From: Bdellovibrio sp. ZAP7
GTDB lineage: Bacteria > Bdellovibrionota > Bdellovibrionia > Bdellovibrionales > Bdellovibrionaceae
DNA: 64,000 bases
NCBI RefSeq assembly: GCF_006874645.1
Contig: NZ_CP030082.1
Coordinates: forward strand, 1,240,001 to 1,304,000
Direction: 5' to 3'
A model generated the notes under the pieces. The model did not search any database and had not been told where the DNA came from. It was given only the letters and a program-made list of their open reading frames with translations. Position 1 is the first letter of the stretch. Each line of letters begins with the position of its first letter. Shown here one piece after another: positions 1 to 64,000 of this stretch. Position numbers and translations under genes: made by a program.

Positions 1-93
1 TATGTTGGTGTTGACGTGCAAGGCAGTAAGTGGACGGGGGAGTTTAACTACCAATACTTGGGACCCCAACTCTTTTTATCAGGGCGATTTTGA
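1..93 (+). CDS. C-terminal end of a probable outer-membrane beta-barrel protein (partial)
   Basis: Frame 1 is open from the window edge to a TGA at 91-93 and gives a 30-residue tail ending in LFLSGRF. Alternating polar and hydrophobic residues (GEFNYQYLGPQLFLSGRF) and a terminal phenylalanine are the usual signature of the last strand of a Gram-negative outer-membrane barrel, which the BAM machinery recognises. The rest of the gene lies outside the window, so the family cannot be named. The next gene starts 45 bases downstream on the same strand. Confidence 0.5.
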   Translation, partial: YVGVDVQGSKWTGEFNYQYLGPQLFLSGRF

Positions 94-138
94 TATTTTT
101 GTTCGCCATAGCAATCAGTGCGACGTTAGAATCAGAGC

Positions 139-1212
139 ATGAGCAAAGTCGCAGTCTTTTTTCAAAGTGAACCACCTCCAGCCATCGATGGAATTAAAAA
201 ACCTTTTAAACCCGGCGGCTACAGTGATAGCGGCGCTGATATAGCCTATGCCCTTAAGGAAAGTGGTCAGTTTGTGGCGACGCCGGTGGCTTTTCCTGAA
301 CCACAAAATGATAAAGACTGGGTCTTTCCTGATAGCGAATCAGGCTTTGCGAAAGCCTATGAAGCTGGTGCCAGAGTCTTTTGGCTGAACACTGTTTTGT
401 ACGTGGGCCATCCCGTTGAGAAAATAAAATATCCTGATGTAAAGTTCGTGGGACAGCTTCCTGCGGATGTGCAAAAGGCTGACGATAAGTTCGCGACCAA
501 TAAGCTTTTGCGAGAGCGTGGACTTCCGGTGGCTTTTTCTGAAGTTATTAAGCTTGAAAACTGGCAGTCATTAAATTTAACGGCTCCCATGATGATTAAA
601 CCTATCCGTGGTCGTGGCAGCCAAGGTGTGGAAGTCGTCAAGGAATCCCCAGCATTGAAAGCGTTGGTTGAAAAGTGGAAGGCCTCTGGGGAGTTTGGTG
701 ATGCTTTTATGGCCGAAGAGTTTTTGCCCGGTGACGAGATAACGATCACGGTGATGCCGGCAGGGACTTATCGTGTTCAAGGGGAGAACGTCGTTAAAGA
801 CACTCCCTGGGCATTGCCTCCGGTGCGACGTGTGAATCATGTCGAAGGGGTTGCGCCTTACAACGGTGTCGTAGCGGTGACCTCTAATAGTGTTCTTCTG
901 TCGCCAGTTGAGGCGCAGGAAGCCGCTATTCACAGTGCGGTACAGGCTTGCGAGCGAGCTGGAACTCTTTTGGAAATTCATGCGCCGATTCGCATTGATT
1001 GCCGTCAAAACTCCGACGGAAAGTACCTGATTTTTGATTTAAATATGAAACCGAATATGACGGGGCCAGGAAGGCCGGGGCGGGATAATCAAGACAGTCT
1101 GTCTGCTATTGCTGCCCGAGGAATTGGCTGGGACTTTAAAGACTTGCTGCTAGCGATGCTAGAGCAAGCCTTTAAGATGGTCGTTAGTAGCCAAGGATAT
1201 CTACGTAAGTAA
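139..1212 (+). CDS. ATP-grasp family ligase (glutathione synthetase / D-Ala-D-Ala ligase fold)
   Basis: The 357-residue protein looks like an ATP-grasp carboxylate-amine ligase. Visible parts are a substrate domain (about residues 1-110), the ATP lid with MIKPIRGRGSQGVEVV (residues 152-167; the lysine should contact ATP), the hinge strand MAEEFLPGDEITI (191-203), and the Mg-binding strands RIDCRQ and FDLNMKPNMTGPG (285-311), whose acidic and Asn residues match the usual D/E-x-N metal site. Substrate is unknown: it could join an amino acid or peptide to a carboxylate. It starts at ATG without a clear ribosome site. Its 3' end overlaps the converging S4-domain gene by 29 bases. Confident on fold, not on reaction. 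Confidence 0.75.
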   Translation: MSKVAVFFQSEPPPAIDGIKKPFKPGGYSDSGADIAYALKESGQFVATPVAFPEPQNDKDWVFPDSESGFAKAYEAGARVFWLNTVLYVGHPVEKIKYPDVKFVGQLPADVQKADDKFATNKLLRERGLPVAFSEVIKLENWQSLNLTAPMMIKPIRGRGSQGVEVVKESPALKALVEKWKASGEFGDAFMAEEFLPGDEITITVMPAGTYRVQGENVVKDTPWALPPVRRVNHVEGVAPYNGVVAVTSNSVLLSPVEAQEAAIHSAVQACERAGTLLEIHAPIRIDCRQNSDGKYLIFDLNMKPNMTGPGRPGRDNQDSLSAIAARGIGWDFKDLLLAMLEQAFKMVVSSQGYLRK

Positions 1213-1456
1213 TGCCTTTAGCAACGCTGGAAGAAACTTTAGCGCGTTGGCCTTTGATTTGAATTCTGCCATCCAAGAACAACTGTTTGAAAGTTGTGCG
1301 AGTGATGTTGAACAGATTCAGGTTTTCTTTTTGATTGCGAAGGGCGTTTAATAAAACCACATCCAAACGTTTGGCTGATTTGTGAAGCTCAATCGTCACG
1401 CGAAATGATTTAGGTGGTTGTGGTGGAACGTGATTTACGCCTTCGTATGCATCCAT
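1184..1456 (-). CDS. Small stand-alone S4-type RNA-binding domain protein
   Basis: I take the ATG at 1456, preceded by GGAG at a normal distance, giving 90 residues; an in-frame ATG at 1513 has no ribosome site. The C-terminal 60 residues read RLDVVLLNAL...ITRTTFKQLFLDGRIQIKGQRAK...VAKGITYVDI, the pattern of an S4 domain (paired helices ending in a G-x-(V/I)-x-(V/I)-(N/K)-G turn), the RNA-binding fold of ribosomal protein S4, pseudouridine synthases and Hsp15. No catalytic domain follows, so it may bind rRNA or tRNA alone, as Hsp15/YbcJ-type proteins do. It converges on the ATP-grasp gene, sharing 29 bases at the 3' ends. Confidence 0.6.
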   Translation of the reverse strand: MDAYEGVNHVPPQPPKSFRVTIELHKSAKRLDVVLLNALRNQKENLNLFNITRTTFKQLFLDGRIQIKGQRAKVSSSVAKGITYVDILGY

Positions 1457-1589
1457 GGGGTCTCCGAATTTAATAAGGCCGAAAGATGCCACGGGAAGGC
1501 CGCATTTGTCCATTTTCTTTGAGGTTGAGGGCTCTTATGGGGTCCGAGCCCTAAAAAAATGCCACGAATTGGGCTCAAACCAGCTGTTT

Positions 1590-2039
1590 TTAGTTACATT
1601 TGCCGACCGGGCCGTAAGTAACGACACTTTGGCAAACGAAAGCAAGCTTTTGGCCTTTTTTGATATTTAAAGTCTGAGAGATTTTCTTAGAAACCTTTTT
1701 TACGACAGCGTATTCAACTGTGACTTCGGCTTCATTCTCAAAGCATTCTTCAGTATAATTTTTCGCTTCAAATTTTGTCCTATTGGTTTGCTTTAGAACT
1801 AAATTGAAGATGTTGCCATCCTCGTCCTTTTCAATGCCATCCCAAGTTACCAGATTTTCTTCTTCAGAAAGTTTGTCTGATTCAATTCTGTAGGCATCCA
1901 TGGGACGGCCCGCGACGCCGATTTTCACTTGGTTGCCGTCGATCGTATACGCTGTGCAATTAGAAGTTAAATAAACACCACCTGCAAAAACAGGGTTAGC
2001 AGAAATAAGAAGCGCCAAGGTTACAAATACAGATTTCAT
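1590..2039 (-). CDS. Secreted four-cysteine small protein, paralogue of the next gene
   Basis: Translation from the ATG at 2039, which has AGGAG five bases upstream, gives 149 residues beginning with a classic signal peptide (MKSVFVTLALLISANPVFA). A longer reading frame to 2201 lacks a signal sequence and runs antisense-free into the neighbour, so it is rejected. The mature protein has four cysteines (SNCTAY, EECFEN, FVCQSV, GKCN) spaced like those of its upstream neighbour, plus a shared ending G-Q-K-L-A-F-V-C. I know no function; likely an exported, disulfide-stabilised periplasmic or released protein. It is 23 bases behind its paralogue and probably cotranscribed with it and the XRE gene. 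Confidence 0.75.
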   Translation of the reverse strand: MKSVFVTLALLISANPVFAGGVYLTSNCTAYTIDGNQVKIGVAGRPMDAYRIESDKLSEEENLVTWDGIEKDEDGNIFNLVLKQTNRTKFEAKNYTEECFENEAEVTVEYAVVKKVSKKISQTLNIKKGQKLAFVCQSVVTYGPVGKCN

Positions 2040-2062
2040 AAATACTCCTATGTTTTTAAAAT

Positions 2063-2509
2063 TTAGTGGCAGTCTAGGCCTGTGGGAGCCTGAACCGTGG
2101 TAGTGCAAGCGAAGCGCAGGGTTTGGCCCACTTTGATGCCTTTTGATTTGGGTAAATAAGCAGATACTTTCGTGACCTTCGCCAGTCGAACCGAGTCCCA
2201 TCTATGACCTTGAAGGCAGCCGTCGTCGATAATATCGCGAGTGACAATAGTTTCTTGGATAACGTTTAAAACAATTGCGGCATATTTCGGAATATTGTTG
2301 CCATAAGAAATGCCTTCAAAATTGACCCACTTGCTTTGCTCTTCTTCAGAATCTGATTCGATCGAGCGAGCATCACCTGGCAAAAGATAAAGGGCGATAG
2401 TTTGGCCCGTTGGAGTTTGAGCGATACATTCTTCAGTCATAGTTTCTTCTGTCGCGTAGGCTGTAGAAGCTGAAATGACTAGTGCCAAAATTGCGATTAA
2501 GTTTTTCAT
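2063..2509 (-). CDS. Secreted four-cysteine small protein, tandem paralogue
   Basis: The 148-residue product starts with a signal peptide (MKNLIAILALVISASTAYA). The mature part shares with the downstream gene the pattern of four cysteines (EECIAQ, DGCLQG, FACTTT, LDCH), the phrase (A/R)xxIESD and acidic run, and the ending VGQTLRFAC. This marks a tandem duplication followed by clear divergence. Nothing enzymatic is recognisable. It lies 30 bases downstream of the XRE regulator, so the three genes may be one transcription unit in which the regulator controls its own operon. An effector, an inhibitor or a structural envelope protein are all possible. Confidence 0.75.
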   Translation of the reverse strand: MKNLIAILALVISASTAYATEETMTEECIAQTPTGQTIALYLLPGDARSIESDSEEEQSKWVNFEGISYGNNIPKYAAIVLNVIQETIVTRDIIDDGCLQGHRWDSVRLAKVTKVSAYLPKSKGIKVGQTLRFACTTTVQAPTGLDCH

Positions 2510-2539
2510 AATATTCTCTATATAAATTCTGGTGAAAAA

Positions 2540-2827
2540 TTAAGTTAGCAAGTTGCCAAGTTGAGAGCGGAGTTCAGACAAAGTCTTTTCTACTTCTTCA
2601 AGTTTGATAAATAGATCTGCGTGCTTTGGCTTACGACCCGTCATCAGCTCAAACAGGGAAACGTCTAATGCTTTTGAGAGCTTTTCATAGGGCTCACCCA
2701 GAATCTGACGGCCATTTTCCCACTCACGGTAAGTGGTTACAGGGATGCCTGTAAGATCTGCGATTTGTTGGGCAGATTTGTCTTGTTCTGTGCGTAGTCT
2801 TTTAAGGCGTTTCGCTAAAGTTTCCAT
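2540..2827 (-). CDS. XRE/Cro-type helix-turn-helix regulator
   Basis: A 95-residue DNA-binding protein. Residues 6-63 form an HTH_3 domain: LKRLRTEQDKSAQQIADLTGIPVTTYREWENGRQ carries the five-helix Cro/C1 pattern with the recognition helix at IPVTTYREWENG. Residues 70-93 (FIKLEEVEKTLSELRSQLG) look like a short coiled coil for dimerisation. It heads a run with two secreted paralogues just downstream on the same strand, suggesting local autoregulation. The 106-base gap upstream to the radical SAM gene contains a palindromic repeat (2914-2925). Confidence 0.85.
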   Translation of the reverse strand: METLAKRLKRLRTEQDKSAQQIADLTGIPVTTYREWENGRQILGEPYEKLSKALDVSLFELMTGRKPKHADLFIKLEEVEKTLSELRSQLGNLLT

Positions 2828-2913
2828 AACATTCTCCGTGGAGGCCGTTATAGACAGATCGCTGCCATGCGTAAATTAGAATGATTCGATAGAATTCATC
2901 GAAAAAGTAGAAA

Positions 2914-2925
2914 GGTGCCAGGTCC
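2914..2925. repeat. Imperfect palindrome GGTGCCAGGTCC (REP-like core)
   Basis: GGTGCCAGGTCC (reverse GGACCTGGCACC) lies nine bases beyond the stop of the radical SAM gene. Dispersed cores of this GGxxCCTGGxxCC type are known from repeats mobilised by REP-associated Y1 transposases. A different core with similar symmetry recurs at three other places in this window. Assignment to the same class is inference. Confidence 0.4.
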
Positions 2926-2933
2926 GATAGCGC

Positions 2934-3785
2934 CTATTGGAAGCGGGTGATGTATTGGCAGCGTTGGCAGAGGTTTTCGACCAATTTATGGTCTTTAAAA
3001 CCTTTTAAAATTTTCATAGCGCGGTCGGAACCAAGGATGGATTCAACGGAGGCGTCCTTTACATTGCCGAGTGGAACTTTGCCTTCTTTGTCCAGGCAGC
3101 ATGGCACTAAAGTTCCATCAGCAAGGACGCCAAAGTGGCTGGAAAGGCCATAACAAGTGCCTTTGGTGCCGAGTAAGGGCAGGTCAACCGAGGGCCACGT
3201 GAACTCAGTATCGAAGTGCAAATATAAGCGATCTTGGATGCGAATACTTTTGTTCCTGCGAACGTCGATGGCTTCGTTAAAATTAAAACCAAACTCAGTG
3301 CCTACGCGGTCTAGCATCGAGCGATTGTGGGCACCAGTGCCCAGCGGGGCGTCCAAATTCCACAGACGGAAATTCAGATACAAATCTGGACGCTCGGCCA
3401 TTGCTCGGCGAGTGTAGTTAAAGATCTTATTCAAATAGATAGTTGGGTCTTTGTCTCCATAGTTGTCATGGAAGCTGTGCAAAGAGAAATTCACCTGACG
3501 CAAAATCGGGTGTAGCAAAAGATCTTCTTTCATCGCATTCATCAAGACGCCGTTGGTAACCAGGAACACGGGAACCTGATGATTCGCGCAGATATTGATG
3601 AACTCTGCCAATTTGGGGTGCACCAAAGGGTCGCCCATCAAATGTAAAGTCACTTGGTCAGTCAGCGGGGCCACTTGCGTGATCACGGATTCGAAAACCT
3701 CCAGGCTCATCATTTTCTTTTCACGCTCAACAGGCGGACAGAAGCTACACTGCAGATTGCAGATGTTGCTGATCTCGATATTCAC
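2934..3785 (-). CDS. Radical SAM / SPASM-like iron-sulfur enzyme
   Basis: N-terminal NIEISNICNLQCSFCPP supplies the CxxxCxxC motif that binds the 4Fe-4S cluster and S-adenosylmethionine. It is followed by the HLMGDPLVHP strand typical of the TIM barrel. Near the C-terminus, GTCYGLSSHFGVLADGTLVPCC and NLCQRC give the extra cysteines of a SPASM-like domain that holds auxiliary clusters. Substrate unknown; relatives modify peptides or tRNA and cofactors. The start is uncertain: GTG at 3785 is the only standard codon, but the frame stays open ten codons further, encodes family-like residues (RFNKV), and has AAGGA nine bases before an ATT at 3812. It sits just after the lpdA terminator. Confidence 0.85.
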   Translation of the reverse strand: MNIEISNICNLQCSFCPPVEREKKMMSLEVFESVITQVAPLTDQVTLHLMGDPLVHPKLAEFINICANHQVPVFLVTNGVLMNAMKEDLLLHPILRQVNFSLHSFHDNYGDKDPTIYLNKIFNYTRRAMAERPDLYLNFRLWNLDAPLGTGAHNRSMLDRVGTEFGFNFNEAIDVRRNKSIRIQDRLYLHFDTEFTWPSVDLPLLGTKGTCYGLSSHFGVLADGTLVPCCLDKEGKVPLGNVKDASVESILGSDRAMKILKGFKDHKLVENLCQRCQYITRFQ

Positions 3786-3827
3786 CTTGTTAAAGCGGTT
3801 CTTAGATTTAATAAGTCAGGATCCTTA

Positions 3828-3861
3828 AAATAAAAAAGGCCCCTGGGAAATCCCAGAGGCC
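3828..3861 (-). terminator. Intrinsic terminator of lpdA
   Basis: An 11-bp stem with one mismatch (GGCCTCTGGGA / TCCCAGGGGCC, two-base loop) is followed on the minus strand by TTTTTTATTTT. It lies 18 bases after the lpdA stop codon. Confidence 0.85.
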
Positions 3862-3878
3862 TTGGATTTGGAACTCTC

Positions 3879-5288
3879 TTACATCTGACGAGCGCGTTTT
3901 TCAACCGCCAGGGCGGCTTCACGCACAACTTCTGACAAAGTAGGGTGGGCGTGGAAGGATCTTGCAAGATCTTCACTGCTGCCACCGAACTCCATACACA
4001 CAATCACTTCGTGGATCAGCTCAGATACGCCAGGACCCACCATGTGAGCGCCCAAAAGCTTGTCTGTGGCCTTATCCGCGATGATTTTTACGAAACCTTC
4101 AGTGAAGCCTTTCGCGCGCGCACGGCCGTTTGCCAGGAATGGGAATTTACCCACGTTGATTTCGATACCTTTTTCTTTAGCTTGTTCTTCGTTGATACCT
4201 ACAGTTGCAACTTCTGGGTGAGTGTAGATCACGCCTGGAACTGTGTTGTAGTTCACGTGACCTGCGCCACCAGCTAGCATTTCAGCAACTGCTACGCCTT
4301 CTTCTTCCGCTTTGTGCGCAAGCATTGGGCCCGCGATAACGTCACCAATGGCATAGATGCCAGCAACTGAGGTTTGGTAGTGAGCATCGACGATGATGCG
4401 ACCTTGTGGATCCTTTTGGATACCAGTTTCTTCAAGACCCAAGCCTGTTGTGAATGGTTTGCGTCCAGTTGCTACCAGAACAACTTCGGCTTTCGCAGTT
4501 GTTGCTTTGCCGTCAGTCAAAGATTCGTAAGTCACTTCAACGCCGTCAGCAACAACGTTAGAGCCCGTTACTTTCGTCGAAAGAAGGAACTTCATGCCTT
4601 CTTTTTCCAAGTTACGTTTAAGAACGTTCATGCAGTCTTGATCTGTAGCGCCGCCCAAGCGGTTCGTGTACTCGATCACTGTTACTTCAGCACCCAGGCG
4701 CTGCCATACAGAACCCAGTTCAAGACCGATCACACCACCACCGACAACGATCATCGTTTTAGGAACTTGTGGCAGGATCAAGGCACCTGTGTTGGATACG
4801 ATTCTTTTTTCATCGTATTTTAGGAATGGAAGTTCCACAGGAACAGAACCAGAAGCAATCACGATCGCTTTAGTCGTCAACACTTGAGTATTACCGTCGT
4901 CTGTTTTCACTTCTACTTTGCCAGCTCCCAAGATTTTCCCGAAGCCGTTGATGCCTGTGATTTTGTTTTTCTTGAATAGGAAGTTAATACCATCAGTGTT
5001 GGCTTTAACCACTTTGTCTTTACGAGCGATCATCGTGCCCAAGTCCAATTCAACTTTAGGAACTTTGATACCATGAGCAGCGAAATCATGTTGAGCCGCT
5101 ACGTAATGTTCAGAACTTTCCAAAAGAGCTTTGGAAGGGATGCAACCTACGTTCAAGCAAGTGCCACCGTAAGTTTTGTCTTTTTCAATAACTGCCGTTT
5201 TCAATCCCAATTGAGCTGCGCGAATTGCGCCTACATAACCACCGGGACCGGAACCGATAACAATAAGATCAAATTGATTGTCTGACAT
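3879..5288 (-). CDS. lpdA: Dihydrolipoyl dehydrogenase (E3)
   Basis: 469 residues, the usual length. It reoxidises the dihydrolipoyl groups of 2-oxo-acid dehydrogenase complexes, passing electrons to FAD and NAD+. Visible are the FAD fold IGSGPGGYVGAIRAAQLG (residues 11-28), the redox disulfide GGTCLNVGCIPSK (41-53), the NAD fold VVGGGVIGLELGSVWQRLGAEV near 180-200, AIGDV near 315, and the C-terminal active site SFHAHPTLSEVVREA with catalytic His and Glu. The likely partners E1 and E2 (sucA, sucB) are about 7 kb away on the same strand. It is transcribed alone and ends at a strong terminator. Confidence 0.97.
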   Translation of the reverse strand: MSDNQFDLIVIGSGPGGYVGAIRAAQLGLKTAVIEKDKTYGGTCLNVGCIPSKALLESSEHYVAAQHDFAAHGIKVPKVELDLGTMIARKDKVVKANTDGINFLFKKNKITGINGFGKILGAGKVEVKTDDGNTQVLTTKAIVIASGSVPVELPFLKYDEKRIVSNTGALILPQVPKTMIVVGGGVIGLELGSVWQRLGAEVTVIEYTNRLGGATDQDCMNVLKRNLEKEGMKFLLSTKVTGSNVVADGVEVTYESLTDGKATTAKAEVVLVATGRKPFTTGLGLEETGIQKDPQGRIIVDAHYQTSVAGIYAIGDVIAGPMLAHKAEEEGVAVAEMLAGGAGHVNYNTVPGVIYTHPEVATVGINEEQAKEKGIEINVGKFPFLANGRARAKGFTEGFVKIIADKATDKLLGAHMVGPGVSELIHEVIVCMEFGGSSEDLARSFHAHPTLSEVVREAALAVEKRARQM

Positions 5289-5473
5289 TCGTAACTTCCT
5301 TTGATGTGCACTACAGGGCGGAGTTTTTAATTACTCTCTTGGTATACGCTATTTTAGCATTCGCGGTCACTAAGTAAGGTTCGTTTTAGGCGAGGCTTTT
5401 GGCTGAATTTGATTTGATGTTGGTTAGCGGCACATTTTGAGGCGCGAGAATTACTCAATATATTTAGCTATTT

Positions 5474-5487
5474 ATGATCCAGATCAT
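5474..5487. promoter_or_regulatory. FNR/CRP-type palindrome upstream of padR
   Basis: ATGATCCAGATCAT is a perfect palindrome around the TGAT-N4-ATCA core recognised by FNR/FixK-type regulators (consensus TTGAT-N4-ATCAA). It is about 77 bases upstream of the padR start in the 275-base region divergent from lpdA, so it could act on either gene. The site is seen; binding is inferred. Confidence 0.55.
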
Positions 5488-5563
5488 GCTTCACTAAGAA
5501 ATATTACCTAGTACCTTGCATTCCGAGGTACCATGGATTACTTTGTAGCTGTAAGGGGCACTC

Positions 5564-5872
5564 ATGAATGTTCAATTTAAAAAAGGCGTGATCGAACTCT
5601 TGGTTTTGTCGCTGCTGAATCGCAAAGACCGCTATGGGTATGAGCTGGTCGAAGCGATCTCAGAAAGCATCGAGATAGCCGAGGGGACGATCTATCCCTT
5701 GTTAAAACGAATGACCGATGAAGGTTATTTCAAAACCTATCTGCAGGAATCGGCGGAGGGGCCTCCGCGCAAATACTATCAAATGACGACGAAGGGTCGG
5801 ACGTATTTCGACGAGCTTCGCAAGGAATGGCGCGAGTTTTCAAAAAGTGTTGAAAAGATTTTGGGAGAATAA
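5564..5872 (+). CDS. PadR-family transcriptional regulator
   Basis: 102 residues. The opening [31 protein letters not shown], then [18 protein letters not shown] and [14 protein letters not shown], is the standard PadR winged helix: helix-turn-helix followed by the beta wing that contacts DNA. PadR proteins of this short type repress membrane-stress or transport operons. It is directly followed by a HAAS-domain membrane protein (start codon abuts this stop) and a DUF4097-like protein, an arrangement seen widely in bacteria where the PadR gene autoregulates the operon. Confidence 0.93.
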
Positions 5873-6433
5873 ATGACGAAGGCAGAGTTTTTCGAACAAC
5901 TAAATGACGGTTTGAAAAAAGTAAGAAAAGACGAACGCGCCGATATTTTGGCGGAGTACGAAGAGCATTTCCATCATGCTTTGGCGAAAGGTAAAACGGA
6001 AGATCAGATCTGCAAAGACCTGGGTTCGGTGGATCAAATCATAAAGGACTACCGTATTGAAAAAATTTTGGCCGATCAAGTGACGGGGGAGACCGGTAAT
6101 GCCAAGTCTATCATGCGTGCTGCACTTATATTGATGGCACTGGCTCCGTTGAACTTCCTGGTTTTCATTGGACCATTCCTGGTGACGATGTGTTTGCTGG
6201 TCGCCTTTTGGTCTGTGGGGGGCTCGCTGTTTTTAGTGGGTGCAGCGATGTTCTTTACATTGTTGGTTAAAATATTCTCAAGCTTATTGGTGCCAGTTTT
6301 GATGATTGGGTGCGTGGGGATCGCATCCCTCGGGATTTTCTTTATGCTCTTGTTATTACCAATTACTCAATTAATGGGTGCAATGACATTTAGATATTTG
6401 AAATGGAATCTTGATTTTGCGAGAGGTCACTAA
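5873..6433 (+). CDS. HAAS/DUF1700-type membrane protein
   Basis: 186 residues. The first 65 residues (KAEFFEQLNDGLKK...ERADILAEYEEHFHHALAKGKTEDQICKDLGSVDQII) form the HAAS helical domain typical of DUF1700 proteins. Three or so hydrophobic segments follow (about 80-170), placing it in the inner membrane. Its start codon abuts the padR stop and has GGGAG in the end of padR, so translation is likely coupled. Members of this family usually pair with PadR regulators and DUF4097 proteins; molecular role is not established. Confidence 0.85.
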   Translation: MTKAEFFEQLNDGLKKVRKDERADILAEYEEHFHHALAKGKTEDQICKDLGSVDQIIKDYRIEKILADQVTGETGNAKSIMRAALILMALAPLNFLVFIGPFLVTMCLLVAFWSVGGSLFLVGAAMFFTLLVKIFSSLLVPVLMIGCVGIASLGIFFMLLLLPITQLMGAMTFRYLKWNLDFARGH

Positions 6434-6434
6434 G

Positions 6435-7280
6435 ATGAAAAAGTACTATATCGTTTCTTTGATTGCGAGTTTCTTTGTTGCGGCTATCTGCCTGGGAGCC
6501 ACGGCTTCATTTGTATCCACTTGGAGTAAAAAAGAACGTGATGAAATTGAGAAAATCGCTTTTTCTAAAACTTCTTGGGCTTATAAACTGAGACCTGACG
6601 CCGAAGAAATCGGTAACGCCTCTAACACCAATCCGCTGGAAATTTCTTTGGCGGGAATTACTGAAGTTGAAGTGGTGGTTCCGGATGGCGATGTTAAAAT
6701 TTCCGCGGGTAAGGACGCCGCAGGAACATTCACGGCGCAAGAATTGGCAGAGGGCTGCCAGTTGCGAGTGACTCGCCGTAAGGATGAATTGACCATTCGC
6801 TTTTCAAAAATTGATAAGAAAAGCGAAGGCTGTTCAGGAAGTTTGATCGCAGAGATTCCTTCGTCGGTGGACTTGCACATCACTGGTGGGCAAGGGGATG
6901 TGACAGTCGAGAAAATGAAGGCTGAAATTAAGGCTCATATCGGTTCTGGTAAACTTACGATCGCGGAAAGCAAAGGGGGCGTTCGTGGCGAAGTGGGCGT
7001 AGGCGACGTTTTAATTTCGGGAGCATCTCCAGAAATCAAAATTGAGCTTGGCGTTGGTAAACTTGATGTAAAACTCATCGAAAAAATCAATGAGGGAGAA
7101 TGGTCTTTAAAAGTTGGCATGGGCAGTATCAATGTCGAACTTCCGCAAGGGCAAATTGTAAAAGAAAAGTATAAAACGGGAATGGGCAGTAGAACCCTCT
7201 TGAATAAGGAAAAAACTGACGCAGAGTTTGAAATCAGCGCCACCTCTGGGGTGGGCGATATCGCAACTACGGTCAGGTAA
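6435..7280 (+). CDS. DUF4097-like putative adhesin, membrane-anchored
   Basis: The ATG at 6435 has GAGAGG nine bases upstream and starts a hydrophobic anchor (KYYIVSLIASFFVAAICLGATA); an ATG at 6411 overlaps the previous gene and is less likely. The body is a repetitive beta-rich segment: successive phrases such as VTVEKMKAEIKAHIGSGKL, GGVRGEVGVGDVLI, IKIELGVGKLDVKLIE and LKVGMGSINVELP are spaced like turns of a beta helix, as in DUF4097 proteins. 281 residues. Third gene of the padR operon, ended by a strong terminator. Function in the family is unproven; an envelope-stress role is often proposed. Confidence 0.75.
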   Translation: MKKYYIVSLIASFFVAAICLGATASFVSTWSKKERDEIEKIAFSKTSWAYKLRPDAEEIGNASNTNPLEISLAGITEVEVVVPDGDVKISAGKDAAGTFTAQELAEGCQLRVTRRKDELTIRFSKIDKKSEGCSGSLIAEIPSSVDLHITGGQGDVTVEKMKAEIKAHIGSGKLTIAESKGGVRGEVGVGDVLISGASPEIKIELGVGKLDVKLIEKINEGEWSLKVGMGSINVELPQGQIVKEKYKTGMGSRTLLNKEKTDAEFEISATSGVGDIATTVR

Positions 7281-7283
7281 AAA

Positions 7284-7309
7284 AAGGGTTCTTCGGAACC
7301 CTTTTTTCG
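7284..7309 (+). terminator. Intrinsic terminator of the padR operon
   Basis: AAGGGTTC-TTCG-GAACCCTT, an 8-bp stem with a UUCG-type tetraloop, runs straight into six T. Confidence 0.92.
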
Positions 7310-7403
7310 TTTACTTTACGAGTCTTTTTGCCCTCTCTGGCATGTCTTCTGAAATACCTCTTTGCATAGATTAATAAAGAATTTCTATTCCAAGGAGAAC
7401 CCT

Positions 7404-9149
7404 ATGGGCATGTCTAAGGTGCATAAGTTTTTGACAGTGAGTGGCCTGTTATTGTCCTCGGCGCTGGCACCCTCGGTGGTGATGGCAGCTGAGCAGTGTT
7501 CGGCTATCTTCGCCGCAGAAACCCAGGCTCCAGCTCCAGCAGTAAATCCTGCGATTTTGATGGGTCTTTTAAAGCAGCAGCTGCAGGCTCAATTGGGCGA
7601 GTATGCCTTTCAAATCGTAAAGGGTGATCCGACTGAAGTTCTTAAAACGAAATCCATTTCTCCTTTGAATGTGCGTGACCTGGCAGAGCTGGGCACGGTC
7701 AAACAAGAGGCGATGCTTTTAAATCAATTAGCTGTGTTGTCTAGTTCCGGCAAACTGACTTCTTCGTTGGTTTCGCTTTTGGCGCAGTTGAAGGCTCTGC
7801 CGGAATTGGGAGGAAAACCAAATCCATTGATCGGACTTTCTAAAGAAAAGGAAGCCTATCTGATTGAAACCGCTGTCAGCAACATCGAAGGTGTTCTGGC
7901 CTTGCGTGGATTAACGAATCCTTCTGTTAAATATGTCGAGTGGTCGGCACTTTCTAAAACGATGACGGAGCGTTTGGATAAATCTCCAGCGGGTCTGGAT
8001 AATATTTTGCATTTTGCTAAGTCTGAATTCCATAAGACTTCTAAAGTTCAAATCTTGATCGACGGGGAGCAATCATTCGCCTTGCGAGACAGCTTGATGA
8101 GTAAAGCCAAAAAGTCCATTGATGTGATGACATGGGCTGTTTACTCCGACAAGACCGGATTTGAAGCAGCGGATCTTTTGATCGCCAAACACAAAAGTGG
8201 CGTGAAAGTTCGCTTGATCGTGGACGGTCAAGTGGCGAAAAAGCCGGGATATACTGAGGTCGTTCAAAAAATGGAACAAGCTGGTATTGAAGTAGTTCGT
8301 TGGACGAATCCCTCCCACGTTTTCGAAGGTCAACATCGTAAGATGCTGATCATCGATGGGGAGCATGTGATTTCTGGTGGTTTGAATTTTGGTGATGTGT
8401 ACAGCCATAAAAATCCAGATATGAATGTTCCACGCTGGAGAGATACAGACGTTTATGTTCAAGGTGAGTCGGTGAACGAAAGCCGCCGCCTGTTCGCTGA
8501 CGTTTGGAATCAGCAAGTAAAAGAAAAGAACCTGTCTTATAAGACAATTCAAGTTCGTCAATCCAAACAAGTGGCACCAGAAACAGGTGATGTGGTTGCA
8601 GTTTTGAATCATGACCCAGTAAAAAATCAAAACGGCAGTACTATTATGATGACGCTTCTTAAAGGTATCCGCGAAGCGAAAAGCACGGTAGATATTGAAA
8701 ATGCTTACGTCGTGATGTTCCCGGCTTTGAAAAATGAAATCCAGGCGGCAGTGGCGCGCGGTGTTCGTGTGCGTGTTCTTACGAACTCTCACACCTCTGT
8801 GGATGAGCCGATCGTAAGTCTTCCGATCTTAAGAAGTGCCCATGATCTGGCAGCAGTTGGTGCGCAAGTTTATTTGAAAAAAGGCGCGACTCTTCACTCT
8901 AAGCTTGCGGTGATCGATGGCGAGTACTCGATGGTGATGTCTTATAACTTGCATCCACGTTCTGAAAAGGTGGAAGGCGAGATGGCTGTGGTTGTAAAAG
9001 GCAAACGCTTTGCGGATACAGTGACTCAGGCCTTTATGAATGACATCAGCTCAGATCGCGCGACCGCAATTCCTTTTGCAGATGCGATCCAGTTGCCAAG
9101 CAGCCCCGAAGTGATTCCAGTTCTGCGAATCTTCTTTGATATGCTTTAA
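7404..9149 (+). CDS. Secreted phospholipase D-superfamily protein
   Basis: I start at the ATG at 7404 because AAGGAGA lies seven bases before it; an upstream ATG at 7362 lacks one. A signal peptide (VHKFLTVSGLLLSSALAPSVVMA) directs export. Two HxKxxxxD motifs define the PLD superfamily: HRKMLIIDG near residue 311 and HSKLAVIDG near 498, each followed by the usual G/N or N position (SGGLNFGD, SYNLHPRSE). The two motifs together make one active site that hydrolyses or transfers phosphodiesters through a phospho-histidine. The N-terminal 200 residues are unrelated to the domain. 581 residues. Could be a phospholipase, cardiolipin synthase-like enzyme or nuclease acting in the periplasm or outside the cell. 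Confidence 0.88.
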   Translation: MGMSKVHKFLTVSGLLLSSALAPSVVMAAEQCSAIFAAETQAPAPAVNPAILMGLLKQQLQAQLGEYAFQIVKGDPTEVLKTKSISPLNVRDLAELGTVKQEAMLLNQLAVLSSSGKLTSSLVSLLAQLKALPELGGKPNPLIGLSKEKEAYLIETAVSNIEGVLALRGLTNPSVKYVEWSALSKTMTERLDKSPAGLDNILHFAKSEFHKTSKVQILIDGEQSFALRDSLMSKAKKSIDVMTWAVYSDKTGFEAADLLIAKHKSGVKVRLIVDGQVAKKPGYTEVVQKMEQAGIEVVRWTNPSHVFEGQHRKMLIIDGEHVISGGLNFGDVYSHKNPDMNVPRWRDTDVYVQGESVNESRRLFADVWNQQVKEKNLSYKTIQVRQSKQVAPETGDVVAVLNHDPVKNQNGSTIMMTLLKGIREAKSTVDIENAYVVMFPALKNEIQAAVARGVRVRVLTNSHTSVDEPIVSLPILRSAHDLAAVGAQVYLKKGATLHSKLAVIDGEYSMVMSYNLHPRSEKVEGEMAVVVKGKRFADTVTQAFMNDISSDRATAIPFADAIQLPSSPEVIPVLRIFFDML

Positions 9150-9152
9150 TCG

Positions 9153-9202
9153 GGTAACAGTTCCCTTTTTGTACTGCGATGCGGAACCGATGCGGTTCCG
9201 CA
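9153..9202. repeat. Dispersed palindromic repeat, copy A, plus adjoining hairpin
   Basis: GGTAACAGTTCCC at 9153-9165 is followed by TTTTT and a 9-bp hairpin, TGCGGAACC / GGTTCCGCA (9180-9202). The same 13-mer occurs at 20991 (reverse) and twice at 23005-23057. Here it also ends the PLD gene and may serve as a terminator. Confidence 0.7.
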
Positions 9203-9224
9203 CGCACAATAAGGGGCTAAAAAT

Positions 9225-10013
9225 CTAAACCATTGTTTTAAGCAGGCCGCCTTCAACTCTCATAGCAGAACCTGTGATAGCAGACGCTTCATCGGTCGCA
9301 AGGAAAGCCACGACATTGCCGATTTCTTCAGGGCGAATAAAGCGCTGAATGATCGAAGTTGGACGAGCGGTTTTAAAGAAGCCCTCTTCAACTTGTTGTT
9401 CAGAGATATGATCTTTCTCGGCTAATTGTTTTAGGAATGTGCCAACGCCTTCTGATTTCGTTGGTCCAACCAAGACAGAATTTACGGTTACATTCGTGCG
9501 CGCCGCTGTTTCAGCAAGGCCACGGGCTAAAGCCACTTGCGCGGTTTTTGAAACTCCATAGTGAATCATCTCTGTTGGAATTTGCAACGCAGACTCGCTG
9601 GAAATAAAGATCACACGACCCGCGTTCTTTTTCATCATGCGCGGGAAATAATGACGAGAGAGGCGGGCACCCGACATGAAGTTTCCATTCCACATTTTTT
9701 CCCAGTCCTCATCGCTGATATCAGCGAACTCTTTAGGTTCAAAGATACCAAAGTTATTTACCAAAACTTCCACTTCCGGGAAAAGCTCGGTCACTTTGGA
9801 AATACCAGCCGTGGTTGTAAGATCTGCCGCAACTCCATGAAGGGAGGTTTTGTTTGCGCCAGATTTGATAAGCTCATTGATGGCGTTATTCACGCGCTCT
9901 TCCGTGCGACCGTTGATGATCACATCGAAACCTTTTTTCGTCAGGCTTTGCGCGATGGCGAAACCAATTCCAGCCGTGGAACCTGTGACTAATGCCAATT
10001 TATTTTTTTTCAT
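9225..10013 (-). CDS. Short-chain dehydrogenase/reductase
   Basis: 262 residues with a complete classical SDR signature: TGSTAGIGFAIA cofactor loop (residues 10-21), NNFG at about 89-92, catalytic Ser in ISSESALQ, YxxxK as YGVSK, and the C-terminal GSAMRVEGGL. It would oxidise or reduce an alcohol or ketone with NAD(P)(H); substrate unknown. It follows the DoxX gene by 7 bases on the same strand, so the two form an operon. The LysR gene divergent from them is the likely regulator. Confidence 0.92.
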   Translation of the reverse strand: MKKNKLALVTGSTAGIGFAIAQSLTKKGFDVIINGRTEERVNNAINELIKSGANKTSLHGVAADLTTTAGISKVTELFPEVEVLVNNFGIFEPKEFADISDEDWEKMWNGNFMSGARLSRHYFPRMMKKNAGRVIFISSESALQIPTEMIHYGVSKTAQVALARGLAETAARTNVTVNSVLVGPTKSEGVGTFLKQLAEKDHISEQQVEEGFFKTARPTSIIQRFIRPEEIGNVVAFLATDEASAITGSAMRVEGGLLKTMV

Positions 10014-10020
10014 AGAGCAC

Positions 10021-10431
10021 CTATTTTTTTCTCACTAGCACGTCAACGGAGTAGTGATTGTAGTTAAGGAAAAATAAAACAACTGTGTAAAGCAGGATGT
10101 AAATCATCTGGATGCCGACGATTTCCCAGTTTTGGATCAAGCAGCTTCCAGCCATCAACATAATCATCACCGCCAGTCCTGCAATGGTTGTCGGCATTAA
10201 GAACAACCCCAAGATTAGTAGCAACCCGATGATCGCTTCAAGGGGAGGAATCGCATAAGCAAATGCTTGAACCGACCAAGCGGGAAGGGGAGCGTCTTTA
10301 AATGTCTCTGTGATCCAAGCAACGAACTTGGAATAGTTCGGTCCAAAGCGCACAATTCCGTGAAGAAAAATGTTAATCCCCAAAGCGATACGCAAAATTG
10401 AGATGGCTAAATCCTGGTGGTTGAGTTTCAT
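10021..10431 (-). CDS. DoxX-family small membrane protein
   Basis: 136 residues with four hydrophobic helices (about 10-30, 52-72, 78-98, 105-125). The phrases ILRIALGINIFLHGIVRF and PPLEAIIGLLLILGLF match the DoxX family, a set of small inner-membrane proteins linked to quinone or thiol redox and detoxification. First gene of a two-gene operon with an SDR. The palindromic site at 10513-10527 lies in the divergent promoter region shared with the LysR gene. Confidence 0.85.
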   Translation of the reverse strand: MKLNHQDLAISILRIALGINIFLHGIVRFGPNYSKFVAWITETFKDAPLPAWSVQAFAYAIPPLEAIIGLLLILGLFLMPTTIAGLAVMIMLMAGSCLIQNWEIVGIQMIYILLYTVVLFFLNYNHYSVDVLVRKK

Positions 10432-10512
10432 ATGGGCTCCTGTTTCTTTGTGAAAAGTCCTGATGAGCTCAGATTAGACCTTTTCTGATGCGATGATAAG
10501 CCCTTGTTTTTG

Positions 10513-10527
10513 AGAAACATTGTTTCT
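10513..10527. promoter_or_regulatory. Probable LysR operator in the divergent DoxX/LysR promoter
   Basis: AGAAACATTGTTTCT is a perfect 15-base palindrome (7-bp arms, one central base) between the divergent DoxX-SDR operon and lysR, 12 bases before the preferred lysR start. Its size and position fit the regulator's own operator. It overlaps the possible TTG start at 10504, which argues for the ATG at 10540. Confidence 0.6.
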
Positions 10528-10539
10528 AAAATAGAAAAA

Positions 10540-11436
10540 ATGAAAATCCAGAATATTGAAGACATTGTGGCCTTTTTATCCGTTGCTGATGCGCAGGGTT
10601 TTACTCAAGCCTCGCGCAAGGTAGACATCCCGGTTTCGATTCTTAGTAAGCGTGTCGCACGTTTAGAAGACGATCTGGGGGTGAGGCTGTTTCAACGTTC
10701 CACTCGTGCGGTGGCCCTGACAGATGAGGGTAAGACGCTGATGCCGCAGGCTCGTCGTCTGCTGGGTGACATCAAAGAGATGGAAGAACAGTTTTCTGAT
10801 AGTGATGAACTTAAAGGTCCTATTCATCTGACGATGCCATGGGGTTTATCACAGGGGCCGGTCGCGAAGATTCTGACAGAGTTTCGCAAGCAGCATTCCC
10901 AGGTCGAAGTCGACGTGCATTTCAGTGATGCCTATGAACGCTTGGTTGAAGCGGGATTTGATCTGGCGATTCGTTTTTCCACCTTAGAAGACTCCACCAT
11001 GATTGCCAGAAGGTTGGGACCGAACTATTTAAAGATGGTCGCAAGTAATGCTTATTTGAAAGAGCACGGCACACCTAAGACAGTGAAAGATCTGAAAGAA
11101 CATTCCCTTTTGATGATTGGCATTCATCGCCACCGAAAGTTTATGAAAAGCGGGCTTTCACTGAATGAGATCGCCAGCTCCTCGTCGGTCATTTCGAACA
11201 ATGGATTGTTCCTAACCGAGGTCGCAAAGTCGGGGGGAGGTATCGCCATTCGTTCGCATTGGGATGTGGCGGAATCACTTCGTCGTAAAGAGTTGGTGGA
11301 GGTGGTCGTGAATGATCGCCTGGAATCAGGTCATGATGCTTATATTGTGACGCCGTCGAATCGGTATATGTCAAAACGAGTGCGTGCCCTGATGGACACG
11401 CTCGTTAAAGAATTCCCTAAATTTTTAAAGGAATAG
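10540..11436 (+). CDS. LysR-family transcriptional regulator
   Basis: From the ATG at 10540 the product is 298 residues, the family's usual size. The N-terminal winged helix reads IEDIVAFLSVADAQGFTQASRKVDIPVSILSKRVARLEDDLGVRLFQRSTRAVALTDEG. The effector-binding part begins near residue 80 (GPIHLTMPWG) and resembles the AaeR/DmlR-like branch. A TTG start 12 codons upstream is possible but would put the operator palindrome inside the gene. Likely controls the divergent DoxX-SDR operon. Its stop is three bases from the stop of the converging lipoprotein gene, with no terminator between. Confidence 0.93.
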   Translation: MKIQNIEDIVAFLSVADAQGFTQASRKVDIPVSILSKRVARLEDDLGVRLFQRSTRAVALTDEGKTLMPQARRLLGDIKEMEEQFSDSDELKGPIHLTMPWGLSQGPVAKILTEFRKQHSQVEVDVHFSDAYERLVEAGFDLAIRFSTLEDSTMIARRLGPNYLKMVASNAYLKEHGTPKTVKDLKEHSLLMIGIHRHRKFMKSGLSLNEIASSSSVISNNGLFLTEVAKSGGGIAIRSHWDVAESLRRKELVEVVVNDRLESGHDAYIVTPSNRYMSKRVRALMDTLVKEFPKFLKE

Positions 11437-11439
11437 TTC

Positions 11440-12243
11440 TTAGTAAGAGGACATCATTCCTTGGTAGCTGGTATAGCTTTCCACCGGTTTGAAGTCGAAC
11501 TCACCCTTTTTAGTCAGATCGCTTGCGATGTAAGCGATAGAGCCCGGCGATTGTGGATTCACTTTGGCTAAGTGATAACCCACATACTTAGGAGATGTGA
11601 TCGACATTGTGTAGTTGTCGACGATTTCCCATTTCACATCCACTTCGAAATCCATGATCTCTTTGATCTTATCCGTGTTGATCGCAATTAATCCACCTTT
11701 GGAATTTTTAAACTGGAAAAGCATTTTATCCACACGCAATGCTTGGCGGATGAAGCTGCCACCGTTTTGTAGATAAGCGCGGCAAGGTTCTGACATGCCA
11801 CTATAAACCCACATACCGAAGGCGATTTCATCCAGGTATTCAATGGAAGCACCATCAATGTGCACATCCAATGTTTTTAGCTGAGTGTAGCTGGTTTTAA
11901 GTTTGAATAATGGTGTACCACTTGCTGCTAGGAAGTTTGCATCCATCCCCGCGCTGATCGACATCTTTTTGGAGATCTCTGGCAGCTGAGCATCCACAGA
12001 TTGGTAAAGTTGCGTGTCTGCTCCGTTATAGGAAGTAGGGAAGCACGTTTTAGATGGAGAAATGATGCGCAGTTGATCAGGAGAGCCTGCCAGCAATGCA
12101 CCCACACCCACTTGAGACAGTGGTTGTTGAAAAGGAATGTAACCTTGATCTGAAATAAAGTTCTCGTAAGTAGTCTTAGGGCTGCAAGCCACAAGTCCGC
12201 CCATAACCAATCCCATCAATAGAATTCTTGAATCTAAAAACAT
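11440..12243 (-). CDS. Lipoprotein of unknown function
   Basis: 267 residues. A signal peptide with lipobox LVACSP (cysteine at residue 20) marks a lipid-anchored envelope protein. The start is well supported: GGGAGGATAT immediately precedes the ATG. The mature part has several aromatic and polar beta-like segments and cysteines at KTCFP and EPCRAY that may pair; I recognise no family. It stands alone, converging on lysR at its 3' end. Confidence 0.8.
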   Translation of the reverse strand: MFLDSRILLMGLVMGGLVACSPKTTYENFISDQGYIPFQQPLSQVGVGALLAGSPDQLRIISPSKTCFPTSYNGADTQLYQSVDAQLPEISKKMSISAGMDANFLAASGTPLFKLKTSYTQLKTLDVHIDGASIEYLDEIAFGMWVYSGMSEPCRAYLQNGGSFIRQALRVDKMLFQFKNSKGGLIAINTDKIKEIMDFEVDVKWEIVDNYTMSITSPKYVGYHLAKVNPQSPGSIAYIASDLTKKGEFDFKPVESYTSYQGMMSSY

Positions 12244-12433
12244 ATATCCTCCCAGACGAGGAAATTTATCGGCCGATTGTTTCGCGGCTTTAGTCCAGGC
12301 GAATGTGTCGAAAGTTTTTACGGCGGCAAATTTTCACGGGCTAAAACGTGTTGATGTGAAGCAGATCTGTAAACGAAGAAGACAAAATCGCCACTTGGAA
12401 TCCAAAGTAATCAACGCTTCCAAGCGCCGCTCA

Positions 12434-12545
12434 TAAAAAAACCCGCGATTGTTAACCGCGGGTTTCTAAAACTTCTAACTTTGACATCGAGAGATTCGAA
12501 AGAACTTTCGCCAGCATTCCATTTAGCGAAGAACTTTTTGTCAGA
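12434..12545 (-). ncRNA. Candidate small RNA ending at an orphan terminator
   Basis: The hairpin AAACCCGCG / CGCGGGTTT (9-base loop, 12439-12465) is followed on the minus strand by seven T. The only minus-strand gene upstream, sucB, already has its own terminator at 12546-12577. The interval contains a short hairpin CGAAAG / CTTTCG. A separate short transcript, or a back-up sucB terminator, would explain this. No promoter is convincing. Confidence 0.35.
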
Positions 12546-12577
12546 AAAGAAAAACCCCGCTTTGTGAGCGGGGTTTT
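12546..12577 (-). terminator. Intrinsic terminator of sucB
   Basis: AAAACCCCGC / GCGGGGTTTT with a 7-base loop, followed on the minus strand by TTTTTCTTTT; 8 bases after the sucB stop. Confidence 0.92.
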
Positions 12578-12584
12578 AAGAGTT

Positions 12585-13892
12585 TTAGATTTCTAGAAGA
12601 AGTCTTTCAGGATCTTCAACAAGCTCTTTGATCTTCACTAGGAAGCTCACGGCTTCTTTGCCATCCACGATTCTGTGGTCGTAAGTCAAAGCCACGTACA
12701 TCATCGGGCGGATTTCAACTTTACCGTTTATGGCCATTGGGCGGTCTTGGATTTTATGAAGACCCAAGATCGCTGACTGAGGCGCGTTTACGATCGGAGT
12801 TGAAAGAAGGGAGCCGAACACACCACCGTTTGTGATGGAGAATGTCCCGCCACCCAAATCGTTTGGAGAGATCTTGCCATCGCGACCTTTTGCAGCCAGA
12901 TCGCGAACTGCCACTTCAACACCTGCCAAGGACAATGTGTCTGCGTCTTTGATGTTCGGAACCATCAAGCCTTTTTCAGTGGATACCGCGATACCGATGT
13001 TGTAGTAGTTGTGGTATTCGATATCAGTGCCAACGATCCATGCGTTGACTGCAGGGAAAGCTTTCAAAGCTTCAACAGAGGCTTTCACAAAGAAGCCGTT
13101 GAAACCAAGGTTCAGACCGAATTTCTCTTTGAATTTATCTTTGTACTTCGCGCGAAGCTCCATCACTTTCGTCATGTCGATTTCGTTGAAAGTCGTAAGA
13201 AGTGCCGCCGTGTTTTGTGCTTCTTTCAATTTTTCAGCAATACGCTTACGGATCGTTGTCATCGGAACAAGTTTTTTATCGCCTTGTTTCGAAGGACCTG
13301 TAGCTACTGGAACAACAGTTGGAGCCGCAGCTTTAGCTGCCGGTGCTGCAGAAGGAGCTGCTGCTGCTGTTGGAGCGGCCGCTTTTCCTGCTGTACCCGG
13401 AGTGGCTGCAAGAACATCACCTTTCGTCAAACGGCCATCTTTACCAGTGCCCGCAACTTGAGAAGGATCGATTTGGTTTTCAGTCACAATTCTTTGCACC
13501 GCTGGTGAAAGATTTGGATTAGAACCGCCAGATCCTGCCGGAGCAGAAGACATCTGTGCAGGAGAAGCAGAAGTTTGAGCTGCTGGTTGTGCGGGTGGTG
13601 GAGGTGGAACTGCACCTGCCGCCGGAGCCGGAGCACCTGCGCTTGCTTTAGCATCAGTATCCAGGGTCGCAACTGTTGCACCAATCAAAACTGTTGCACC
13701 AGCTTCACTGCCTGGAAGGATCGTCAACACACCATCATTTTCCGCGACAACTTCAACGCTGGCTTTGTCTGTTTCAAGAAGCATCAAAACTTCATTACGC
13801 TTAACGAAGTCGCCGGATTTTTTAGTCCAGCTGCCGATTGTCGCCTCGGTGATAGATTCGCCCACTGCGGGAACTTTAATCTCTTGTTTCAT
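12585..13892 (-). CDS. sucB: Dihydrolipoamide succinyltransferase (E2 of 2-oxoglutarate dehydrogenase)
   Basis: 435 residues. Order of domains: lipoyl domain (residues 1-77; the lysine in [11 protein letters not shown] carries lipoate), Ala/Pro-rich linker (about 80-125), E1/E3-binding domain [34 protein letters not shown] (about 128-162), a second Ala/Pro linker, then the acyltransferase core ending in [18 protein letters not shown] with the catalytic His and Asp. It moves the succinyl group to CoA in the TCA cycle. It lies 12 bases after sucA on the same strand; E3 is encoded about 7 kb away (lpdA). Ends at a strong terminator. Confidence 0.96.
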
Positions 13893-13904
13893 GTTGCTTA
13901 TCCT

Positions 13905-16607
13905 TTAGCTAAAGATGCTTTTAATAATGTCAGCTTGTTCCGTTTTGTGCCTGTGGACTGAACCCACCGCTGGAGAAGCCTTTTCAGGACGACCCGCGTA
14001 CTCAAAACGAAGTTGCAATCCGGCTTTTTGAACCACTTCAATAAATTTGAAGTAAACATGTTGGAATGCGCCCATGTTTTTCGGTTCTTCCTGAGCCCAG
14101 ATAAGTGTCTTAGCCTTAGGGTAGCCCTTAAGAACTTCTGCCACTTGGCGAGCCGGGAATGGATAGATCTGCTCAAGACGAACAAGCGCGATGTTATCCT
14201 TTTTAGATTTTTCTCTTTCTTCCAAAAGTTCGTAATAGAACTTACCGGAAACAAATACCACTGTATCCACTTTGGATTTATCAGTCGCATCTCCAAGAAC
14301 CGGTTGGAAAGAACCATTTGCCAGGTCTTCAATTGGAGAAACAGCTTTTGGATGTCTCAACAATGATTTTGGCGTCATGATCACAAGGGGTTTTCTGAAA
14401 TCACGAACCATTTGGCGACGAAGTGCATGGAAGATCTGTGCTGGTGTCGTCAGGTTGCACACTTGCATGTTGTACATTGCACAGCTTTGCAAGAAGCGCT
14501 CAAGACGGGCAGAGCTATGCTCTGGGCCTTGGCCTTCGTAACCATGCGGAAGTAACAACGTCAAACCAGACATTTGCTGCCATTTGGATTCAGCCGCAGC
14601 GATGTATTGGTCAATCACGATTTGCGCGCCATTGACGAAGTCACCGAACTGAGCTTCCCACATCACCAAAGAGTTTGGATCGTAAGTGGTGTAACCGTAT
14701 TCGTAACCCATGACACCGTACTCAGACAGAATCGACTCTGCCACCAAAAGTTTTGCTTTCGGGTTTGTATCAGCCAGAGGGAAGAACGCTTTATTTGTTT
14801 TTACATCATACATGCCGGCGTGACGGTGAGTGAACGTACCACGAACGCAGTCTTCACCTGTCAAACGCACAGACTTACCTTCGGCAAGAAGAGATCCGTA
14901 TGCCAGAAGCTCGCCCATGCCCCAGTCCACTGGATCTTTTCCAGAAGCCATGTTTTTACGGCTTTCCAAAAGCTTCAAAAGTTTTGGATGAGGAGTGAAG
15001 TCTGCTGGGTACGAGGCTGCTTTTTCACCGATTTGTTTTAGTTTTGCCAAATCGAAGGATGTATTCACTGGTTTGTCGGCATCGGCTTCAACACCTTTGC
15101 GAAGACCTGACCAGTTGCCCTCGAACTTAAAGTTTTTAAGTTTCGGTGGAGCTTTCTTAGTGTCTTCGAAGATTTTTTGCAGACGATCCATCGCTTGTTG
15201 GTAAAGATCATCAGCCGTTTTTTGATCTACGCTGTTTTCACCCGCCAATTTTTGCGCGTAAAGCTCACGCACAGTCGCGTGTGCTTTGATCAGATCATAC
15301 ATCAAGGGTTGAGTGAATGCAGGTTCGTCACCCTCGTTGTGACCGTACTTACGGTAACAGATCAGGTTGATCACAACGTCTTTGCCGAATTGTTGACGGT
15401 AGCGAATAGCGATATCCATACCACGCACACAAGATTCAACATCGTCACCGTTTACATGAATCACCGGTGTGAAAGTCATTTTCGCTGGATCAGAAGCATA
15501 ACGAGTGGAGCGCGCATCTTTTGCACTTGTCGTGAAGCCCACTTGATTATCGATGATAACGTGGATTGTTCCGCCAGTTGTATGAGACTGAACTGCAGCC
15601 AACTGCAAAGTTTCCTGGATAATGCCTTGGCCAGCGAAAGCGGCGTCCCCGTGAATCAAGACGCAGACAGCAGATTTTCTGTCGCCCGCGTTTAAATCTT
15701 GAGCGGCACGAGTAATGCCCAAAGCAACTGCATTCACAGTTTCCAAGTGAGAAGGGTTGTAAGCCAAAGTCGCCTTCACGGAAGATCCGTTAGTCGCTTT
15801 CTTTTCGGTTTTATAACCCAAGTGATATTTTACGTCGCCATCGAAATCTTCGACGGCTTTCTCAAGTTCTAATGGACCATTGAAATCACCGAAGACGTAT
15901 TCTTCGCCCTTACCGAAGAAATTCACCAGCATGTTCACGCGTCCGCGGTGAGCCATACCCATGTGAAGTTCTTTGATGCCAGCTTGTGAACCACGGTTCA
16001 CGATTGTGTCCATCATCGGAAGGATTGAGTCGGCGCCCTCAACCGAGAAGCGCTTTGTTCCCACGTAACGTGTGTGAACGAATTTTTCCAAAGTTTCAGC
16101 TTTCGTCAAAGAAGCCAAAACAGTTTTCTTTTCTTCAGGAGTAAGTTTGAAAGAAGATCCTTCGAACTCTTGCTGCAACCATTTGTATTCAGCTGCAGAT
16201 GCATCCGCCGCTTGCAAAGCGATTTTACCGCAATAAGCTTTTTGCAAGTGAGTGATGATCTCAGACAAAGAAGCATTTTGTTTTCCAACGATCGCACCGA
16301 TTTGGAATTTCGCGTTCAAGTCTTTGTCACTCAAACCGAAAGTTTTAAGATTCAACGCTTCGTTAGCAGTCGGTTTGTAAAGTGGGTTCAAATCCGCTTC
16401 AAGATGTCCTTGAGCGCGGTAAGCTTGAATCAACTGGAAAACTGAAAGCTCCTTGTCAGACATTCCGAATTTGCCAGATTGGGCAAATTCAACGCCTTCA
16501 AAAAAACTTCTCCACTCGGGAGCAAGTGTTTCAGGCTTTGCTTTGAAGTCACCATACAGTGCTTCAATGTATTCAAGATTTGAGCTGTTGATACCATTGT
16601 TGTTCAC
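13905..16607 (-). CDS. sucA: 2-oxoglutarate dehydrogenase E1 component
   Basis: Thiamine-diphosphate enzyme that decarboxylates 2-oxoglutarate and succinylates the lipoyl group of SucB. I choose the GTG at 16607: GAGGA lies eight bases upstream, and the protein then begins NNNGINSSNLEYIEALYGDFKAKPETLAPEWRSFFEG, which matches the family's N-terminus that binds E2. A TTG/ATG start at 16706/16700 would add 31-33 basic residues without a ribosome site. Visible motifs include GMAHRGRVNMLVN, GDAAFAGQGI with the ThDP-binding aspartate region, GHNEGDEPAFTQP and the C-terminal EEPKNMGA. 901 residues, close to the usual length. Divergent from gpmA. Confidence 0.95.
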   Translation of the reverse strand: MNNNGINSSNLEYIEALYGDFKAKPETLAPEWRSFFEGVEFAQSGKFGMSDKELSVFQLIQAYRAQGHLEADLNPLYKPTANEALNLKTFGLSDKDLNAKFQIGAIVGKQNASLSEIITHLQKAYCGKIALQAADASAAEYKWLQQEFEGSSFKLTPEEKKTVLASLTKAETLEKFVHTRYVGTKRFSVEGADSILPMMDTIVNRGSQAGIKELHMGMAHRGRVNMLVNFFGKGEEYVFGDFNGPLELEKAVEDFDGDVKYHLGYKTEKKATNGSSVKATLAYNPSHLETVNAVALGITRAAQDLNAGDRKSAVCVLIHGDAAFAGQGIIQETLQLAAVQSHTTGGTIHVIIDNQVGFTTSAKDARSTRYASDPAKMTFTPVIHVNGDDVESCVRGMDIAIRYRQQFGKDVVINLICYRKYGHNEGDEPAFTQPLMYDLIKAHATVRELYAQKLAGENSVDQKTADDLYQQAMDRLQKIFEDTKKAPPKLKNFKFEGNWSGLRKGVEADADKPVNTSFDLAKLKQIGEKAASYPADFTPHPKLLKLLESRKNMASGKDPVDWGMGELLAYGSLLAEGKSVRLTGEDCVRGTFTHRHAGMYDVKTNKAFFPLADTNPKAKLLVAESILSEYGVMGYEYGYTTYDPNSLVMWEAQFGDFVNGAQIVIDQYIAAAESKWQQMSGLTLLLPHGYEGQGPEHSSARLERFLQSCAMYNMQVCNLTTPAQIFHALRRQMVRDFRKPLVIMTPKSLLRHPKAVSPIEDLANGSFQPVLGDATDKSKVDTVVFVSGKFYYELLEEREKSKKDNIALVRLEQIYPFPARQVAEVLKGYPKAKTLIWAQEEPKNMGAFQHVYFKFIEVVQKAGLQLRFEYAGRPEKASPAVGSVHRHKTEQADIIKSIFS

Positions 16608-16758
16608 GACGAAATTCCTCACTTTAGGCAGACCTTGTTTTTTCCAAAAACTCGCGCGTTTGTAACGTGTTAATGCGTAGCAAAAATCGAGAGTTTTCAT
16701 ATTCAAGGATGCACGGTCATGTTAGCTCTTATTTTATTGAAAATGAAGGAGTTTAAGC

Positions 16759-17505
16759 GTGTATAAGTTAGTGCTGATTAGACACGGTGAAAGTGTTTGG
16801 AATCAAGAGAACCGCTTCACAGGTTGGCAAGACGTTGATCTTTCCGAAAAAGGTCGTGCCGAAGCTGCAAAAGGAGGCAAATCTCTCAATGACAAAGGCT
16901 TCAAATTTGATGTTGCTTACACAAGCGTTCTAAAAAGAGCTATCAAAACCCTCAATTTCGTTTTGGACGAGATCGATCAAGTGTGGCTTCCTGTCCACAA
17001 AGACTGGCGCTTGAATGAACGCCACTATGGCGCTCTTCAAGGTCTTAACAAGTCTGAGACTGCGGCCCGTCATGGCGAAGACCAAGTTAAGATCTGGCGT
17101 CGTAGCTATGATGTTATGCCACCGGCTATGGAAAACAATGATCCACGTCATCCTTCGCACGATCCGCGTTACAAAAATGTGCCCGCAAGCCTTTTGCCTA
17201 GCACGGAATCCCTAAAAGAGACGGTGGCTCGCTTCCTTCCACTTTGGAACGAAACTATTGCTCCCAAAATCAAATCTGGCCAAAAAGTGCTAATCGTTGC
17301 CCACGGGAACAGTTTGCGAGCTTTGATCCAGCATTTGGAAAATATGACGCCGGATGAAATCATGGGCGTGAATATGCCGACGGGTATTCCGTTGGTCTAT
17401 GAACTTGATAAAGATCTTAAGGTGATTGGCAAAGAATTTGTCGGTGATCCTGAAGAAGTGAAGGCAGCAATGGAAGCTGTCGCGAATCAAGGTAAAGCGA
17501 AGTAG
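16759..17505 (+). CDS. gpmA: 2,3-bisphosphoglycerate-dependent phosphoglycerate mutase
   Basis: 248 residues, the normal size. It interconverts 3- and 2-phosphoglycerate in glycolysis and gluconeogenesis. Motifs: [27 protein letters not shown] (phospho-histidine in RHG, residue 9), [16 protein letters not shown] with the acid/base Glu, and [11 protein letters not shown] with the second active-site His. The start is GTG, supported by AAGGAG seven bases upstream. Divergent from sucA; ends at a strong terminator. Confidence 0.97.
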
Positions 17506-17526
17506 ACCAAATTACATATGTTTTCA

Positions 17527-17558
17527 AAAGGGAGATTTTAAGAATCTCCCTTTTTTTT
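17527..17558 (+). terminator. Intrinsic terminator of gpmA
   Basis: GGGAGATT / AATCTCCC with a five-base loop followed by eight T. Confidence 0.93.
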
Positions 17559-17561
17559 GAC

Positions 17562-17600
17562 CTCGCCTTGACACTTTTTAAATCAATTCCATAGTTAATT
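17562..17600 (+). promoter_or_regulatory. Heat-shock (sigma-32-like) promoter of hsp20
   Basis: CCTCGCCTTGAC (17561-17572) resembles the -35 of sigma-32 promoters (TCTCNCCCTTGAA), and 14 bases later TTCCATAG (17587-17594) resembles the -10 (CCCCATNT). The TTGACA also fits a vegetative -35. Position before a heat-shock gene supports the reading; no start site was measured. Confidence 0.5.
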
Positions 17601-17619
17601 ATGAGAAGTGATCCGGAAG

Positions 17620-17702
17620 CTTCCTCGAACTGTAAGCACTCCAGCCCTGCTGGAGTAGATTCTCTGCACAGCAGAGTTTAAACGTTTATATAGGAGGATT
17701 TT
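17620..17702 (+). promoter_or_regulatory. Structured 5' leader of hsp20, candidate RNA thermometer
   Basis: Two perfect hairpins lie in the leader: ACTCCAGC-CCT-GCTGGAGT (17638-17656) and CTCTGC-ACA-GCAGAG (17662-17676). Upstream, TTCCTC (17621-17626) can pair with the ribosome site AGGAGGA (17692-17698). Melting of that pairing on heating would free translation, as in ROSE or fourU thermometers; this layout does not match those families exactly. Confidence 0.45.
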
Positions 17703-18137
17703 ATGTCAATGCGTTCATTATCACCATGGTCCGCTCGTCGTCCAACAAACGATCTTTTTAGTCAATTCGAAGAGTTTTTCGGTGACTTGGATCGCGGGTA
17801 CACACCTGCCGCTCGCTCGACGATGGACTTTTCTCCCTCTGTAGATATAGAGGAAAAAGAAAATGCATATATCGTAACGACGGATTTGCCGGGCTTCAAA
17901 AAAGAAGACATTAAAATTGAAATGGCAGACAACGTTCTGACTATTTCAGGCGAAAGAATCAAAGAAGCCGGAGATAAAAAATATTCCGAGCGTTCTTGGG
18001 GCAAATTCCAACGTACATTCAGTCTTCCAGTGCATGTTGCTGGAGACAAAATCGAAGCGTCTTATAAAGACGGTGTGCTTGAAGTGACTCTGCCGAAAGC
18101 AGAAAACGCAAAAAGCCGTTCGATCAAAGTGCAATAA
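17703..18137 (+). CDS. Small heat-shock protein, Hsp20/alpha-crystallin family
   Basis: 144 residues. The alpha-crystallin domain spans about residues 38-135: FSPSVDIEEKENAYIVTTDLPGFKKEDIKIEMADNVLTISGER, then the conserved F-x-R-x-F-x-L-P as FQRTFSLPV and the A-x-x-x-x-G-V-L motif as ASYKDGVLEVTLPK. It binds unfolding proteins without ATP and holds them for refolding chaperones. A very strong ribosome site (AGGAGG) lies 5 bases before the ATG, preceded by the structured leader and heat-shock-like promoter described separately. Confidence 0.96.
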   Translation: MSMRSLSPWSARRPTNDLFSQFEEFFGDLDRGYTPAARSTMDFSPSVDIEEKENAYIVTTDLPGFKKEDIKIEMADNVLTISGERIKEAGDKKYSERSWGKFQRTFSLPVHVAGDKIEASYKDGVLEVTLPKAENAKSRSIKVQ

Positions 18138-18550
18138 TCCACCTTCGCCAAGGCTACGGCGGACAGGTCCCCACGGGGCTTTGGCAGCCGTAGCTTCAGC
18201 GAAGGATGCTTAGCTAAAGTTTGGGGTTGGTAAGACAGATGCTTGAGCTTCCCTCCAGGGGCCGCCTTGCTTTCTATGTCTTTCCTCCCGAACAACCTCG
18301 ACACACATTCTTTTCTCTCTCCTCTTCGAACCTTGTATTTATAGGCCTCGAAGCTTTCCGAGAATCTGCCTTATCAACCCCCAAATTTTAGCTAAGCATT
18401 TTCAACCTTTCCCGAGGGGAAATGTTTTTGAAAGTGACTACCTTTTAGTCACGCTCTCGAAATGAATGACTCAAGAAGAGCATTTGTGGCGACTCCAAAT
18501 CAGCTGGGGTACAGTGTTTCCTGTGCTTATGAAAGTCGCCAGGAGGGTGC
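18138..18550. other. 413-base intergenic region after hsp20
   Basis: It begins with the long hairpin, then holds unstructured sequence and a short inverted repeat GTGACT / AGTCAC near 18434-18452 before the lipoprotein gene. I see no convincing gene; an 80-codon minus-strand frame here is antisense to hsp20 and the hairpin. Confidence 0.5.
18139..18207. repeat. Long intergenic hairpin after hsp20
   Basis: Nested inverted repeats: CCTTCGC (18142-18148) with GCGAAGG (18199-18205), GCTACGGC (18153-18160) with GCCGTAGC (18187-18194), and CCCC with GGGG at the tip (18069+100 to 18178). There is no T tract, so it is not an ordinary terminator. It probably protects the hsp20 mRNA end or is a REP-type repeat. 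Confidence 0.65.
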
Positions 18551-19348
18551 ATGAATACATCGTTCAATAAACTTGTGATCGCAACCGGGATGGTTTTTAT
18601 CGCTTCTTGCAGTCCACAATCTGCAACGAATTTAAACTCCGAAGTCGCCTCGTCTCTTTCGATCGATTCATCCAGAGAAGCGCTGGTTAATTTCAAATTG
18701 GTCGATGCGCCTAATAAAGATATTAAATCTGTTGTCGTAGATATCGACCATCTTGAGGTCGTGGTTGCGGGTGCGAGTAAGGTCGGACGCTTGATTTTGG
18801 CGAAGGGCCTGGGTTCGGTAGATCTTTTGAAATTGCAAAATGGGATCAGCCTGCCACTGCAGGAAATCGTGGCTCCTAATGGTTTGCAAATTCAGCAGAT
18901 TCGTCTGATTTTGAAAGATTCAGGACACTATATTATCAAAGGTGATGACTCTATCTGCGAGCTGAAAACTCCAAGCGCTCAAAAAACCGGTGTTAAAATC
19001 ATCCTAACTAATAAAGTTCAGTTTGAAGCTGGCCAACAATATAATGTGACCTTGGATTTCGATGCGATGAAATCCATCGTTTTGCAGGGCAATGGTGGTT
19101 GCTTGTTAAAACCAGTGTTGAAATTGATTTCTGTAACCAAACAACAACTGCCTGAAGTCGTAGATCCACAACCGACAGTGACGCCGTCTCCTTCTGTGGA
19201 ACCGTCACCAACAGTAACTCCGGAACCGCCAGTGGAAATCATCACAACTCCGGATGAAAATGATGGTTCCGGTGACGGCTGGGATTACACCCCCTTGGTT
19301 GATGGCCAAGAGCCGATCGTTGATGAAAGTCAGTTGCCATACTTGTAA
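18551..19348 (+). CDS. DUF4382-like lipoprotein with Pro/Thr-rich tail
   Basis: 265 residues. A lipoprotein signal (VFIASCSP, cysteine about residue 20) is followed by a domain resembling DUF4382 (about 45-195): VNFKLVDAPNKDIKSVVVDIDHLEVVV, GLGSVDLLKLQNG and QIQQIRLILKD are the typical blocks, a beta-rich carbohydrate-binding-like fold. The tail holds PTVTPSPSVEPSPTVTPEPP, the same stalk repeat as in the lipoprotein gene at 40225, and an acidic end. It is likely displayed on the cell surface. Ribosome site: AGGAGG before the ATG. Stands alone between non-coding regions. Confidence 0.75.
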   Translation: MNTSFNKLVIATGMVFIASCSPQSATNLNSEVASSLSIDSSREALVNFKLVDAPNKDIKSVVVDIDHLEVVVAGASKVGRLILAKGLGSVDLLKLQNGISLPLQEIVAPNGLQIQQIRLILKDSGHYIIKGDDSICELKTPSAQKTGVKIILTNKVQFEAGQQYNVTLDFDAMKSIVLQGNGGCLLKPVLKLISVTKQQLPEVVDPQPTVTPSPSVEPSPTVTPEPPVEIITTPDENDGSGDGWDYTPLVDGQEPIVDESQLPYL

Positions 19349-19415
19349 GATTTCTCGGTATTAAAATATATCGGCGGAGCCAGTTCCGTGCTGGCTCCTC
19401 GCTTTTGAGGAAGCA

Positions 19416-20312
19416 ATGAAGAACGCAGAAAAAAATGTCTTCCTAGGTGCCATCGATGAAATTCTGGAAGAACATTTCGAGCAGAAAAAGAATGAAGTGC
19501 CGGTTTTTGTAAGTCGTCATTTTAGCCTCGGCGAAGCATTGAAAATCCAACGACAATCTGTCTTGTTGGATTTGATTTTTTATCCCTTAAATGCTCTTTG
19601 GGCGATTCCTTTCTTAACTGCTAAAAAGGGGATCGAGATCGCGGATAAACTAGGGTGGTCCCAGGGGAATTCACTTATTAAAAAAGTTCCTGCTGGGTTT
19701 AAAACCCGCTATCAGAAGGTTTCTGAAAGAATATTGCTGGATGAACTCCTGGCCTCTTCGCAGGATGAGGTGTTTCAGAAACTGCAAAATCAACTGCAGC
19801 TTGAATCGCACTTTTCTGATGCCGAACTTACCCAGATAAAGAGAAAAATTACGGATCTTTATAAAGAAGAAGTCGATAAATTTTCTTCAGCTCAGGTGCT
19901 GGTGACGGATTTAATTACTACGGTACTTTCGTTGTGCGTGGGTAAGATGTTTTTTAATGATGGTGGCTTGGGAGTTACCGGCATGGGCTCAAAAATTGCT
20001 CGTAACGTCGCTAATAAAGATGCTGCAGATCACTTTGTTTTCGGTAAGAAATTAGGCTCCGCTTTTTATAATGTTTTTCCGGTGGCCCCGACGCAAACTC
20101 AAGTCGTGGCAGCTACATTGGGTGTGGGTGTGTTGCTGACGGTTTGTAGTATCGCGGTTGCGGTATTTAGTGATCCTTTGCGAAAAGCTTTGGGTATTCA
20201 GGATTATAAGCTGACATCCTTGGTTCAATCCTTAGAGCAAAATCTGTATGTCCTTTTGAAGAATGAAATTAAGAATAAAATGAAGCAAAATAAGGTCTCT
20301 ATAGCGGCCTAA
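19416..20312 (+). CDS. Conserved-looking membrane-associated protein, unknown function
   Basis: 298 residues, no family recognised with confidence. Hydrophobic stretches occur near residues 48-68 (LLDLIFYPLNALWAIPFL), 164-176 (LVTDLITTVLSLCVG) and 225-250 (VVAATLGVGVLLTVCSIAVAVF). Between them are charged helical segments rich in Leu/Lys/Glu, and the last 30 residues are basic. Codon use looks ordinary for the window. GAGGAAGC is a good ribosome site before the ATG. Possibly an integral membrane protein with a cytoplasmic helical domain. Confidence 0.7.
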   Translation: MKNAEKNVFLGAIDEILEEHFEQKKNEVPVFVSRHFSLGEALKIQRQSVLLDLIFYPLNALWAIPFLTAKKGIEIADKLGWSQGNSLIKKVPAGFKTRYQKVSERILLDELLASSQDEVFQKLQNQLQLESHFSDAELTQIKRKITDLYKEEVDKFSSAQVLVTDLITTVLSLCVGKMFFNDGGLGVTGMGSKIARNVANKDAADHFVFGKKLGSAFYNVFPVAPTQTQVVAATLGVGVLLTVCSIAVAVFSDPLRKALGIQDYKLTSLVQSLEQNLYVLLKNEIKNKMKQNKVSIAA

Positions 20313-20401
20313 GGTTCGCAATTCTGCATTGCCACAGATGAGCTGATAAAGTGATGCCGAGCTGATGTTTATGCGATATCAGTCAGGATAGAGGTTTATC
20401 C

Positions 20402-20965
20402 GTGGAAAAAATGATGACTGAAAAAGATAAAATGTTGGCCGGTGAGTTGTACGTCGCGGATGCGGCCCTTCAGGCCGAGCAAGTTTTGGTACAACAACGA
20501 GTTTTGGAATACAACCAATCAAATCCAGCCGACACAGAAAAACGCACAGCACTCTTGCAAGATATCTTTGATGACGTGGGCGAAAGGGTGACTGTACGCC
20601 CACCGTTTCACGTGGATTACGGCAGTAACACCTCCATCGGGGCTCGTACTTTCATCAATTTCAATGCAGTATTTTTGGACTGTAATAAAATCACCATCGG
20701 TGAGGACTGTCAGATTGCTCCGGGTGTGCAATTCTATACGGCGACTCATCCGTTGGATTCTAAAACGCGCAAAAGCGGGCTGGAATCAGCGCATCCCATT
20801 ACTATTGGGAATAACGTCTGGTTAGGTGGCAATGTCATCATCTGCCCGGGCATCACTATCGGTGATAACACCGTGGTGGGGGCTGGGTCTGTGGTCACTA
20901 AGAGCCTTCCGGCGAATGTGTTGGCCGTGGGAAATCCTGCAAAGGTAATTAGAGAGCTGCGCTAA
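20402..20965 (+). CDS. Maltose/galactoside O-acetyltransferase-type hexapeptide-repeat enzyme
   Basis: 187 residues. The start (TEKDKMLAGELYVADAAL) matches the N-terminal Mac domain of Maa/LacA/NodL acetyltransferases. The body is a left-handed beta helix of hexapeptide repeats: ITIGEDCQIAPGV, ITIGNNVWLGGNVIICPGITIGDNTVVGAGSVV, with catalytic His in YTATHPLD. It would transfer acetyl from acetyl-CoA to a sugar hydroxyl. Start is GTG at 20402 (AGAGG upstream) or ATG at 20411. A palindromic repeat follows the stop. Confidence 0.9.
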   Translation: MEKMMTEKDKMLAGELYVADAALQAEQVLVQQRVLEYNQSNPADTEKRTALLQDIFDDVGERVTVRPPFHVDYGSNTSIGARTFINFNAVFLDCNKITIGEDCQIAPGVQFYTATHPLDSKTRKSGLESAHPITIGNNVWLGGNVIICPGITIGDNTVVGAGSVVTKSLPANVLAVGNPAKVIRELR

Positions 20966-20975
20966 GTTCGACTGC

Positions 20976-21003
20976 GGCGCATTCCAAAAAGGGAACTGTT
21001 ACC
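20976..21003. repeat. Dispersed palindromic repeat, copy B (reverse orientation)
   Basis: GGGAACTGTTACC at 20991-21003, preceded by GGCGCATTCC and five A. Read in reverse it matches copies A and C, including the flank GGAATGCG. It lies between the acetyltransferase and hutI. Confidence 0.7.
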
Positions 21004-21032
21004 TTTCGGGATTTCGTGGTCTACTAGGTCCC

Positions 21033-22271
21033 ATGATTTTAATTCGCGACATTTCGACTTTACTGACGATGGCAGGGGCGGCTTCTAAAGAAGGTCGTCG
21101 TGTGACCGAAGCTGATTTGGGAATCTCTCAAAAGCAGGCGATCTTAATCGATAAAGGCGTGATCCAATGGATCGGTCCTTCTGGTAAAGTTCCAAAACAG
21201 TTTGCGAAATCTAAAATCAAAGAAGTGAGCGCCAAAGGTCTGACAGTGTTGCCGGGCTTTATCGAGTGCCACACGCATTTGATTTACGCGGGCAATCGTG
21301 CGGCTGAGTTTGAACTGCGCAACAATGGGGTTTCTTATCAAGAAATTGCTGCCAAGGGTGGCGGCATTTTGTCGACGATGAAAAACACGCGTCAATCTTC
21401 TGTCGCGGAACTTGCACGCACGGGGCAAGAACGCCTGGATCACTTTGTTTCTCAAGGTGTGACGACGGTGGAAATCAAATCTGGTTATGCATTGAACTTA
21501 AAAGATGAAATGAAGGTTCTGCAGAGTGTGCAAAAGCTTGAGGGCGCGCGCACAGTCGCGACTTTCCTGGGGGCCCATGCGCTGCCTCCGGAGTTTAAAA
21601 CTTACGAAAGTTATCTGCTGCATCTAGGTGAGGTGGTTTTACCTGAAGTTAAGAAAAAGAAACTCGCTTCACGCGTGGATGTCTTTATTGAAAAGGGATT
21701 TTTCCCTTTGGCTGAATCTGAAAAATACCTACGCCGAGCTCAAGAGCTGGGCTTTGATGTTTTGATTCATGCGGATCAAATGACATTGTCGGGCGGGGCT
21801 GATCTTGCTGTAAAGCTGGGTGCCTTGTCAGGTGACCATCTTTTGCAAATCACAGGCAAAGAAATCAAGAATCTTGCAAACTCCAATGTCACTTGTGTGC
21901 TGCTTCCGACAGCGGATCTTTATACCAAAACGAATTATCCCAAAGCCAAAGAGTTGATCGAGGCAGGGGCCCGTGTGGCGCTTGCGACCGATTTTAATCC
22001 CGGCACTTCTCCAACTCAAGAATTGAACTTGGTGGGGTTGTTGGCACGACTTGAAATGAAGATGACTCTGCCACAGGTGCTATCGGCATACACGGTCGGG
22101 GCAGCTCACGCTTTGAATCTGCATAAAGAGATCGGTTCATTAGAGGTTGGCAAGTCTGCTGATGTTTTGTGCATCGATCAGAGCTGGGATTGCCTGTTCT
22201 ACTCGGTGGGTGAACGTCCGAAGAAGCTTGTTTTCTCTCGAGGAAAGAAGATTTTCGACAGTCTTAAATAA
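21033..22271 (+). CDS. hutI: Imidazolonepropionase
   Basis: 412 residues. Hydrolyses imidazolone propionate to formiminoglutamate, third step of histidine degradation. Amidohydrolase metal motif ECHTHLIYAGNRAAEFELRNNGVSYQEIAAKGGGI (about 76-110), then EIKSGYAL, the His in FLGAHALPPE, HADQM and ATDFNPGT are all classic for HutI. No hutH, hutU or hutG is nearby, so the pathway is dispersed or this copy stands alone. The ribosome site is weak. Confidence 0.95.
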   Translation: MILIRDISTLLTMAGAASKEGRRVTEADLGISQKQAILIDKGVIQWIGPSGKVPKQFAKSKIKEVSAKGLTVLPGFIECHTHLIYAGNRAAEFELRNNGVSYQEIAAKGGGILSTMKNTRQSSVAELARTGQERLDHFVSQGVTTVEIKSGYALNLKDEMKVLQSVQKLEGARTVATFLGAHALPPEFKTYESYLLHLGEVVLPEVKKKKLASRVDVFIEKGFFPLAESEKYLRRAQELGFDVLIHADQMTLSGGADLAVKLGALSGDHLLQITGKEIKNLANSNVTCVLLPTADLYTKTNYPKAKELIEAGARVALATDFNPGTSPTQELNLVGLLARLEMKMTLPQVLSAYTVGAAHALNLHKEIGSLEVGKSADVLCIDQSWDCLFYSVGERPKKLVFSRGKKIFDSLK

Positions 22272-22377
22272 TCCAATGCGTCACAAATTTAAGAATCTTA
22301 CATGGATTATAAATTTTTGTTTGAACTAGGTGCTCTTTTCTTTCTAGTCTTGTGGTGTATCCGGGGGGAGCAACAAG

Positions 22378-22806
22378 ATGAGATCATCGTACACGACATT
22401 AATGCAGTCGAAGTATTTCAATCCTGCGTTTAACAGCGCCATCTTCGATGGGCCCGTTCGAATCTACTTTGCTCAGTTTCATGAAGCCTTGGCTTTGAAA
22501 ATCTATTTTATGATTCAACAGCAGTTGTCTGCCGAAACAGCAAAAGCCAAAGAAGCCGCAAAATCTTCCGGCGCTAACATCCTGGTGATGGTTTACCCAA
22601 CTTCCGACAGTTTCCAACTTTCCTTCGAAAGCGCTAAAACAGAGAATCCTCTGGAATGCGAAAAATGGGGCGAAGACGTGGTCATCGGATTACGTGGACC
22701 GCTCGAAGATGAGAATTTGGATCTATTAGTCGATACATTGCGTATGACGATGAACAACTGGCAGCCGGCTAGTCTAGTTCGTCCTAGCGCAATTCAAGAA
22801 CTCTGA
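22378..22806 (+). CDS. Unknown protein upstream of a pilin-like gene
   Basis: 142 residues, family not recognised. It lacks a signal peptide and membrane segment. The middle (residues 40-65) is a helix rich in Ala/Lys (IQQQLSAETAKAKEAAKSSGA). The acidic C-terminal half contains ECEKWGEDVVIGLRGPLEDENLDLLVDTLRMTMNNW. GGGGGGAGC is a strong ribosome site. It ends 13 bases before a short Flp-pilin-like gene, so the two are probably cotranscribed. Confidence 0.7.
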   Translation: MRSSYTTLMQSKYFNPAFNSAIFDGPVRIYFAQFHEALALKIYFMIQQQLSAETAKAKEAAKSSGANILVMVYPTSDSFQLSFESAKTENPLECEKWGEDVVIGLRGPLEDENLDLLVDTLRMTMNNWQPASLVRPSAIQEL

Positions 22807-22819
22807 TATCATTATTTAC

Positions 22820-23005
22820 ATGAATAAACGCGGTCAGATCGTGGTGGAGTACGTGCTCCTCCTCGTCATTGCAACGGGCGTAGCAGCTTTGCTCGTCAGT
22901 CAACTTGTCAGTCGTAACACTGACAAGCCAGGCGTTTTAACGGCTCAGTGGCAATTGATTCTTAATGCCGTTGGTGCCGACATTCCAGATTCCAATAAAA
23001 AATAG
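22820..23005 (+). CDS. Flp/type IVb pilin-like peptide
   Basis: 61 residues. The start MNKRGQIVVEYVLLLVIATGVAALLVS has the Flp prepilin pattern: a short basic leader ending in Gly, then G-XXXX-EY with Glu at mature position 5 and a hydrophobic helix of about 20 residues. A mature length of about 55 residues is normal for Flp pilins. No tad or prepilin-peptidase gene lies in the window. It could be the major pilin of a dispersed system or a TadE-like pseudopilin. Its stop codon lies inside the palindromic repeat that follows. Confidence 0.6.
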   Translation: MNKRGQIVVEYVLLLVIATGVAALLVSQLVSRNTDKPGVLTAQWQLILNAVGADIPDSNKK

Positions 23006-23060
23006 GTAACAGTTCCCTTTTCGGAATGCATCGCATTCCGAAAAGGGAACTGTTACCTAT
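23002..23060. repeat. Dispersed palindromic repeat, copy C: perfect 59-base hairpin
   Basis: Two 28-base arms (23002-23029 and 23033-23060) are exact reverse complements with a three-base loop. Each arm contains GGTAACAGTTCCC followed by T4 and CGGAATGC. The TAG stops of the two converging genes (23003-23005, and 23057-23059 on the minus strand) both fall in the outer ends. It can act as a bidirectional transcription end. Confidence 0.9.
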
Positions 23061-23827
23061 AGGAATGGATTTCCGCGTTTGTGGATTTCTTCTTCGATCG
23101 CTGCCTGCATTTTCTCCTGAATATCCTGGGCAATTTCATGCACCAATTCAGCGTCTTCAACCGCTTCCGGTTTGTAAGGCAGGTGAATCGGTTCCAAGAA
23201 ACGAATGCGCCATTTTGCTGGCAACGGGATGATATTCAAAGGCAGTGGAATCACCGAGCCTTTTAGGAATTTGGTGAATTTAAGCTTCTTAAGATTGATA
23301 TGAGTTTCTTCAGCTCCCAAAATCACCACCGGAACAATGGGGCTTTGGGTTTCTAAAGCCATACGCACGAAACCGCGTTTGAACTCCTGCAATTGATAGC
23401 GTTTCGAAGTCGGTTTAAAATTTCCGGCTTCGCCCTCCGGAAAAAGAACGATGGCATTTCCTTTTTTTAGGGAGTTCACGCCGTTTTCATAAGTCGCTTC
23501 CGTGAAACCCATTTTGTGAGCGGGGATAGCGGTCGTTTCTGTTAAAAACCAAAAATGATGAGTCAAAACCCTTGGAACGCGTTTACCTTCTTGTTGCACG
23601 ATGTGCCCAAGCAAAAAAGCATCGAATCCAGAGTATCCCGAGTGATTAGGAGCAATCACGCAGGCACCACGGCGGGGAATATTTTCGGCCCCTAAAATTT
23701 CCATACGGAAGTATTTGCGAAGGATCTCAAGCAGAAAACGGGGCAGCACTCGAAAGATTAAGGTGTCCTTGTCGAGGTTCTTCAATCCGAAGATTTTTTC
23801 GTTGGGTTTCTGCAAGAAATTCATCAT
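23057..23827 (-). CDS. PlsC-like lysophospholipid acyltransferase
   Basis: I start at the ATG pair 23827/23824; the longer frame to 24049 is antisense to glpK. About 257 residues. The acyltransferase motif NHSGYSGFDAFLLG (His with downstream Asp, spacing as in the MGAT-like branch of the family), then LFPEGEAGNFKP (the substrate-binding FPEG block) and VPVVILGAEE are present. It would acylate a lysophospholipid, probably at the inner membrane. It is divergent from glpK across 51 bases, linking glycerol-3-phosphate formation and lipid synthesis. Confidence 0.85.
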   Translation of the reverse strand: MMNFLQKPNEKIFGLKNLDKDTLIFRVLPRFLLEILRKYFRMEILGAENIPRRGACVIAPNHSGYSGFDAFLLGHIVQQEGKRVPRVLTHHFWFLTETTAIPAHKMGFTEATYENGVNSLKKGNAIVLFPEGEAGNFKPTSKRYQLQEFKRGFVRMALETQSPIVPVVILGAEETHINLKKLKFTKFLKGSVIPLPLNIIPLPAKWRIRFLEPIHLPYKPEAVEDAELVHEIAQDIQEKMQAAIEEEIHKRGNPFL

Positions 23828-23878
23828 GATAATTCTCAGGCCCCATGTTGCTTCATCGATAGTTTTTGAGGTGAATTT

Positions 23879-25363
23879 ATGTCTTCTAGTTTTATCATGG
23901 CGATTGATCAAGGAACAACCAGCTCCAGGGTTTGCATAATCAATCAAGCCGGAGGTCTCGTTTCTGAGGCTCGTGAAACCTTTAAGCAAATTTTTCCTAA
24001 ACCAGGTTGGGTGGAACACGACCCTGAGGACATTTGGTTTACGACACAAAGATCGATGCGCCTGGCGATTGAAAAAGCGAATATCAAAGCTTCAGCGATC
24101 AAAGCCATCGGTATCACCAATCAACGTGAAACAGTGATGGTGTGGGATAAAAAATCGGGCAAATCCGTATACAACGCCATCGTTTGGCAGTGTCGCCGCA
24201 CTCAAGCGCAGTGTGAAAAATTAAAGAAAAACAAAAAAGAGAAAATGATCACAGCGAAAACCGGTTTGGTGCTGGATCCGTATTTCTCGGCGACAAAAAT
24301 TCAATGGATTCTCGCCAACGTCAAAGGGGCTAAAGAACGTGCTCGCAATGGCGAATTGGTGGCGGGTACTGTGGATACGTATTTGCTGTCGCGTTTGACT
24401 CAAGGTGAATCCCATAAAACGGATGTCACCAACGCTTCCCGTACGATGCTGATGAATATTCACACGGGATGGTGGGACGAAGAACTGACAAAGCTTTTTG
24501 GTGTGCCAGAAAGTATGCTTCCTGAAATTTGTCCTTCAAATGCTGATTTCGGTACCACTCGTGGTTTGGGTTTTATGCCCGATGGAATTCCTATTTGCGG
24601 AATCCTGGGTGATCAGCAGTCAGCTCTTTTTGGTCAGGCTTGTTATGATGTCGGCGAATCTAAATGTACTTTCGGTACGGGCAGTTTCCTTTTGCTGAAT
24701 ACGGGTAAAAAGGCTGTGAAATCTAAAAACAGATTGCTGACGACGATTGCCTGGAAGCTTAAAGACGGGGACATGACTTATGCCCTTGAAGGCGGTGCCT
24801 TTGTTTGCGGAGCTGCTGTTCAGTGGCTTCGGGATGGCTTGGGTTTGTTCCAACAATCTTCCGAAATTGAGGCGTTGGCAAAAACTGTTGAAACAACAGA
24901 TGGTGTGGAGTTCGTTCCGGCTTTGACGGGTTTGGGGGCTCCTCACTGGCAACCTGACGCGCGCGGCGTGATTTGCGGTTTGACCCGCGGAACTACGAAG
25001 GCCCACATTGCGCGGGCGACTTTGGAAGCTATGGCATTGCAAAATGTGGATATCCTAGTCACCATGGAAAAAGACTTGGGTAAAAAAGTTCGCTCTGTGC
25101 GAGTGGATGGTGGGGCCGCTGCAAATGATCTGTTGATGCAGATGCAGGCGGATTATACCGGTGTGAATGTGATTCGCCCGAAAAATCTGGAAACAACAGC
25201 CTTGGGTGCCGCTTTTATGGCGGGACTGGGGTGTGGTTTCTGGAAAGACATTAAAGAGATCAAAAAAATCTGGGCAACTGACAAAGAATTTAAAGTTAAA
25301 ATGTCTACCAAAGAACGCAATGCTCGCAAGGTTCGTTGGCAAGAGGCATTGAGCAGAGTTTAG
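23879..25363 (+). CDS. glpK: Glycerol kinase
   Basis: 494 residues, the family length. Phosphorylates glycerol to sn-glycerol-3-phosphate with ATP. Motifs: AIDQGTTSSRVCIINQ (phosphate loop), QRETVMVWDKKSGK, NAIVWQCRRTQ, GTVDTYLLSRLTQG, FGTGSFLLLNTG and the C-terminal VDGGAAANDLLMQMQADYTGV. GAGGTG lies five bases before the ATG. No glpF transporter is adjacent. The next gene starts one base after its stop. Confidence 0.97.
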   Translation: MSSSFIMAIDQGTTSSRVCIINQAGGLVSEARETFKQIFPKPGWVEHDPEDIWFTTQRSMRLAIEKANIKASAIKAIGITNQRETVMVWDKKSGKSVYNAIVWQCRRTQAQCEKLKKNKKEKMITAKTGLVLDPYFSATKIQWILANVKGAKERARNGELVAGTVDTYLLSRLTQGESHKTDVTNASRTMLMNIHTGWWDEELTKLFGVPESMLPEICPSNADFGTTRGLGFMPDGIPICGILGDQQSALFGQACYDVGESKCTFGTGSFLLLNTGKKAVKSKNRLLTTIAWKLKDGDMTYALEGGAFVCGAAVQWLRDGLGLFQQSSEIEALAKTVETTDGVEFVPALTGLGAPHWQPDARGVICGLTRGTTKAHIARATLEAMALQNVDILVTMEKDLGKKVRSVRVDGGAAANDLLMQMQADYTGVNVIRPKNLETTALGAAFMAGLGCGFWKDIKEIKKIWATDKEFKVKMSTKERNARKVRWQEALSRV

Positions 25364-25364
25364 A

Positions 25365-26051
25365 ATGCAGCTAGGTCAAAATATCTTTAAGAAAGTTCCA
25401 GTCTCGGAAAAGAAATTTCTTTTTCGAGAGTTGGCTCATGACAAGATTCAAGTCTCCGTTAAGGGCGATGACGATTCGTTTTTCAATTTGATCGCCGTGC
25501 AAACGGAAAGAGACGAAGATCTTCTTTGTCATCACACTTCCAATTCTAAAATGTTCACTAAAAACCAATCGGTTGTGGTGAACTTTATGTTTAAAAATGA
25601 GCGCTACTTTTTCCGCACGGATCTGGTGTTTTCCACGGGTTGGGCGCACCTAAGAATTGACGGGGATTTGTTTCAACTACAAAGGCGCGCCAATGCCCGC
25701 ATTGATCTTCCGCAGAAATACGACGGCGTTTTCAATCTTATGCAGCATAACGCGCAAAAGTTTTTCATCGATTGCAAAATTTTGGATATCAGCGCTGGTG
25801 GTGTGCGTGTGGCCATGGCGAATGACATTCCTGCATTTAAAGAAGGCGATAATATTCGCGGCACTGTGCGCTTGGGAATTCGTCGTCCGATTGAATTTGA
25901 ATTGGAAGTGCGTTTTTCTTCCAGCAAAGATGGAATTCAAACCGCCGGAATGCAGTTTAAAAACGTCGACACTCGTATGGAAAGCCGTCTGCTAAGTCTT
26001 ATGGTGGATTTGCAGCGAGAGATTTTCATTAAGTATCCGTCACAGAAATAA
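25365..26051 (+). CDS. PilZ-domain protein
   Basis: 228 residues. The C-terminal domain (about 103-220) has QRRANARIDLP (RxxxR c-di-GMP motif) and DISAGGVRVAM ((D/N)xSxxG motif), so it should bind cyclic di-GMP. The N-terminal 100 residues resemble a YcgR-like domain. Proteins of this plan adjust flagellar or surface behaviour. It begins one base after glpK, so it may be cotranscribed. Confidence 0.88.
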   Translation: MQLGQNIFKKVPVSEKKFLFRELAHDKIQVSVKGDDDSFFNLIAVQTERDEDLLCHHTSNSKMFTKNQSVVVNFMFKNERYFFRTDLVFSTGWAHLRIDGDLFQLQRRANARIDLPQKYDGVFNLMQHNAQKFFIDCKILDISAGGVRVAMANDIPAFKEGDNIRGTVRLGIRRPIEFELEVRFSSSKDGIQTAGMQFKNVDTRMESRLLSLMVDLQREIFIKYPSQK

Positions 26052-26099
26052 ATCCAAAAAGCTCTACCCAAGATTCATGACTGCACTGAGAATGGAGTC

Positions 26100-27350
26100 A
26101 TGAACGTCGACCTTCCGAAAAGAAAATTCACTCAGTTTATCGGTCCCGGTGTTTTGGTAGCCGTCGGTTATATGGACCCGGGCAATTGGGCCACTGACCT
26201 TGAAGCGGGTTCTCGTTTCGGTTTTAATCTGCTTTGTGTGATTTTATTTTCGTCTATCGCAGCGATGTTATTGCAATCCATCTGCGTACGCGTGGGTGTC
26301 GTGACGGGAAAAGATCTCGCCGAACTTTGTCGTGATCAATATCGTCCCTGGGTGAAAAATATCCTATGGGTCTTGGCCGAGATCGCAATCATCGCGACAG
26401 ATATCGCTGAAGTCTTAGGAACAGCCTTAGCCTTTAATATGATTCTGGGAGTTTCAGTTGAAAACGGGATCTTGCTGACAGCCTTTAACATGGTCTTTAT
26501 CTTTATATTGCAAGGTAAAGGCATGCGCAGGATTGAAGCGATCGTCCTCGCCTTTGTCTTAATGATCTTGCTTTGCTTTGTGGTTCAAGTTTTCTTAAGC
26601 TCGCCGCCGTGGTTGGAAGTTCTAAAGGGATATATTCCAAAACCCAGTTCCTTCAATACGGCGCACGCGTGGTACGTGGCGATCGGGATTATGGGAGCCA
26701 CCGTGATGCCGCATAATTTGTATCTGCATACAGCCGTCGTGCAAAGTCGTGTGGTCAAGGATACTCCCGCGGAACTGAAGTATTCGATTCGCATGATCAC
26801 CTGGGAAGTGATTCTAAGTTTGGGAATCGCGTTCTTTATTAATTCCGCGATCCTGATTGTGTCGGCATCGGTCTTTCACTTAAATCGGTATTATGAGATC
26901 ACAGAGATTCAGGATGCTTACAAATTGCTAAGTCCTCTATTGGGAGCAAGTGCTGCGAGTTTCTTGTTTGCGTTGGCATTGTTCGCGGCAGGGCAAAGTT
27001 CAACGATCACAGGAGCTATTGCGGGACAGGTGATCTTAGAGGGATTCATGCATTTTCATATGCCAGTCTGGATTCGTCGCGCGATTGCGCGAGTCCTGGC
27101 AATCATCCCCGCCTGGATTGGGGTGCACTATATGGGCGAGCACTCCGTCGGGAGATTACTGGTGGGGACGCAAGTGATCTTAAGTCTGCAGTTGCCTTTT
27201 GCTGTGGTTCCTCTGTTGATGTTTGCTTGTTCAAAAAATCTTATGAAAGAGTGGGCATTGTCTGCGAAGTTTAAGACGGCGGGCTGGGGTATTTGTGCTG
27301 TTATTATTGTAGCCAACATCTATATGTTGATGCGCTTGATTCAGGAATAA
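26100..27350 (+). CDS. mntH: NRAMP-family divalent metal transporter (Mn/Fe)
   Basis: 416 residues with about 11 hydrophobic helices. Helix 1 carries GYMDPGNWATDLEAGSRFG, the metal-binding DPGN motif; helix 6 carries IMGATVMPHNLYLHTAVVQSR, the other metal-binding motif (MPHN). It couples proton entry to Mn2+ or Fe2+ uptake across the inner membrane. No manganese riboswitch or MntR box is evident in the 48-base upstream gap. A shared terminator separates it from the converging cNMP gene. Confidence 0.94.
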   Translation: MNVDLPKRKFTQFIGPGVLVAVGYMDPGNWATDLEAGSRFGFNLLCVILFSSIAAMLLQSICVRVGVVTGKDLAELCRDQYRPWVKNILWVLAEIAIIATDIAEVLGTALAFNMILGVSVENGILLTAFNMVFIFILQGKGMRRIEAIVLAFVLMILLCFVVQVFLSSPPWLEVLKGYIPKPSSFNTAHAWYVAIGIMGATVMPHNLYLHTAVVQSRVVKDTPAELKYSIRMITWEVILSLGIAFFINSAILIVSASVFHLNRYYEITEIQDAYKLLSPLLGASAASFLFALALFAAGQSSTITGAIAGQVILEGFMHFHMPVWIRRAIARVLAIIPAWIGVHYMGEHSVGRLLVGTQVILSLQLPFAVVPLLMFACSKNLMKEWALSAKFKTAGWGICAVIIVANIYMLMRLIQE

Positions 27351-27352
27351 AA

Positions 27353-27385
27353 AAAAAGCCCACTGGGGGGCGGCTTTTTAATTTT
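27353..27385. terminator. Bidirectional terminator between mntH and the cNMP-domain gene
   Basis: AAAAAGCC / GGCTTTTT with an 11-base G-rich loop; T runs on both strands, between two converging genes. Confidence 0.75.
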
Positions 27386-27759
27386 TAAACTTGTTGGTCT
27401 TTTTGTTCGTCCATGATCTTTTTCAGACGACCCACAAATGATTTCAGCATGCAGTTAGCCCAGACAGGCAGGTCATTTAACAGTTCTTGAAATCCGTCTT
27501 CAGAAACTCGAACTACCACTACGTCCGTTACACACTTCGCGGAAGCAGAGCGGGGAGCATTGTCCAGAAGTGCGAACTCGCCAAAGGATTCTCCGTCAGC
27601 GATCCGGTTGATTTCCACTTCTTTACCCGCTCGATCCATGGTGCAGATTTTAACTGTGCCCGTTTCGATGATGTAGAAATGCTTTTCCACGTCGCCTTGA
27701 AAGAAAATAAATTCGCCGGCCTTATATTCCTGTTTGTGTAACTGCTCGAGTGCTGACAT
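27385..27759 (-). CDS. Stand-alone cyclic-nucleotide-binding domain protein
   Basis: The ATG at 27759 has AGAGG eight bases upstream, giving 125 residues; an earlier frame to 27825 lacks a ribosome site. The product is one cNMP-binding beta roll: YKAGEFIFFQGDVEKHFYIIETGTVKI, then GESFGEFALLDNAPRSASAKCVTDVVVVRV, which includes the phosphate-binding cassette (GEFALL...PRSA). No DNA-binding helix-turn-helix follows, so it is probably a sensor subunit acting through protein contacts rather than a CRP/FNR regulator. Confidence 0.88.
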   Translation of the reverse strand: MSALEQLHKQEYKAGEFIFFQGDVEKHFYIIETGTVKICTMDRAGKEVEINRIADGESFGEFALLDNAPRSASAKCVTDVVVVRVSEDGFQELLNDLPVWANCMLKSFVGRLKKIMDEQKDQQV

Positions 27760-27866
27760 CCGTATCGCCTCTGGTTTTTTTGATTTTATACAAGAATTGT
27801 ACACAGAATTGCGGACTGCAAGCAAGAGGGTTGAATTTGTCGAGAATGCGGTCTTATCATGGACTC

Positions 27867-28613
27867 ATGAAGATGAAGTACGTCTTACCCATTTTAATCG
27901 CATTAGGCAGTTCTTCCGCAAAGGCTTTCAACACCGTGTTTGTCGGTGATTCTCACAGTTATGGGCAGTTTGGCGAAGAAATCGATAAATATCTGCGGAG
28001 TGTTTCCAAAAATGTTACGTCGATAGCTGGCTGTGGATCATCGCCTTCAACTTGGATGGCGGATGGAAAGAAGTTTAAATCCACCAACTGCGGTTATTGG
28101 AGACGGGACATCAAAGGCCAGGAAATCCGCGTGAAAGAGCACCAGGTGGATTCCTTTTCCAAAGAGCTCAGCGCTTTACATCCGGATCTGACGGTGATTG
28201 CCCTGGGCACAAACATACTGTCAACGCCGACGAATATTCTAAGCGAAAAGAAATCGATTCAGGCCATGCTCGACACCATTAAAAAGAATGATAGCGAGTG
28301 CATCTGGATCGGGCCGCCGGATACAGGAAATAAGACTTTGAAACTAAATCTTGCTGATGGCGTGAAAGAAATCAAAGCGTTGGTTGAAAAGGCGAACTGC
28401 GCCTTTGTCGATAGCTCTGAACTGACAAAGTATCCTGCCGGAAAAAGTGACGGTATTCACTACGGACCTAAGGATTCGGCAGAGTGGGGTAAGAAAGTCG
28501 TGGCGAAAATAGAAAAGCTGCCTCAAGTTTCACGGGCTCGTGAAAAAGTGGTGCAGCCTTTGCTTGAAGAGGATACGACAGGGACGACGTCTGAACCAGG
28601 CGCCGTCCGCTAG
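27867..28613 (+). CDS. Secreted SGNH/GDSL-type hydrolase
   Basis: Starts at the ATG at 27867 with a signal peptide (KYVLPILIALGSSSAKA). Motifs: VFVGDSHSYGQFG (block I, catalytic Ser in GDS), ALGTNIL (block III-like Gly/Asn) and SDGIHYGPK (block V with Asp and His). 249 residues. Such enzymes hydrolyse acyl or acetyl esters on lipids, polysaccharides or peptidoglycan. The 3' end converges on radA with a nine-base gap and no terminator. Confidence 0.85.
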   Translation: MKMKYVLPILIALGSSSAKAFNTVFVGDSHSYGQFGEEIDKYLRSVSKNVTSIAGCGSSPSTWMADGKKFKSTNCGYWRRDIKGQEIRVKEHQVDSFSKELSALHPDLTVIALGTNILSTPTNILSEKKSIQAMLDTIKKNDSECIWIGPPDTGNKTLKLNLADGVKEIKALVEKANCAFVDSSELTKYPAGKSDGIHYGPKDSAEWGKKVVAKIEKLPQVSRAREKVVQPLLEEDTTGTTSEPGAVR

Positions 28614-28622
28614 ATTTTCCGA

Positions 28623-30023
28623 TTAAATCAGACGGCTCAAATCTTTGACGTTTTTGATGTAAGAAATTTTCTTATCACCAGAAATTTTCAAATCCGCCAA
28701 GTGGCGTTTATTTGAGTACGGAATAACAAAATGTTGGAAGCCGAGTTTATCAGCCTCTTTGATACGGCTTTCAACGAATGAAACCCCGCGAACCTCGCCC
28801 GTCAAACCGATCTCGCCAAAGAAAACCGTTTTAGCGTCAAGATCACGACGACCTTCCGTTGATAAAATGGCAGCGGCCACCGCTAAATCTGCAGCCGGCT
28901 CCACCAATTTCAGACCACCCACGACATTGACGAAAATATCGTTACTGGATAAGCGCACATCCAAGTGACGATCCAAAACCGCCGTCAATAAATGCAGACG
29001 ATTCACATCAATACCCAAAGAAGTACGACGAGGCATGGCCATATTCGTGGAAAGAGTCAGCGCTTGTACTTCACATAAAAGCGGGCGCGTCCCTTCCATT
29101 GACGCGAAAACCGCGGAACCGATCAATTGATCGCCACGTTCCTCCAGGAAAAGTTCCGACGGATTTAAAACTTCTTCCAAACCTTTGGAGTTCATTTGGA
29201 ACACGCCCAATTCGTGAGCGGCGCCGAAACGATTTTTTAAAGTTCTGAGCAAGCGGAAGTCATAAGAAGTGTCGCCATCAAAGGACAGCACACAGTCCAC
29301 CATATGTTCCAAAACTTTGGGACCTGCGATGGTTCCATCTTTGGTGACGTGACCGATTAGGATCACGGCGATGCCGTCTTGTTTTGCCAGACCCATCAAA
29401 TGCCCGGCACACTCACGAACTTGAGAAACCGAACCCGGGGCTGCCTGCAAATCAGACAGATACATTGTTTGAATCGAGTCGACGACCAAAACATCTGGTT
29501 TTTTATGACGAGCCAATTCCATGACGTTATGAAGGTTGGATTCGGCACCCACTTCGATGAGAGGGGAGCGAATACCTAAGCGATGGGCACGGGATCCTGT
29601 TTGCGAGACACTTTCCTCGCCGGAGATGTAGAGGATTTTGCGCTTGTCGGAAGCTAAGCCGCCAGCCATTTGTAAAAGCAAAGTCGACTTACCGATTCCC
29701 GGTGATCCACCTAATAACACGAAGCTTCCACGCGCGAGACCGCCGCCCAGCACGCGATTCAGCTCTTGGAATCCCGTATCAAAGCGATCCAATTTAATCG
29801 CCTCGAGGCTTTGGTCTAGAGAAACCGGTTTTCCTGCACCAGGTGCGGTGCTCGTTTTTTCGACACTTCCTGTCGACCATCCTCTGGTTTTAGGCTCCTC
29901 CAGCTGCAATTCCTCGACGAAAGAATTCCAGGCGCCGCAGTCCGAGCACTTACCTTCCCAGCGAGGTCGCTGGGCTCCACAATTTTGACAGGTATAGACA
30001 GTTTTATTTTTCGATTTTGCCAT
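28623..30023 (-). CDS. radA: DNA repair protein RadA
   Basis: 466 residues. Order: four-cysteine zinc finger CQNCGAQRPRWEGKCSDC (residues 12-29), RecA-like ATPase with Walker A GGSPGIGKSTLLLQ (105-118), VVDSIQTMY, the RadA-specific LKNRFGAAHELGVFQM near 260, and a C-terminal Lon-like domain (MPRRTSLGIDVNRLHLLTAVLDRH onward). It promotes branch migration in recombinational repair. Divergent from the slt operon across 22-70 bases. Confidence 0.97.
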   Translation of the reverse strand: MAKSKNKTVYTCQNCGAQRPRWEGKCSDCGAWNSFVEELQLEEPKTRGWSTGSVEKTSTAPGAGKPVSLDQSLEAIKLDRFDTGFQELNRVLGGGLARGSFVLLGGSPGIGKSTLLLQMAGGLASDKRKILYISGEESVSQTGSRAHRLGIRSPLIEVGAESNLHNVMELARHKKPDVLVVDSIQTMYLSDLQAAPGSVSQVRECAGHLMGLAKQDGIAVILIGHVTKDGTIAGPKVLEHMVDCVLSFDGDTSYDFRLLRTLKNRFGAAHELGVFQMNSKGLEEVLNPSELFLEERGDQLIGSAVFASMEGTRPLLCEVQALTLSTNMAMPRRTSLGIDVNRLHLLTAVLDRHLDVRLSSNDIFVNVVGGLKLVEPAADLAVAAAILSTEGRRDLDAKTVFFGEIGLTGEVRGVSFVESRIKEADKLGFQHFVIPYSNKRHLADLKISGDKKISYIKNVKDLSRLI

Positions 30024-30093
30024 AGATATTCGGTATCATTGTTAAATGATGGTGACAAGGATGATGCCATCATTGATTCGAGGGAGTGACGGG

Positions 30094-32493
30094 ATGCGGA
30101 CCACTACTGTAAAAGCAGTTTTGCTATCTATTATGCTTTCAGCGCCGATGGCGATGGCTCAGTCTAATAAAGACGAGCTGGATTCTTTTAAGAAAGCTTT
30201 AGATCAATTTAAATCTGGTAAATACGAGCAAGCCATCCCTACGTTTCAAACGATTGCTCAAAATAAATCTGAAATGGAAGAGTATGCGCGTTATTACTTG
30301 TCGCAATCTTTCTTAAAAACTTCCAAATTGGATGAAGCTTACAAAGAGTTGGAGCAAATCCAAAAACTTTCTCCGAATGTGAAAATGACGATCGACGTGC
30401 AAACGACGATGGGGCAAATCGCGCTTGAAAAAAAGAATTATAAGCAGGCGGCTGACATTTTCACGAAACTTGAAAAACGCACACGCAATACCGAATCTTA
30501 TCCCGAAGTTATTTACAACCTGGCGGCGGCAGAGCAGGGCCTGGGTAAGCGTGCTTTAATGTGTAAGTGGTTGGTGAAACTCTACGAAAAACACCCGGGC
30601 TATTCTAAAGTGGCTCACTGGGAAGTGGACCTGGCGTCTTCGAAATTTGAAGGCAAAGAGACTGCTTGTGCGACTAGTACGGAAGACTTCCGTACCCGCG
30701 TCAGATACTTGCTGTTCGCAGGTCTTGATTCTCGCGCACAAACTGAAATCAATGCCATGAAAACCAATCTTGCTAAAATCGATAAGTATCTTGCAGATAA
30801 ATTGCAAGTTCAGTTCTACATGCAGGAAGGGGAGCTGGGGAAAGCGGTTGATCTTTTAAAACCTTATTATGAAGAGAAAAAACGCGACTTCGATTACTTG
30901 ATCCTGTTTGCATCGGCATCGGCTCGTGCCGGTGAAGTGCAATTGGCGGTGGGTTCTTATTACTCCGCTTACAAATTGTCTCCGCGCTCAAAAACCGGCC
31001 GTCAGGCATTGTATCAATCTGCATTCCTTAGTTATCAGTTCCAGGACTATGATGGTGCGGCTCGCAGATTCCAAGAGTTCATGAAGCTTTATCCGACATC
31101 GGGTCTTTCTAAAGACGCGAAATGGCACTTGGCTTGGTTGAAGTATCTTAAAGGTGATTATACCGGTGCCTATAAAGCTTTCGCAGAAATGCAAAGTGAG
31201 AAACGCAGTAACAAACGTGCGTGGAAGACTTTCCCGAATGATCGCGTGAATTACTGGATGGCGATGAGTTTGTTCCGCCAAGGTAAAATAGTTGAAGCCC
31301 GTAACAAGATGACGGCTTTGTCTAAAGATCCTCTTTTGGGTTACTACGCAATCGCAGCTCAGGCTCGATTGAAAAAGATGGAAGTGATTCCTTTACAAAA
31401 GGTCGCAACTACGAATTTGCCCACGACTCCACGTATGATCGCTCGCTTTTCTGCGAGTGAATTCTTAATGCCGAATGTGGATGATATCAGCTTCCGTGGT
31501 GACGATTCTGAATCCGAAGAGAACTTGATGATCACTCAGTACTCTGCTGATGATGAAAAAGAAAGCGATGAAGAAGCCGACGTGGAAGCAAACCCAGACA
31601 ATAAATCTGTGGATGTTGCGCAAGGTGAAGATGGTGCTCCGGCTGAAGGCGATGAAGCAGCTGAAGGTGGCGATAAATCCGTGGCTTTCTCTTCTCCGAT
31701 TTTAATGAAACGCTTTGAGCGTGCACGCGATTTGATGATCATTGGTGAAAACGAGTGGGCTCGTTGGGACCTTTATGACATCGAAAAGAAAACGCGCAAT
31801 CGCGATTATTTGAAAACATTGATGTCTGAGTACTCAACAGCGGGTCACTTTAATCGCTCTTCTTACATCGCGCAGGTGACGTTCGGTACGACGCGTGCCT
31901 CTCAAGGTGTTGAGGGCGGTCGTGCAATGTGGGAGCTGGCATACCCGCGTGCATATTCTGATTCTGTTGATAAATATACAAAGCAGTTCACGGTTCCGAC
32001 AGAACTTGTTTGGGGCATTATGAGAGCGGAGAGTTCTTACCGCCGCGATGCGATTTCTCCGGTGGGTGCTTTGGGATTGATGCAGGTTATGCCGTTCACA
32101 GGTTATAAAGTAGCGACGTTAGTGGGCGATAAAGATTTTAAACCGCCGCAATTGCTTGAGCCTGATGTTGCGGTAAAAATCGGTTCTCGTTACTTGAAAC
32201 GTTTGATGGACCGCTTTGATAACACGATTCCATTGGTTGCTGCAGGTTACAATGCGGGACCTCACCGTGTGAAAAACTGGTTGGTGTCTTTCGGTACTTT
32301 AGAAACGGATGAATTCATTGAACACATTCCGTTCCTTGAGACTCGTAACTATGTGAAACGTGTTGTGTCCAACGCATATGTTTATGCAAAATTGTACGGC
32401 AACAAAAAGGATCTTTTCCCATACCTATCAGAAGCGGTGCCCGTTAAGGTTAACGCAGAGTTGGTTGGCAAAGAAAACTGGGACGACATTTAG
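30094..32493 (+). CDS. slt: Soluble lytic murein transglycosylase with TPR-like superhelix
   Basis: AGGGAG seven bases before the ATG at 30094 and the signal peptide (TVKAVLLSIMLSAPMAMA) decide the start, giving 799 residues. Residues 30-450 are TPR-like helical repeats; 470-550 are very acidic; the SLT domain follows with GIMRAESSYRRDAISPVGALGLMQVMPFTGY (catalytic Glu near 646) and VAAGYNAGPHRVKNWL. It cleaves peptidoglycan between MurNAc and GlcNAc to give anhydro-muropeptides. Two oligopeptide-type permease genes follow closely on the same strand, suggesting uptake of products. Confidence 0.93.
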   Translation: MRTTTVKAVLLSIMLSAPMAMAQSNKDELDSFKKALDQFKSGKYEQAIPTFQTIAQNKSEMEEYARYYLSQSFLKTSKLDEAYKELEQIQKLSPNVKMTIDVQTTMGQIALEKKNYKQAADIFTKLEKRTRNTESYPEVIYNLAAAEQGLGKRALMCKWLVKLYEKHPGYSKVAHWEVDLASSKFEGKETACATSTEDFRTRVRYLLFAGLDSRAQTEINAMKTNLAKIDKYLADKLQVQFYMQEGELGKAVDLLKPYYEEKKRDFDYLILFASASARAGEVQLAVGSYYSAYKLSPRSKTGRQALYQSAFLSYQFQDYDGAARRFQEFMKLYPTSGLSKDAKWHLAWLKYLKGDYTGAYKAFAEMQSEKRSNKRAWKTFPNDRVNYWMAMSLFRQGKIVEARNKMTALSKDPLLGYYAIAAQARLKKMEVIPLQKVATTNLPTTPRMIARFSASEFLMPNVDDISFRGDDSESEENLMITQYSADDEKESDEEADVEANPDNKSVDVAQGEDGAPAEGDEAAEGGDKSVAFSSPILMKRFERARDLMIIGENEWARWDLYDIEKKTRNRDYLKTLMSEYSTAGHFNRSSYIAQVTFGTTRASQGVEGGRAMWELAYPRAYSDSVDKYTKQFTVPTELVWGIMRAESSYRRDAISPVGALGLMQVMPFTGYKVATLVGDKDFKPPQLLEPDVAVKIGSRYLKRLMDRFDNTIPLVAAGYNAGPHRVKNWLVSFGTLETDEFIEHIPFLETRNYVKRVVSNAYVYAKLYGNKKDLFPYLSEAVPVKVNAELVGKENWDDI

Positions 32494-32514
32494 TATTCGT
32501 CCAAGAGAGCAGCA

Positions 32515-33447
32515 TTGATTAACAACTGGGTACGTTTTCTGATTAATAAAGCGATCGAGATTATTGCGTCACTGGCGGTGCTAGTGGCGCTTAGTTTTTT
32601 GTTGCTGAAGGCTTTGCCTGGCGGTCCATTTGATAATGAGGCGGCTCTTCATCCGACGGTTCGGGCAGCCTTGGCAGAGCAGTGGGGACTTCAGGATTCC
32701 ACGGTTTCTCAGGTTTCCAAATATTTGGGATCGTTGGTTCGCGGGGATTTAGGGGTGTCGATGGCTCATCCAGATCAGCGAATCTCCACGATGATCGCAA
32801 ATGGCTTTAGCAATACGTTAAGTTTGAATCTGATTTCTTTGGTTTTGGTGGTTGTCGGAGCCTTTGTCTTGGCGTTGCTTTCCCAGCGTTATAGCGGGGG
32901 CCTGTTTGAAAAGAGCGTCGATCAATTGATGATCACGTTTATTTCTTTACCCAGCCTCTTTTGGGGACCTTTACTGATTTATCTGTTTGGTTTTTATTTC
33001 AATCTGTTGCCGACGGCATTCTTAACTTCTCCAGTGAATTACATTTTGCCGGTTCTGACTTTAAGTCTGCGCCCTATGGCGTCCTTGGTTCGCCTGCTTA
33101 AGACGTCCTTAAAAGAAAACTATCGCTTGGATTACGTGCGCACCGCCAAAGCCAAAGGTGTTGAAGAAGGCGATGTCCTGCTTCATCACGTGCTTCGAAA
33201 TTCGATGATTCCGTTTTTAAGTTATCTCGGGCCGTTATTGGTGGGGTTGCTATCGGGTTCCTTCCTGGTGGAAATGCTTTTTGCAATTCCAGGCTTGGGG
33301 GGTCAATTCATCATGGCTTTGGGTGATCGCGATTATACGTTGATCGTGGGTCTGACGTTGTTTTACGGAACTTTGCTGATCATCGTAAATTCTGTGATTG
33401 ATATTTTAATGCGCGCTGTGGACCCAAGAATTCAGGAGGAGATGTGA
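32515..33447 (+). CDS. ABC transporter permease, OppB/DppB type
   Basis: 310 residues with six hydrophobic helices. The conserved EAA-type loop reads RLDYVRTAKAKGVEEGDVLLHHVLRNSMIPFLSYLG, the coupling motif for the ATPase. Family of permeases for oligopeptides, dipeptides and nickel (BPD_transp_1). Start is TTG, 21 bases after slt, with GAGAG just upstream. It overlaps the next gene. No binding protein or ATPase lies in the window, so these must be encoded elsewhere. Confidence 0.92.
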   Translation: MINNWVRFLINKAIEIIASLAVLVALSFLLLKALPGGPFDNEAALHPTVRAALAEQWGLQDSTVSQVSKYLGSLVRGDLGVSMAHPDQRISTMIANGFSNTLSLNLISLVLVVVGAFVLALLSQRYSGGLFEKSVDQLMITFISLPSLFWGPLLIYLFGFYFNLLPTAFLTSPVNYILPVLTLSLRPMASLVRLLKTSLKENYRLDYVRTAKAKGVEEGDVLLHHVLRNSMIPFLSYLGPLLVGLLSGSFLVEMLFAIPGLGGQFIMALGDRDYTLIVGLTLFYGTLLIIVNSVIDILMRAVDPRIQEEM

Positions 33448-34259
33448 TGAAACGTCCCTCGGTGATTCTGGCCATTTCTTTTTTAAGTATTTTGATTTTA
33501 GCGGTCTTAATCGGTCCGTTTGTATTCACTCAAGGCTTTGAACAAAACGTCGATCAGATTTTGCTCGCACCATCATGGGCGCACTGGTTCGGAACGGACT
33601 CGTTGGGACGTGATTTGTTCGCGCGGGTTTTGTTGGGAGCTCGGGTATCGTTAACCGTAGGCATCGTCTGTGCTATTTTGACTTTCCTGATCGGCTTTAC
33701 TTACGGTTCCATCGCCGGATGGTTTGAGGGAGTCCTTGATCGCATGATGATGCGCTTTTGTGACATCATTATGGCGATTCCAAGTTTCATCCTGGTGGCG
33801 GTGCTGTGCTTAAGTGTGCAAGTCATTCTGCCAATCGCAGACCCGCAGTGGGCGGCACTGGTTGGGTTGTGTGTCGGGATTTCTTTTACTCATTGGATTA
33901 ACATGGCTCGTGTGACTCGCGGGATGGTGATTGAAACCAAACGCAAACCGTTTGTGGAGGCCGCGATCGCAGTCGGGGGCAACCGTCCGCATATTTTGCT
34001 TCGTCATATCCTGCCTAATATCGGAAGTACGCTGTTGGTATTGGTGGCGATGCAAATTCCTACCAACATTTTGTATGAAAGCTTTATGAGCTTTATCGGG
34101 ATCGGTGTTCATCCTCCTTATACAAGTTGGGGAATTTTGGTAAGCGAAGGATGGAAGACTCTATCAAGCTTTCCGCATCTGATTTTATTCCCAAGCTTAG
34201 TCTTGTTCCTGACAGTGTGGAGCTTCCACATTCTGATCGATAACCGAAAGCAGACGTAG
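33447..34259 (+). CDS. ABC transporter permease, OppC/DppC type
   Basis: About 270 residues. ATG at 33447 with AGGAGG six bases upstream is preferred over the GTG at 33444. N-terminal helix, then the OppC hallmark HWFGTDSLGRDLFARVLLGARVSLTVG, and the coupling loop RKPFVEAAIAVGGNRPHILLRHILPNI. Its start overlaps the OppB stop, so translation is coupled. Together with OppB it forms the membrane channel of a peptide importer, possibly for murein peptides released by the preceding transglycosylase. Confidence 0.93.
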   Translation: MKRPSVILAISFLSILILAVLIGPFVFTQGFEQNVDQILLAPSWAHWFGTDSLGRDLFARVLLGARVSLTVGIVCAILTFLIGFTYGSIAGWFEGVLDRMMMRFCDIIMAIPSFILVAVLCLSVQVILPIADPQWAALVGLCVGISFTHWINMARVTRGMVIETKRKPFVEAAIAVGGNRPHILLRHILPNIGSTLLVLVAMQIPTNILYESFMSFIGIGVHPPYTSWGILVSEGWKTLSSFPHLILFPSLVLFLTVWSFHILIDNRKQT

Positions 34260-34346
34260 TCGCTTCGAACAACTGTTGATAAACTTTTAGTAACCATTTT
34301 TTGAGTGACCAAGGGCTTGTTTCGGATTGAGGGATCTGCCGCCATA

Positions 34347-34374
34347 TTGTGAACACCAATAATCCTCATATACT
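34347..34374 (+). promoter_or_regulatory. Sigma-70-like promoter of the secreted-protein gene
   Basis: TTGTGA (34347-34352), 16-base spacer, TATACT (34369-34374), nineteen bases before the ATG at 34393. Confidence 0.5.
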
Positions 34375-34392
34375 GATTGAACAGGAGAACAA

Positions 34393-35217
34393 ATGATCAA
34401 GACAGTATTCGCGAGCCTGGCGTTCACAGTCAGTGCGGCCCATGCAGCCCCATTGGCAGCCGTCGACAATTCCTTTAATTGCGATAACACGATTAACAAT
34501 CTAATCAGTGGCGCAAATATGACGGCGACGGGTGGTTTTGATCCGATCCTGACGGTGGAAAACGGTCGCGCGAAAATCAACAAAGAATCAAAGCGTATCA
34601 AAAGCTTTAAAACCGATGCTAAGTACGTCTTCGTGACATTTAAAAAAGATATCATCGTGAACGGCAAAACCGATACGGTCGAAGAAACTGTAAAATACGA
34701 AGTGAATGACCAGGGCTATATCATTAATTATGAAAATGATAGGGCCGGGGTTAGAAAGTACGATCCGATGAGAAGATTCGGAACCAAAGCGAGGCTATCT
34801 AAATTGAGCGACGGCAACTGCGCGATCGATCAATTCAGTAACGTCGTGGGAACTCCAGATGGTTCAACTGCAGAAGTTGTTATTCAGGATAAAAAGTTTT
34901 GTGATTCTGTGAAGGATGTTATCTCTCAGATGAATCAAAAGACTTTCAGCCAATGTAATTCTTTGTTGGATAAAGCCGCCGAGGCCTACGAAGCGCGCGC
35001 GAAAGAATTGGGTAAAGAGAGTAAAAAGCTAGCAATCTTGGGTGAAGCCCCAACCAGTACAATTGCTCTGACGCTGCAAGCACTGAACATGTGCGCACCG
35101 GACGAGTGGTACGATAAAGCGATGAGTCCGATGGGGATGATGAGAACCCTAAAAGCCGTTCCGGTAGAGGCTGCAAAAAATACTTCTGGTTCTAAGAAAA
35201 AAGGCGTAAATAACTAA
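34393..35217 (+). CDS. Secreted protein of unknown function
   Basis: 274 residues with a signal peptide (IKTVFASLAFTVSAAHA) and a good ribosome site (AGGAGA). The mature protein has several cysteines (NCDN, NCAID, FCDSV, QCNSL, MCAPD), consistent with disulfides in the periplasm. A helical segment lies near residues 180-225. Family not recognised. It has its own promoter and is followed by a strong hairpin. Confidence 0.75.
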   Translation: MIKTVFASLAFTVSAAHAAPLAAVDNSFNCDNTINNLISGANMTATGGFDPILTVENGRAKINKESKRIKSFKTDAKYVFVTFKKDIIVNGKTDTVEETVKYEVNDQGYIINYENDRAGVRKYDPMRRFGTKARLSKLSDGNCAIDQFSNVVGTPDGSTAEVVIQDKKFCDSVKDVISQMNQKTFSQCNSLLDKAAEAYEARAKELGKESKKLAILGEAPTSTIALTLQALNMCAPDEWYDKAMSPMGMMRTLKAVPVEAAKNTSGSKKKGVNN

Positions 35218-35220
35218 ACT

Positions 35221-35255
35221 GCAATATCCACCTCCGCTGCGGAGGTGGGAATTGC
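35221..35255. repeat. Very stable intergenic hairpin
   Basis: CCACCTCCGC / GCGGAGGTGG with one central base (35228-35248), extended by GCAAT / ATTGC at the outer ends. No T tract follows, so it is a REP-like or mRNA-stabilising element rather than a simple terminator. Confidence 0.7.
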
Positions 35256-35275
35256 AAAACATTAAGACTGATAAA

Positions 35276-35312
35276 TAAAAAAGGCCTCTGAAGAGAGGCC
35301 TTTTCTTTTTTG
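35276..35312. terminator. Bidirectional terminator
   Basis: AAAAGGCCTCT-GAAG-AGAGGCCTTTT with T runs on both strands, between two converging genes. Confidence 0.9.
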
Positions 35313-35330
35313 GAATCTGAAAAGTCTAAA

Positions 35331-36179
35331 TTAGAATTTATAAGTCAGATCCAAGTAGTGACCAAAGCCTGAAGTTTCCCCAGCGAAGCCACCACTTTTG
35401 AATAAAGCCATGTTCTGATAGTACTTTAAACCGTAACCAGCAGCATATTGCTTAGAATGCCAGTAGATACCATTGAACCACTCAAGTGACCAGCTAGTGC
35501 GATTTACATCATCTGCGATTTTGTTCGCGCCGAATTTATAATCCAGATATCCCTGCCAAGTGATGAAGGATTGATTCTGGAATTCCACGAAAGGCTTAAA
35601 CCAGTTGGTGGAAAGGATATAACCATTCCACTCGCCCTCATCAGAAGCGCCATAATTTTCACGTACGTGACGAGCCATCAAGTTCGCACCCAATTTCCCA
35701 AGCCATGGGATTTGGATGTCAGAACCAAAACCAATGTATTCCTCAAACAAGGCGCGATCGCCCACGTTGAACAAAGTAGCCACATACCACTCTTGTACAG
35801 GACCCAGAGACAGATCGTGACCTGTCATGAAATCCAAAGAAAAGCGCGGAGCAAATTTAAAGAAGAAGTTGTCGTCTTGAGTCGCAGCCGTTGAAGTGTC
35901 GCCATGACGATCGCTGTTCGGGGAATTGAAAATATCAAAGATATCCAAGTAACCATAAAGATCCAGGATCCCAGAGCGTCCACCAAACTCCATCTCAAAA
36001 TAAGTGTCCTGCTGATTTTCAAATGGAATCTTGTTGTCGATAGATTGCATCAGATTGAACTGCAACCAGCGGTAATCACCTTTATGAATATCGCCATCCG
36101 TAATTTTCGCAGCAAACGCATTTTGCAAAGGGGAGAGAGCAAGCAATACCAACAACGTACTAAAAATTTTCTGAATCAT
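35331..36179 (-). CDS. Tsx/OmpK-type outer-membrane channel
   Basis: 282 residues with a signal peptide (MIQKIFSTLLVLLALSPLQNAFA). The body matches the nucleoside-specific channel family: GDYRWLQFNLMQS, YFEMEFGGRSGILDLYGYLDIFD, repeated aromatic beta strands, and the C-terminal HYLDLTYKF with terminal Phe. It should form a 12-strand barrel letting nucleosides through the outer membrane, useful to a predator living on nucleic-acid breakdown. Stands alone. Confidence 0.88.
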   Translation of the reverse strand: MIQKIFSTLLVLLALSPLQNAFAAKITDGDIHKGDYRWLQFNLMQSIDNKIPFENQQDTYFEMEFGGRSGILDLYGYLDIFDIFNSPNSDRHGDTSTAATQDDNFFFKFAPRFSLDFMTGHDLSLGPVQEWYVATLFNVGDRALFEEYIGFGSDIQIPWLGKLGANLMARHVRENYGASDEGEWNGYILSTNWFKPFVEFQNQSFITWQGYLDYKFGANKIADDVNRTSWSLEWFNGIYWHSKQYAAGYGLKYYQNMALFKSGGFAGETSGFGHYLDLTYKF

Positions 36180-36246
36180 GATTCCTCACTGGTTTTTGAG
36201 TGAGCTCAGTAAAGTAGCTCCTGCACTTGAGGTCAAGATTGTCAGA

Positions 36247-36300
36247 TTCATTTCCGCTGCGGTTCCGCGCTGCATTCCAAAAAACCGGCAGGCGCCTTTT
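36247..36300. repeat. Dispersed repeat, copy D (divergent core)
   Basis: Read in reverse: GGCGCCTGCCGG, six T, GGAATGCAGC, then GCGGAACCGC. The flank GGAATGC matches copies B and C and GCGGAACCG matches copy A, while the core differs. It lies in the 193-base gap between the Tsx-like gene and ychF. Confidence 0.5.
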
Positions 36301-36316
36301 GAAAGTTATCAAATGT

Positions 36317-36345
36317 AAAAAAAAGGCCCTTATAAAAGAGCCTTT
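36317..36345 (-). terminator. Intrinsic terminator of ychF
   Basis: On the minus strand AAAAGGCTCTT / AAGGGCCTTTT with a short AU loop and one mismatch, followed by eight T. Confidence 0.8.
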
Positions 36346-36372
36346 TCAAAGAATTAAGTTTTTGAGTTTCAA

Positions 36373-37473
36373 CTAAACATTGAAACGGAAGAATAAAACG
36401 TCGCCGTCTTTCACGACGTACTCTTTACCTTCGACACGGTATTTGCCCGCATCTTTTACCGCTTGCTCGGACTTGTAAGTGAACAAGTCTTCACAGTGAT
36501 AAGTTTCCGCACGGATGAAACCTTTTTCGAAGTCCGTATGGATCACGCCCGCTGCTTGTGGAGCTTTCGTGTTTGCACGGATTGTCCAAGCACGAACTTC
36601 TTTTTCGCCCGCTGTGAAATAAGTTTGAAGGCCCAACAAAGTGTAAGCTTCGCGGATCAAACGATTCAAACCTGGCTCTTCAGCACCCAAAGCTGCCAAG
36701 AAGTCTGCGCGATCTTCCGGTGGCAACAATGCGATCTCTGCTTCCATCGCAGAACAGATCATGATCGTTTTATTGTTCTCTTCAGCAGCGCGAGCGATAA
36801 CGGATTTAGTCCAGTCATTGCCACCAGCTGCGAAGTCAGAATCAGAAACGTTCATAGCATAAAGAACTGGTTTAGCAGTCAACAAATGCATTTCTTTAAG
36901 AAGGGGAGCCTCGAAATCGTCCAAAGTGACTGAGCGAGCTGGAAGACCTTTACCCAAAGCTTCTAGAACTTTCTTAGCGACTTCAACTTCCGCTTTCAAT
37001 TTCTTGTCAGTGGAGTTCTTAGCTTGTTTTTCGATACGTTGAAGACGTTTTTCAACTGAATCCAAATCAGCTAGCAAAAGCTCTGTGTTGATGATTTCGA
37101 TGTCACGGATAGGGTCTACAGAGCCCGCAACGTGCACGATATTTGGGTCGTCAAAGCAACGAACCACGTGAACGATCGCATCTGTTTGACGGATGTGAGA
37201 AAGGAATTGATTCCCCAAACCTTCACCTTGGGAGGCACCTTTAACAATCCCCGCGATATCCACGAATTCCATTGTCGTTGGAATTACTTTTTGTGGCTTG
37301 ATGAAGGAAGTGATCTTATCCATACGAGGATCTGGAACTGTTACAACGCCCACGTTTGGATCGATAGTACAGAAAGGGTAGTTGGCTGCCTCAGCCTTAG
37401 CTGAAGTCAACGCATTGAAAAGCGTACTTTTACCAACATTCGGAAGACCGACGATACCGACTTGTAAAGCCAT
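36373..37473 (-). CDS. ychF: Redox-regulated ribosome-binding ATPase YchF (OLA1 family)
   Basis: 366 residues. P-loop [15 protein letters not shown] (residues 8-22), ATP-specifying NMSD-like segment MNVSDSD, G2/G3 region [25 protein letters not shown], and the C-terminal TGS domain ending [13 protein letters not shown]. This GTPase-like protein hydrolyses ATP and binds ribosomes. It follows pth on the same strand by 44 bases, the pth-ychF order found in many bacteria. Confidence 0.97.
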
Positions 37474-37517
37474 TAGTAACTCCTTAAAAACCTGATTTTA
37501 ACACGGGGAAATGTAAC

Positions 37518-38087
37518 TTACCCGTTGAATTTTGTCGAAGCTTTTTGAATGCCATCTAGAATGATGCTCTCAATTGCGTCGATACCTTTGTTGAGGAAGT
37601 CCGGCATTTTATCGAACTCTTCCTTGGTAAATTTCCCCAGAACGTAATCCGCGACTGGATAGTTCGGGTTTTCGGGGCGGCCGACACCCAGTTTAAGTCG
37701 GGCATAGTCCTGAGTTCCCATTAATTGCGAGATACTTTTGATTCCGTTGTGACCACCGTGACCACGGTTTTTATGAATCTTCATTTGATTGAAGGGCTGG
37801 TCGATGTCGTCGTGGATAACGATCAGGTGATCCAGAGGGATTTTAAAATAGCCCATCAGCGGTTGCACCGATTCGCCAGAAAGATTCATGTACGTTTGCG
37901 GCTTGCAGAAGTAAAGCGTGTGACCTTGCCACGTCGCTTGCGCCACTTCGGCTTTGAATTGATTCTTGATAGAAGGATTGCCCAGGCCTTGCATGAAATA
38001 GTCGACAGCCATAAATCCAATATTGTGACGAGTAAGTTTGTACTCTCCACCAGGATTTCCAAGACCTACGATTAACCATGAAGACAT
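37518..38087 (-). CDS. pth: Peptidyl-tRNA hydrolase
   Basis: 189 residues. Frees tRNA from peptidyl-tRNA dropped by ribosomes. Motifs: IVGLGNPGGEYKLTRHNIGFMAVD (Asn and catalytic His), FCKPQTYMNLSGESVQPLMGYF, HDDIDQPFNQMKI and NRGHGGHNGIKSI. Sits between rplY and ychF; the gap to rplY holds a terminator, so it may have its own promoter. Confidence 0.97.
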   Translation of the reverse strand: MSSWLIVGLGNPGGEYKLTRHNIGFMAVDYFMQGLGNPSIKNQFKAEVAQATWQGHTLYFCKPQTYMNLSGESVQPLMGYFKIPLDHLIVIHDDIDQPFNQMKIHKNRGHGGHNGIKSISQLMGTQDYARLKLGVGRPENPNYPVADYVLGKFTKEEFDKMPDFLNKGIDAIESIILDGIQKASTKFNG

Positions 38088-38105
38088 AAAGCACCTCGTT
38101 CAAAA

Positions 38106-38148
38106 TCAAAAAAAAAGGCAGCCCTTTGAGGGAGCCGCCTTTTTGTGT
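38106..38148 (-). terminator. Imperfect intrinsic terminator of rplY
   Basis: GGC(A)GCCCT / AGGG(AG)CCGCC on the plus strand forms an imperfect stem; on the minus strand it ends in ten T. Confidence 0.7.
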
Positions 38149-38164
38149 GTGCAATAGTTTAAAA

Positions 38165-38827
38165 CTATTTTTTAGCAGCTGGTTTAGCAGCAGCTGGAGC
38201 AGCTTTCGCGCCTGCAGCTGGAGCAGCGGCAGCAGCCGGTGCAGCAGCAACTGGAGTTGCAGCAACTTCTTCTTCTTGAGCAGATACAACCGCGATAGTT
38301 GTGTCAGCAGAAGAGATCAATTTAGCAGAGCCAGTGATTTTCACGTCAGATGCGTGAAGAGCGTCGCCTACTGCCAAGTTAGAGATGTCAGCAGTGAAGA
38401 ATTCAGGGATCTCAGTTGGAAGAACTTCGATCTCGATTTGACGGTTAACTACGTTCAACATACCGCCTTCAGACAAACCAACTGGTTTACCTTCAAGACG
38501 AACTTCAACGTTAACGCGTACTGCTTTTTTAAGATCCAAAGCGTAGAAATCAACGTGTTGTGGGCGACGAGTAACAGGGTGAACGTCAACTTTTTTAACA
38601 AGTACAACGATACCGTTTGCTTCTTTAACTGGAGATTTCAAGTTGAAAAGAGCATTTTCGTAAGCACGAACGTTGTACTTAACGATTTCTTTTTCGCCAA
38701 CAGAGATGCTAACTGGAGAGATAGCTCCGTAGATAACTGCAGGAACTTGGCGGTTAACGCGCAATTCGCGGCTGTTACCTTTACCAGTTTGACGAGCTTC
38801 TACGTTTAGTTCGATTCTATTTTTCAT
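38165..38827 (-). CDS. rplY: 50S ribosomal protein L25/general stress protein Ctc
   Basis: 220 residues, the long CTC form. The N-terminal L25 domain (1-92) reads IELNVEARQTGKGNSRELRVNRQVPAVIYG and VLVKKVDVHPVTRRPQHVDFYALD, which binds 5S rRNA. The beta domain follows (95-180). The last 35 residues are an Ala/Pro/Lys-rich tail (AAAPAAGAKAAPAAAKPAAKK). It lies between prs and pth, the usual prs-ctc-pth order, and has AAGGAAGA before the ATG. Confidence 0.96.
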   Translation of the reverse strand: MKNRIELNVEARQTGKGNSRELRVNRQVPAVIYGAISPVSISVGEKEIVKYNVRAYENALFNLKSPVKEANGIVVLVKKVDVHPVTRRPQHVDFYALDLKKAVRVNVEVRLEGKPVGLSEGGMLNVVNRQIEIEVLPTEIPEFFTADISNLAVGDALHASDVKITGSAKLISSADTTIAVVSAQEEEVAATPVAAAPAAAAAPAAGAKAAPAAAKPAAKK

Positions 38828-38932
38828 AATGTCTTCCTTCTAGTCCGATAGAGGATTGGTTGTTTCGCTCCTTGTGGGAGCTTTTAAATTTCAAATAAAT
38901 TCATCCGCCGAAGCCCAAAGGGCGAAGGAGGA

Positions 38933-39880
38933 TTAATCAAACAAACTGCTGACAGAATCATTGCCGTGGATACGCTTGATCGCTTCAGCCAAAACTGGAG
39001 CTACGGATACCACTTCGATTTTCCCGCAGTTTTTCGCTGCTTCCGATAACGGAATCGTGTCGGTCACCCAAACTTTTTCGATTGGGCTGTCCTTCAAACG
39101 GGCGATGGCAGGGCCTGATAAAACAGGGTGCGTTGCAACAGCGAACACACGTTTTGCCCCATTCTTGTAGAGACTGTCAACTGCTTGTGTAAGTGTTCCA
39201 GCCGTATCGATCATATCGTCCACGATCACGGCAGTTTTTCCAGTCACATCCCCGATCAAGTGAAGCGCTTTTGCCTCATTTGGGCCGGAACGGCGTTTAT
39301 CGATGATAGCCATGGAGGATTCGATGCGTTTTGCGAAGGCGCGGGTTCTTTCCACTCCCCCGGCATCGGGACTCACTGCAACAAAGTCAGATCCAATACC
39401 GTGGGATTCGCGCCAAGCACGAGCCAGGGTGGGGATGGCGAACAAATGGTCCACGGGAACGTTAAAGAAGCCTTGGATTTGAGCCGCATGCAAATCCACG
39501 GAAACCACCCGGTCTGCACCGGCCGTGGTGATCAAATCGGCCATTAGTTTCGCAGAGATAGGGGCGCGAGGAGCGACCTTTCTGTCTTGGCGAGCGTACC
39601 CGAAGTACGGGATCACAGCCGTAATGGAAGCTGCCGAGGCTCTGCGAAGAGCATCGAGCATCACGAAAAGCTCCATATAGCTTTGGTTCACGGGAGGGCA
39701 TGTACTTTGGATTACAAAGACATCCTGACCTCGAACACTTTCATGAATTTCTACTTGGATTTCGCCGTCGGCGAAAGTGCTGACCTCGGAGTAACCGAGT
39801 TCGATACCGGCAGCCGCAGCCACCTTCTTAGCCAGCTCAGGGTTAGAATTAGCGGTAAATAATTTAAGGCCCTTCATCAT
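38933..39880 (-). CDS. prs: Ribose-phosphate pyrophosphokinase
   Basis: 315 residues. Makes PRPP from ribose-5-phosphate and ATP, for nucleotides, His and Trp. Motifs: FADGEIQVEIHESVRGQDVFVIQS, IPYFGYARQDRK, DRVVSVDLHAAQIQGFF (catalytic His) and the PRPP loop AVIVDDMIDTAGTL. GGAGA eight bases before the ATG pair. First gene of the prs-rplY-pth-ychF row. Confidence 0.98.
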   Translation of the reverse strand: MMKGLKLFTANSNPELAKKVAAAAGIELGYSEVSTFADGEIQVEIHESVRGQDVFVIQSTCPPVNQSYMELFVMLDALRRASAASITAVIPYFGYARQDRKVAPRAPISAKLMADLITTAGADRVVSVDLHAAQIQGFFNVPVDHLFAIPTLARAWRESHGIGSDFVAVSPDAGGVERTRAFAKRIESSMAIIDKRRSGPNEAKALHLIGDVTGKTAVIVDDMIDTAGTLTQAVDSLYKNGAKRVFAVATHPVLSGPAIARLKDSPIEKVWVTDTIPLSEAAKNCGKIEVVSVAPVLAEAIKRIHGNDSVSSLFD

Positions 39881-40224
39881 TACTCAAGTCTCCAGAGTTG
39901 ACCCGACATTGTCGGAATAGGGTTTATGTTTGGAGGACACTAACAAACCGTTATTACGGAGTAAAGTTAGGAACGTTTTTTATTCTAAAAAGCGGAAGAA
40001 ATAAGCAGTTTTAGGCGGTTTTGGCCGCAGCGGGCAAAGAAGAATTCGTACTTGCGGAGGACTCACATTCGTCAGGCGGGGGAGTGGGTCACTAGCCTAA
40101 TCTCCGAGGGCCTTGGTCTACATTTCGTGTGGGAACGCAAAACTTTCTCTGAAAAATGTCAAGAAGCGGTAAAAATAAGACGTAACGCCATAAGAAATCT
40201 TGAATCGCGTAAAGGAACTTTGAA
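39881..40224. other. 344-base divergent promoter region between prs and the stalked lipoprotein gene
   Basis: No gene seen. A perfect palindrome CCGACATTGTCGG (39903-39915) lies 23 bases before the prs start and would be in its leader; it may be an operator. The middle holds a GC-rich patch (about 40025-40110). Confidence 0.5.
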
Positions 40225-41715
40225 ATGAAGAGTTTGATAACAAGTCTTGTCTTCGCCTCAATGACAAGCTTTCTAATTTCATGTTCCTCTGGTGGAGATT
40301 CGAACACCGATGCTGTCACGGCTCCACCAGATGAATCGTCTCAGTCACCAGCTCCCTCGCCAACGGTATCTCCTTCTCCGACTGTGACACCTTCGCCAAC
40401 TGTAAGTCCTTCCCCAGAGCCGACCGTGAGCCCGTCGCCAACCGTGGCGCCAACGGCCGAACCTTCGCCGTCGCCATCGCCGACTGTTTCGCCTACAGCG
40501 ACACCGTCTCCTTCGCCGGAGCCGACTGTTTCGCCTGCACCGACTGCTTCACCAGCTCCGACAGCAAGTCCTTCCCCGGAGCCAACAGTGACTCCGCAAC
40601 CGGCTCCTACTGTAACGCCATCTCCGACGGTCACTCCGTCACCAACGGCTTCGCCATCACCGACAGTTACTCCTTCTCCTACGGCGAGTCCTTCACCGGC
40701 GCCGACGGTCACGCCGTCTCCGACAGCGAGTCCTGCTCCGTCGCCCCAACCAACAGTCACTCCGTCGCCAACCGTAACGCCTTCTCCGACTGTGACCCCG
40801 TCTCCGACGGCATCGCCAAGTCCTTCTCCAGAGCCAACGGTGACGCCATCGCCGACAGTAAGTCCATCTCCAAATCCGTCGCCATCACCATCACCATCAC
40901 CATCTCCATCACCAACACCGGTGATGAAATGCCCGACGAATTTTGAAATGGTGAGTGCGAATTCTTCACTTGGAACTTCGGCATTCTGTATCGCTAAATT
41001 TGAAATGAAACAAAGTTCCGGCTCAGCTGTATCGACGGCCTCAGGTAAGCCGTGGATTGCGACGAAGGCAACGGCAGCAGCTGCGTGTGCTGCACTTGGT
41101 ATCACGTATCGTTTACCGACGAATGCCGAGTGGAATGCGACAGCTTTGGAAATTTATAATCGCGGAGAAAATTGGTCGGGTGGAGTAAAGCTTTCCGGAA
41201 ATCTTTATACCGGTTATTACTCCGGTTGGAGCGAACCTATTGCCGTCAGCAACACAGCAAATCCTTACGATGGAACGGGAAAAAACAAAGACGAAGAACG
41301 TCGTACCTTTGTTCTTGGAAGCGGAGCCGTGATTTGGGACTTCGGAGGCAATGCCTGGGAGTGGGTCAGCGACACGATTTATGGAAACTCCTACTCTCCA
41401 GATTTGTCATCACCATATGGACGTAATTATCATAACAATAATTGGGACGTGAAGCCTGGCTCGAAAGCGATGCTGGATTTCACGGGCATGACCGATACCC
41501 CTAAAAAAGATGTCTTTATGGGGAATCTATTCGGCGGCAGCTCGGGCAAGGTTATTCGCGGCGGAGCAAACTGTGTGAACAATCGCGGCACCGTTGGAAT
41601 CTTCACAGCGAACATCGGCGACATCACGGCAAATGAAGTGCAGGCTCCTGCGTCGTGGGGAATCAGCATTCAGAACGTGGGCTTCCGTTGTGTCGCAACT
41701 CCAGGACAGTATTAA
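40225..41715 (+). CDS. Lipoprotein with long Pro/Thr/Ser stalk and FGE-sulfatase-fold head
   Basis: 496 residues. Lipobox [10 protein letters not shown] (Cys about residue 20). Residues 40-235 are a low-complexity stalk of repeated [13 protein letters not shown] units. The C-terminal head (about 238-490) has the formylglycine-generating-enzyme fold: [37 protein letters not shown] and NVGFRCV. Only one cysteine follows RGGAN, so the catalytic cysteine pair of true FGE enzymes is missing. The head is therefore more likely a binding module held away from the outer membrane. The stalk motif recurs in the lipoprotein at 18551. Confidence 0.85.
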
Positions 41716-41795
41716 TTTTTTTATTTAATTGCACGTGCCGGATTCAGCGCGTTTCAGCTTGAGCGTATCGAAAATTTTTAGCGCGTTTAACAAAA

Positions 41796-41828
41796 AAAGC
41801 CGATCTTGTGGATCGGCTTTTTATTTTT
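41796..41828. terminator. Bidirectional terminator
   Basis: AAAGCCGATC-TTGTG-GATCGGCTTT with A and T runs on both sides, between converging genes. Confidence 0.93.
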
Positions 41829-42431
41829 TTAGATATTGCCTGTCTCTTTAAGTTTCGCCAGGAATTGTTTCGTGGCTTGAGCGCGGTGGGAGTGTTGTGC
41901 TTTAAATCCGCTCGCAAGTTCCGCCAGGGTTTGCGTTTGTCCTTCTGGAATGAACACAGGATCATAACCAAAACCATGCAGACCGGCTGGTTTACTTGCA
42001 ATCGTGCCCTTCATCTCGCCTGTGAAAACCCATTCTTCGCCTGTTGGCGTATAGACGACAGTCGTGCAAACGAATTTCGCATTCTTATTTGCCATAGGTT
42101 TCAGAGTGATCATTTTCAAAAGCTTCGAAACGTTTTCGCTATCAGAAGCCTTGGGACCCGCATAGCGAGCAGAGTGAATTCCTGGAAGATTGTTAAGTCC
42201 TTCCACCTCAAGTCCGGCGTCCTCACCTAGAACCCAAACATTGTTTTTAACGGCGCGCAAAGTTTTAGCTTTGATACGGGCGTTGTCCAAAAATGTTTTT
42301 CCGTCTTCTGGACGGGGCGTGAATGACGTGATTTCACCTTGATGATGAAGGTTCAAATCCGCCACTTCGTTCAAAAGAATGCGGTATTCAGTAAGTTTGC
42401 CTTTATTGCCAGTTGCAATCCAAAGTTCCAT
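41829..42431 (-). CDS. rdgB: dITP/XTP pyrophosphatase (RdgB/HAM1)
   Basis: 200 residues. Hydrolyses deaminated purine nucleotides so they are not built into DNA or RNA. Motifs: WIATGNKGKLTEY at the start, LGEDAGLEVEGLNNLPGIHSARYAG, GFGYDPVF and SHRAQATKQF. It follows rph by 16 bases; the rph-rdgB pair is widespread. Confidence 0.96.
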   Translation of the reverse strand: MELWIATGNKGKLTEYRILLNEVADLNLHHQGEITSFTPRPEDGKTFLDNARIKAKTLRAVKNNVWVLGEDAGLEVEGLNNLPGIHSARYAGPKASDSENVSKLLKMITLKPMANKNAKFVCTTVVYTPTGEEWVFTGEMKGTIASKPAGLHGFGYDPVFIPEGQTQTLAELASGFKAQHSHRAQATKQFLAKLKETGNI

Positions 42432-42447
42432 TTACAAACTCCTTTAA

Positions 42448-43179
42448 TTAAACGCCAGCCAAACGGTAAGCTTCGCCAACGATCGCTGCCTGGTGAATGA
42501 ATAATTCACGGCAACCTTTTTCAGCAACGTCCATCATCTTGTTCAATTGCTGACGAGTGAATGGCATATGTTCCGCTGTTCCTTGAACTTCAATGAAGGT
42601 TCCTTTGTCTGTCATGACAAAATTCATATCAGTGCCGATCGCGCTGTCTTCGTCATAGTTCAAATCCAACAGGATGTTGTCCTGATGAAGACCTACGCTG
42701 ATCGCAGAAACATAATTGATCAAAGGCATAGATTTAATCTCGCTCACTGCTGCAAGCTTTTTAAGAGCCAACGCCAAAGCAACGTAACCACCAGTTACCG
42801 AAGCCGTGCGTGTGCCGCCATCAGCATTCAAAACGTCACAGTCGATGATGATTTGTTTTTCGCCCAATTGTTTCAAATCAACCGCCGCGCGCAGGGAACG
42901 ACCGATCAAACGAGAGATTTCTTGAGTGCGACCCGAGTTCAAAGATTTTTCGCGTTTATTACGAGTGTGAGTTGCGCGAGGAAGCATGCCGTACTCCGCT
43001 GTGACCCAGCCAGCACCGGTGCCTGCCAACCATTGGGGAGCTTTCGCTTCGTAGCTGGCAGTGCAAAGAACTTTTGTTTTACCAAATTCCACCAAAGCAG
43101 AGCCTTCAGCGTATTCAGCAACATTCGGTGTAATTTTGATATTTCTAAGTTGGTCGAAAAGACGGCCGTCGCTGCGCAT
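42448..43179 (-). CDS. rph: Ribonuclease PH
   Basis: The ATG at 43179 has AAGGAG six bases upstream and gives 243 residues, the usual size; the longer frame to 43296 would add GC-rich sequence with no homology. Trims tRNA 3' ends by phosphorolysis. Motifs: MRSDGRLFDQLRNIKI, GSALVEFGKTKVLC, GRTQEISRLIGRSLRAAVDL, DCDVLNADGGTRTASVTG and DLNYDEDSAIGTDMN. Confidence 0.97.
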   Translation of the reverse strand: MRSDGRLFDQLRNIKITPNVAEYAEGSALVEFGKTKVLCTASYEAKAPQWLAGTGAGWVTAEYGMLPRATHTRNKREKSLNSGRTQEISRLIGRSLRAAVDLKQLGEKQIIIDCDVLNADGGTRTASVTGGYVALALALKKLAAVSEIKSMPLINYVSAISVGLHQDNILLDLNYDEDSAIGTDMNFVMTDKGTFIEVQGTAEHMPFTRQQLNKMMDVAEKGCRELFIHQAAIVGEAYRLAGV

Positions 43180-43338
43180 AGGTACTCCTTGAAGCGGCTG
43201 GTGAAAAATATCCATCTGCTGCGTTGTCGGGTGCGGTCCTCGCTCCGACGCACCAGGAGTGCGCCTGCGCTGCGGTTCGCTCCCTCCGCCTTGCATCTGA
43301 ATGTTTTTGATCAGCCTCTATAGAATGGTTAGAGGCCC
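43180..43338. other. 159-base gap with an unusually GC-rich block
   Basis: About 43218-43300 is clearly richer in G and C than its surroundings and contains CGCTGCGGTTCGCTC, similar to CGCTGCGGTTCCGC in repeat copy D. It would be in the transcript between amiC and rph. Nothing codes convincingly here. Confidence 0.4.
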
Positions 43339-44130
43339 CTAATTTAAGTTCTTGGCCGAGGAGTTGTCCATCTTTTCTTTGTATGAGACGAGGGCGTTAT
43401 AGATTTTTTCGGCGAGATCTTTTTGATAATCCTTTTGTTGCAGGCGTTTGGCCTCGCGCGGATTCGAAATAAAGCCAATCTCAATTAATACAGCAGGCAT
43501 AGAAGTCTTTGAGATCACATAAAAGGGAGCTTGTTTTATGGTGGCCTGCATGGCGTTTTCGTCGTTCTCCCAAATCGTCGTGAGAGCCTTCGTTAAACGC
43601 AGGCTCGAGAACATACGGTTTTGACGGCGCAGGTCTTCAACGATGGCAGCAATATCTCCTTTTTTGGAAAGCTCATCACCACCAGAAATAGTGTGCAGGT
43701 CGCGGGCATTCATGATGGCCTGACTTTCCTGGTTCGCTAGAAACAGGCTGTCTTCATCAGAAGGCATGTTGTTTTGAAAGAAAAATTCCACGCCACGCGC
43801 ACGCTGATCTAAAGCAGCATTGGCGTGAAGGCTTACATACAAGTCTGCATTGGCTTTTTCAGCGGTTTTCACTCGCTCGGGTAGGGAAATCGCGCGATCT
43901 TTTTCGCGAGTCATGGTGACCAGGAAGTTTGGATCTTTGCTTAACAGGGTTTGCAGTTTTTGAGCGACTGTTAAAACGAGCTCAGCTTCTCGAATGGAAT
44001 TGTAAACTGCTCCCTTGTCGACACCGCCGTGACCTGGGTCAATGACGATATGAAAAGAGGCGAACGCTGGAGTTGCCCACATACTCAGCAGCAGAGCACA
44101 GAAAGACTGTTTCGTTTTGAGAGAGATCAT
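43339..44130 (-). CDS. amiC: N-acetylmuramoyl-L-alanine amidase (Amidase_3)
   Basis: 263 residues. Signal peptide (KQSFCALLLSMWATPAFA), then the zinc amidase domain: IVIDPGHGGVDKGAVYNSIREAELVL (zinc His and Glu), YVSLHANAALD (second His) and VLIEIGFISNPREAKRL with the catalytic Glu. It cuts the stem peptide from MurNAc in the periplasm. No AMIN targeting domain is present. Its ATG overlaps the stop of a small upstream frame by four bases; rph and rdgB follow on the same strand. Confidence 0.93.
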   Translation of the reverse strand: MISLKTKQSFCALLLSMWATPAFASFHIVIDPGHGGVDKGAVYNSIREAELVLTVAQKLQTLLSKDPNFLVTMTREKDRAISLPERVKTAEKANADLYVSLHANAALDQRARGVEFFFQNNMPSDEDSLFLANQESQAIMNARDLHTISGGDELSKKGDIAAIVEDLRRQNRMFSSLRLTKALTTIWENDENAMQATIKQAPFYVISKTSMPAVLIEIGFISNPREAKRLQQKDYQKDLAEKIYNALVSYKEKMDNSSAKNLN

Positions 44131-44315
44131 CTTCTATAAGTAGAAATTCCAGCGGCGGTTCTGTCGAGTCCAGTCAGCACGAGATTTTTTTGATCCAGTA
44201 GGAAGGCTAGGAGTTGGGCCGACAAAGGGCGCTCTTCGTCTAAAACCTCGACACTGGTAGTGAACCGAGCACTGTTTAATTGGATTTGAACATAATCTTT
44301 GGTTGGCACCTCCAT
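44127..44315 (-). CDS. Small protein coupled to the amidase gene
   Basis: 62 residues, no family recognised. The stop overlaps the amidase start as ATGA, a usual sign of translational coupling. There is no strong ribosome site before its ATG. Upstream on this strand lies a G-rich segment. It could be a true small cytoplasmic protein or only a leader that couples translation. Confidence 0.45.
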   Translation of the reverse strand: MEVPTKDYVQIQLNSARFTTSVEVLDEERPLSAQLLAFLLDQKNLVLTGLDRTAAGISTYRR

Positions 44316-44334
44316 TGCTCTAGTACTAAAGCAA

Positions 44335-44387
44335 CCCCCCCTTGCGGCCAGGACCCTCCCCCCCCATCCTGGTCGCTTTTTTTTTGC
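44335..44387 (+). terminator. Strong plus-strand hairpin and T9 tract, with C7 and C8 runs
   Basis: GCGGCCAGGA (44344-44353) pairs with TCCTGGTCGC (44367-44376), one wobble, 13-base C-rich loop, then nine T (44377-44385). No plus-strand gene precedes it, so it would end a short transcript from the divergent region. On the minus strand the same bases form a G-rich segment able to make a G-quadruplex. Confidence 0.6.
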
Positions 44388-44440
44388 CTAAAATGCATAT
44401 ATCCTAAGTTCCTGTTAGATAACATCTATAGGAGACAGAC

Positions 44441-45679
44441 ATGCATTCTAAATCACTGGGGATTCTTCTTGTTGCAGCACTGATCACATCGACGGCGACT
44501 ACAAGAGCAATGGCACAAGCCGACAGCAAACAAATTGAAGCCGAAGAGGCGATTGCGGATTCTGAAGGCGCAAAGGCTGAAGCTGCTGAAGCGAAACGCC
44601 GTGCCGAAGAAGAACGCAAAGCCCGTGATAAGGCACGCTCTGAAGCGCAAAATGCAATCGCTAAAGCTCGTAACGCAGAAGCGGAAGCTAAAAGAGATCA
44701 AGCAAATGCTGAGCGCGATGTTGCTAAGCTAAAAGCAGAAATTGCGGGTCACGACCGTGATCAGAAAAAAGCTGAAAAAGAACAAGCTGAAGCAATCGCT
44801 CGCAGCAAAGCCGCTCAGGAAAAAACTGAAAAGCAAAAAAAGGTTCTTGAAGAAGCCGTAGCTCATAAACAAGCGGAAGAAAAGAAAGCGTCTGAAATGA
44901 ACTCTCAAGCAAAAGATCTTGAGAAGCAGGCGGCTAACGCCACTGAAGCGGGTATGAAGGCGACTAGAGAAGCTGATGCCGCTAAACTTGAATCTGCAAA
45001 AGCGGCTCAAAACCTTGCTAAAACTAAGTTGTTGGTCGAAAAAGCGGTTGCTGAAAGCAAAGCTCGCGATGCTAAAGCGAAACAAGACATTGCCCGCGCT
45101 GAAGCTGAGAAATCAAAAGCTGAAGCAGAAATGGCTCGTTTGAAAGCTCAACAAGAGCAGTCAAAAGCCATGGTTGAGAAAACTGAAGGCGAATTGAAAG
45201 CAGCTACTGAAGAAGCTAAAAAGCTGAACTCTCAAGCTGAAGACGAACGCAAAAAGTTGAACGACATCAAAAAAGACGAAGAAAAAGTTAAGCAAGCTGC
45301 GGCTAAAGCAAAACAAAATCTTGAAGACAACCGCATGAAGTACCGCGCAGAAGAAGCTAAAGCTTCTCAAGAGTTGGCTCGTGCAAGAAAGTCTATCGAA
45401 GATAACGAAGCAGCAGCGAAACAAGCTGATGCAGAACTTGCTAAATATAAAGCTAATGCTGAAAAAGCGAAAGCTGAGCTAGAACAAATTTCTTCTCGTA
45501 TGGAAGATGCAAAAAACAAAGCAGAAGACGCAAAGATCCGCGCTGAAACGGTAAAAGCGGAATCTGAAGCAGCTGAAGCGCAAGTTGAAGCAGCTAAAAT
45601 CAGAGCCGGCACAGCAGGTGTCGATTTGAATGCGGCTCCAGCAGCAGTGAAAAAAGAGACTAAGAAAAAGAAAAAGTAA
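44441..45679 (+). CDS. Secreted TolA-like Ala/Lys/Glu coiled-coil protein
   Basis: 412 residues. A signal peptide (KSLGILLVAALITSTATTRAMA) is followed from residue 27 to about 385 by one continuous helical coiled coil of Ala, Lys, Glu and Gln with heptad spacing (EAEEAIADSEGAKAEAAEAK is typical), then a short basic KKETKKKKK end. It resembles the helical domain of TolA but lacks an N-terminal anchor and the TolA III domain. It could span or brace the periplasm. Ribosome site AGGAGA; the gene ends at a strong terminator. Low complexity makes homology uncertain. Confidence 0.8.
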   Translation: MHSKSLGILLVAALITSTATTRAMAQADSKQIEAEEAIADSEGAKAEAAEAKRRAEEERKARDKARSEAQNAIAKARNAEAEAKRDQANAERDVAKLKAEIAGHDRDQKKAEKEQAEAIARSKAAQEKTEKQKKVLEEAVAHKQAEEKKASEMNSQAKDLEKQAANATEAGMKATREADAAKLESAKAAQNLAKTKLLVEKAVAESKARDAKAKQDIARAEAEKSKAEAEMARLKAQQEQSKAMVEKTEGELKAATEEAKKLNSQAEDERKKLNDIKKDEEKVKQAAAKAKQNLEDNRMKYRAEEAKASQELARARKSIEDNEAAAKQADAELAKYKANAEKAKAELEQISSRMEDAKNKAEDAKIRAETVKAESEAAEAQVEAAKIRAGTAGVDLNAAPAAVKKETKKKKK

Positions 45680-45701
45680 TTAGATCGAAAGATTTGAAAT
45701 A

Positions 45702-45734
45702 AAAAACCCCGGTGATGAACCGGGGTTTTTATTT
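45702..45734 (+). terminator. Intrinsic terminator of the coiled-coil gene
   Basis: AAAAACCCCGGT-GATGA-ACCGGGGTTTTT followed by ATTTTT. Confidence 0.93.
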
Positions 45735-45810
45735 TTAAATACACATTGTCTTCCGCGATCGTCTTTCCCGCGCTACCCGGAAAAGGTGCGTTAATCAGAT
45801 TGTGTGTGCT

Positions 45811-47058
45811 CTATTTTTTGTCTTTAACATCTTCACAGAAGGGCAGCGTATAAGACTGGCTGCCGTGTTTGAATGCCACCGGTTGGCCTGTCGTTAGGTG
45901 AGCTGGGGAGAAGACAAGGTTTGATTGTGTTTTCTTTGGAACAAGATCAGCGCGAGGTCGCCCGCTGTTATCCAGATGAATTTCCAAGCCCCATTCCAAG
46001 TATTCCAAATTATAGGTTACAAGACCGTGTTGCAGGCCTTGCTTCGCGCGCAGCTTATCTTTTTTAAAGTTGATGCACGAAGGTTTAAATGTGACATCGC
46101 TTACGCGGGTTTGAATGCCGTCGAAGGCTTTATTCTTTTGATCGACGTCCCACAACACCACGTATTTGCTTTGTGCATGAAGCTTATTTAGTTCGGCGTT
46201 CACATCTGCATTGAATGACTTCATCAAAGGATCTGTGAAGCGACTGATCAGGCTGGCCGTGGCACCGCGAATGCTTTCGGAAACTATCGTCTTATTGCAA
46301 TCAGGATGTGGAGAGCTTGCTGTCGCCAGCCCCGGAATATTTAAGCACGCAAAGTTGGAACCGAAGCTTACGTGATAAAAAGGCGCCTTTTTTAGGTTCA
46401 CATCCGCAGCGGTACCCATCGAATTTAAAAGTCCTTTTACTTCCATCGAAGCCGTCATCAAAGGGGAGCCGGAATTACCCTTCATTGTTTCGCAAGGAAC
46501 CATCGCGATGATTGGGCTTTTTACTCCCGTAAAGAATGGATTTGCCAAAGAGTTTTGAATCGCAGGGCAAGTGACTTTGCGTAAGATCCCGGTGCCCTTA
46601 TCCGTCGGGTCGATTTTAAACATCGTCACGAGCTCGCCATCAGAAAAACCATTGGTATTGATCGGGGCATGCATGCGCGGAGCTTTTTTAGCTAGTTTGA
46701 AAATCGCCCAGTCCGGAGTCAGTGGTGTGTCTTTCAGTGGTGAAGAAACAAATTTGATTTGTTCGCAATCTTCATGCTGTTCTTCGCGACTGCGAGAAGC
46801 GGGGAAGGTGACCACGATGCGGCCCTTACAAGAAGCATCGTTTTGACGAATGTCCTCGGGAATACAGTGTAGATTTGTGGCGATAGTATCTTCCGCGACC
46901 AGAACCCCAGTGCAAACTGATTTTCCATCTTGGATAAGTCCCACCACGGGTTCGGGGCAGGCATCCAGGTTTTCACAGGTCACCGGATACGGTGCTGATT
47001 TAGCACTCGCCTGGCTCTGTATCAAAATGAGAATGGAAAAAATCACGAAGGTTTTCAC
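45811..47058 (-). CDS. Secreted trypsin-like (S1-type) serine protease
   Basis: The GTG at 47058 starts a signal peptide (KTFVIFSILILIQSQASA); the ATG at 47169 would place 37 residues before it. 415 residues. Catalytic triad visible: His in ATNLHCIPE (about 64), Asp in TPDWAIFKL (about 116), Ser in MKGNSGSPLM (about 196). The C-terminal 200 residues are an extra domain with several cysteines. It likely acts in the periplasm or outside the cell. Ribosome site for the GTG is weak, so the start is moderately sure. Confidence 0.85.
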   Translation of the reverse strand: MKTFVIFSILILIQSQASAKSAPYPVTCENLDACPEPVVGLIQDGKSVCTGVLVAEDTIATNLHCIPEDIRQNDASCKGRIVVTFPASRSREEQHEDCEQIKFVSSPLKDTPLTPDWAIFKLAKKAPRMHAPINTNGFSDGELVTMFKIDPTDKGTGILRKVTCPAIQNSLANPFFTGVKSPIIAMVPCETMKGNSGSPLMTASMEVKGLLNSMGTAADVNLKKAPFYHVSFGSNFACLNIPGLATASSPHPDCNKTIVSESIRGATASLISRFTDPLMKSFNADVNAELNKLHAQSKYVVLWDVDQKNKAFDGIQTRVSDVTFKPSCINFKKDKLRAKQGLQHGLVTYNLEYLEWGLEIHLDNSGRPRADLVPKKTQSNLVFSPAHLTTGQPVAFKHGSQSYTLPFCEDVKDKK

Positions 47059-47332
47059 ACTGTACTTATCGGTGAATATCGAAACCTGCAAAAGCCAGTT
47101 GCCACAGTTTAAAAGAGCCCAAGCGCGGCTCTGTCGCTGCCCCAAAAAGTCTGACCCGCAATATTCCATGAGTCATCGTTGCGGCGTCTCTATCGCTCTG
47201 TTTGGAGCTAACAAATTCAGTGAATCATCTTGATTCACTTTTCTCTCGAGTCGTTCTGCGCACACGAATTGCAACATAATCTTTCAGGCAAACGAAGTCT
47301 TCCTACTCACGTCCACTCAAAGGAGAGAAACC

Positions 47333-47950
47333 ATGGCCACTATTCCCTATGTTATCGAAAGCACCGCAAGCGGCGAACGCTCATACGACGTCTACTCGCG
47401 CCTATTAAAAGACCGCATTCTGATTTTAGGTAGCGTTGTAACTGATGAGGTCGCAAACGCCTTGATCGCGCAGATGTTGTTCCTGGAATCAGACAATCCA
47501 GAAAAAGACATCCATCTGTATATTAACTCGCCCGGGGGTTCGGTGTCGGCGGGACTCGCGATCTATGATGTTATGAATTATATCAAGTGTGAGGTGGCGA
47601 CTTATTGTATCGGTGTCGCTGCGAGTATGGGTTCTTTCCTATTATCAGCAGGGGCGCCCGGAAAAAGATTTTCCATGCCCAACAGTCGTATCTTGATTCA
47701 TCAGCCCCACTTGGGTGATGGCGGCATCGGCGGGCAGGTGAGCGATATTGAAATCCACGCCCGCGAACTGGTGCGCTCGAAAAAGAAATTAATCGACCTT
47801 TACGCAGAACACACCGGTCAAAGCGCCAAACATCTGACGAAACTGATGGAGCGCGATCACAACATGACGGCTCAAGAAGCCAAAGAGCTTGGTTTAATTG
47901 ACGGAGTGATTGAATCACGAAAGAAAAGAATCTTAAAAAACGCCGGATAA
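47333..47950 (+). CDS. clpP: ATP-dependent Clp protease proteolytic subunit
   Basis: 205 residues. Catalytic Ser in [14 protein letters not shown] (about residue 100), His in [18 protein letters not shown] (about 125), Asp in [21 protein letters not shown]-terminal [24 protein letters not shown] is typical. Forms a 14-mer chamber used with ClpX or ClpA, which are not adjacent; the isolated position suggests a paralogue in addition to a tig-clpP-clpX locus elsewhere. The GIGGQ and KHL variants differ from the E. coli enzyme but keep the triad. Confidence 0.95.
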
Positions 47951-47951
47951 A

Positions 47952-47980
47952 AAAAAGGGACCTTGATAGGTCCCTTTTTG
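47952..47980. terminator. Bidirectional terminator between clpP and mscS
   Basis: AAAAAGGGACCT-TGAT-AGGTCCCTTTTT, a perfect stem with T runs on both strands. Confidence 0.94.
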
Positions 47981-47982
47981 TT

Positions 47983-49149
47983 TTACATGGGCTGAACAGT
48001 GGGTTGTTGGAGCTGTTGTTGGTCGGAGTCGCCGCCGCCGCCACGGTAGTAAACCGTTTGGGTTGGGTAGGCGAAATCGACTTTGAGTTCCGCGCCGATT
48101 TTTAAGATCTCAATAAAGATCGCTTGCTGGCGTTCCATTTCTTCGGCGCCGGTGAAGACTTGAAGATGGAATTGTACCAAAACGTTTAACTGAGAATCCG
48201 CAAAACCATTAAAATTCACGGTCACAGTGTCTGGAACTACCACCGATTCCTGGCGAATTGCGTAGCGAACGCGGTCGCAGAATTCTTTAATTCTGTCTGG
48301 GGGTGTTTCGTAGGCGATTCCGATGACCTGACGAACGCGGCGATAAGGGCGGACACCCATATTGTCGATGGTTTCTTTAGCCATCATCGCATTGGGAATA
48401 GTGATGACGGAGTTATAGAAAGTTCTTACGCGAGTGGATCTGAAACCGATCTCCTCAACTGTTCCTTCCATGTCTTTTACTTTCACCCAGTCGCCTAATT
48501 GGAAAGGGTTGTCGATCAGGATTGTCACTGAACCAAAAAGATTGGCAGCCGTGTCCTGAGCGGCAAGGGCTAAGGCCAAACCACCCAGCCCCAGGCCGGC
48601 CATCAAAGACATCACGTTTAAACCGAAGCTTTGCAGGATCAACAAGAAACCCAGGATAACCACCAGGGCTTTCATGGTTTTTGTCGCAAAGGGAACTAAG
48701 TTGTCATCCATTTTGCTTTCAGTTTTTGCTGCCACATCGGCGAAAACAAAACCCAAAGCGTCCACGCAGTAATAAACCAGGCGGATCACGTGGAAGCCCA
48801 GCATGCCTTTTAGGATGTACTCGTAATAAGTTTCAAACTTACCGCTGACTTCGATGGCATCATCAATTGCAAACCACAACAGAATGATAAAAATCCAGGC
48901 TAAAGGGCGTTCGATTTCAAATCTAAAGAAATACGCCGTAAAACTTTTAACGAATTTTTTAGCGATCGGGTTATGGATCTTTAATTGTTTAAAGCACCAC
49001 TGAACAATCGGGCGGAGTGCAAAACCGGCAACAATGCCGCCGATCAGGATAATCCACTTCCAATTAGGCATCACCAGATAGGAATGCTTTAAGAAAGACG
49101 TGAACTCGGTAGAAAACCACTGTGTACCTTCAAATAAGAACTTTTCCAT
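47983..49149 (-). CDS. MscS-family mechanosensitive channel
   Basis: 388 residues. Four or five hydrophobic helices in the first 200 residues; pore helix GLGLGGLALALAAQDTAANLFGS (Gly/Ala-packed TM3), then the beta domain DNPFQLGDWVKVKDMEGTVEEIGFRSTRVRTFYNSVITIPN. It opens when the membrane stretches and lets ions out after osmotic shock, relevant inside prey. C-terminus ends in a Gly/Gln-rich tail. It follows uppP by 13 bases. Confidence 0.94.
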   Translation of the reverse strand: MEKFLFEGTQWFSTEFTSFLKHSYLVMPNWKWIILIGGIVAGFALRPIVQWCFKQLKIHNPIAKKFVKSFTAYFFRFEIERPLAWIFIILLWFAIDDAIEVSGKFETYYEYILKGMLGFHVIRLVYYCVDALGFVFADVAAKTESKMDDNLVPFATKTMKALVVILGFLLILQSFGLNVMSLMAGLGLGGLALALAAQDTAANLFGSVTILIDNPFQLGDWVKVKDMEGTVEEIGFRSTRVRTFYNSVITIPNAMMAKETIDNMGVRPYRRVRQVIGIAYETPPDRIKEFCDRVRYAIRQESVVVPDTVTVNFNGFADSQLNVLVQFHLQVFTGAEEMERQQAIFIEILKIGAELKVDFAYPTQTVYYRGGGGDSDQQQLQQPTVQPM

Positions 49150-49162
49150 GCGTGCACCTCAA

Positions 49163-49954
49163 TTAGTTCATTTGCAGGTCATGACCTGTATAGATCAAAA
49201 CCAGGATCACAATACCTAATACAATACGATAATAACCAAAACCGCGGAAACCGTAACGGCTCACAACACCGATGAAGAACTTAATCGCAACCATGGCCAC
49301 GATAAATGAAACCACCAAACCCACCAGCAAGATATTGATCTGCTGAGGTTCGATTGTTTTATAAATTTTCAAAAGCTTGTACAAAGTGGCAGCGGCCATC
49401 GTCGGAACTGCTAAAAAGAAAGAAAACTCTGCCGCTTCTTTTTTATTCATTCCTAACGTCAAGCCCCCCATGATCGTAGCACCCGAACGAGAAACACCGG
49501 GAATCATCGCGATCGCCTGAAATAAGCCCAGCTTCACGGAGTCTTTATAATTCAGATCGTTCGTTGTGCGACCCACTGCTGTCAGATGTGCAAATGCCTT
49601 GTCGGACCACACGAGGACTAATCCCCCCAGAATCAAAGACCAAGCCACAACTTGTACGTTACCCAAAAGGTGCTCAACCACATCCTTGGCCAAAAAACCA
49701 ATGATGGCAGTCGGCAGGAAGGCCACGAACAATTTTTTATAAAAGCTCCAGTTTGGTAGGAAGCGTTTCCAGTACAAAACTAGTACTGACAAAATCGCGC
49801 CGAACTGAATGATGACCTCAAAAGCTTTGGTAAAAGTGTTTTCCTCAATGCCCATCATCGAGCTTGCGATGATCATGTGACCAGTGGATGAGATGGGTAG
49901 GAACTCGGTGATTCCTTCAACGATACCTAAAATAATAGAATGCAAATAGCTCAC
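49163..49954 (-). CDS. uppP: Undecaprenyl-diphosphatase
   Basis: I start at the GTG at 49954, with GAGG five bases before it; the protein then begins SYLHSIILGIVEGITEFLPISSTGHM, the canonical UppP start. A TTG six codons upstream has no ribosome site. 264 residues, several hydrophobic helices, and the second motif PGVSRSGATIMGGL. It recycles the lipid carrier for peptidoglycan and other polymers. Operon with mscS. Confidence 0.96.
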   Translation of the reverse strand: MSYLHSIILGIVEGITEFLPISSTGHMIIASSMMGIEENTFTKAFEVIIQFGAILSVLVLYWKRFLPNWSFYKKLFVAFLPTAIIGFLAKDVVEHLLGNVQVVAWSLILGGLVLVWSDKAFAHLTAVGRTTNDLNYKDSVKLGLFQAIAMIPGVSRSGATIMGGLTLGMNKKEAAEFSFFLAVPTMAAATLYKLLKIYKTIEPQQINILLVGLVVSFIVAMVAIKFFIGVVSRYGFRGFGYYRIVLGIVILVLIYTGHDLQMN

Positions 49955-50121
49955 GGATGCCTCGAGTTTCAATGTTGATCATCAGCCCGCAATATTCTTG
50001 TAAGCTTCATTGCCGTGTTCAACTTTCGATCACACGTGTCATTAAAATAAGCTGTAGTTTAAAAAAAATCTGTTTTTCGTAAGAAATCCGAATATGATTT
50101 TCGATAACCACGGAGGGAATA

Positions 50122-51657
50122 ATGAAACGTGCATTACTAATGGGTGCAATGTTGGTTGGATCTCAAGCATTCGCAGGGGAATACTTGGTTAAGTACAACA
50201 ACACAAGCGCTCTAAATATGATGAACTCGATGTCTTTGGTATCGGCTTCTGCTTTGAACGTGATGGATCACAATCAAAACGCAAGCTTGGTTAAAGTAGA
50301 CATCATGAAAAAACAAGAAGCTCAAGTTTTGGCAACTTTGTTGTCTCAGCCGGGCATCGAATACGTAGTACCGAATGCAAAAATGAAAGCATTCACTCAC
50401 TCAGTTGACACGGCTGCATTGCGTGAACAATGGGCGATGGGCAAAGTTAACGCTGAAAAAGCATGGCAACGTGCTGGTAACAAAGGTAACAAAGGCATCA
50501 TCGTAGCAGTTATCGACACTGGTGTTGACTACACTCACGAAGCTTTGTCTCCAAATATGGTAGCAGGCTACAACTTTAAAGATAAAAACAACGACCCAAT
50601 GGACAAAACGTCTTACCAAAACCCAGGTCACGGTACTCACTGTGCTGGTGTTATCGGTGCGACTGGTTTGGTTGATGGTGGTATCGTTGGTATTGCTCCA
50701 AACATCTCTATCATGCCACTTCGCTTTTTGGGCGAAAACGGTTCTGGTGATTTGAATGACGCTATCAAAGCGATCGACTACGCTGTTGAAAAAGGCGCGC
50801 AAGTGATTTCTGCTTCTTGGGGTGCGACTATTCCAAGAAACCAAGCTGAACCACTTGTTGAAGCTATCAAACGCGCTGACGACAAAGGTGTTATCTTCGT
50901 TTCTGCCGCTGCAAATGACGGTAAAAACAACGATACAACTGAAGTTTACCCAGCAAACAACGGTTTCCCGAACTCAATTACGGTTGCAGCTTCTGGTCCA
51001 AGTGATGCTAAACCATCTTGGTCAAACTACGGTACAGCAACTGTTCACGTAGCTTCTCCTGGTGAAGACATCATGTCCACTTTGCCGAAAAATAAATACG
51101 GCAACTTGTCTGGTACTTCTATGGCGACTCCGCTTGTTTCTGGTATCGTGGCTCTTATGAAATCTCAGGACCCTTCTTTGACGGGTGCTCAGATCCGCGC
51201 GATCTTGCAAACAACAGGTGCTAAAGTTTCTATCCAAACTGCTTGTAACTGCCGTGTTGATGCATTCAACGCAGTTGACGCTGTTTTGGCTAAGAAAATG
51301 GTAGTTGTTCCAGCGGCGGCGACTTTGGCTGCTAATGAAACAGTGAACTTGGCTGTTTTGAACGGTAAAGCACCATTCAAATTCACAAGCAGCAACTCTG
51401 GTGTTGCATCTGTAAACGACAGCGGTGTTATCACTGCGGCGTCTAACGGGACAACTGCAATCACAGTGACTGATGCTGATGGTAAAACAGCTTCTACATT
51501 GGATATCAATGTAGGCAAAAAAGCTTCTCAAAACCCAGGTAATCCTGATCCAGGCAACCCGGGTAACCCAGGCGATGGTTCTTGCCCAATTGGCGATCAG
51601 TCAATGTGCGATATCATCTGCCAAATCAAACCAGATCTTCCATTCTGTAAACAATAG
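50122..51657 (+). CDS. Secreted subtilisin-like serine protease (S8) with Ig-like tail
   Basis: 511 residues. Signal peptide (KRALLMGAMLVGSQAFA), an I9-type propeptide (about 20-95), and the peptidase domain with Asp in VAVIDTGVDY (132), His in GHGTHCAGV (170) and Ser in GTSMATPLVSG (333). A BIG2-like domain follows (about 395-470; GVASVNDSGVITAASNGTTAITVTD), then a Gly/Pro/Asn linker and a four-cysteine tail (SCPIGDQSMCDIICQIKPDLPFC). Likely secreted for protein breakdown. GAGGGAAT is a good ribosome site. Confidence 0.95.
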   Translation: MKRALLMGAMLVGSQAFAGEYLVKYNNTSALNMMNSMSLVSASALNVMDHNQNASLVKVDIMKKQEAQVLATLLSQPGIEYVVPNAKMKAFTHSVDTAALREQWAMGKVNAEKAWQRAGNKGNKGIIVAVIDTGVDYTHEALSPNMVAGYNFKDKNNDPMDKTSYQNPGHGTHCAGVIGATGLVDGGIVGIAPNISIMPLRFLGENGSGDLNDAIKAIDYAVEKGAQVISASWGATIPRNQAEPLVEAIKRADDKGVIFVSAAANDGKNNDTTEVYPANNGFPNSITVAASGPSDAKPSWSNYGTATVHVASPGEDIMSTLPKNKYGNLSGTSMATPLVSGIVALMKSQDPSLTGAQIRAILQTTGAKVSIQTACNCRVDAFNAVDAVLAKKMVVVPAAATLAANETVNLAVLNGKAPFKFTSSNSGVASVNDSGVITAASNGTTAITVTDADGKTASTLDINVGKKASQNPGNPDPGNPGNPGDGSCPIGDQSMCDIICQIKPDLPFCKQ

Positions 51658-51689
51658 TTTCAGGGAAACATAAGAGTTTGATTCCAAGG

Positions 51690-51722
51690 AAGGGCTCCAT
51701 TTAGGAGCCCTTTTCTTTTTTG
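51690..51722 (+). terminator. Intrinsic terminator of the subtilase gene
   Basis: AGGGCTCC / GGAGCCCT with a five-base loop followed by TTTTCTTTTTT. Confidence 0.92.
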
Positions 51723-51760
51723 TTGTGTGAATGCGAATATTTCTTAATAATTAATGTCAT

Positions 51761-52540
51761 ATGAAAAGAAAACCTTGGGCCATCATCGTACTCGCACTTC
51801 TTCACATCATCGCGCCTCTTGGAAGCTTTATCTTTAATGCGGTCCGAGCGGGACGCACCTTCGAAGCACAGTGGTATTTTTGGACAAAAGTACTTCCACC
51901 CATGTTCATGGTTATTTATGTCCTTTTGCCAATCTTGGCGGGGATCTTCATCTACCTTTGTAAACGCTGGTCCTACTGGGCGTATCTTGGCTGCTTGTTG
52001 ATTATCTTTATCACTAACGTGATGGCGTTCATTAACAGCATGAGTTGGTTGAACTTCTTCTATTTATTAGGTGTTTTGGTGGTGGATCTTTTGGCGGTGG
52101 CCTACTTTGTGGTACCAGCAGTTCGCCAAGTTTACTTCGACCCAAGAATGCGTTGGTGGGAAGCAGCACCTCGTTTTGTTTTTAAAAATCCAGTGATGGT
52201 GAACGGTTCTGAAGGCGAAATCAGCAATATCTCTAAAGGTGGTATGTTTGTTCGCACGTCATTGAATCTTTTTGAAGATCAAAGCGTGAACCTTGAATGG
52301 CAATTTGAGGGTGTCACTTATAAGGGTCTGGGCACCGTAGTTTTCAAAAAAGCAACAGGCGATGGTTACGGCATCCAGTATAAAGAGTTGGATTCTCCTT
52401 CTGAAGTGAAGGCACTTTGTAGTAAGTTAAGTTCTCGTGGCCAAATGGTTCCTGAGCGCTTGCCGGGACCTGACGACAGCTTCGGCGTTTGGCTTAAAAA
52501 GGTCTTCAAAAATCGAGAAGGCTTGTTCCCTAAAAAATAG
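51761..52540 (+). CDS. Membrane protein with C-terminal PilZ domain
   Basis: 259 residues. About four hydrophobic helices in residues 7-125, then a PilZ-like domain: RFVFKNPVMVNGSEGEISNISKGGMFVRTSLNLFEDQSVNLEW has the (D/N)xSxxG motif (NISKGG), while the RxxxR arginines are less clear (PRMRWWEAAPR). It may link c-di-GMP to a membrane process. It begins a same-strand run with the enoyl-CoA hydratase (11-base gap). Confidence 0.82.
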   Translation: MKRKPWAIIVLALLHIIAPLGSFIFNAVRAGRTFEAQWYFWTKVLPPMFMVIYVLLPILAGIFIYLCKRWSYWAYLGCLLIIFITNVMAFINSMSWLNFFYLLGVLVVDLLAVAYFVVPAVRQVYFDPRMRWWEAAPRFVFKNPVMVNGSEGEISNISKGGMFVRTSLNLFEDQSVNLEWQFEGVTYKGLGTVVFKKATGDGYGIQYKELDSPSEVKALCSKLSSRGQMVPERLPGPDDSFGVWLKKVFKNREGLFPKK

Positions 52541-52551
52541 GATCCAAGTAC

Positions 52552-53364
52552 ATGTCTTTTTATTCGCAAAGTTTCCCGCATTTGAAGGTGTCTTTTAAGA
52601 AACATCAACTGTGGGTGACTTTGGATAATCCTGAACAAAGTAATGCGATCACTTACGAGATGATCGATTCTTTGACCAAAGTTCTTCGCCATGCCGATTT
52701 TGATTCTGAAGTTCGAGTGATCGTCCTAACCGGCGAAGGCGCGAACTTTTGCGCCGGTGGTGACGTCAAAGCCATGGAAAATAAAACCGGAATGTTCGCG
52801 GGGGAGCCCAACGAACTTCGCATGCGTTATATCCACGGTATTCAGCAAATTCCAAAATGCATCGAGGAACTATCCACTCCGCTGATTGCTATGGTGAACG
52901 GTGCCGCGATTGGGGCAGGCTGTGATCTGGCGATGATGTGTGATCTGCGCGTGGGATCTGATAAATCCAAATTCGGCGAAACTTTTGTAAAATTGGGTTT
53001 GGTGCCGGGTGATGGGGGCAGCTTCTTTTTGCAAAGAGTGATTGGATATTCCCGCGCGATGCAGATGTCTTTAACGGCAGATTTGGTTGTGGGGGAGGAA
53101 GCCTTTAAGTGGGGACTTCTGAACTATTACGCTTCTGGAGATTTAGTTGCGGAAACTGAAAAAGTGGCGGAGAAAATTGCTGCTAATGCACCAGTAGCCG
53201 TGCAAATGACCAAGAAATTGATGAAGGCTGCCTACTTGCAAGATGCCAATAACGTTTTGGAGCAAGCTGCCGCTTATCAAGGGATCACGCAAAGAACCCA
53301 AGATCATTTCATCGCTCTGCAAGCTATCAAAGAAAAGAAATCCCCTGAATTCAGTGGGAAATAA
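52552..53364 (+). CDS. Enoyl-CoA hydratase/isomerase family protein
   Basis: 270 residues of the crotonase fold: NPEQSNAITYEMIDSL, ILTGEGANFCAGGDVKAM (oxyanion hole), MVNGAAIGAGCDLAMMCDLRVG, FGETFVKLGLVPGDGGSFFLQRVIG with a Glu at the catalytic position. It should hydrate or isomerise an enoyl-CoA in fatty-acid breakdown. Cotranscribed with the DTW-domain gene downstream. Confidence 0.94.
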   Translation: MSFYSQSFPHLKVSFKKHQLWVTLDNPEQSNAITYEMIDSLTKVLRHADFDSEVRVIVLTGEGANFCAGGDVKAMENKTGMFAGEPNELRMRYIHGIQQIPKCIEELSTPLIAMVNGAAIGAGCDLAMMCDLRVGSDKSKFGETFVKLGLVPGDGGSFFLQRVIGYSRAMQMSLTADLVVGEEAFKWGLLNYYASGDLVAETEKVAEKIAANAPVAVQMTKKLMKAAYLQDANNVLEQAAAYQGITQRTQDHFIALQAIKEKKSPEFSGK

Positions 53365-53370
53365 TCTTTG

Positions 53371-54120
53371 ATGGATCTGCAGACCTATTTATCCAATAAA
53401 GAAAAATTAAAAACCACGGGTCCCGTTTATCGGGAGCTGTGTGATGCTTGCGTGCAGCCTTCCTTTAGCTGTTACTGCGAACATGTGAAATCCTTTGATC
53501 CAGGAATGGATGTGGTGATTTTGATTCATCCGATCGAGATGAAGCGCAGAATTGCCACAGGCCGCATGTCGTACCTTGTTTTGGATAACTCCTTCTTGAT
53601 TCGTGGCCAGGATTATTCGAATGATGCTGAAGTGAATGAACTTTTGCAGGATCCCGGTCGTCATTGCGTGATGCTTTATCCGGGAAAGAATTCTGCTAAT
53701 TTAAGTGAAATGTCTGAAACGCAAAAAGCCGAACTGGTGCCCCCTGGAAAGCGTCTGACTTTGTTTGTCATCGACGGGACGTGGGCGACAGCAGTAAAAA
53801 CCATTCGTCAAAGCACGAATCTGCAGGCGATTCCCAGAATTTGTTTTTCTCCGGATAAGCCTTCTAATTTCCGGGTGCGCAAGCAGCCTAAGTCTTTTTG
53901 CTATTCCACGATTGAAGCGATACACCAAACAATCGAGCTTGTCGGTGGTGTGTTAGGATTCGATGTTCATTCTCGTCGTCATGATGACTTGCTTTATGTT
54001 TTCGATAAAATGGTCGAACGCCAAATCGAGTGCGCTAAAAGTGGCGAAGCAAAACCAAGACATCTTAGATACAGTCGCGATCTTAAAAAACAACTGGGGC
54101 TGACTGGAAAAGTCTTTTAA
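53371..54120 (+). CDS. DTW-domain tRNA-uridine aminocarboxypropyltransferase
   Basis: About 249 residues; ATG at 53371 or TTG at 53368. The DTW family motif appears as LFVIDGTWATAVKTIRQS, with Cys-rich CDACVQPSFSCYC near the start and RVRKQPKSFCYSTIEAI near the end. Family members add an acp group to uridine in tRNA (acp3U) using S-adenosylmethionine. Six bases after the enoyl-CoA hydratase. Confidence 0.88.
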   Translation: MDLQTYLSNKEKLKTTGPVYRELCDACVQPSFSCYCEHVKSFDPGMDVVILIHPIEMKRRIATGRMSYLVLDNSFLIRGQDYSNDAEVNELLQDPGRHCVMLYPGKNSANLSEMSETQKAELVPPGKRLTLFVIDGTWATAVKTIRQSTNLQAIPRICFSPDKPSNFRVRKQPKSFCYSTIEAIHQTIELVGGVLGFDVHSRRHDDLLYVFDKMVERQIECAKSGEAKPRHLRYSRDLKKQLGLTGKVF

Positions 54121-54152
54121 GGATCGGAGTTCATCTGGGACAAATATTAGAA

Positions 54153-55304
54153 GTGTTCTGGATTTTCCTGCGCTTGGGACTTACTTCATTCGGTGGGCCG
54201 ATCGCCCATCTGGGGTATTTCCGCGATGAATTTGTCGAAAAAAGAAAATGGTTTGATGACCATTCCTATGCGGATATTGTAGCCCTTTGTCAGTTTTTAC
54301 CAGGACCTGCGAGCAGCCAAGTGGGAATTTCTATCGGACTTTCCAGGGCTGGAATTGCCGGAGCGATCGCCGCATGGGTGGGCTTTACTTTGCCGTCAGC
54401 AATTGTGTTGATGACATTTGCTTTTGGTGTCGCCGCTTACGGGGGAAGTTTAAAAAGTGGTGGGCTTCATGGTTTGAAAGTCGTCGCAGTCGCTGTCGTC
54501 GCGCAAGCCATCTGGGGTATGGCCAAAAGTCTCACTCCTGATTTTAAGCGCGCGGCAATTGCAGTGACCGCTGCGGCATTGACGCTTTCATTTTCTTCGG
54601 CGTTAGTACAAATCGGAGTCATTGTTTTGGGTGCGATCTTGGGATTGATCTTGGTTAAAAATGTTTCAAGCCTTCCGCACACATCGATTCGAGTTCCGTT
54701 AAGTCATCGCGCAGGAGTGATTTCATTGGTTCTGTTTGCGGGATTGCTTTTCGTTCTGCCACTTCTTGGTTCCATGAACGAGTCAGCAAAAGTCATCGAC
54801 AGTTTTTATCGCACGGGCTCTTTGGTTTTCGGTGGCGGTCATGTGGTACTGCCCCTTTTGAAAGCGGAAGTAGTGAATACCGGATGGGTGAGTAGTGATG
54901 CCTTCATGGCGGGATACGGAGCCGCGCAAGCAGTGCCGGGACCACTTTTTACTTTCGCGGCCTATCTAGGTGCTATTCTAACGACAAACTTAACCGGGGT
55001 ATTCGGTGCCGCTGCCTGCTTGATTGCCGTCTTCTTGCCATCCTTTTTAATAGTGTTCGGAGTGCTGCCGTTCTGGGAAAAGCTCCGCCGCATTAAAAAA
55101 ATGCGCTTCGCAGTGGCAGGAATCAATGCCTCCGTCGTCGGACTTTTGATCGCAGCTTTTTACAATCCTGTTTGGACCAGCGCCATTTTCACAGTGAAAG
55201 ATTTTATTTTAGCCATAATCTGCTTCGTTCTTTTGCTGTTCGCAAAAGCACCATCATGGGCCGTCGTCATCTTAGGCGCACTGGCCGGTGCGGTCCTTTA
55301 TTGA
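54153..55304 (+). CDS. chrA: Chromate transporter (ChrA family, double-domain)
   Basis: 383-residue CHR-family membrane protein with two homologous halves: FWIFLRLGLTSFGGPIAHLGYFRDEFVEKRKWF...ALCQFLPGPASSQVGISIG and a second SFYRTGSLVFGGGHVVLPLLKAEVV...AGYGAAQAVPGPLFTFAAYLG. Exports chromate or related anions. GTG at 54153 is the nearest standard start, yet LEVF-like residues typical of the family lie just upstream: frame GQILE- is preceded by CTG at 54135 with GGAG five bases before it. Ends overlapping yciB by 7 bases. Confidence 0.93.
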   Translation: MFWIFLRLGLTSFGGPIAHLGYFRDEFVEKRKWFDDHSYADIVALCQFLPGPASSQVGISIGLSRAGIAGAIAAWVGFTLPSAIVLMTFAFGVAAYGGSLKSGGLHGLKVVAVAVVAQAIWGMAKSLTPDFKRAAIAVTAAALTLSFSSALVQIGVIVLGAILGLILVKNVSSLPHTSIRVPLSHRAGVISLVLFAGLLFVLPLLGSMNESAKVIDSFYRTGSLVFGGGHVVLPLLKAEVVNTGWVSSDAFMAGYGAAQAVPGPLFTFAAYLGAILTTNLTGVFGAAACLIAVFLPSFLIVFGVLPFWEKLRRIKKMRFAVAGINASVVGLLIAAFYNPVWTSAIFTVKDFILAIICFVLLLFAKAPSWAVVILGALAGAVLY

Positions 55305-55930
55305 CTTTGCTGTTCTTCTTGAATTTTTTTGATTTGTTCGGCGATTTGTTCAGGTGTTAAAGCCTTCATCGCGGATCTGCGGATGTATAAAACTTCCAGC
55401 AACATATAGACGATCAAGCTGACTGTTAGCCCCACGCCTTTAAGCAGAGCCCAAGCATTCGAGCTCCAGTGAAGGGCAGCCCAAGTTGCCAGGACCGCGT
55501 GCGCGGCAAAAAAGATCCCCATTCGGAAAGTCATGCCACTCATGCGAGTTTTCATGAACTCTGGAAGTTTCTGTCCTTGTTGTTCAGCTAATACCACAAT
55601 CAATGGCTTTTTAATAAACCACGAAACCCACAAAGCAATCGCAAAGGCTGCTTCCATGATCGCGGGTTGCATTTTAAACCAGATGCCTTCGTCGGAAATT
55701 AAAGAGACACCACCCAAAACCAATAACAATCCGTTACCAATCCAAGTGATCTTCTGAACTTTTTTATGCTTATAAAGTTCAAAGCAAATTTCGCCCACAC
55801 CAAATACCATCCCGGCGATCAAACCCGCGATGGTGCCGTACTGATCTTCAATAACTGTAAAGGCAATAACCGGCAAAAGCCCGGCGAAAAAGACCGCCAT
55901 GGCTTTAGATTTGGCAGAATTCTGCTGCAT
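55298..55930 (-). CDS. yciB: YciB/IspA-type inner-membrane septation protein
   Basis: 210 residues, five or so hydrophobic segments. Pattern AVFFAGLLPVIAFTVIEDQYGTIAGLIAGMVFGVGEI and WVSWFIKKPLIVVLA fits the YciB (PF04279-like) family of membrane proteins linked to cell envelope and division. The C-terminus is a charged helix (LTPEQIAEQIKKIQEE). Its start overlaps the dihydroorotase stop as TAATG. Confidence 0.75.
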   Translation of the reverse strand: MQQNSAKSKAMAVFFAGLLPVIAFTVIEDQYGTIAGLIAGMVFGVGEICFELYKHKKVQKITWIGNGLLLVLGGVSLISDEGIWFKMQPAIMEAAFAIALWVSWFIKKPLIVVLAEQQGQKLPEFMKTRMSGMTFRMGIFFAAHAVLATWAALHWSSNAWALLKGVGLTVSLIVYMLLEVLYIRRSAMKALTPEQIAEQIKKIQEEQQSQ

Positions 55931-57270
55931 TAAAGAGTGCCCTCGAAATTCACCGCAGTTCCAGAATGTGCTTCCACAATTTCACCGTGAGCATGCGCTA
56001 ATTTTCCAGATACCACTGTGTGAGTGACCCAACCAGTCACTTGCATGCCATGGAATGGGGTCCATCCGCAGCGGCTCGCAATCCAGGAATTATCAATCGT
56101 CATCTGCTTTTTCAAATCCACGATCGTGATGTCGGCATCATAACCTTCGCGCAGGCGTCCTTTGTTTTTGACGTTGAACACGCGGCAAGGGTTTTCAGTG
56201 ACCAGTTCCACGAACTTTTGCAAAGACAAGCGGCCTTCATGGACGTGGTTCAGCATAATCGGAACCAACGTTTGCACACCAGGAACTCCCGAAGGACTTG
56301 CTGGGTAAGGACGGTCTTTTTCTTCGCGAGTGTGAGGCGCATGATCGGACCCGATCACATCTACTGTTCCATCTTGCAAGGCCTTCCACAGACGATCCAA
56401 GTGACGTTTTTCACGGATCGGTGGATTTTGTTGCGCGTATGTTCCCAAACGGTCGTAACAATCAGGAGCATATAATGTTAAATGCTGAGGCAGAACTTCG
56501 ACAGTGGAGATATCTTTTGCATTCTGCAAGATGTCCATTTCTTCAGCTGTGGAAACATGCAGAACGTGGATTTTACGACCCGTTTTGCGAGCCAAACGTA
56601 GCAAACGTTGGGTTGAGTTCACTGCCGTTTCAACGTCTCGCCATACCGGATGATAGTGAACATCAGCCATTTCAACTGCGATATGACGGCGCTCGCGCAG
56701 GCGCATCTCGTCTTCGCTGTGAACGATGACTCGACGATGGCCCTGATTTAAAATATTTTCCAGCGTCTCATCGTCTTCAACTAACAGGCTTCCGGTGGAG
56801 CTGCCCATGAAGATTTTGATCCCAGAGCAATGGGGCAAGATTTCCAGGTTTTGCAAAATACCCACATTATCGTGAGAAGCTCCGGCAAAGAACGCATAGT
56901 TCGCATGCGCACGGTTTTTTGCCATATCCAATTTATCTTGAAAGTGAGCGACCGTGGTTGTGGGAGGGTTGGTGTTGGGCATTTCAAAAATGCTCGTCAC
57001 TCCACCCAAAACGGCTGCTTTGGTGCCGGTTTCCAGGTCTTCCTTGTGGGTTAAGCCGGGTTCGCGGAAATGCACTTGGCTATCGATCACGCCAGGCAAG
57101 ATGTGGAGTCCAGTTGCATCGATCATGCATGGTGCAGAGTCGAAGATTTTTTCGCGAATCTTAGTGATGCGGCCGTTGCTAATTCCGATGTCGGCCTGTT
57201 GTTCAATCAAACCGATGTTGGAGGGGTGGGGAAGTAAACAGGTTCCGCCTCTGATTATTATGTCGTACAT
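55930..57270 (-). CDS. Dihydroorotase / amidohydrolase
   Basis: ATG at 57270 with GAGG five bases before; 446 residues. Metal motif PGVIDSQVHFREPGLTHKEDLETGTKAA (HxH as QVHFRE), EMPNTNPPTTT, the His ligands in IVHSED and HVLHVST, and the Asp in VDVIGSDHAPHT. This is the type I dihydroorotase pattern (PyrC, also AllB and hydantoinase), converting carbamoyl-aspartate to dihydroorotate in pyrimidine synthesis. The likely metal lysine is replaced or not obvious, and no other pyr gene is near, so an allantoinase-like role remains possible. Confidence 0.88.
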   Translation of the reverse strand: MYDIIIRGGTCLLPHPSNIGLIEQQADIGISNGRITKIREKIFDSAPCMIDATGLHILPGVIDSQVHFREPGLTHKEDLETGTKAAVLGGVTSIFEMPNTNPPTTTVAHFQDKLDMAKNRAHANYAFFAGASHDNVGILQNLEILPHCSGIKIFMGSSTGSLLVEDDETLENILNQGHRRVIVHSEDEMRLRERRHIAVEMADVHYHPVWRDVETAVNSTQRLLRLARKTGRKIHVLHVSTAEEMDILQNAKDISTVEVLPQHLTLYAPDCYDRLGTYAQQNPPIREKRHLDRLWKALQDGTVDVIGSDHAPHTREEKDRPYPASPSGVPGVQTLVPIMLNHVHEGRLSLQKFVELVTENPCRVFNVKNKGRLREGYDADITIVDLKKQMTIDNSWIASRCGWTPFHGMQVTGWVTHTVVSGKLAHAHGEIVEAHSGTAVNFEGTL

Positions 57271-57357
57271 AGACACCTCAATGAGGGGACTGTACCACCA
57301 GACTGGATCAAAGGTCTAGCATTGACGACAAACGGCTGATAGACGAGAATTTGGATT

Positions 57358-58341
57358 GTGACAATCGACCAAATTCTTCATTTTTTCAGTCAGCACAATG
57401 TAGCCATCATTGAAGGCTTAGTAGCAGCGATTATTCTGCTAGGTCTTTTCGTGGGATATCGCGGATTTTTCGGTAAAAAAGATGCTGATTCCGGCCTGGG
57501 TGGCGGATTAGATTCAGCTCAGTTGGAAAAGACTCTGCAAAAGATTTTGGATAGTCAAGGTCATGCACCAAAAACGGGCGATGAAGCCTTGGCTGCTGCG
57601 TTTAAAGACGGCGCGGCCGGTCACGGTGAATCCCCTGAAGAGGTTCAGCAACTTAAATTGAGTCTCACGGAAAACATTAAAGAACTTGAAGTGATCCGTG
57701 CGGAACTGCAAATTGCTGAGAAAAAAGTTGCCGAACTGCAGGCGAATCCGCCAGCGGGTGGTGGAGATGCGGCTCCAGCTGCAGCAGTTGATACTTCTGC
57801 ACTTGACAATAAAATCAAAGATCTTGAAGCTCGTTTGGCGGAATACGAAATTATCAGCGAAGACATCGCTGATCTTTCTCGTTATAAAGAAGAAAACGAA
57901 CAGCTCAAAACTGAACTCACTAGCTTGAAGCAAGCACCTCCGGCACCAGCGCCAGCGCCGACTCCGGCAGCTCCAGTTGCTGAAGCTGCTCCGGCTCCTG
58001 CGCCAACTCCGGAACCGACTCCAGCTCCTGAAGTAGCCGCTGAGCCAGGGATCACTGAAGCCGATGTTGACGCAGCAATTGCAGCCGCGGAGGCAGAAGC
58101 AACTCCGGCAGCTGCTGAACCTGCTCCCGAAGTTGCGGCAACGGAAGCCGCATCGGCAGAATCCGAATCTATTATCGATGATGAATTGATGAAAGAGTTT
58201 GCGGCCGCGGTAGAAAACCAAAAAAAGGACCTTGATTCCGTCGCGGAAAAAGCCGGAAAAGGTGAAGCCGCCGCAGGAAAATCCACTGAAGATAGCCAAT
58301 TGATGGATGAGTTTGAAAACTTCGTTAACAAGAAAAGTTAG
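57358..58341 (+). CDS. Single-pass membrane protein with coiled coil and Ala/Pro linker
   Basis: 327 residues. N-terminal membrane helix (about 15-35: VAIIEGLVAAIILLGLFVGY), coiled coil (about 80-190), Ala/Pro/Glu-rich linker (190-270), and an acidic C-terminus. Two similar short motifs close the protein: ELMKEFAAAVENQ and QLMDEFENFVNKK. The start is GTG. The linker and motifs suggest a tether binding a partner near the membrane. No family recognised. Six bases ahead of the HEAT-protein gene, probably one operon. Confidence 0.75.
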   Translation: MTIDQILHFFSQHNVAIIEGLVAAIILLGLFVGYRGFFGKKDADSGLGGGLDSAQLEKTLQKILDSQGHAPKTGDEALAAAFKDGAAGHGESPEEVQQLKLSLTENIKELEVIRAELQIAEKKVAELQANPPAGGGDAAPAAAVDTSALDNKIKDLEARLAEYEIISEDIADLSRYKEENEQLKTELTSLKQAPPAPAPAPTPAAPVAEAAPAPAPTPEPTPAPEVAAEPGITEADVDAAIAAAEAEATPAAAEPAPEVAATEAASAESESIIDDELMKEFAAAVENQKKDLDSVAEKAGKGEAAAGKSTEDSQLMDEFENFVNKKS

Positions 58342-58347
58342 GTCATC

Positions 58348-59073
58348 ATGAATACGAAAATCCTGTTGCCCGTTTTGTTTATCGGTTTTTCTTCAAGCGC
58401 TTTCGCAGCTAAAAACATTCCTTCACCTGATACTTTAAGTTCCGCAATGGAAGTCCTGAATTTGCCAGGGGAAAATCGTCGCATGGCGATCGATGGCAAC
58501 CCTAAATTCTATGACAGTTTTATTTCTTTGGCCTTCAGTGACAAGCAGCCGATGAATATTCGTTGGAAGGCTTTGATGGGAGCTGCAGAAGCAAAACGCC
58601 TTGAAGCCACGGCGGATCTTTTGAAAGCCGGCTCCCATGATCAGTGGTATATGAGAAATGCCGCTTTGATTGCTTTGTCTGAAGTAAACCCAACTCAAGC
58701 TGATAAATTGGCGCAAAAGCTGGTGAAGGATAAAGCCCTGGTGGTTCGTTCTGCTGCGGTTGAGGTTTTGGGTAAAAATATGTCTGATGAGACTCGTGGC
58801 CTTTTGTGGGAAGAGTTGAATAAAGATTATAACTTTAAAAACAAACAAAGCCTTTGGATCCGTCATCAGATCGTTGAGCAATTAGCGAAAAAACCAATGG
58901 ATAGCGAAATGAAGACTTTCGCGGGTCTTTTAACGGATAATGACCAAAGAGTTCAGCTGCCAGCGGTGCGCGGCCTGCAAAAACTAACCGGGGTTAAGCT
59001 CGGGGAAACCAAGCTTAAGCAAAGCGAACTCGTGAGTCTGTGGAAAGACTACGTTAAAAAAGAAAAGCTATAG
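58348..59073 (+). CDS. Secreted HEAT-repeat protein
   Basis: 241 residues. Signal peptide (TKILLPVLFIGFSSSAFA), then about five helical HEAT-like repeats (for example RWKALMGAAEAKRLEATADLL and WYMRNAALIALSEVNPTQADKLAQKL). The repeats make a protein-binding scaffold in the periplasm. It lies six bases after the coiled-coil gene and ends at a strong terminator. Confidence 0.8.
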   Translation: MNTKILLPVLFIGFSSSAFAAKNIPSPDTLSSAMEVLNLPGENRRMAIDGNPKFYDSFISLAFSDKQPMNIRWKALMGAAEAKRLEATADLLKAGSHDQWYMRNAALIALSEVNPTQADKLAQKLVKDKALVVRSAAVEVLGKNMSDETRGLLWEELNKDYNFKNKQSLWIRHQIVEQLAKKPMDSEMKTFAGLLTDNDQRVQLPAVRGLQKLTGVKLGETKLKQSELVSLWKDYVKKEKL

Positions 59074-59075
59074 AA

Positions 59076-59107
59076 AAAAAGGCAGCGCCCCAGCTGCCTT
59101 TTTTATT
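59076..59107 (+). terminator. Intrinsic terminator of the HEAT-protein operon
   Basis: GGCAGC / GCTGCC with A and T runs giving a longer stem, followed by TTTTTTATTT. Confidence 0.9.
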
Positions 59108-59243
59108 TCCTGGAACACTGAATACAATAAGTCTTCATGAAGTGGTCCCGTCCTTCCATGTCAGGACTTCAATCTCTGAAAACTCGAATATATGATGCTT
59201 CTTACATATTAGGAGCATTTTCAATGCTACAAGGAGCGTTTCT

Positions 59244-59876
59244 ATGAAATGGATCATCTTAGCCCTTTTGTCTTTGTCAGTTGTGGCTGCGAGTGCCTCA
59301 GATAAAATCAAATTTAACTTCTTAGACACTGAAGTTAGCAAAATGATCGAAGCTTATTCGAAATCGACAGGACAGAAATTCGTCGTGGATCCTTCTGTTC
59401 GTGGTAAGGCGTCCATTTTTGTCCAAGAGCCCATTACGACTGAAGAAGCCTTCAATCAATTGTCTTCAGCTTTGGCCGTGAATGGTTTTGCGATCAGTAA
59501 GCAAGGCGACACTATGATCGTGAAATCTGCTCGCAACATTCAACGTGATTTGATTGAAGTTAGCACCGAAGTTCCGGCATTAAAGCCTGAAAGAATGGCG
59601 ACTTGGATTTATACTTTTAAGAATATCGCAGCTGCTGAAGTCAATCGCAGTGTCCGAATCATGCCTTCTAGAGATGGCGAAATGAACACATTCGATAAAA
59701 ACAATCAGATCATCTTTACAGATTGGACTTCGAATCTGAACCGTATGGCGGCAATTTTGAAAGAACTTGATAAACCAGCAGATCCGGCCGCAGCCAAATT
59801 AGCGGCAGAGGATAAAAAAGGTTCCATGAAAAGGGAAGCCTCTAAGAAAAAAGAAGAAACTAAAACTTCAAACTAA
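59244..59876 (+). CDS. Secretin N0-N1 domain protein lacking the secretin barrel
   Basis: 210 residues. Signal peptide (KWIILALLSLSVVAASA). Residues 22-90 match the N0/STN domain of GspD (FNFLDTEVSKMIEAYSKSTGQKFVVDPSVRGK, ITTEEAFNQLSSALAVNGFAI); 105-175 match N1 (MATWIYTFKNIAAAEVNRSVRIM, NNQIIFTDWTSNLNRMAAILKELD). The protein then stops after a Lys/Glu-rich tail, so the membrane-forming secretin part is absent. It may cap or regulate a type II secretion or pilus secretin, or be an adapted periplasmic protein. Good ribosome site AAGGAG. Confidence 0.85.
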   Translation: MKWIILALLSLSVVAASASDKIKFNFLDTEVSKMIEAYSKSTGQKFVVDPSVRGKASIFVQEPITTEEAFNQLSSALAVNGFAISKQGDTMIVKSARNIQRDLIEVSTEVPALKPERMATWIYTFKNIAAAEVNRSVRIMPSRDGEMNTFDKNNQIIFTDWTSNLNRMAAILKELDKPADPAAAKLAAEDKKGSMKREASKKKEETKTSN

Positions 59877-59911
59877 AAAAAAAGGCAGCTGATGAAGCTG
59901 CCTTTTTTTTC
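59875..59911. terminator. Bidirectional terminator
   Basis: AAAGGCAGCT-GATGA-AGCTGCCTTT, T runs on both strands, between converging genes. Confidence 0.93.
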
Positions 59912-60334
59912 TTAGACTTTGCTGCCCATTTTGTTATCGATTGAAAATCTACCGCCACCATAACAAGCAAAGAAAATACAGACGAACATGTAAAGAAACG
60001 CCAACTCTTTCACGTTAAAGGGATCGGCTGCATGCACGAAAGTTCCCGCAACAAACATCGTGAAAGCCATAAAAATCGCCGCCGGGCGAGTCAATAAACC
60101 CAACGCCAATAAAACTCCGCCGACCAGTTCACTGAGTGCCGCTGCATGGGCGAACATCACTGGCATCGGAAAACCCACCGAAGCCACACCTTGAATCAGT
60201 TGTTCGGAAATGGGGAACTTACCCAGTCCGTGAACGAATGCCATAACTAAGCCGACAAAAATCCGGAAGATGGCCAAGCCAACTTGTCCCGTGGTTCCTG
60301 TATTCGTCGCGAAAATAAAATTCTTAATGTTCAT
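59912..60334 (-). CDS. DoxX-family membrane protein
   Basis: 140 residues, four hydrophobic helices. GLAIFRIFVGLVMAFVHGLGKF and ALSELVGGVLLALGLLTRPAAIFMAFTMFVAG are the DoxX family blocks. Second DoxX gene in the window (the other at 10021). Stands alone; the converging terminator ends it. Role in redox or quinone metabolism is inferred from the family only. Confidence 0.88.
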   Translation of the reverse strand: MNIKNFIFATNTGTTGQVGLAIFRIFVGLVMAFVHGLGKFPISEQLIQGVASVGFPMPVMFAHAAALSELVGGVLLALGLLTRPAAIFMAFTMFVAGTFVHAADPFNVKELAFLYMFVCIFFACYGGGRFSIDNKMGSKV

Positions 60335-60645
60335 GATGTGCCCCTCTTGTGAGTTTGTTCGTTAAAAGAATTTCTTGTTCGCGTCCTAATGGCAACCAAA
60401 TACAGCGGCTGAAATGGGGGTATTTAACACTTCTAAGTACTGGCGCTTACTATCAGGCAGTTTTTGAGGAAATATCGCTATCGACAAAGTGCATTGCCAA
60501 TCCTTAACTCTGCTGTTACTTTCACCGCCGTTAATACGTCCTTTATAAATTCAAGATCTGGTTGAATGTCTCTACCAACTTCCTCAAAAAGTTGACTATC
60601 GGAATGATTATTAACTGACACATAAATTTTTAGTCAGTGGTAGTT
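60335..60645. other. 311-base intergenic region between divergent doxX and EamA genes
   Basis: No gene seen. It contains an 11-bp inverted repeat, TTTTTGAGGAA near 60464 and TTCCTCAAAAA near 60588, that could loop the region, and CTGAC / GTCAG arms just before the transporter gene. Promoters are not clear. Confidence 0.5.
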
Positions 60646-61626
60646 ATGATAAATCAATCCGGGTCTCTTGAAGTTCACGATAGCTCTCGTTTCAATAATC
60701 TTTTATCTGGTGTTTTATTTGTTGCCTTGGGTTCCTCCAGTTACGGCATGCTTTCCACTTTCGTAAAACTCGCTTACAAGCAAAATTTCACCACGGCCGA
60801 GGTCACGGTTTCTCAAGTGATCTGGGGCGCTTTGATTTTGACGATCATGAATGGTCTTTTTAATAAGAACGCTAAAAAATTGACGACGATTGAAACTCGT
60901 CAATTGATGATTGCTGGGATCCCGGTGGGACTGACCAGTGTTCTTTACTATCTATCCGTGAAATATATTGATGCTTCTGTCGCTGTCGTTTTGCTGATGC
61001 AATCAGTATGGATGGGGATCGTGGTTGAAACGATTCGCAGCAAGCGTGCTCCTGGCATCGACAAAGTTTTGGCAGTGGCGATGATTTTATTTGGCACCTT
61101 GATGGCGACAAATGTTTTTGGTGCTTCCCATAATTTGGATATGCGGGGAGTGGTGCTGGCGGTGTTGGCGGCGATGTCTTTTAGCTGGGCGCTCGCTTCA
61201 ACTCAAAGTGTGGCGTCTCATTTACATCCCATCAAGCGCAGTCAGATCATGATGTATGGGGCTTGCATTGTTGTGGGGTTGTTTGGATTTCTAACTCAAC
61301 TCGGGCCTTATTATCTGAACGTGCGCCTGATCGGCGAAGAGTTCATTCGCAATCAGCCCTTTAATTTTTCTATCTTTATGTCTTACGGTTTGATCATCGC
61401 GATCTTTGGAACGGTGATTCCACCGATCATGTTGAACAAAGGGTTCCCCATCGTGGGAGTGGGCTTAGGGAGCATTATCTCGGCCGTTGAACTTCCTTTT
61501 GCGATGACGATTTCATTCTTGGTATTAAACGAATCCGTCGTCAGCACGCAGTGGCTGGGAGCGATGGTCATCATCATGGCGATCGTCCTTTTAAATTATA
61601 AAATGATCTTAAGAAGTGACTGTTAA
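60646..61626 (+). CDS. EamA/DMT-family membrane transporter
   Basis: About 327 residues; ATG at 60646 preferred over GTG at 60637. Ten hydrophobic helices in two repeats; the first begins LLSGVLFVALGSSSYGMLSTFVKLAY and the second MRGVVLAVLAAMSFSWALASTQSVA. DMT carriers export amino acids, nucleosides or drugs; substrate not predictable. Stands alone. Confidence 0.88.
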   Translation: MINQSGSLEVHDSSRFNNLLSGVLFVALGSSSYGMLSTFVKLAYKQNFTTAEVTVSQVIWGALILTIMNGLFNKNAKKLTTIETRQLMIAGIPVGLTSVLYYLSVKYIDASVAVVLLMQSVWMGIVVETIRSKRAPGIDKVLAVAMILFGTLMATNVFGASHNLDMRGVVLAVLAAMSFSWALASTQSVASHLHPIKRSQIMMYGACIVVGLFGFLTQLGPYYLNVRLIGEEFIRNQPFNFSIFMSYGLIIAIFGTVIPPIMLNKGFPIVGVGLGSIISAVELPFAMTISFLVLNESVVSTQWLGAMVIIMAIVLLNYKMILRSDC

Positions 61627-61708
61627 AAAACGCTCTTGATCAAATCGGCCAATTCATTTAGCATTTAAGAAGTGGCATCAAGTCACGTATCACTCAAGGG
61701 AGGTCCTT

Positions 61709-61756
61709 ATGCACATTCTATCTGTACACCAGGGCCTTCATTCGCACCTGAACTAA
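61709..61756 (+). CDS. His-rich 15-residue mini-ORF upstream of rsgA (possible leader peptide)
   Basis: MHILSVHQGLHSHLN, four His in 15 residues, is preceded by AAGGGAGG at five bases, stronger than most genes in the window. The codons for QGL contain AGGGCCTT (61731-61738), which pairs with AAGGCCCT (61780-61787) after the stop. This layout resembles a leader peptide with an alternative hairpin, 72 bases before the rsgA start. Function is inference. Confidence 0.5.
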   Translation: MHILSVHQGLHSHLN

Positions 61757-61787
61757 GCAATACAATTTAGGTTTTCGAAAAGGCCCT
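61731..61787 (+). promoter_or_regulatory. Candidate attenuator-like stem-loop between mini-ORF and rsgA
   Basis: AGGGCCTT pairs with AAGGCCCT, enclosing ACCTGAA / TTTAGGT as an inner stem. No clean T tract follows, so termination is uncertain; translation control is as likely. Confidence 0.4.
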
Positions 61788-61828
61788 TTAGTCATTTTCA
61801 ATTTTTGAAATTAACTTTAGGAGTTTTC

Positions 61829-62929
61829 ATGTTTATTTCCGATAAGGAATTTTTGTTTCTTTTTGGTTGGGACGACTTTTTTGAAAGTCAGGTTCCTAGC
61901 GATTCGTCGTCGTCTTTATTTCCTGCCCGTGTTGTATGCGAAGAAAGAAATCTCTATCGCGTGCAATCGGGATTTGAACAAGTATTTTGGGCGTCCGTTA
62001 CTGGCAAGATGCAGTTTAATGCGACCTCAAGAGTCCAATATCCCGCAGTGGGGGATTGGGTATTAGTGGAGCTACCCCATCAGTCCGACCGCGGGGTCAT
62101 CCACCGAGTGCTCGACAGAAAATCGACTGTTCACCGAAAGCAGGTGGGATCAAGTGCTGACATGCAGATTCTTTCCACGAATGTGGATTATGCATTTATC
62201 ACCTCATCTGTGAACGCGGATCTAAATTACCGTCGTATCGAAAGATACCTGGCGGTGGCTTATGATGCGGGGGTGGTACCGGTCATTCTTTTAACTAAGG
62301 CGGATACCGTTCAGGGAAGTATCGACGAAGTTTTGGCCGAGGTTCAAAATGAATTTGCGGGAGTGAAAGTGCATACCCTTTCCAGGGATGAATTCCAACA
62401 GGCAGAGTTCCTGCCGGAATACCTTAAAAAGGGCACGACTTCGGTGGTTATTGGTTCTTCGGGCGTGGGTAAGTCGACCTTGGTGAACTTCTTGATTGGT
62501 GAGGACGTCATCAAGACACAGGAAATCAGGGAGGATGATGATAAAGGTCGTCACACCACCACGTCTCGGCATCTTTATATTAGCCGTTACGGTGGATTGA
62601 TTATCGATACTCCGGGAATGCGTGAGTTGCAGTTATCCGATCATTCTGAAGGGTTAAGCAGTCAGTTCGCTGAAGTGGAGGAGTTGATTAACAGTTGTCG
62701 TTTCAGCGATTGCCAACATCAGACTGAGCCAGGTTGTGCGGTGAAAGCGGCGTTGGAAGATGGAACTCTGTCTGAAGAAAAGTGGCGCAGTTATCTTAAG
62801 CTTGAAGCCGAAGTGCGCGCAGGTTTACGGAAGCAAGACCGCGTTCTGGCAGCCGAAGATCGCAAGATGTGGAAGAAGTTAACCAACGATGCGAAAGAAC
62901 GGGCCCGGTTTAAGAAAAGAATCAGGTAA
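61829..62929 (+). CDS. rsgA: Ribosome small-subunit GTPase RsgA
   Basis: The ATG at 61829 has TTTAGGAG five bases before it; the longer frame lacks one. 366 residues. N-terminal OB fold, circularly permuted GTPase: ILLTKADTV (G4), GSSGVGKSTLVNFL (P loop), IIDTPGMRELQL (G3), and the C-terminal zinc knuckle INSCRFSDCQHQTEPGCAVKAAL. Helps mature the 30S subunit. It follows the His-rich mini-ORF. Confidence 0.95.
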   Translation: MFISDKEFLFLFGWDDFFESQVPSDSSSSLFPARVVCEERNLYRVQSGFEQVFWASVTGKMQFNATSRVQYPAVGDWVLVELPHQSDRGVIHRVLDRKSTVHRKQVGSSADMQILSTNVDYAFITSSVNADLNYRRIERYLAVAYDAGVVPVILLTKADTVQGSIDEVLAEVQNEFAGVKVHTLSRDEFQQAEFLPEYLKKGTTSVVIGSSGVGKSTLVNFLIGEDVIKTQEIREDDDKGRHTTTSRHLYISRYGGLIIDTPGMRELQLSDHSEGLSSQFAEVEELINSCRFSDCQHQTEPGCAVKAALEDGTLSEEKWRSYLKLEAEVRAGLRKQDRVLAAEDRKMWKKLTNDAKERARFKKRIR

Positions 62930-62937
62930 AACCCAAT

Positions 62938-62968
62938 AAAAAACCCACCGAGGAGGTGGGTTTTTCTT
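62938..62968. terminator. Bidirectional terminator after rsgA
   Basis: AAAAACCCACC-GAGGA-GGTGGGTTTTT with T runs on both strands, between converging genes. Confidence 0.92.
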
Positions 62969-63453
62969 TATTCTGGATCAGCTCCGTTCGGGGCGTCTTC
63001 CGTTTGGCTATTGCCCTGGCCGTTGTCTTGGCCATTGTCATTGTCGTCTTCGGAATCTGCAGAATCATCTGGAGGCAGTTCTTTTTTCTCGTTTTGCAGA
63101 CTTGCATCCAGTTTTGAAGGTGTTTTTGCAAGCATCGCATTGCAAGAAGGCTTTGCTCTATAGAAATGCTTCCACATTTCTTCGCCCGGTTTTCCCTTAA
63201 TCTCTGGAGACTGAAGCTCGGAGCCCATGTAAGAGCTCATCTTGGCCCATTCTTTCAGGTGTTTCAATTTACGTGGAATTTTGCGTTCCCCATCACATTC
63301 ACCTTGGGAGGCTTTTCCGCCTTCAACGATAAAGCTGTAAGCTTTCGGTGGGCCCTTCTTTTTTGCGAAGGCAAAAGAACCGGGATTCAAAGTCGGCTGA
63401 AGAAACAGAACACTTGCTAGGACGAAAACTTTTTTAAAACTGATTTTCCACAT
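62968..63453 (-). CDS. Secreted protein with acidic Asp/Asn-rich tail, unknown function
   Basis: Start at the ATG at 63453 gives 161 residues with a signal peptide (KISFKKVFVLASVLFLQPTLNPGSFAFA); the ribosome site is weak. The mature part is basic, with cysteines at GECDG and PSCNAM, and ends in a low-complexity DDSADSEDDNDNGQDNGQGN-type tail. Family not recognised. Converges on rsgA. Confidence 0.65.
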   Translation of the reverse strand: MWKISFKKVFVLASVLFLQPTLNPGSFAFAKKKGPPKAYSFIVEGGKASQGECDGERKIPRKLKHLKEWAKMSSYMGSELQSPEIKGKPGEEMWKHFYRAKPSCNAMLAKTPSKLDASLQNEKKELPPDDSADSEDDNDNGQDNGQGNSQTEDAPNGADPE

Positions 63454-63578
63454 ATAGGAAAATGCTAACAGCAAATCCCCCGGGAAGAAAAGATTAAAAG
63501 TAAGTCGTGTACCTGTTGATTTTAAACTACAACCCACATTTTCGTCTTTAAAGAACGCCAAAACGCATAAAAATAGAC

Positions 63579-63590
63579 TGATCTATATCA
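63579..63590. promoter_or_regulatory. FNR/Dnr-type site upstream of norB
   Basis: TGATCTATATCA fits the TGAT-N4-ATCA core of FNR/Dnr/NnrR sites, 96 bases before the norB-like ATG. Such sites often drive nitric oxide reductase genes. Confidence 0.55.
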
Positions 63591-63685
63591 TGGTTTCGAG
63601 ATTTGAACCGGGACGGAGACAATCTTTTTCATTTATGTTGGCGGTAATTGAAAACCCTTAGTTGTGGAAGTTGAGGATAAAAAAA

Positions 63686-64000
63686 ATGGGTAATAGGCGG
63701 TTGTGGTTATTATTTACTTTCGTCGTCGTGGCATCGTTTGCTGTCTTGGGATACTATGGCAGCGAAATTTACAGGCAGGCCCCACCCATACCGAAGCAAG
63801 TTGTAACAACCACAGGTGAAGTTGTTTTTACGGCTGAGCAAATTAAAGATGGGCAGAATGTATGGCAATCCATCGGCGGTCAGCAAGTAGGTTCGATCTG
63901 GGGGCACGGAGCTTATGTCGCACCCGACTGGAGTGCCGACTGGCTTCATCGCGAAGCCGTTTTCATGGTAAATGAGCTCGCTCAATCTCAGCACCAGAAA
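63686..64000 (+). CDS. norB: Quinol-dependent nitric oxide reductase (partial, N-terminus)
   Basis: ATG at 63686 with GAGGAT seven bases upstream, open to the window edge (105 codons). After one membrane helix (LWLLFTFVVVASFAVLGYYG) come GEVVFTAEQIKDGQNVWQSIGGQQVGSIWGHGAYVAPDWSADWLHRE, the N-terminal cytochrome-c-like extension of single-subunit qNOR (NorZ), which reduces NO to N2O with quinol electrons. The catalytic heme-copper part is beyond the window. An FNR-type palindrome lies upstream. Confidence 0.88.
   Translation, partial: MGNRRLWLLFTFVVVASFAVLGYYGSEIYRQAPPIPKQVVTTTGEVVFTAEQIKDGQNVWQSIGGQQVGSIWGHGAYVAPDWSADWLHREAVFMVNELAQSQHQK

Follow-up and report, generated by a model that had tools for sequence, protein, structure and literature searches.

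A probable REPIN-like mobile repeat between converging flp-like and plsC-like genes of Bdellovibrio

The hairpin at the flp/plsC junction

The window analysed here is a 64,000-nt stretch (G000:C1:1240001-1304000) of a closed 4.12-Mb Bdellovibrio genome, G000. Two converging genes meet at a hairpin at window positions 23002-23060, and its arms (23002-23029 and 23033-23060) are 28 nt each, 100% complementary and separated by a loop of 3 nt, confirming the perfect palindrome described in the initial annotation. On the plus strand, a small Flp-like open reading frame of 61 amino acids (22820-23005) ends in a TAG at 23003-23005 that overlaps the left arm. On the minus strand, a gene for a PlsC-like acyltransferase (23057-23833) ends in a TAG, seen as CTA on the plus strand at 23057-23059, that overlaps the right arm; both stops had correctly been placed inside the arms, one per strand. 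The plsC start was inferred (ATG ATG), and the mechanical reading frame extends to 24049. As for the gene names first given, PlsC-like is borne out by a clear family match (PF01553, E=4e-18), whereas the Flp-like assignment remains weak, its family match falling below the cut-off (Class_IIIsignal, E=0.001). The named records closest to this plsC come from Bdellovibrio.

The hairpin is a doublet of two inverted units around the 3-nt loop, each with the 13-nt core GGTAACAGTTCCC (left copy, 23005-23017, plus strand; right, inverted copy, 23045-23057, minus strand). Compared with shuffled sequence, its fold has a z-score of -11.8 as DNA and of -10.3 as RNA (-52.1 kcal/mol); the core taken by itself has no stable fold. 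The A-rich end of the flp reading frame (22993-23004) forms a T-rich tail past the hairpin on the minus strand, and this may be an intrinsic terminator for plsC only: on the minus strand, but not on the plus strand, the stem is followed by a T-rich run, to which flp codons contribute. A search for an Rfam family for the hairpin gave only sub-threshold chance matches to unrelated hairpins, and the junction DNA had zero matches among phage records.

A repeat family and its linked transposase

The core belongs to a repeat family, with 24 exact copies in the 4.12-Mb genome against about 0.12 expected at random and none for a reversed-core control. Two other exact copies lie in the window, as had been noticed from the sequence, and both are single copies common to G000 and its nearest relative, G022: one (9153-9165, plus strand) lies 3 nt past a TAA stop and the other (20991-21003, minus strand) between two tandem genes, upstream of a hutI-like gene. 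A two-mismatch core at 37333 is at chance level, and a nested GGAACCGCNGCGGTTCC motif, considered as a repeat family, is none, having a single site.

Six close inverted core pairs occur in G000, five of them spaced 40 nt between core starts, so the family contains inverted doublets with a preferred spacing that can form a hairpin. Each unit combines conserved A/G-GGTAACAGTTCCCTTTT with an inner arm that varies more, and the inner arm TTTTCGGAATGC of the junction hairpin also occurs in other copies in the genome. Across nine 53-nt pairs from three genomes, inner arms vary yet stay paired (96%), with 11 cells altered on both sides, a level reached in 0 of 500 shuffles. Such conserved ends with compensatory changes inside are also found in REPINs (Bertels and Rainey 2011, PMC3116915).

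Of the ten Y1_Tnp genes in G000, only one is flanked by the GGTAACAGTTCCC repeat. This gene (G000:C1:2474784-2475434), a single-copy reading frame of 216 amino acids encoding a Y1/HUH transposase, lies between cores in inverted order (left at 2474697, plus strand; right at 2475419, minus strand). Its product matches PF01797 (Y1_Tnp) over the cut-off and REP_Tyr_transpos (E=2e-21) slightly under it, with 76 bits for NF047646 (cut-off 80); it also matches the solved E. coli TnpAREP structure 4er8 (E=2.6e-5). Beside their tyrosine, RAYTs carry the motif NP(L/V)(R/K)xG (PMC2817692), and the Bdellovibrio protein, with its motifs SNHYH (HUH) and YVFRNPVRAG, combines this motif, HUH and the Y1_Tnp domain in the manner of a RAYT (TnpAREP). 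A RAYT flanked by the same repeat is likewise found in G021 and G010. In all three genomes, the C-terminal residues KGTVT of the transposase are encoded within its own right-hand repeat.

We compared 24 genomes of the genus, one per species (labelled G000, G021 and so on). The cognate transposase (70-100% identity) is present only in G000, G021 and G010, which contain 24, 36 and 14 cores, respectively, including close inverted pairs in each. In G022 and G011, which have only transposase relatives of 34-41% identity, the core occurs 5 and 11 times, respectively, and never as a close inverted pair; it is absent from 19 genomes. The genus offers a natural series, from transposase and pairs, through probable transposase loss with unpaired copies only, to neither, in which the correlation between transposase and copy state rests on five related genomes. 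At homologous sites in G022, five of the six G000 pairs are absent and the sixth, at flp/plsC, is reduced by a 40-nt deletion; the G022 stretches compared contained no homologue of the G000 copy at 2425150 or of that at 3443875. The whole transposase unit is missing from its homologous site in G022 and was likely lost there, because G010 has the unit at that site. The evidence on mobility is presence or absence between species, and a repeat missing from a relative can also reflect loss.

Taking copy number, pairing, linkage and distribution together, we conclude that the junction hairpin is very probably a non-autonomous, REPIN-like mobile repeat whose cognate enzyme is most likely the transposase at 2474784-2475434. 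The family resembles the REPINs of RAYTs (PMC3116915) in its inverted doublets that form a hairpin, its linked single-copy RAYT and its singletons as remnants; it differs in having no GTAG-type motif, in its tens rather than hundreds of copies and in its shorter spacing of 40 nt between core starts. Its repeats lie mainly at the 3' ends of converging genes and can overlap TAG stops, as do the GTAG REPs and BIMEs of E. coli and Pseudomonas, but the hairpin is a near-perfect long palindrome of two units without a GTAG foot, and neither side of A/G-GGTAACAGTTCCCTTTT has a conserved GTAG or GTGG there. As in IS200/IS605 elements, imperfect palindromes enclose a gene for an HUH/Y1 transposase; unlike those elements, the transposase gene of G000 is single copy and was not seen to move, and only the end repeats have multiplied.

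The available text on TIRtrons and TIRYT (BMC Genomics 2013, 14:522, PMC3733652) describes RAYT-like genes between non-GTAG inverted repeats, some of which form families with dimers. In G000, too, a RAYT-like gene lies between inverted repeats that are unrelated to GTAG REPs and form a genomic family, and the likeness extends to moderate copy number, dimers and a repeat overlapping the 3' end of the transposase gene; the GGTAACAGTTCCC sequence family itself was not found described in that text. Because it fits this non-GTAG description, as far as the available text gives it, and lacks the GTAG foot that marks classical REPs, the GGTAACAGTTCCC repeat is a new sequence family of an already known RAYT-linked type and no new device. 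Among the available papers, a search found no joint report of Bdellovibrio with RAYT or REP, its one match being about Sinorhizobium. Our results place RAYT-type repeat families in this predatory genus.

The junction in relatives and the placement of the repeat

Most relatives have hairpin-free flp/plsC spacers of 2-58 nt. In G007, the same junction is occupied by a pair (G007:C1:65060-65132) of a second RAYT-linked repeat family, AGGTGCCTGSTTCTTTT, and in G017 by a half copy of it; this family is present in 10 of the 24 genomes and also flanks RAYT genes. The junction therefore appears to be a recurrent landing place for repeats. Hairpins unrelated to that of G000 occur here in G007, G019, G002 and G010. 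Those of G019 and G002 are unproven as repeats because each is a single exact pair in its own genome with the patterns used, and repeat status is likewise unsupported for the G010 hairpin.

The G000 hairpin could also be a selected bidirectional transcription end, either a terminator or an mRNA 3' stabilizer, serving both genes. It is very stable, its minus strand has the T-rich tail, and unrelated hairpins occur at this junction in the four genomes just named. Converging genes, moreover, flank 10-11 of 16 core sites (with the transposase unit excluded), an enrichment over the 12 converging pairs among 60 window gene pairs (binomial p about 2e-4 or less, with the same crude caller used for both counts). 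However, the flp direction has no T tail, most relatives manage without a hairpin here, and the same element is also found between tandem genes and, once, between divergent genes; selection against insertion elsewhere is another explanation of the placement. We consider a selected transcription end very improbable, and the designed bidirectional end suggested in the initial annotation finds no support. An effect of the hairpin on the flp and plsC mRNAs is possible, as translation is reported to be slowed by E. coli REPs that lie no more than 15 nt from a stop (PMC12306157).

Alternatively, the hairpin might be a passive palindrome that arose when a single half repeat was duplicated locally in inverted orientation, with a G022-like state as the ancestor. 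Its perfect arms would suit such an origin, as would the G022 junction, where half a hairpin with one core and an 11-nt spacer is left and the stops are those of G000. Yet the G022 form corresponds to an exact 40-nt deletion between the short direct repeats GTTCCCT and GTTACCT, the inner arm TTTTCGGAATGC occurs in other genome copies and is absent from the G022 junction, and the cognate transposase has likely been lost from G022. This makes a local duplication very improbable, and we retain the mobile repeat as the preferred explanation.

Stop codons at the edge of the repeat

The overlap of both stops by the element edges had raised the idea that an insertion created them, truncating or extending the two genes. 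At this junction the idea fails because G021, which has no repeat and an unrelated 41-nt spacer, has a TAG at the identical codon of each gene (NPFL*, PDSNKK*); identical stops in a repeat-free relative had been named in advance as the observation that would speak against it. An NPFL/NAFL-type PlsC end is common across the genus, and in other relatives plsC has the same end residue followed by TAA, TAG or TGA. Even though a repeat did supply a new stop at another locus, we give creation of the flp and plsC stops almost no credence; to judge from these comparisons, they predate the element, which sits exactly between them.

Mapping the 24 cores against gene ends, as had been recommended, gave 11 gene stops that overlap the core edge, with gene ends called by a simple ORF caller. 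They occur at just two offsets, TAG finishing on the first G or TAA within GGTAAC, a pattern that is partly built in because the core has no further stop in that direction. Six of the overlapped genes have a repeat-free homologue in G022, and in five of these the position of the stop is unchanged, although its spelling often differs between the two genomes (TAA to TAG or TAG to TAA). The sixth, a minus-strand gene, received a new stop from the repeat at G000:C1:3594675-3594727 (...LKSAKAPR* versus ...LKSAKSKNY* in G022).

TnpAREP cuts and rejoins single-stranded REP (PMC8266576), and by analogy we infer that the transposase at 2474784-2475434 mobilizes the GGTAACAGTTCCC repeat. The doublet would fold as a single-stranded hairpin, and the enzyme would cut and rejoin the folded strand, copying or moving the doublet. 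Copies would settle at the least harmful places, chiefly 3' ends between converging genes. The outer edge encodes stops in two phases (TA|G after T, and TAA inside GGTAAC), so that a copy can lie against or across the end of a gene and leave the protein no longer than before, and gene-end copies would survive because the edge halts translation in two of three frames. Once the transposase gene was lost, pairs would decay into halves and singletons, with G022 as a candidate example. A mobile palindrome of this kind can occupy gene ends at almost zero cost to proteins.

It is conceivable, if rather doubtful, that the edge has been shaped to end genes, its two-frame stops letting the transposase seed copies exactly on the stops of converging genes with protein length unchanged, while the opposite direction stays open and encodes the KGTVT of the transposase. 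According to the available text of PMC3733652, most REPs are located between genes that are unidirectional or converging, in the latter case within 20 bp of both 3' ends, and the termini of GTAG REPs often supply TAG stops to flanking reading frames.

Smaller inverted repeats were also seen. After the single copy at 9153 comes a nested hairpin of smaller size, GCGGAACCGATGCGGTTCCGC (window 9153-9225), and similar hairpins of the GGAACCGC type adjoin other single copies. At window positions 35220-35321, two inverted repeats are neighbours, one with 18-nt arms at 89% and one with 28-nt arms at 75%.
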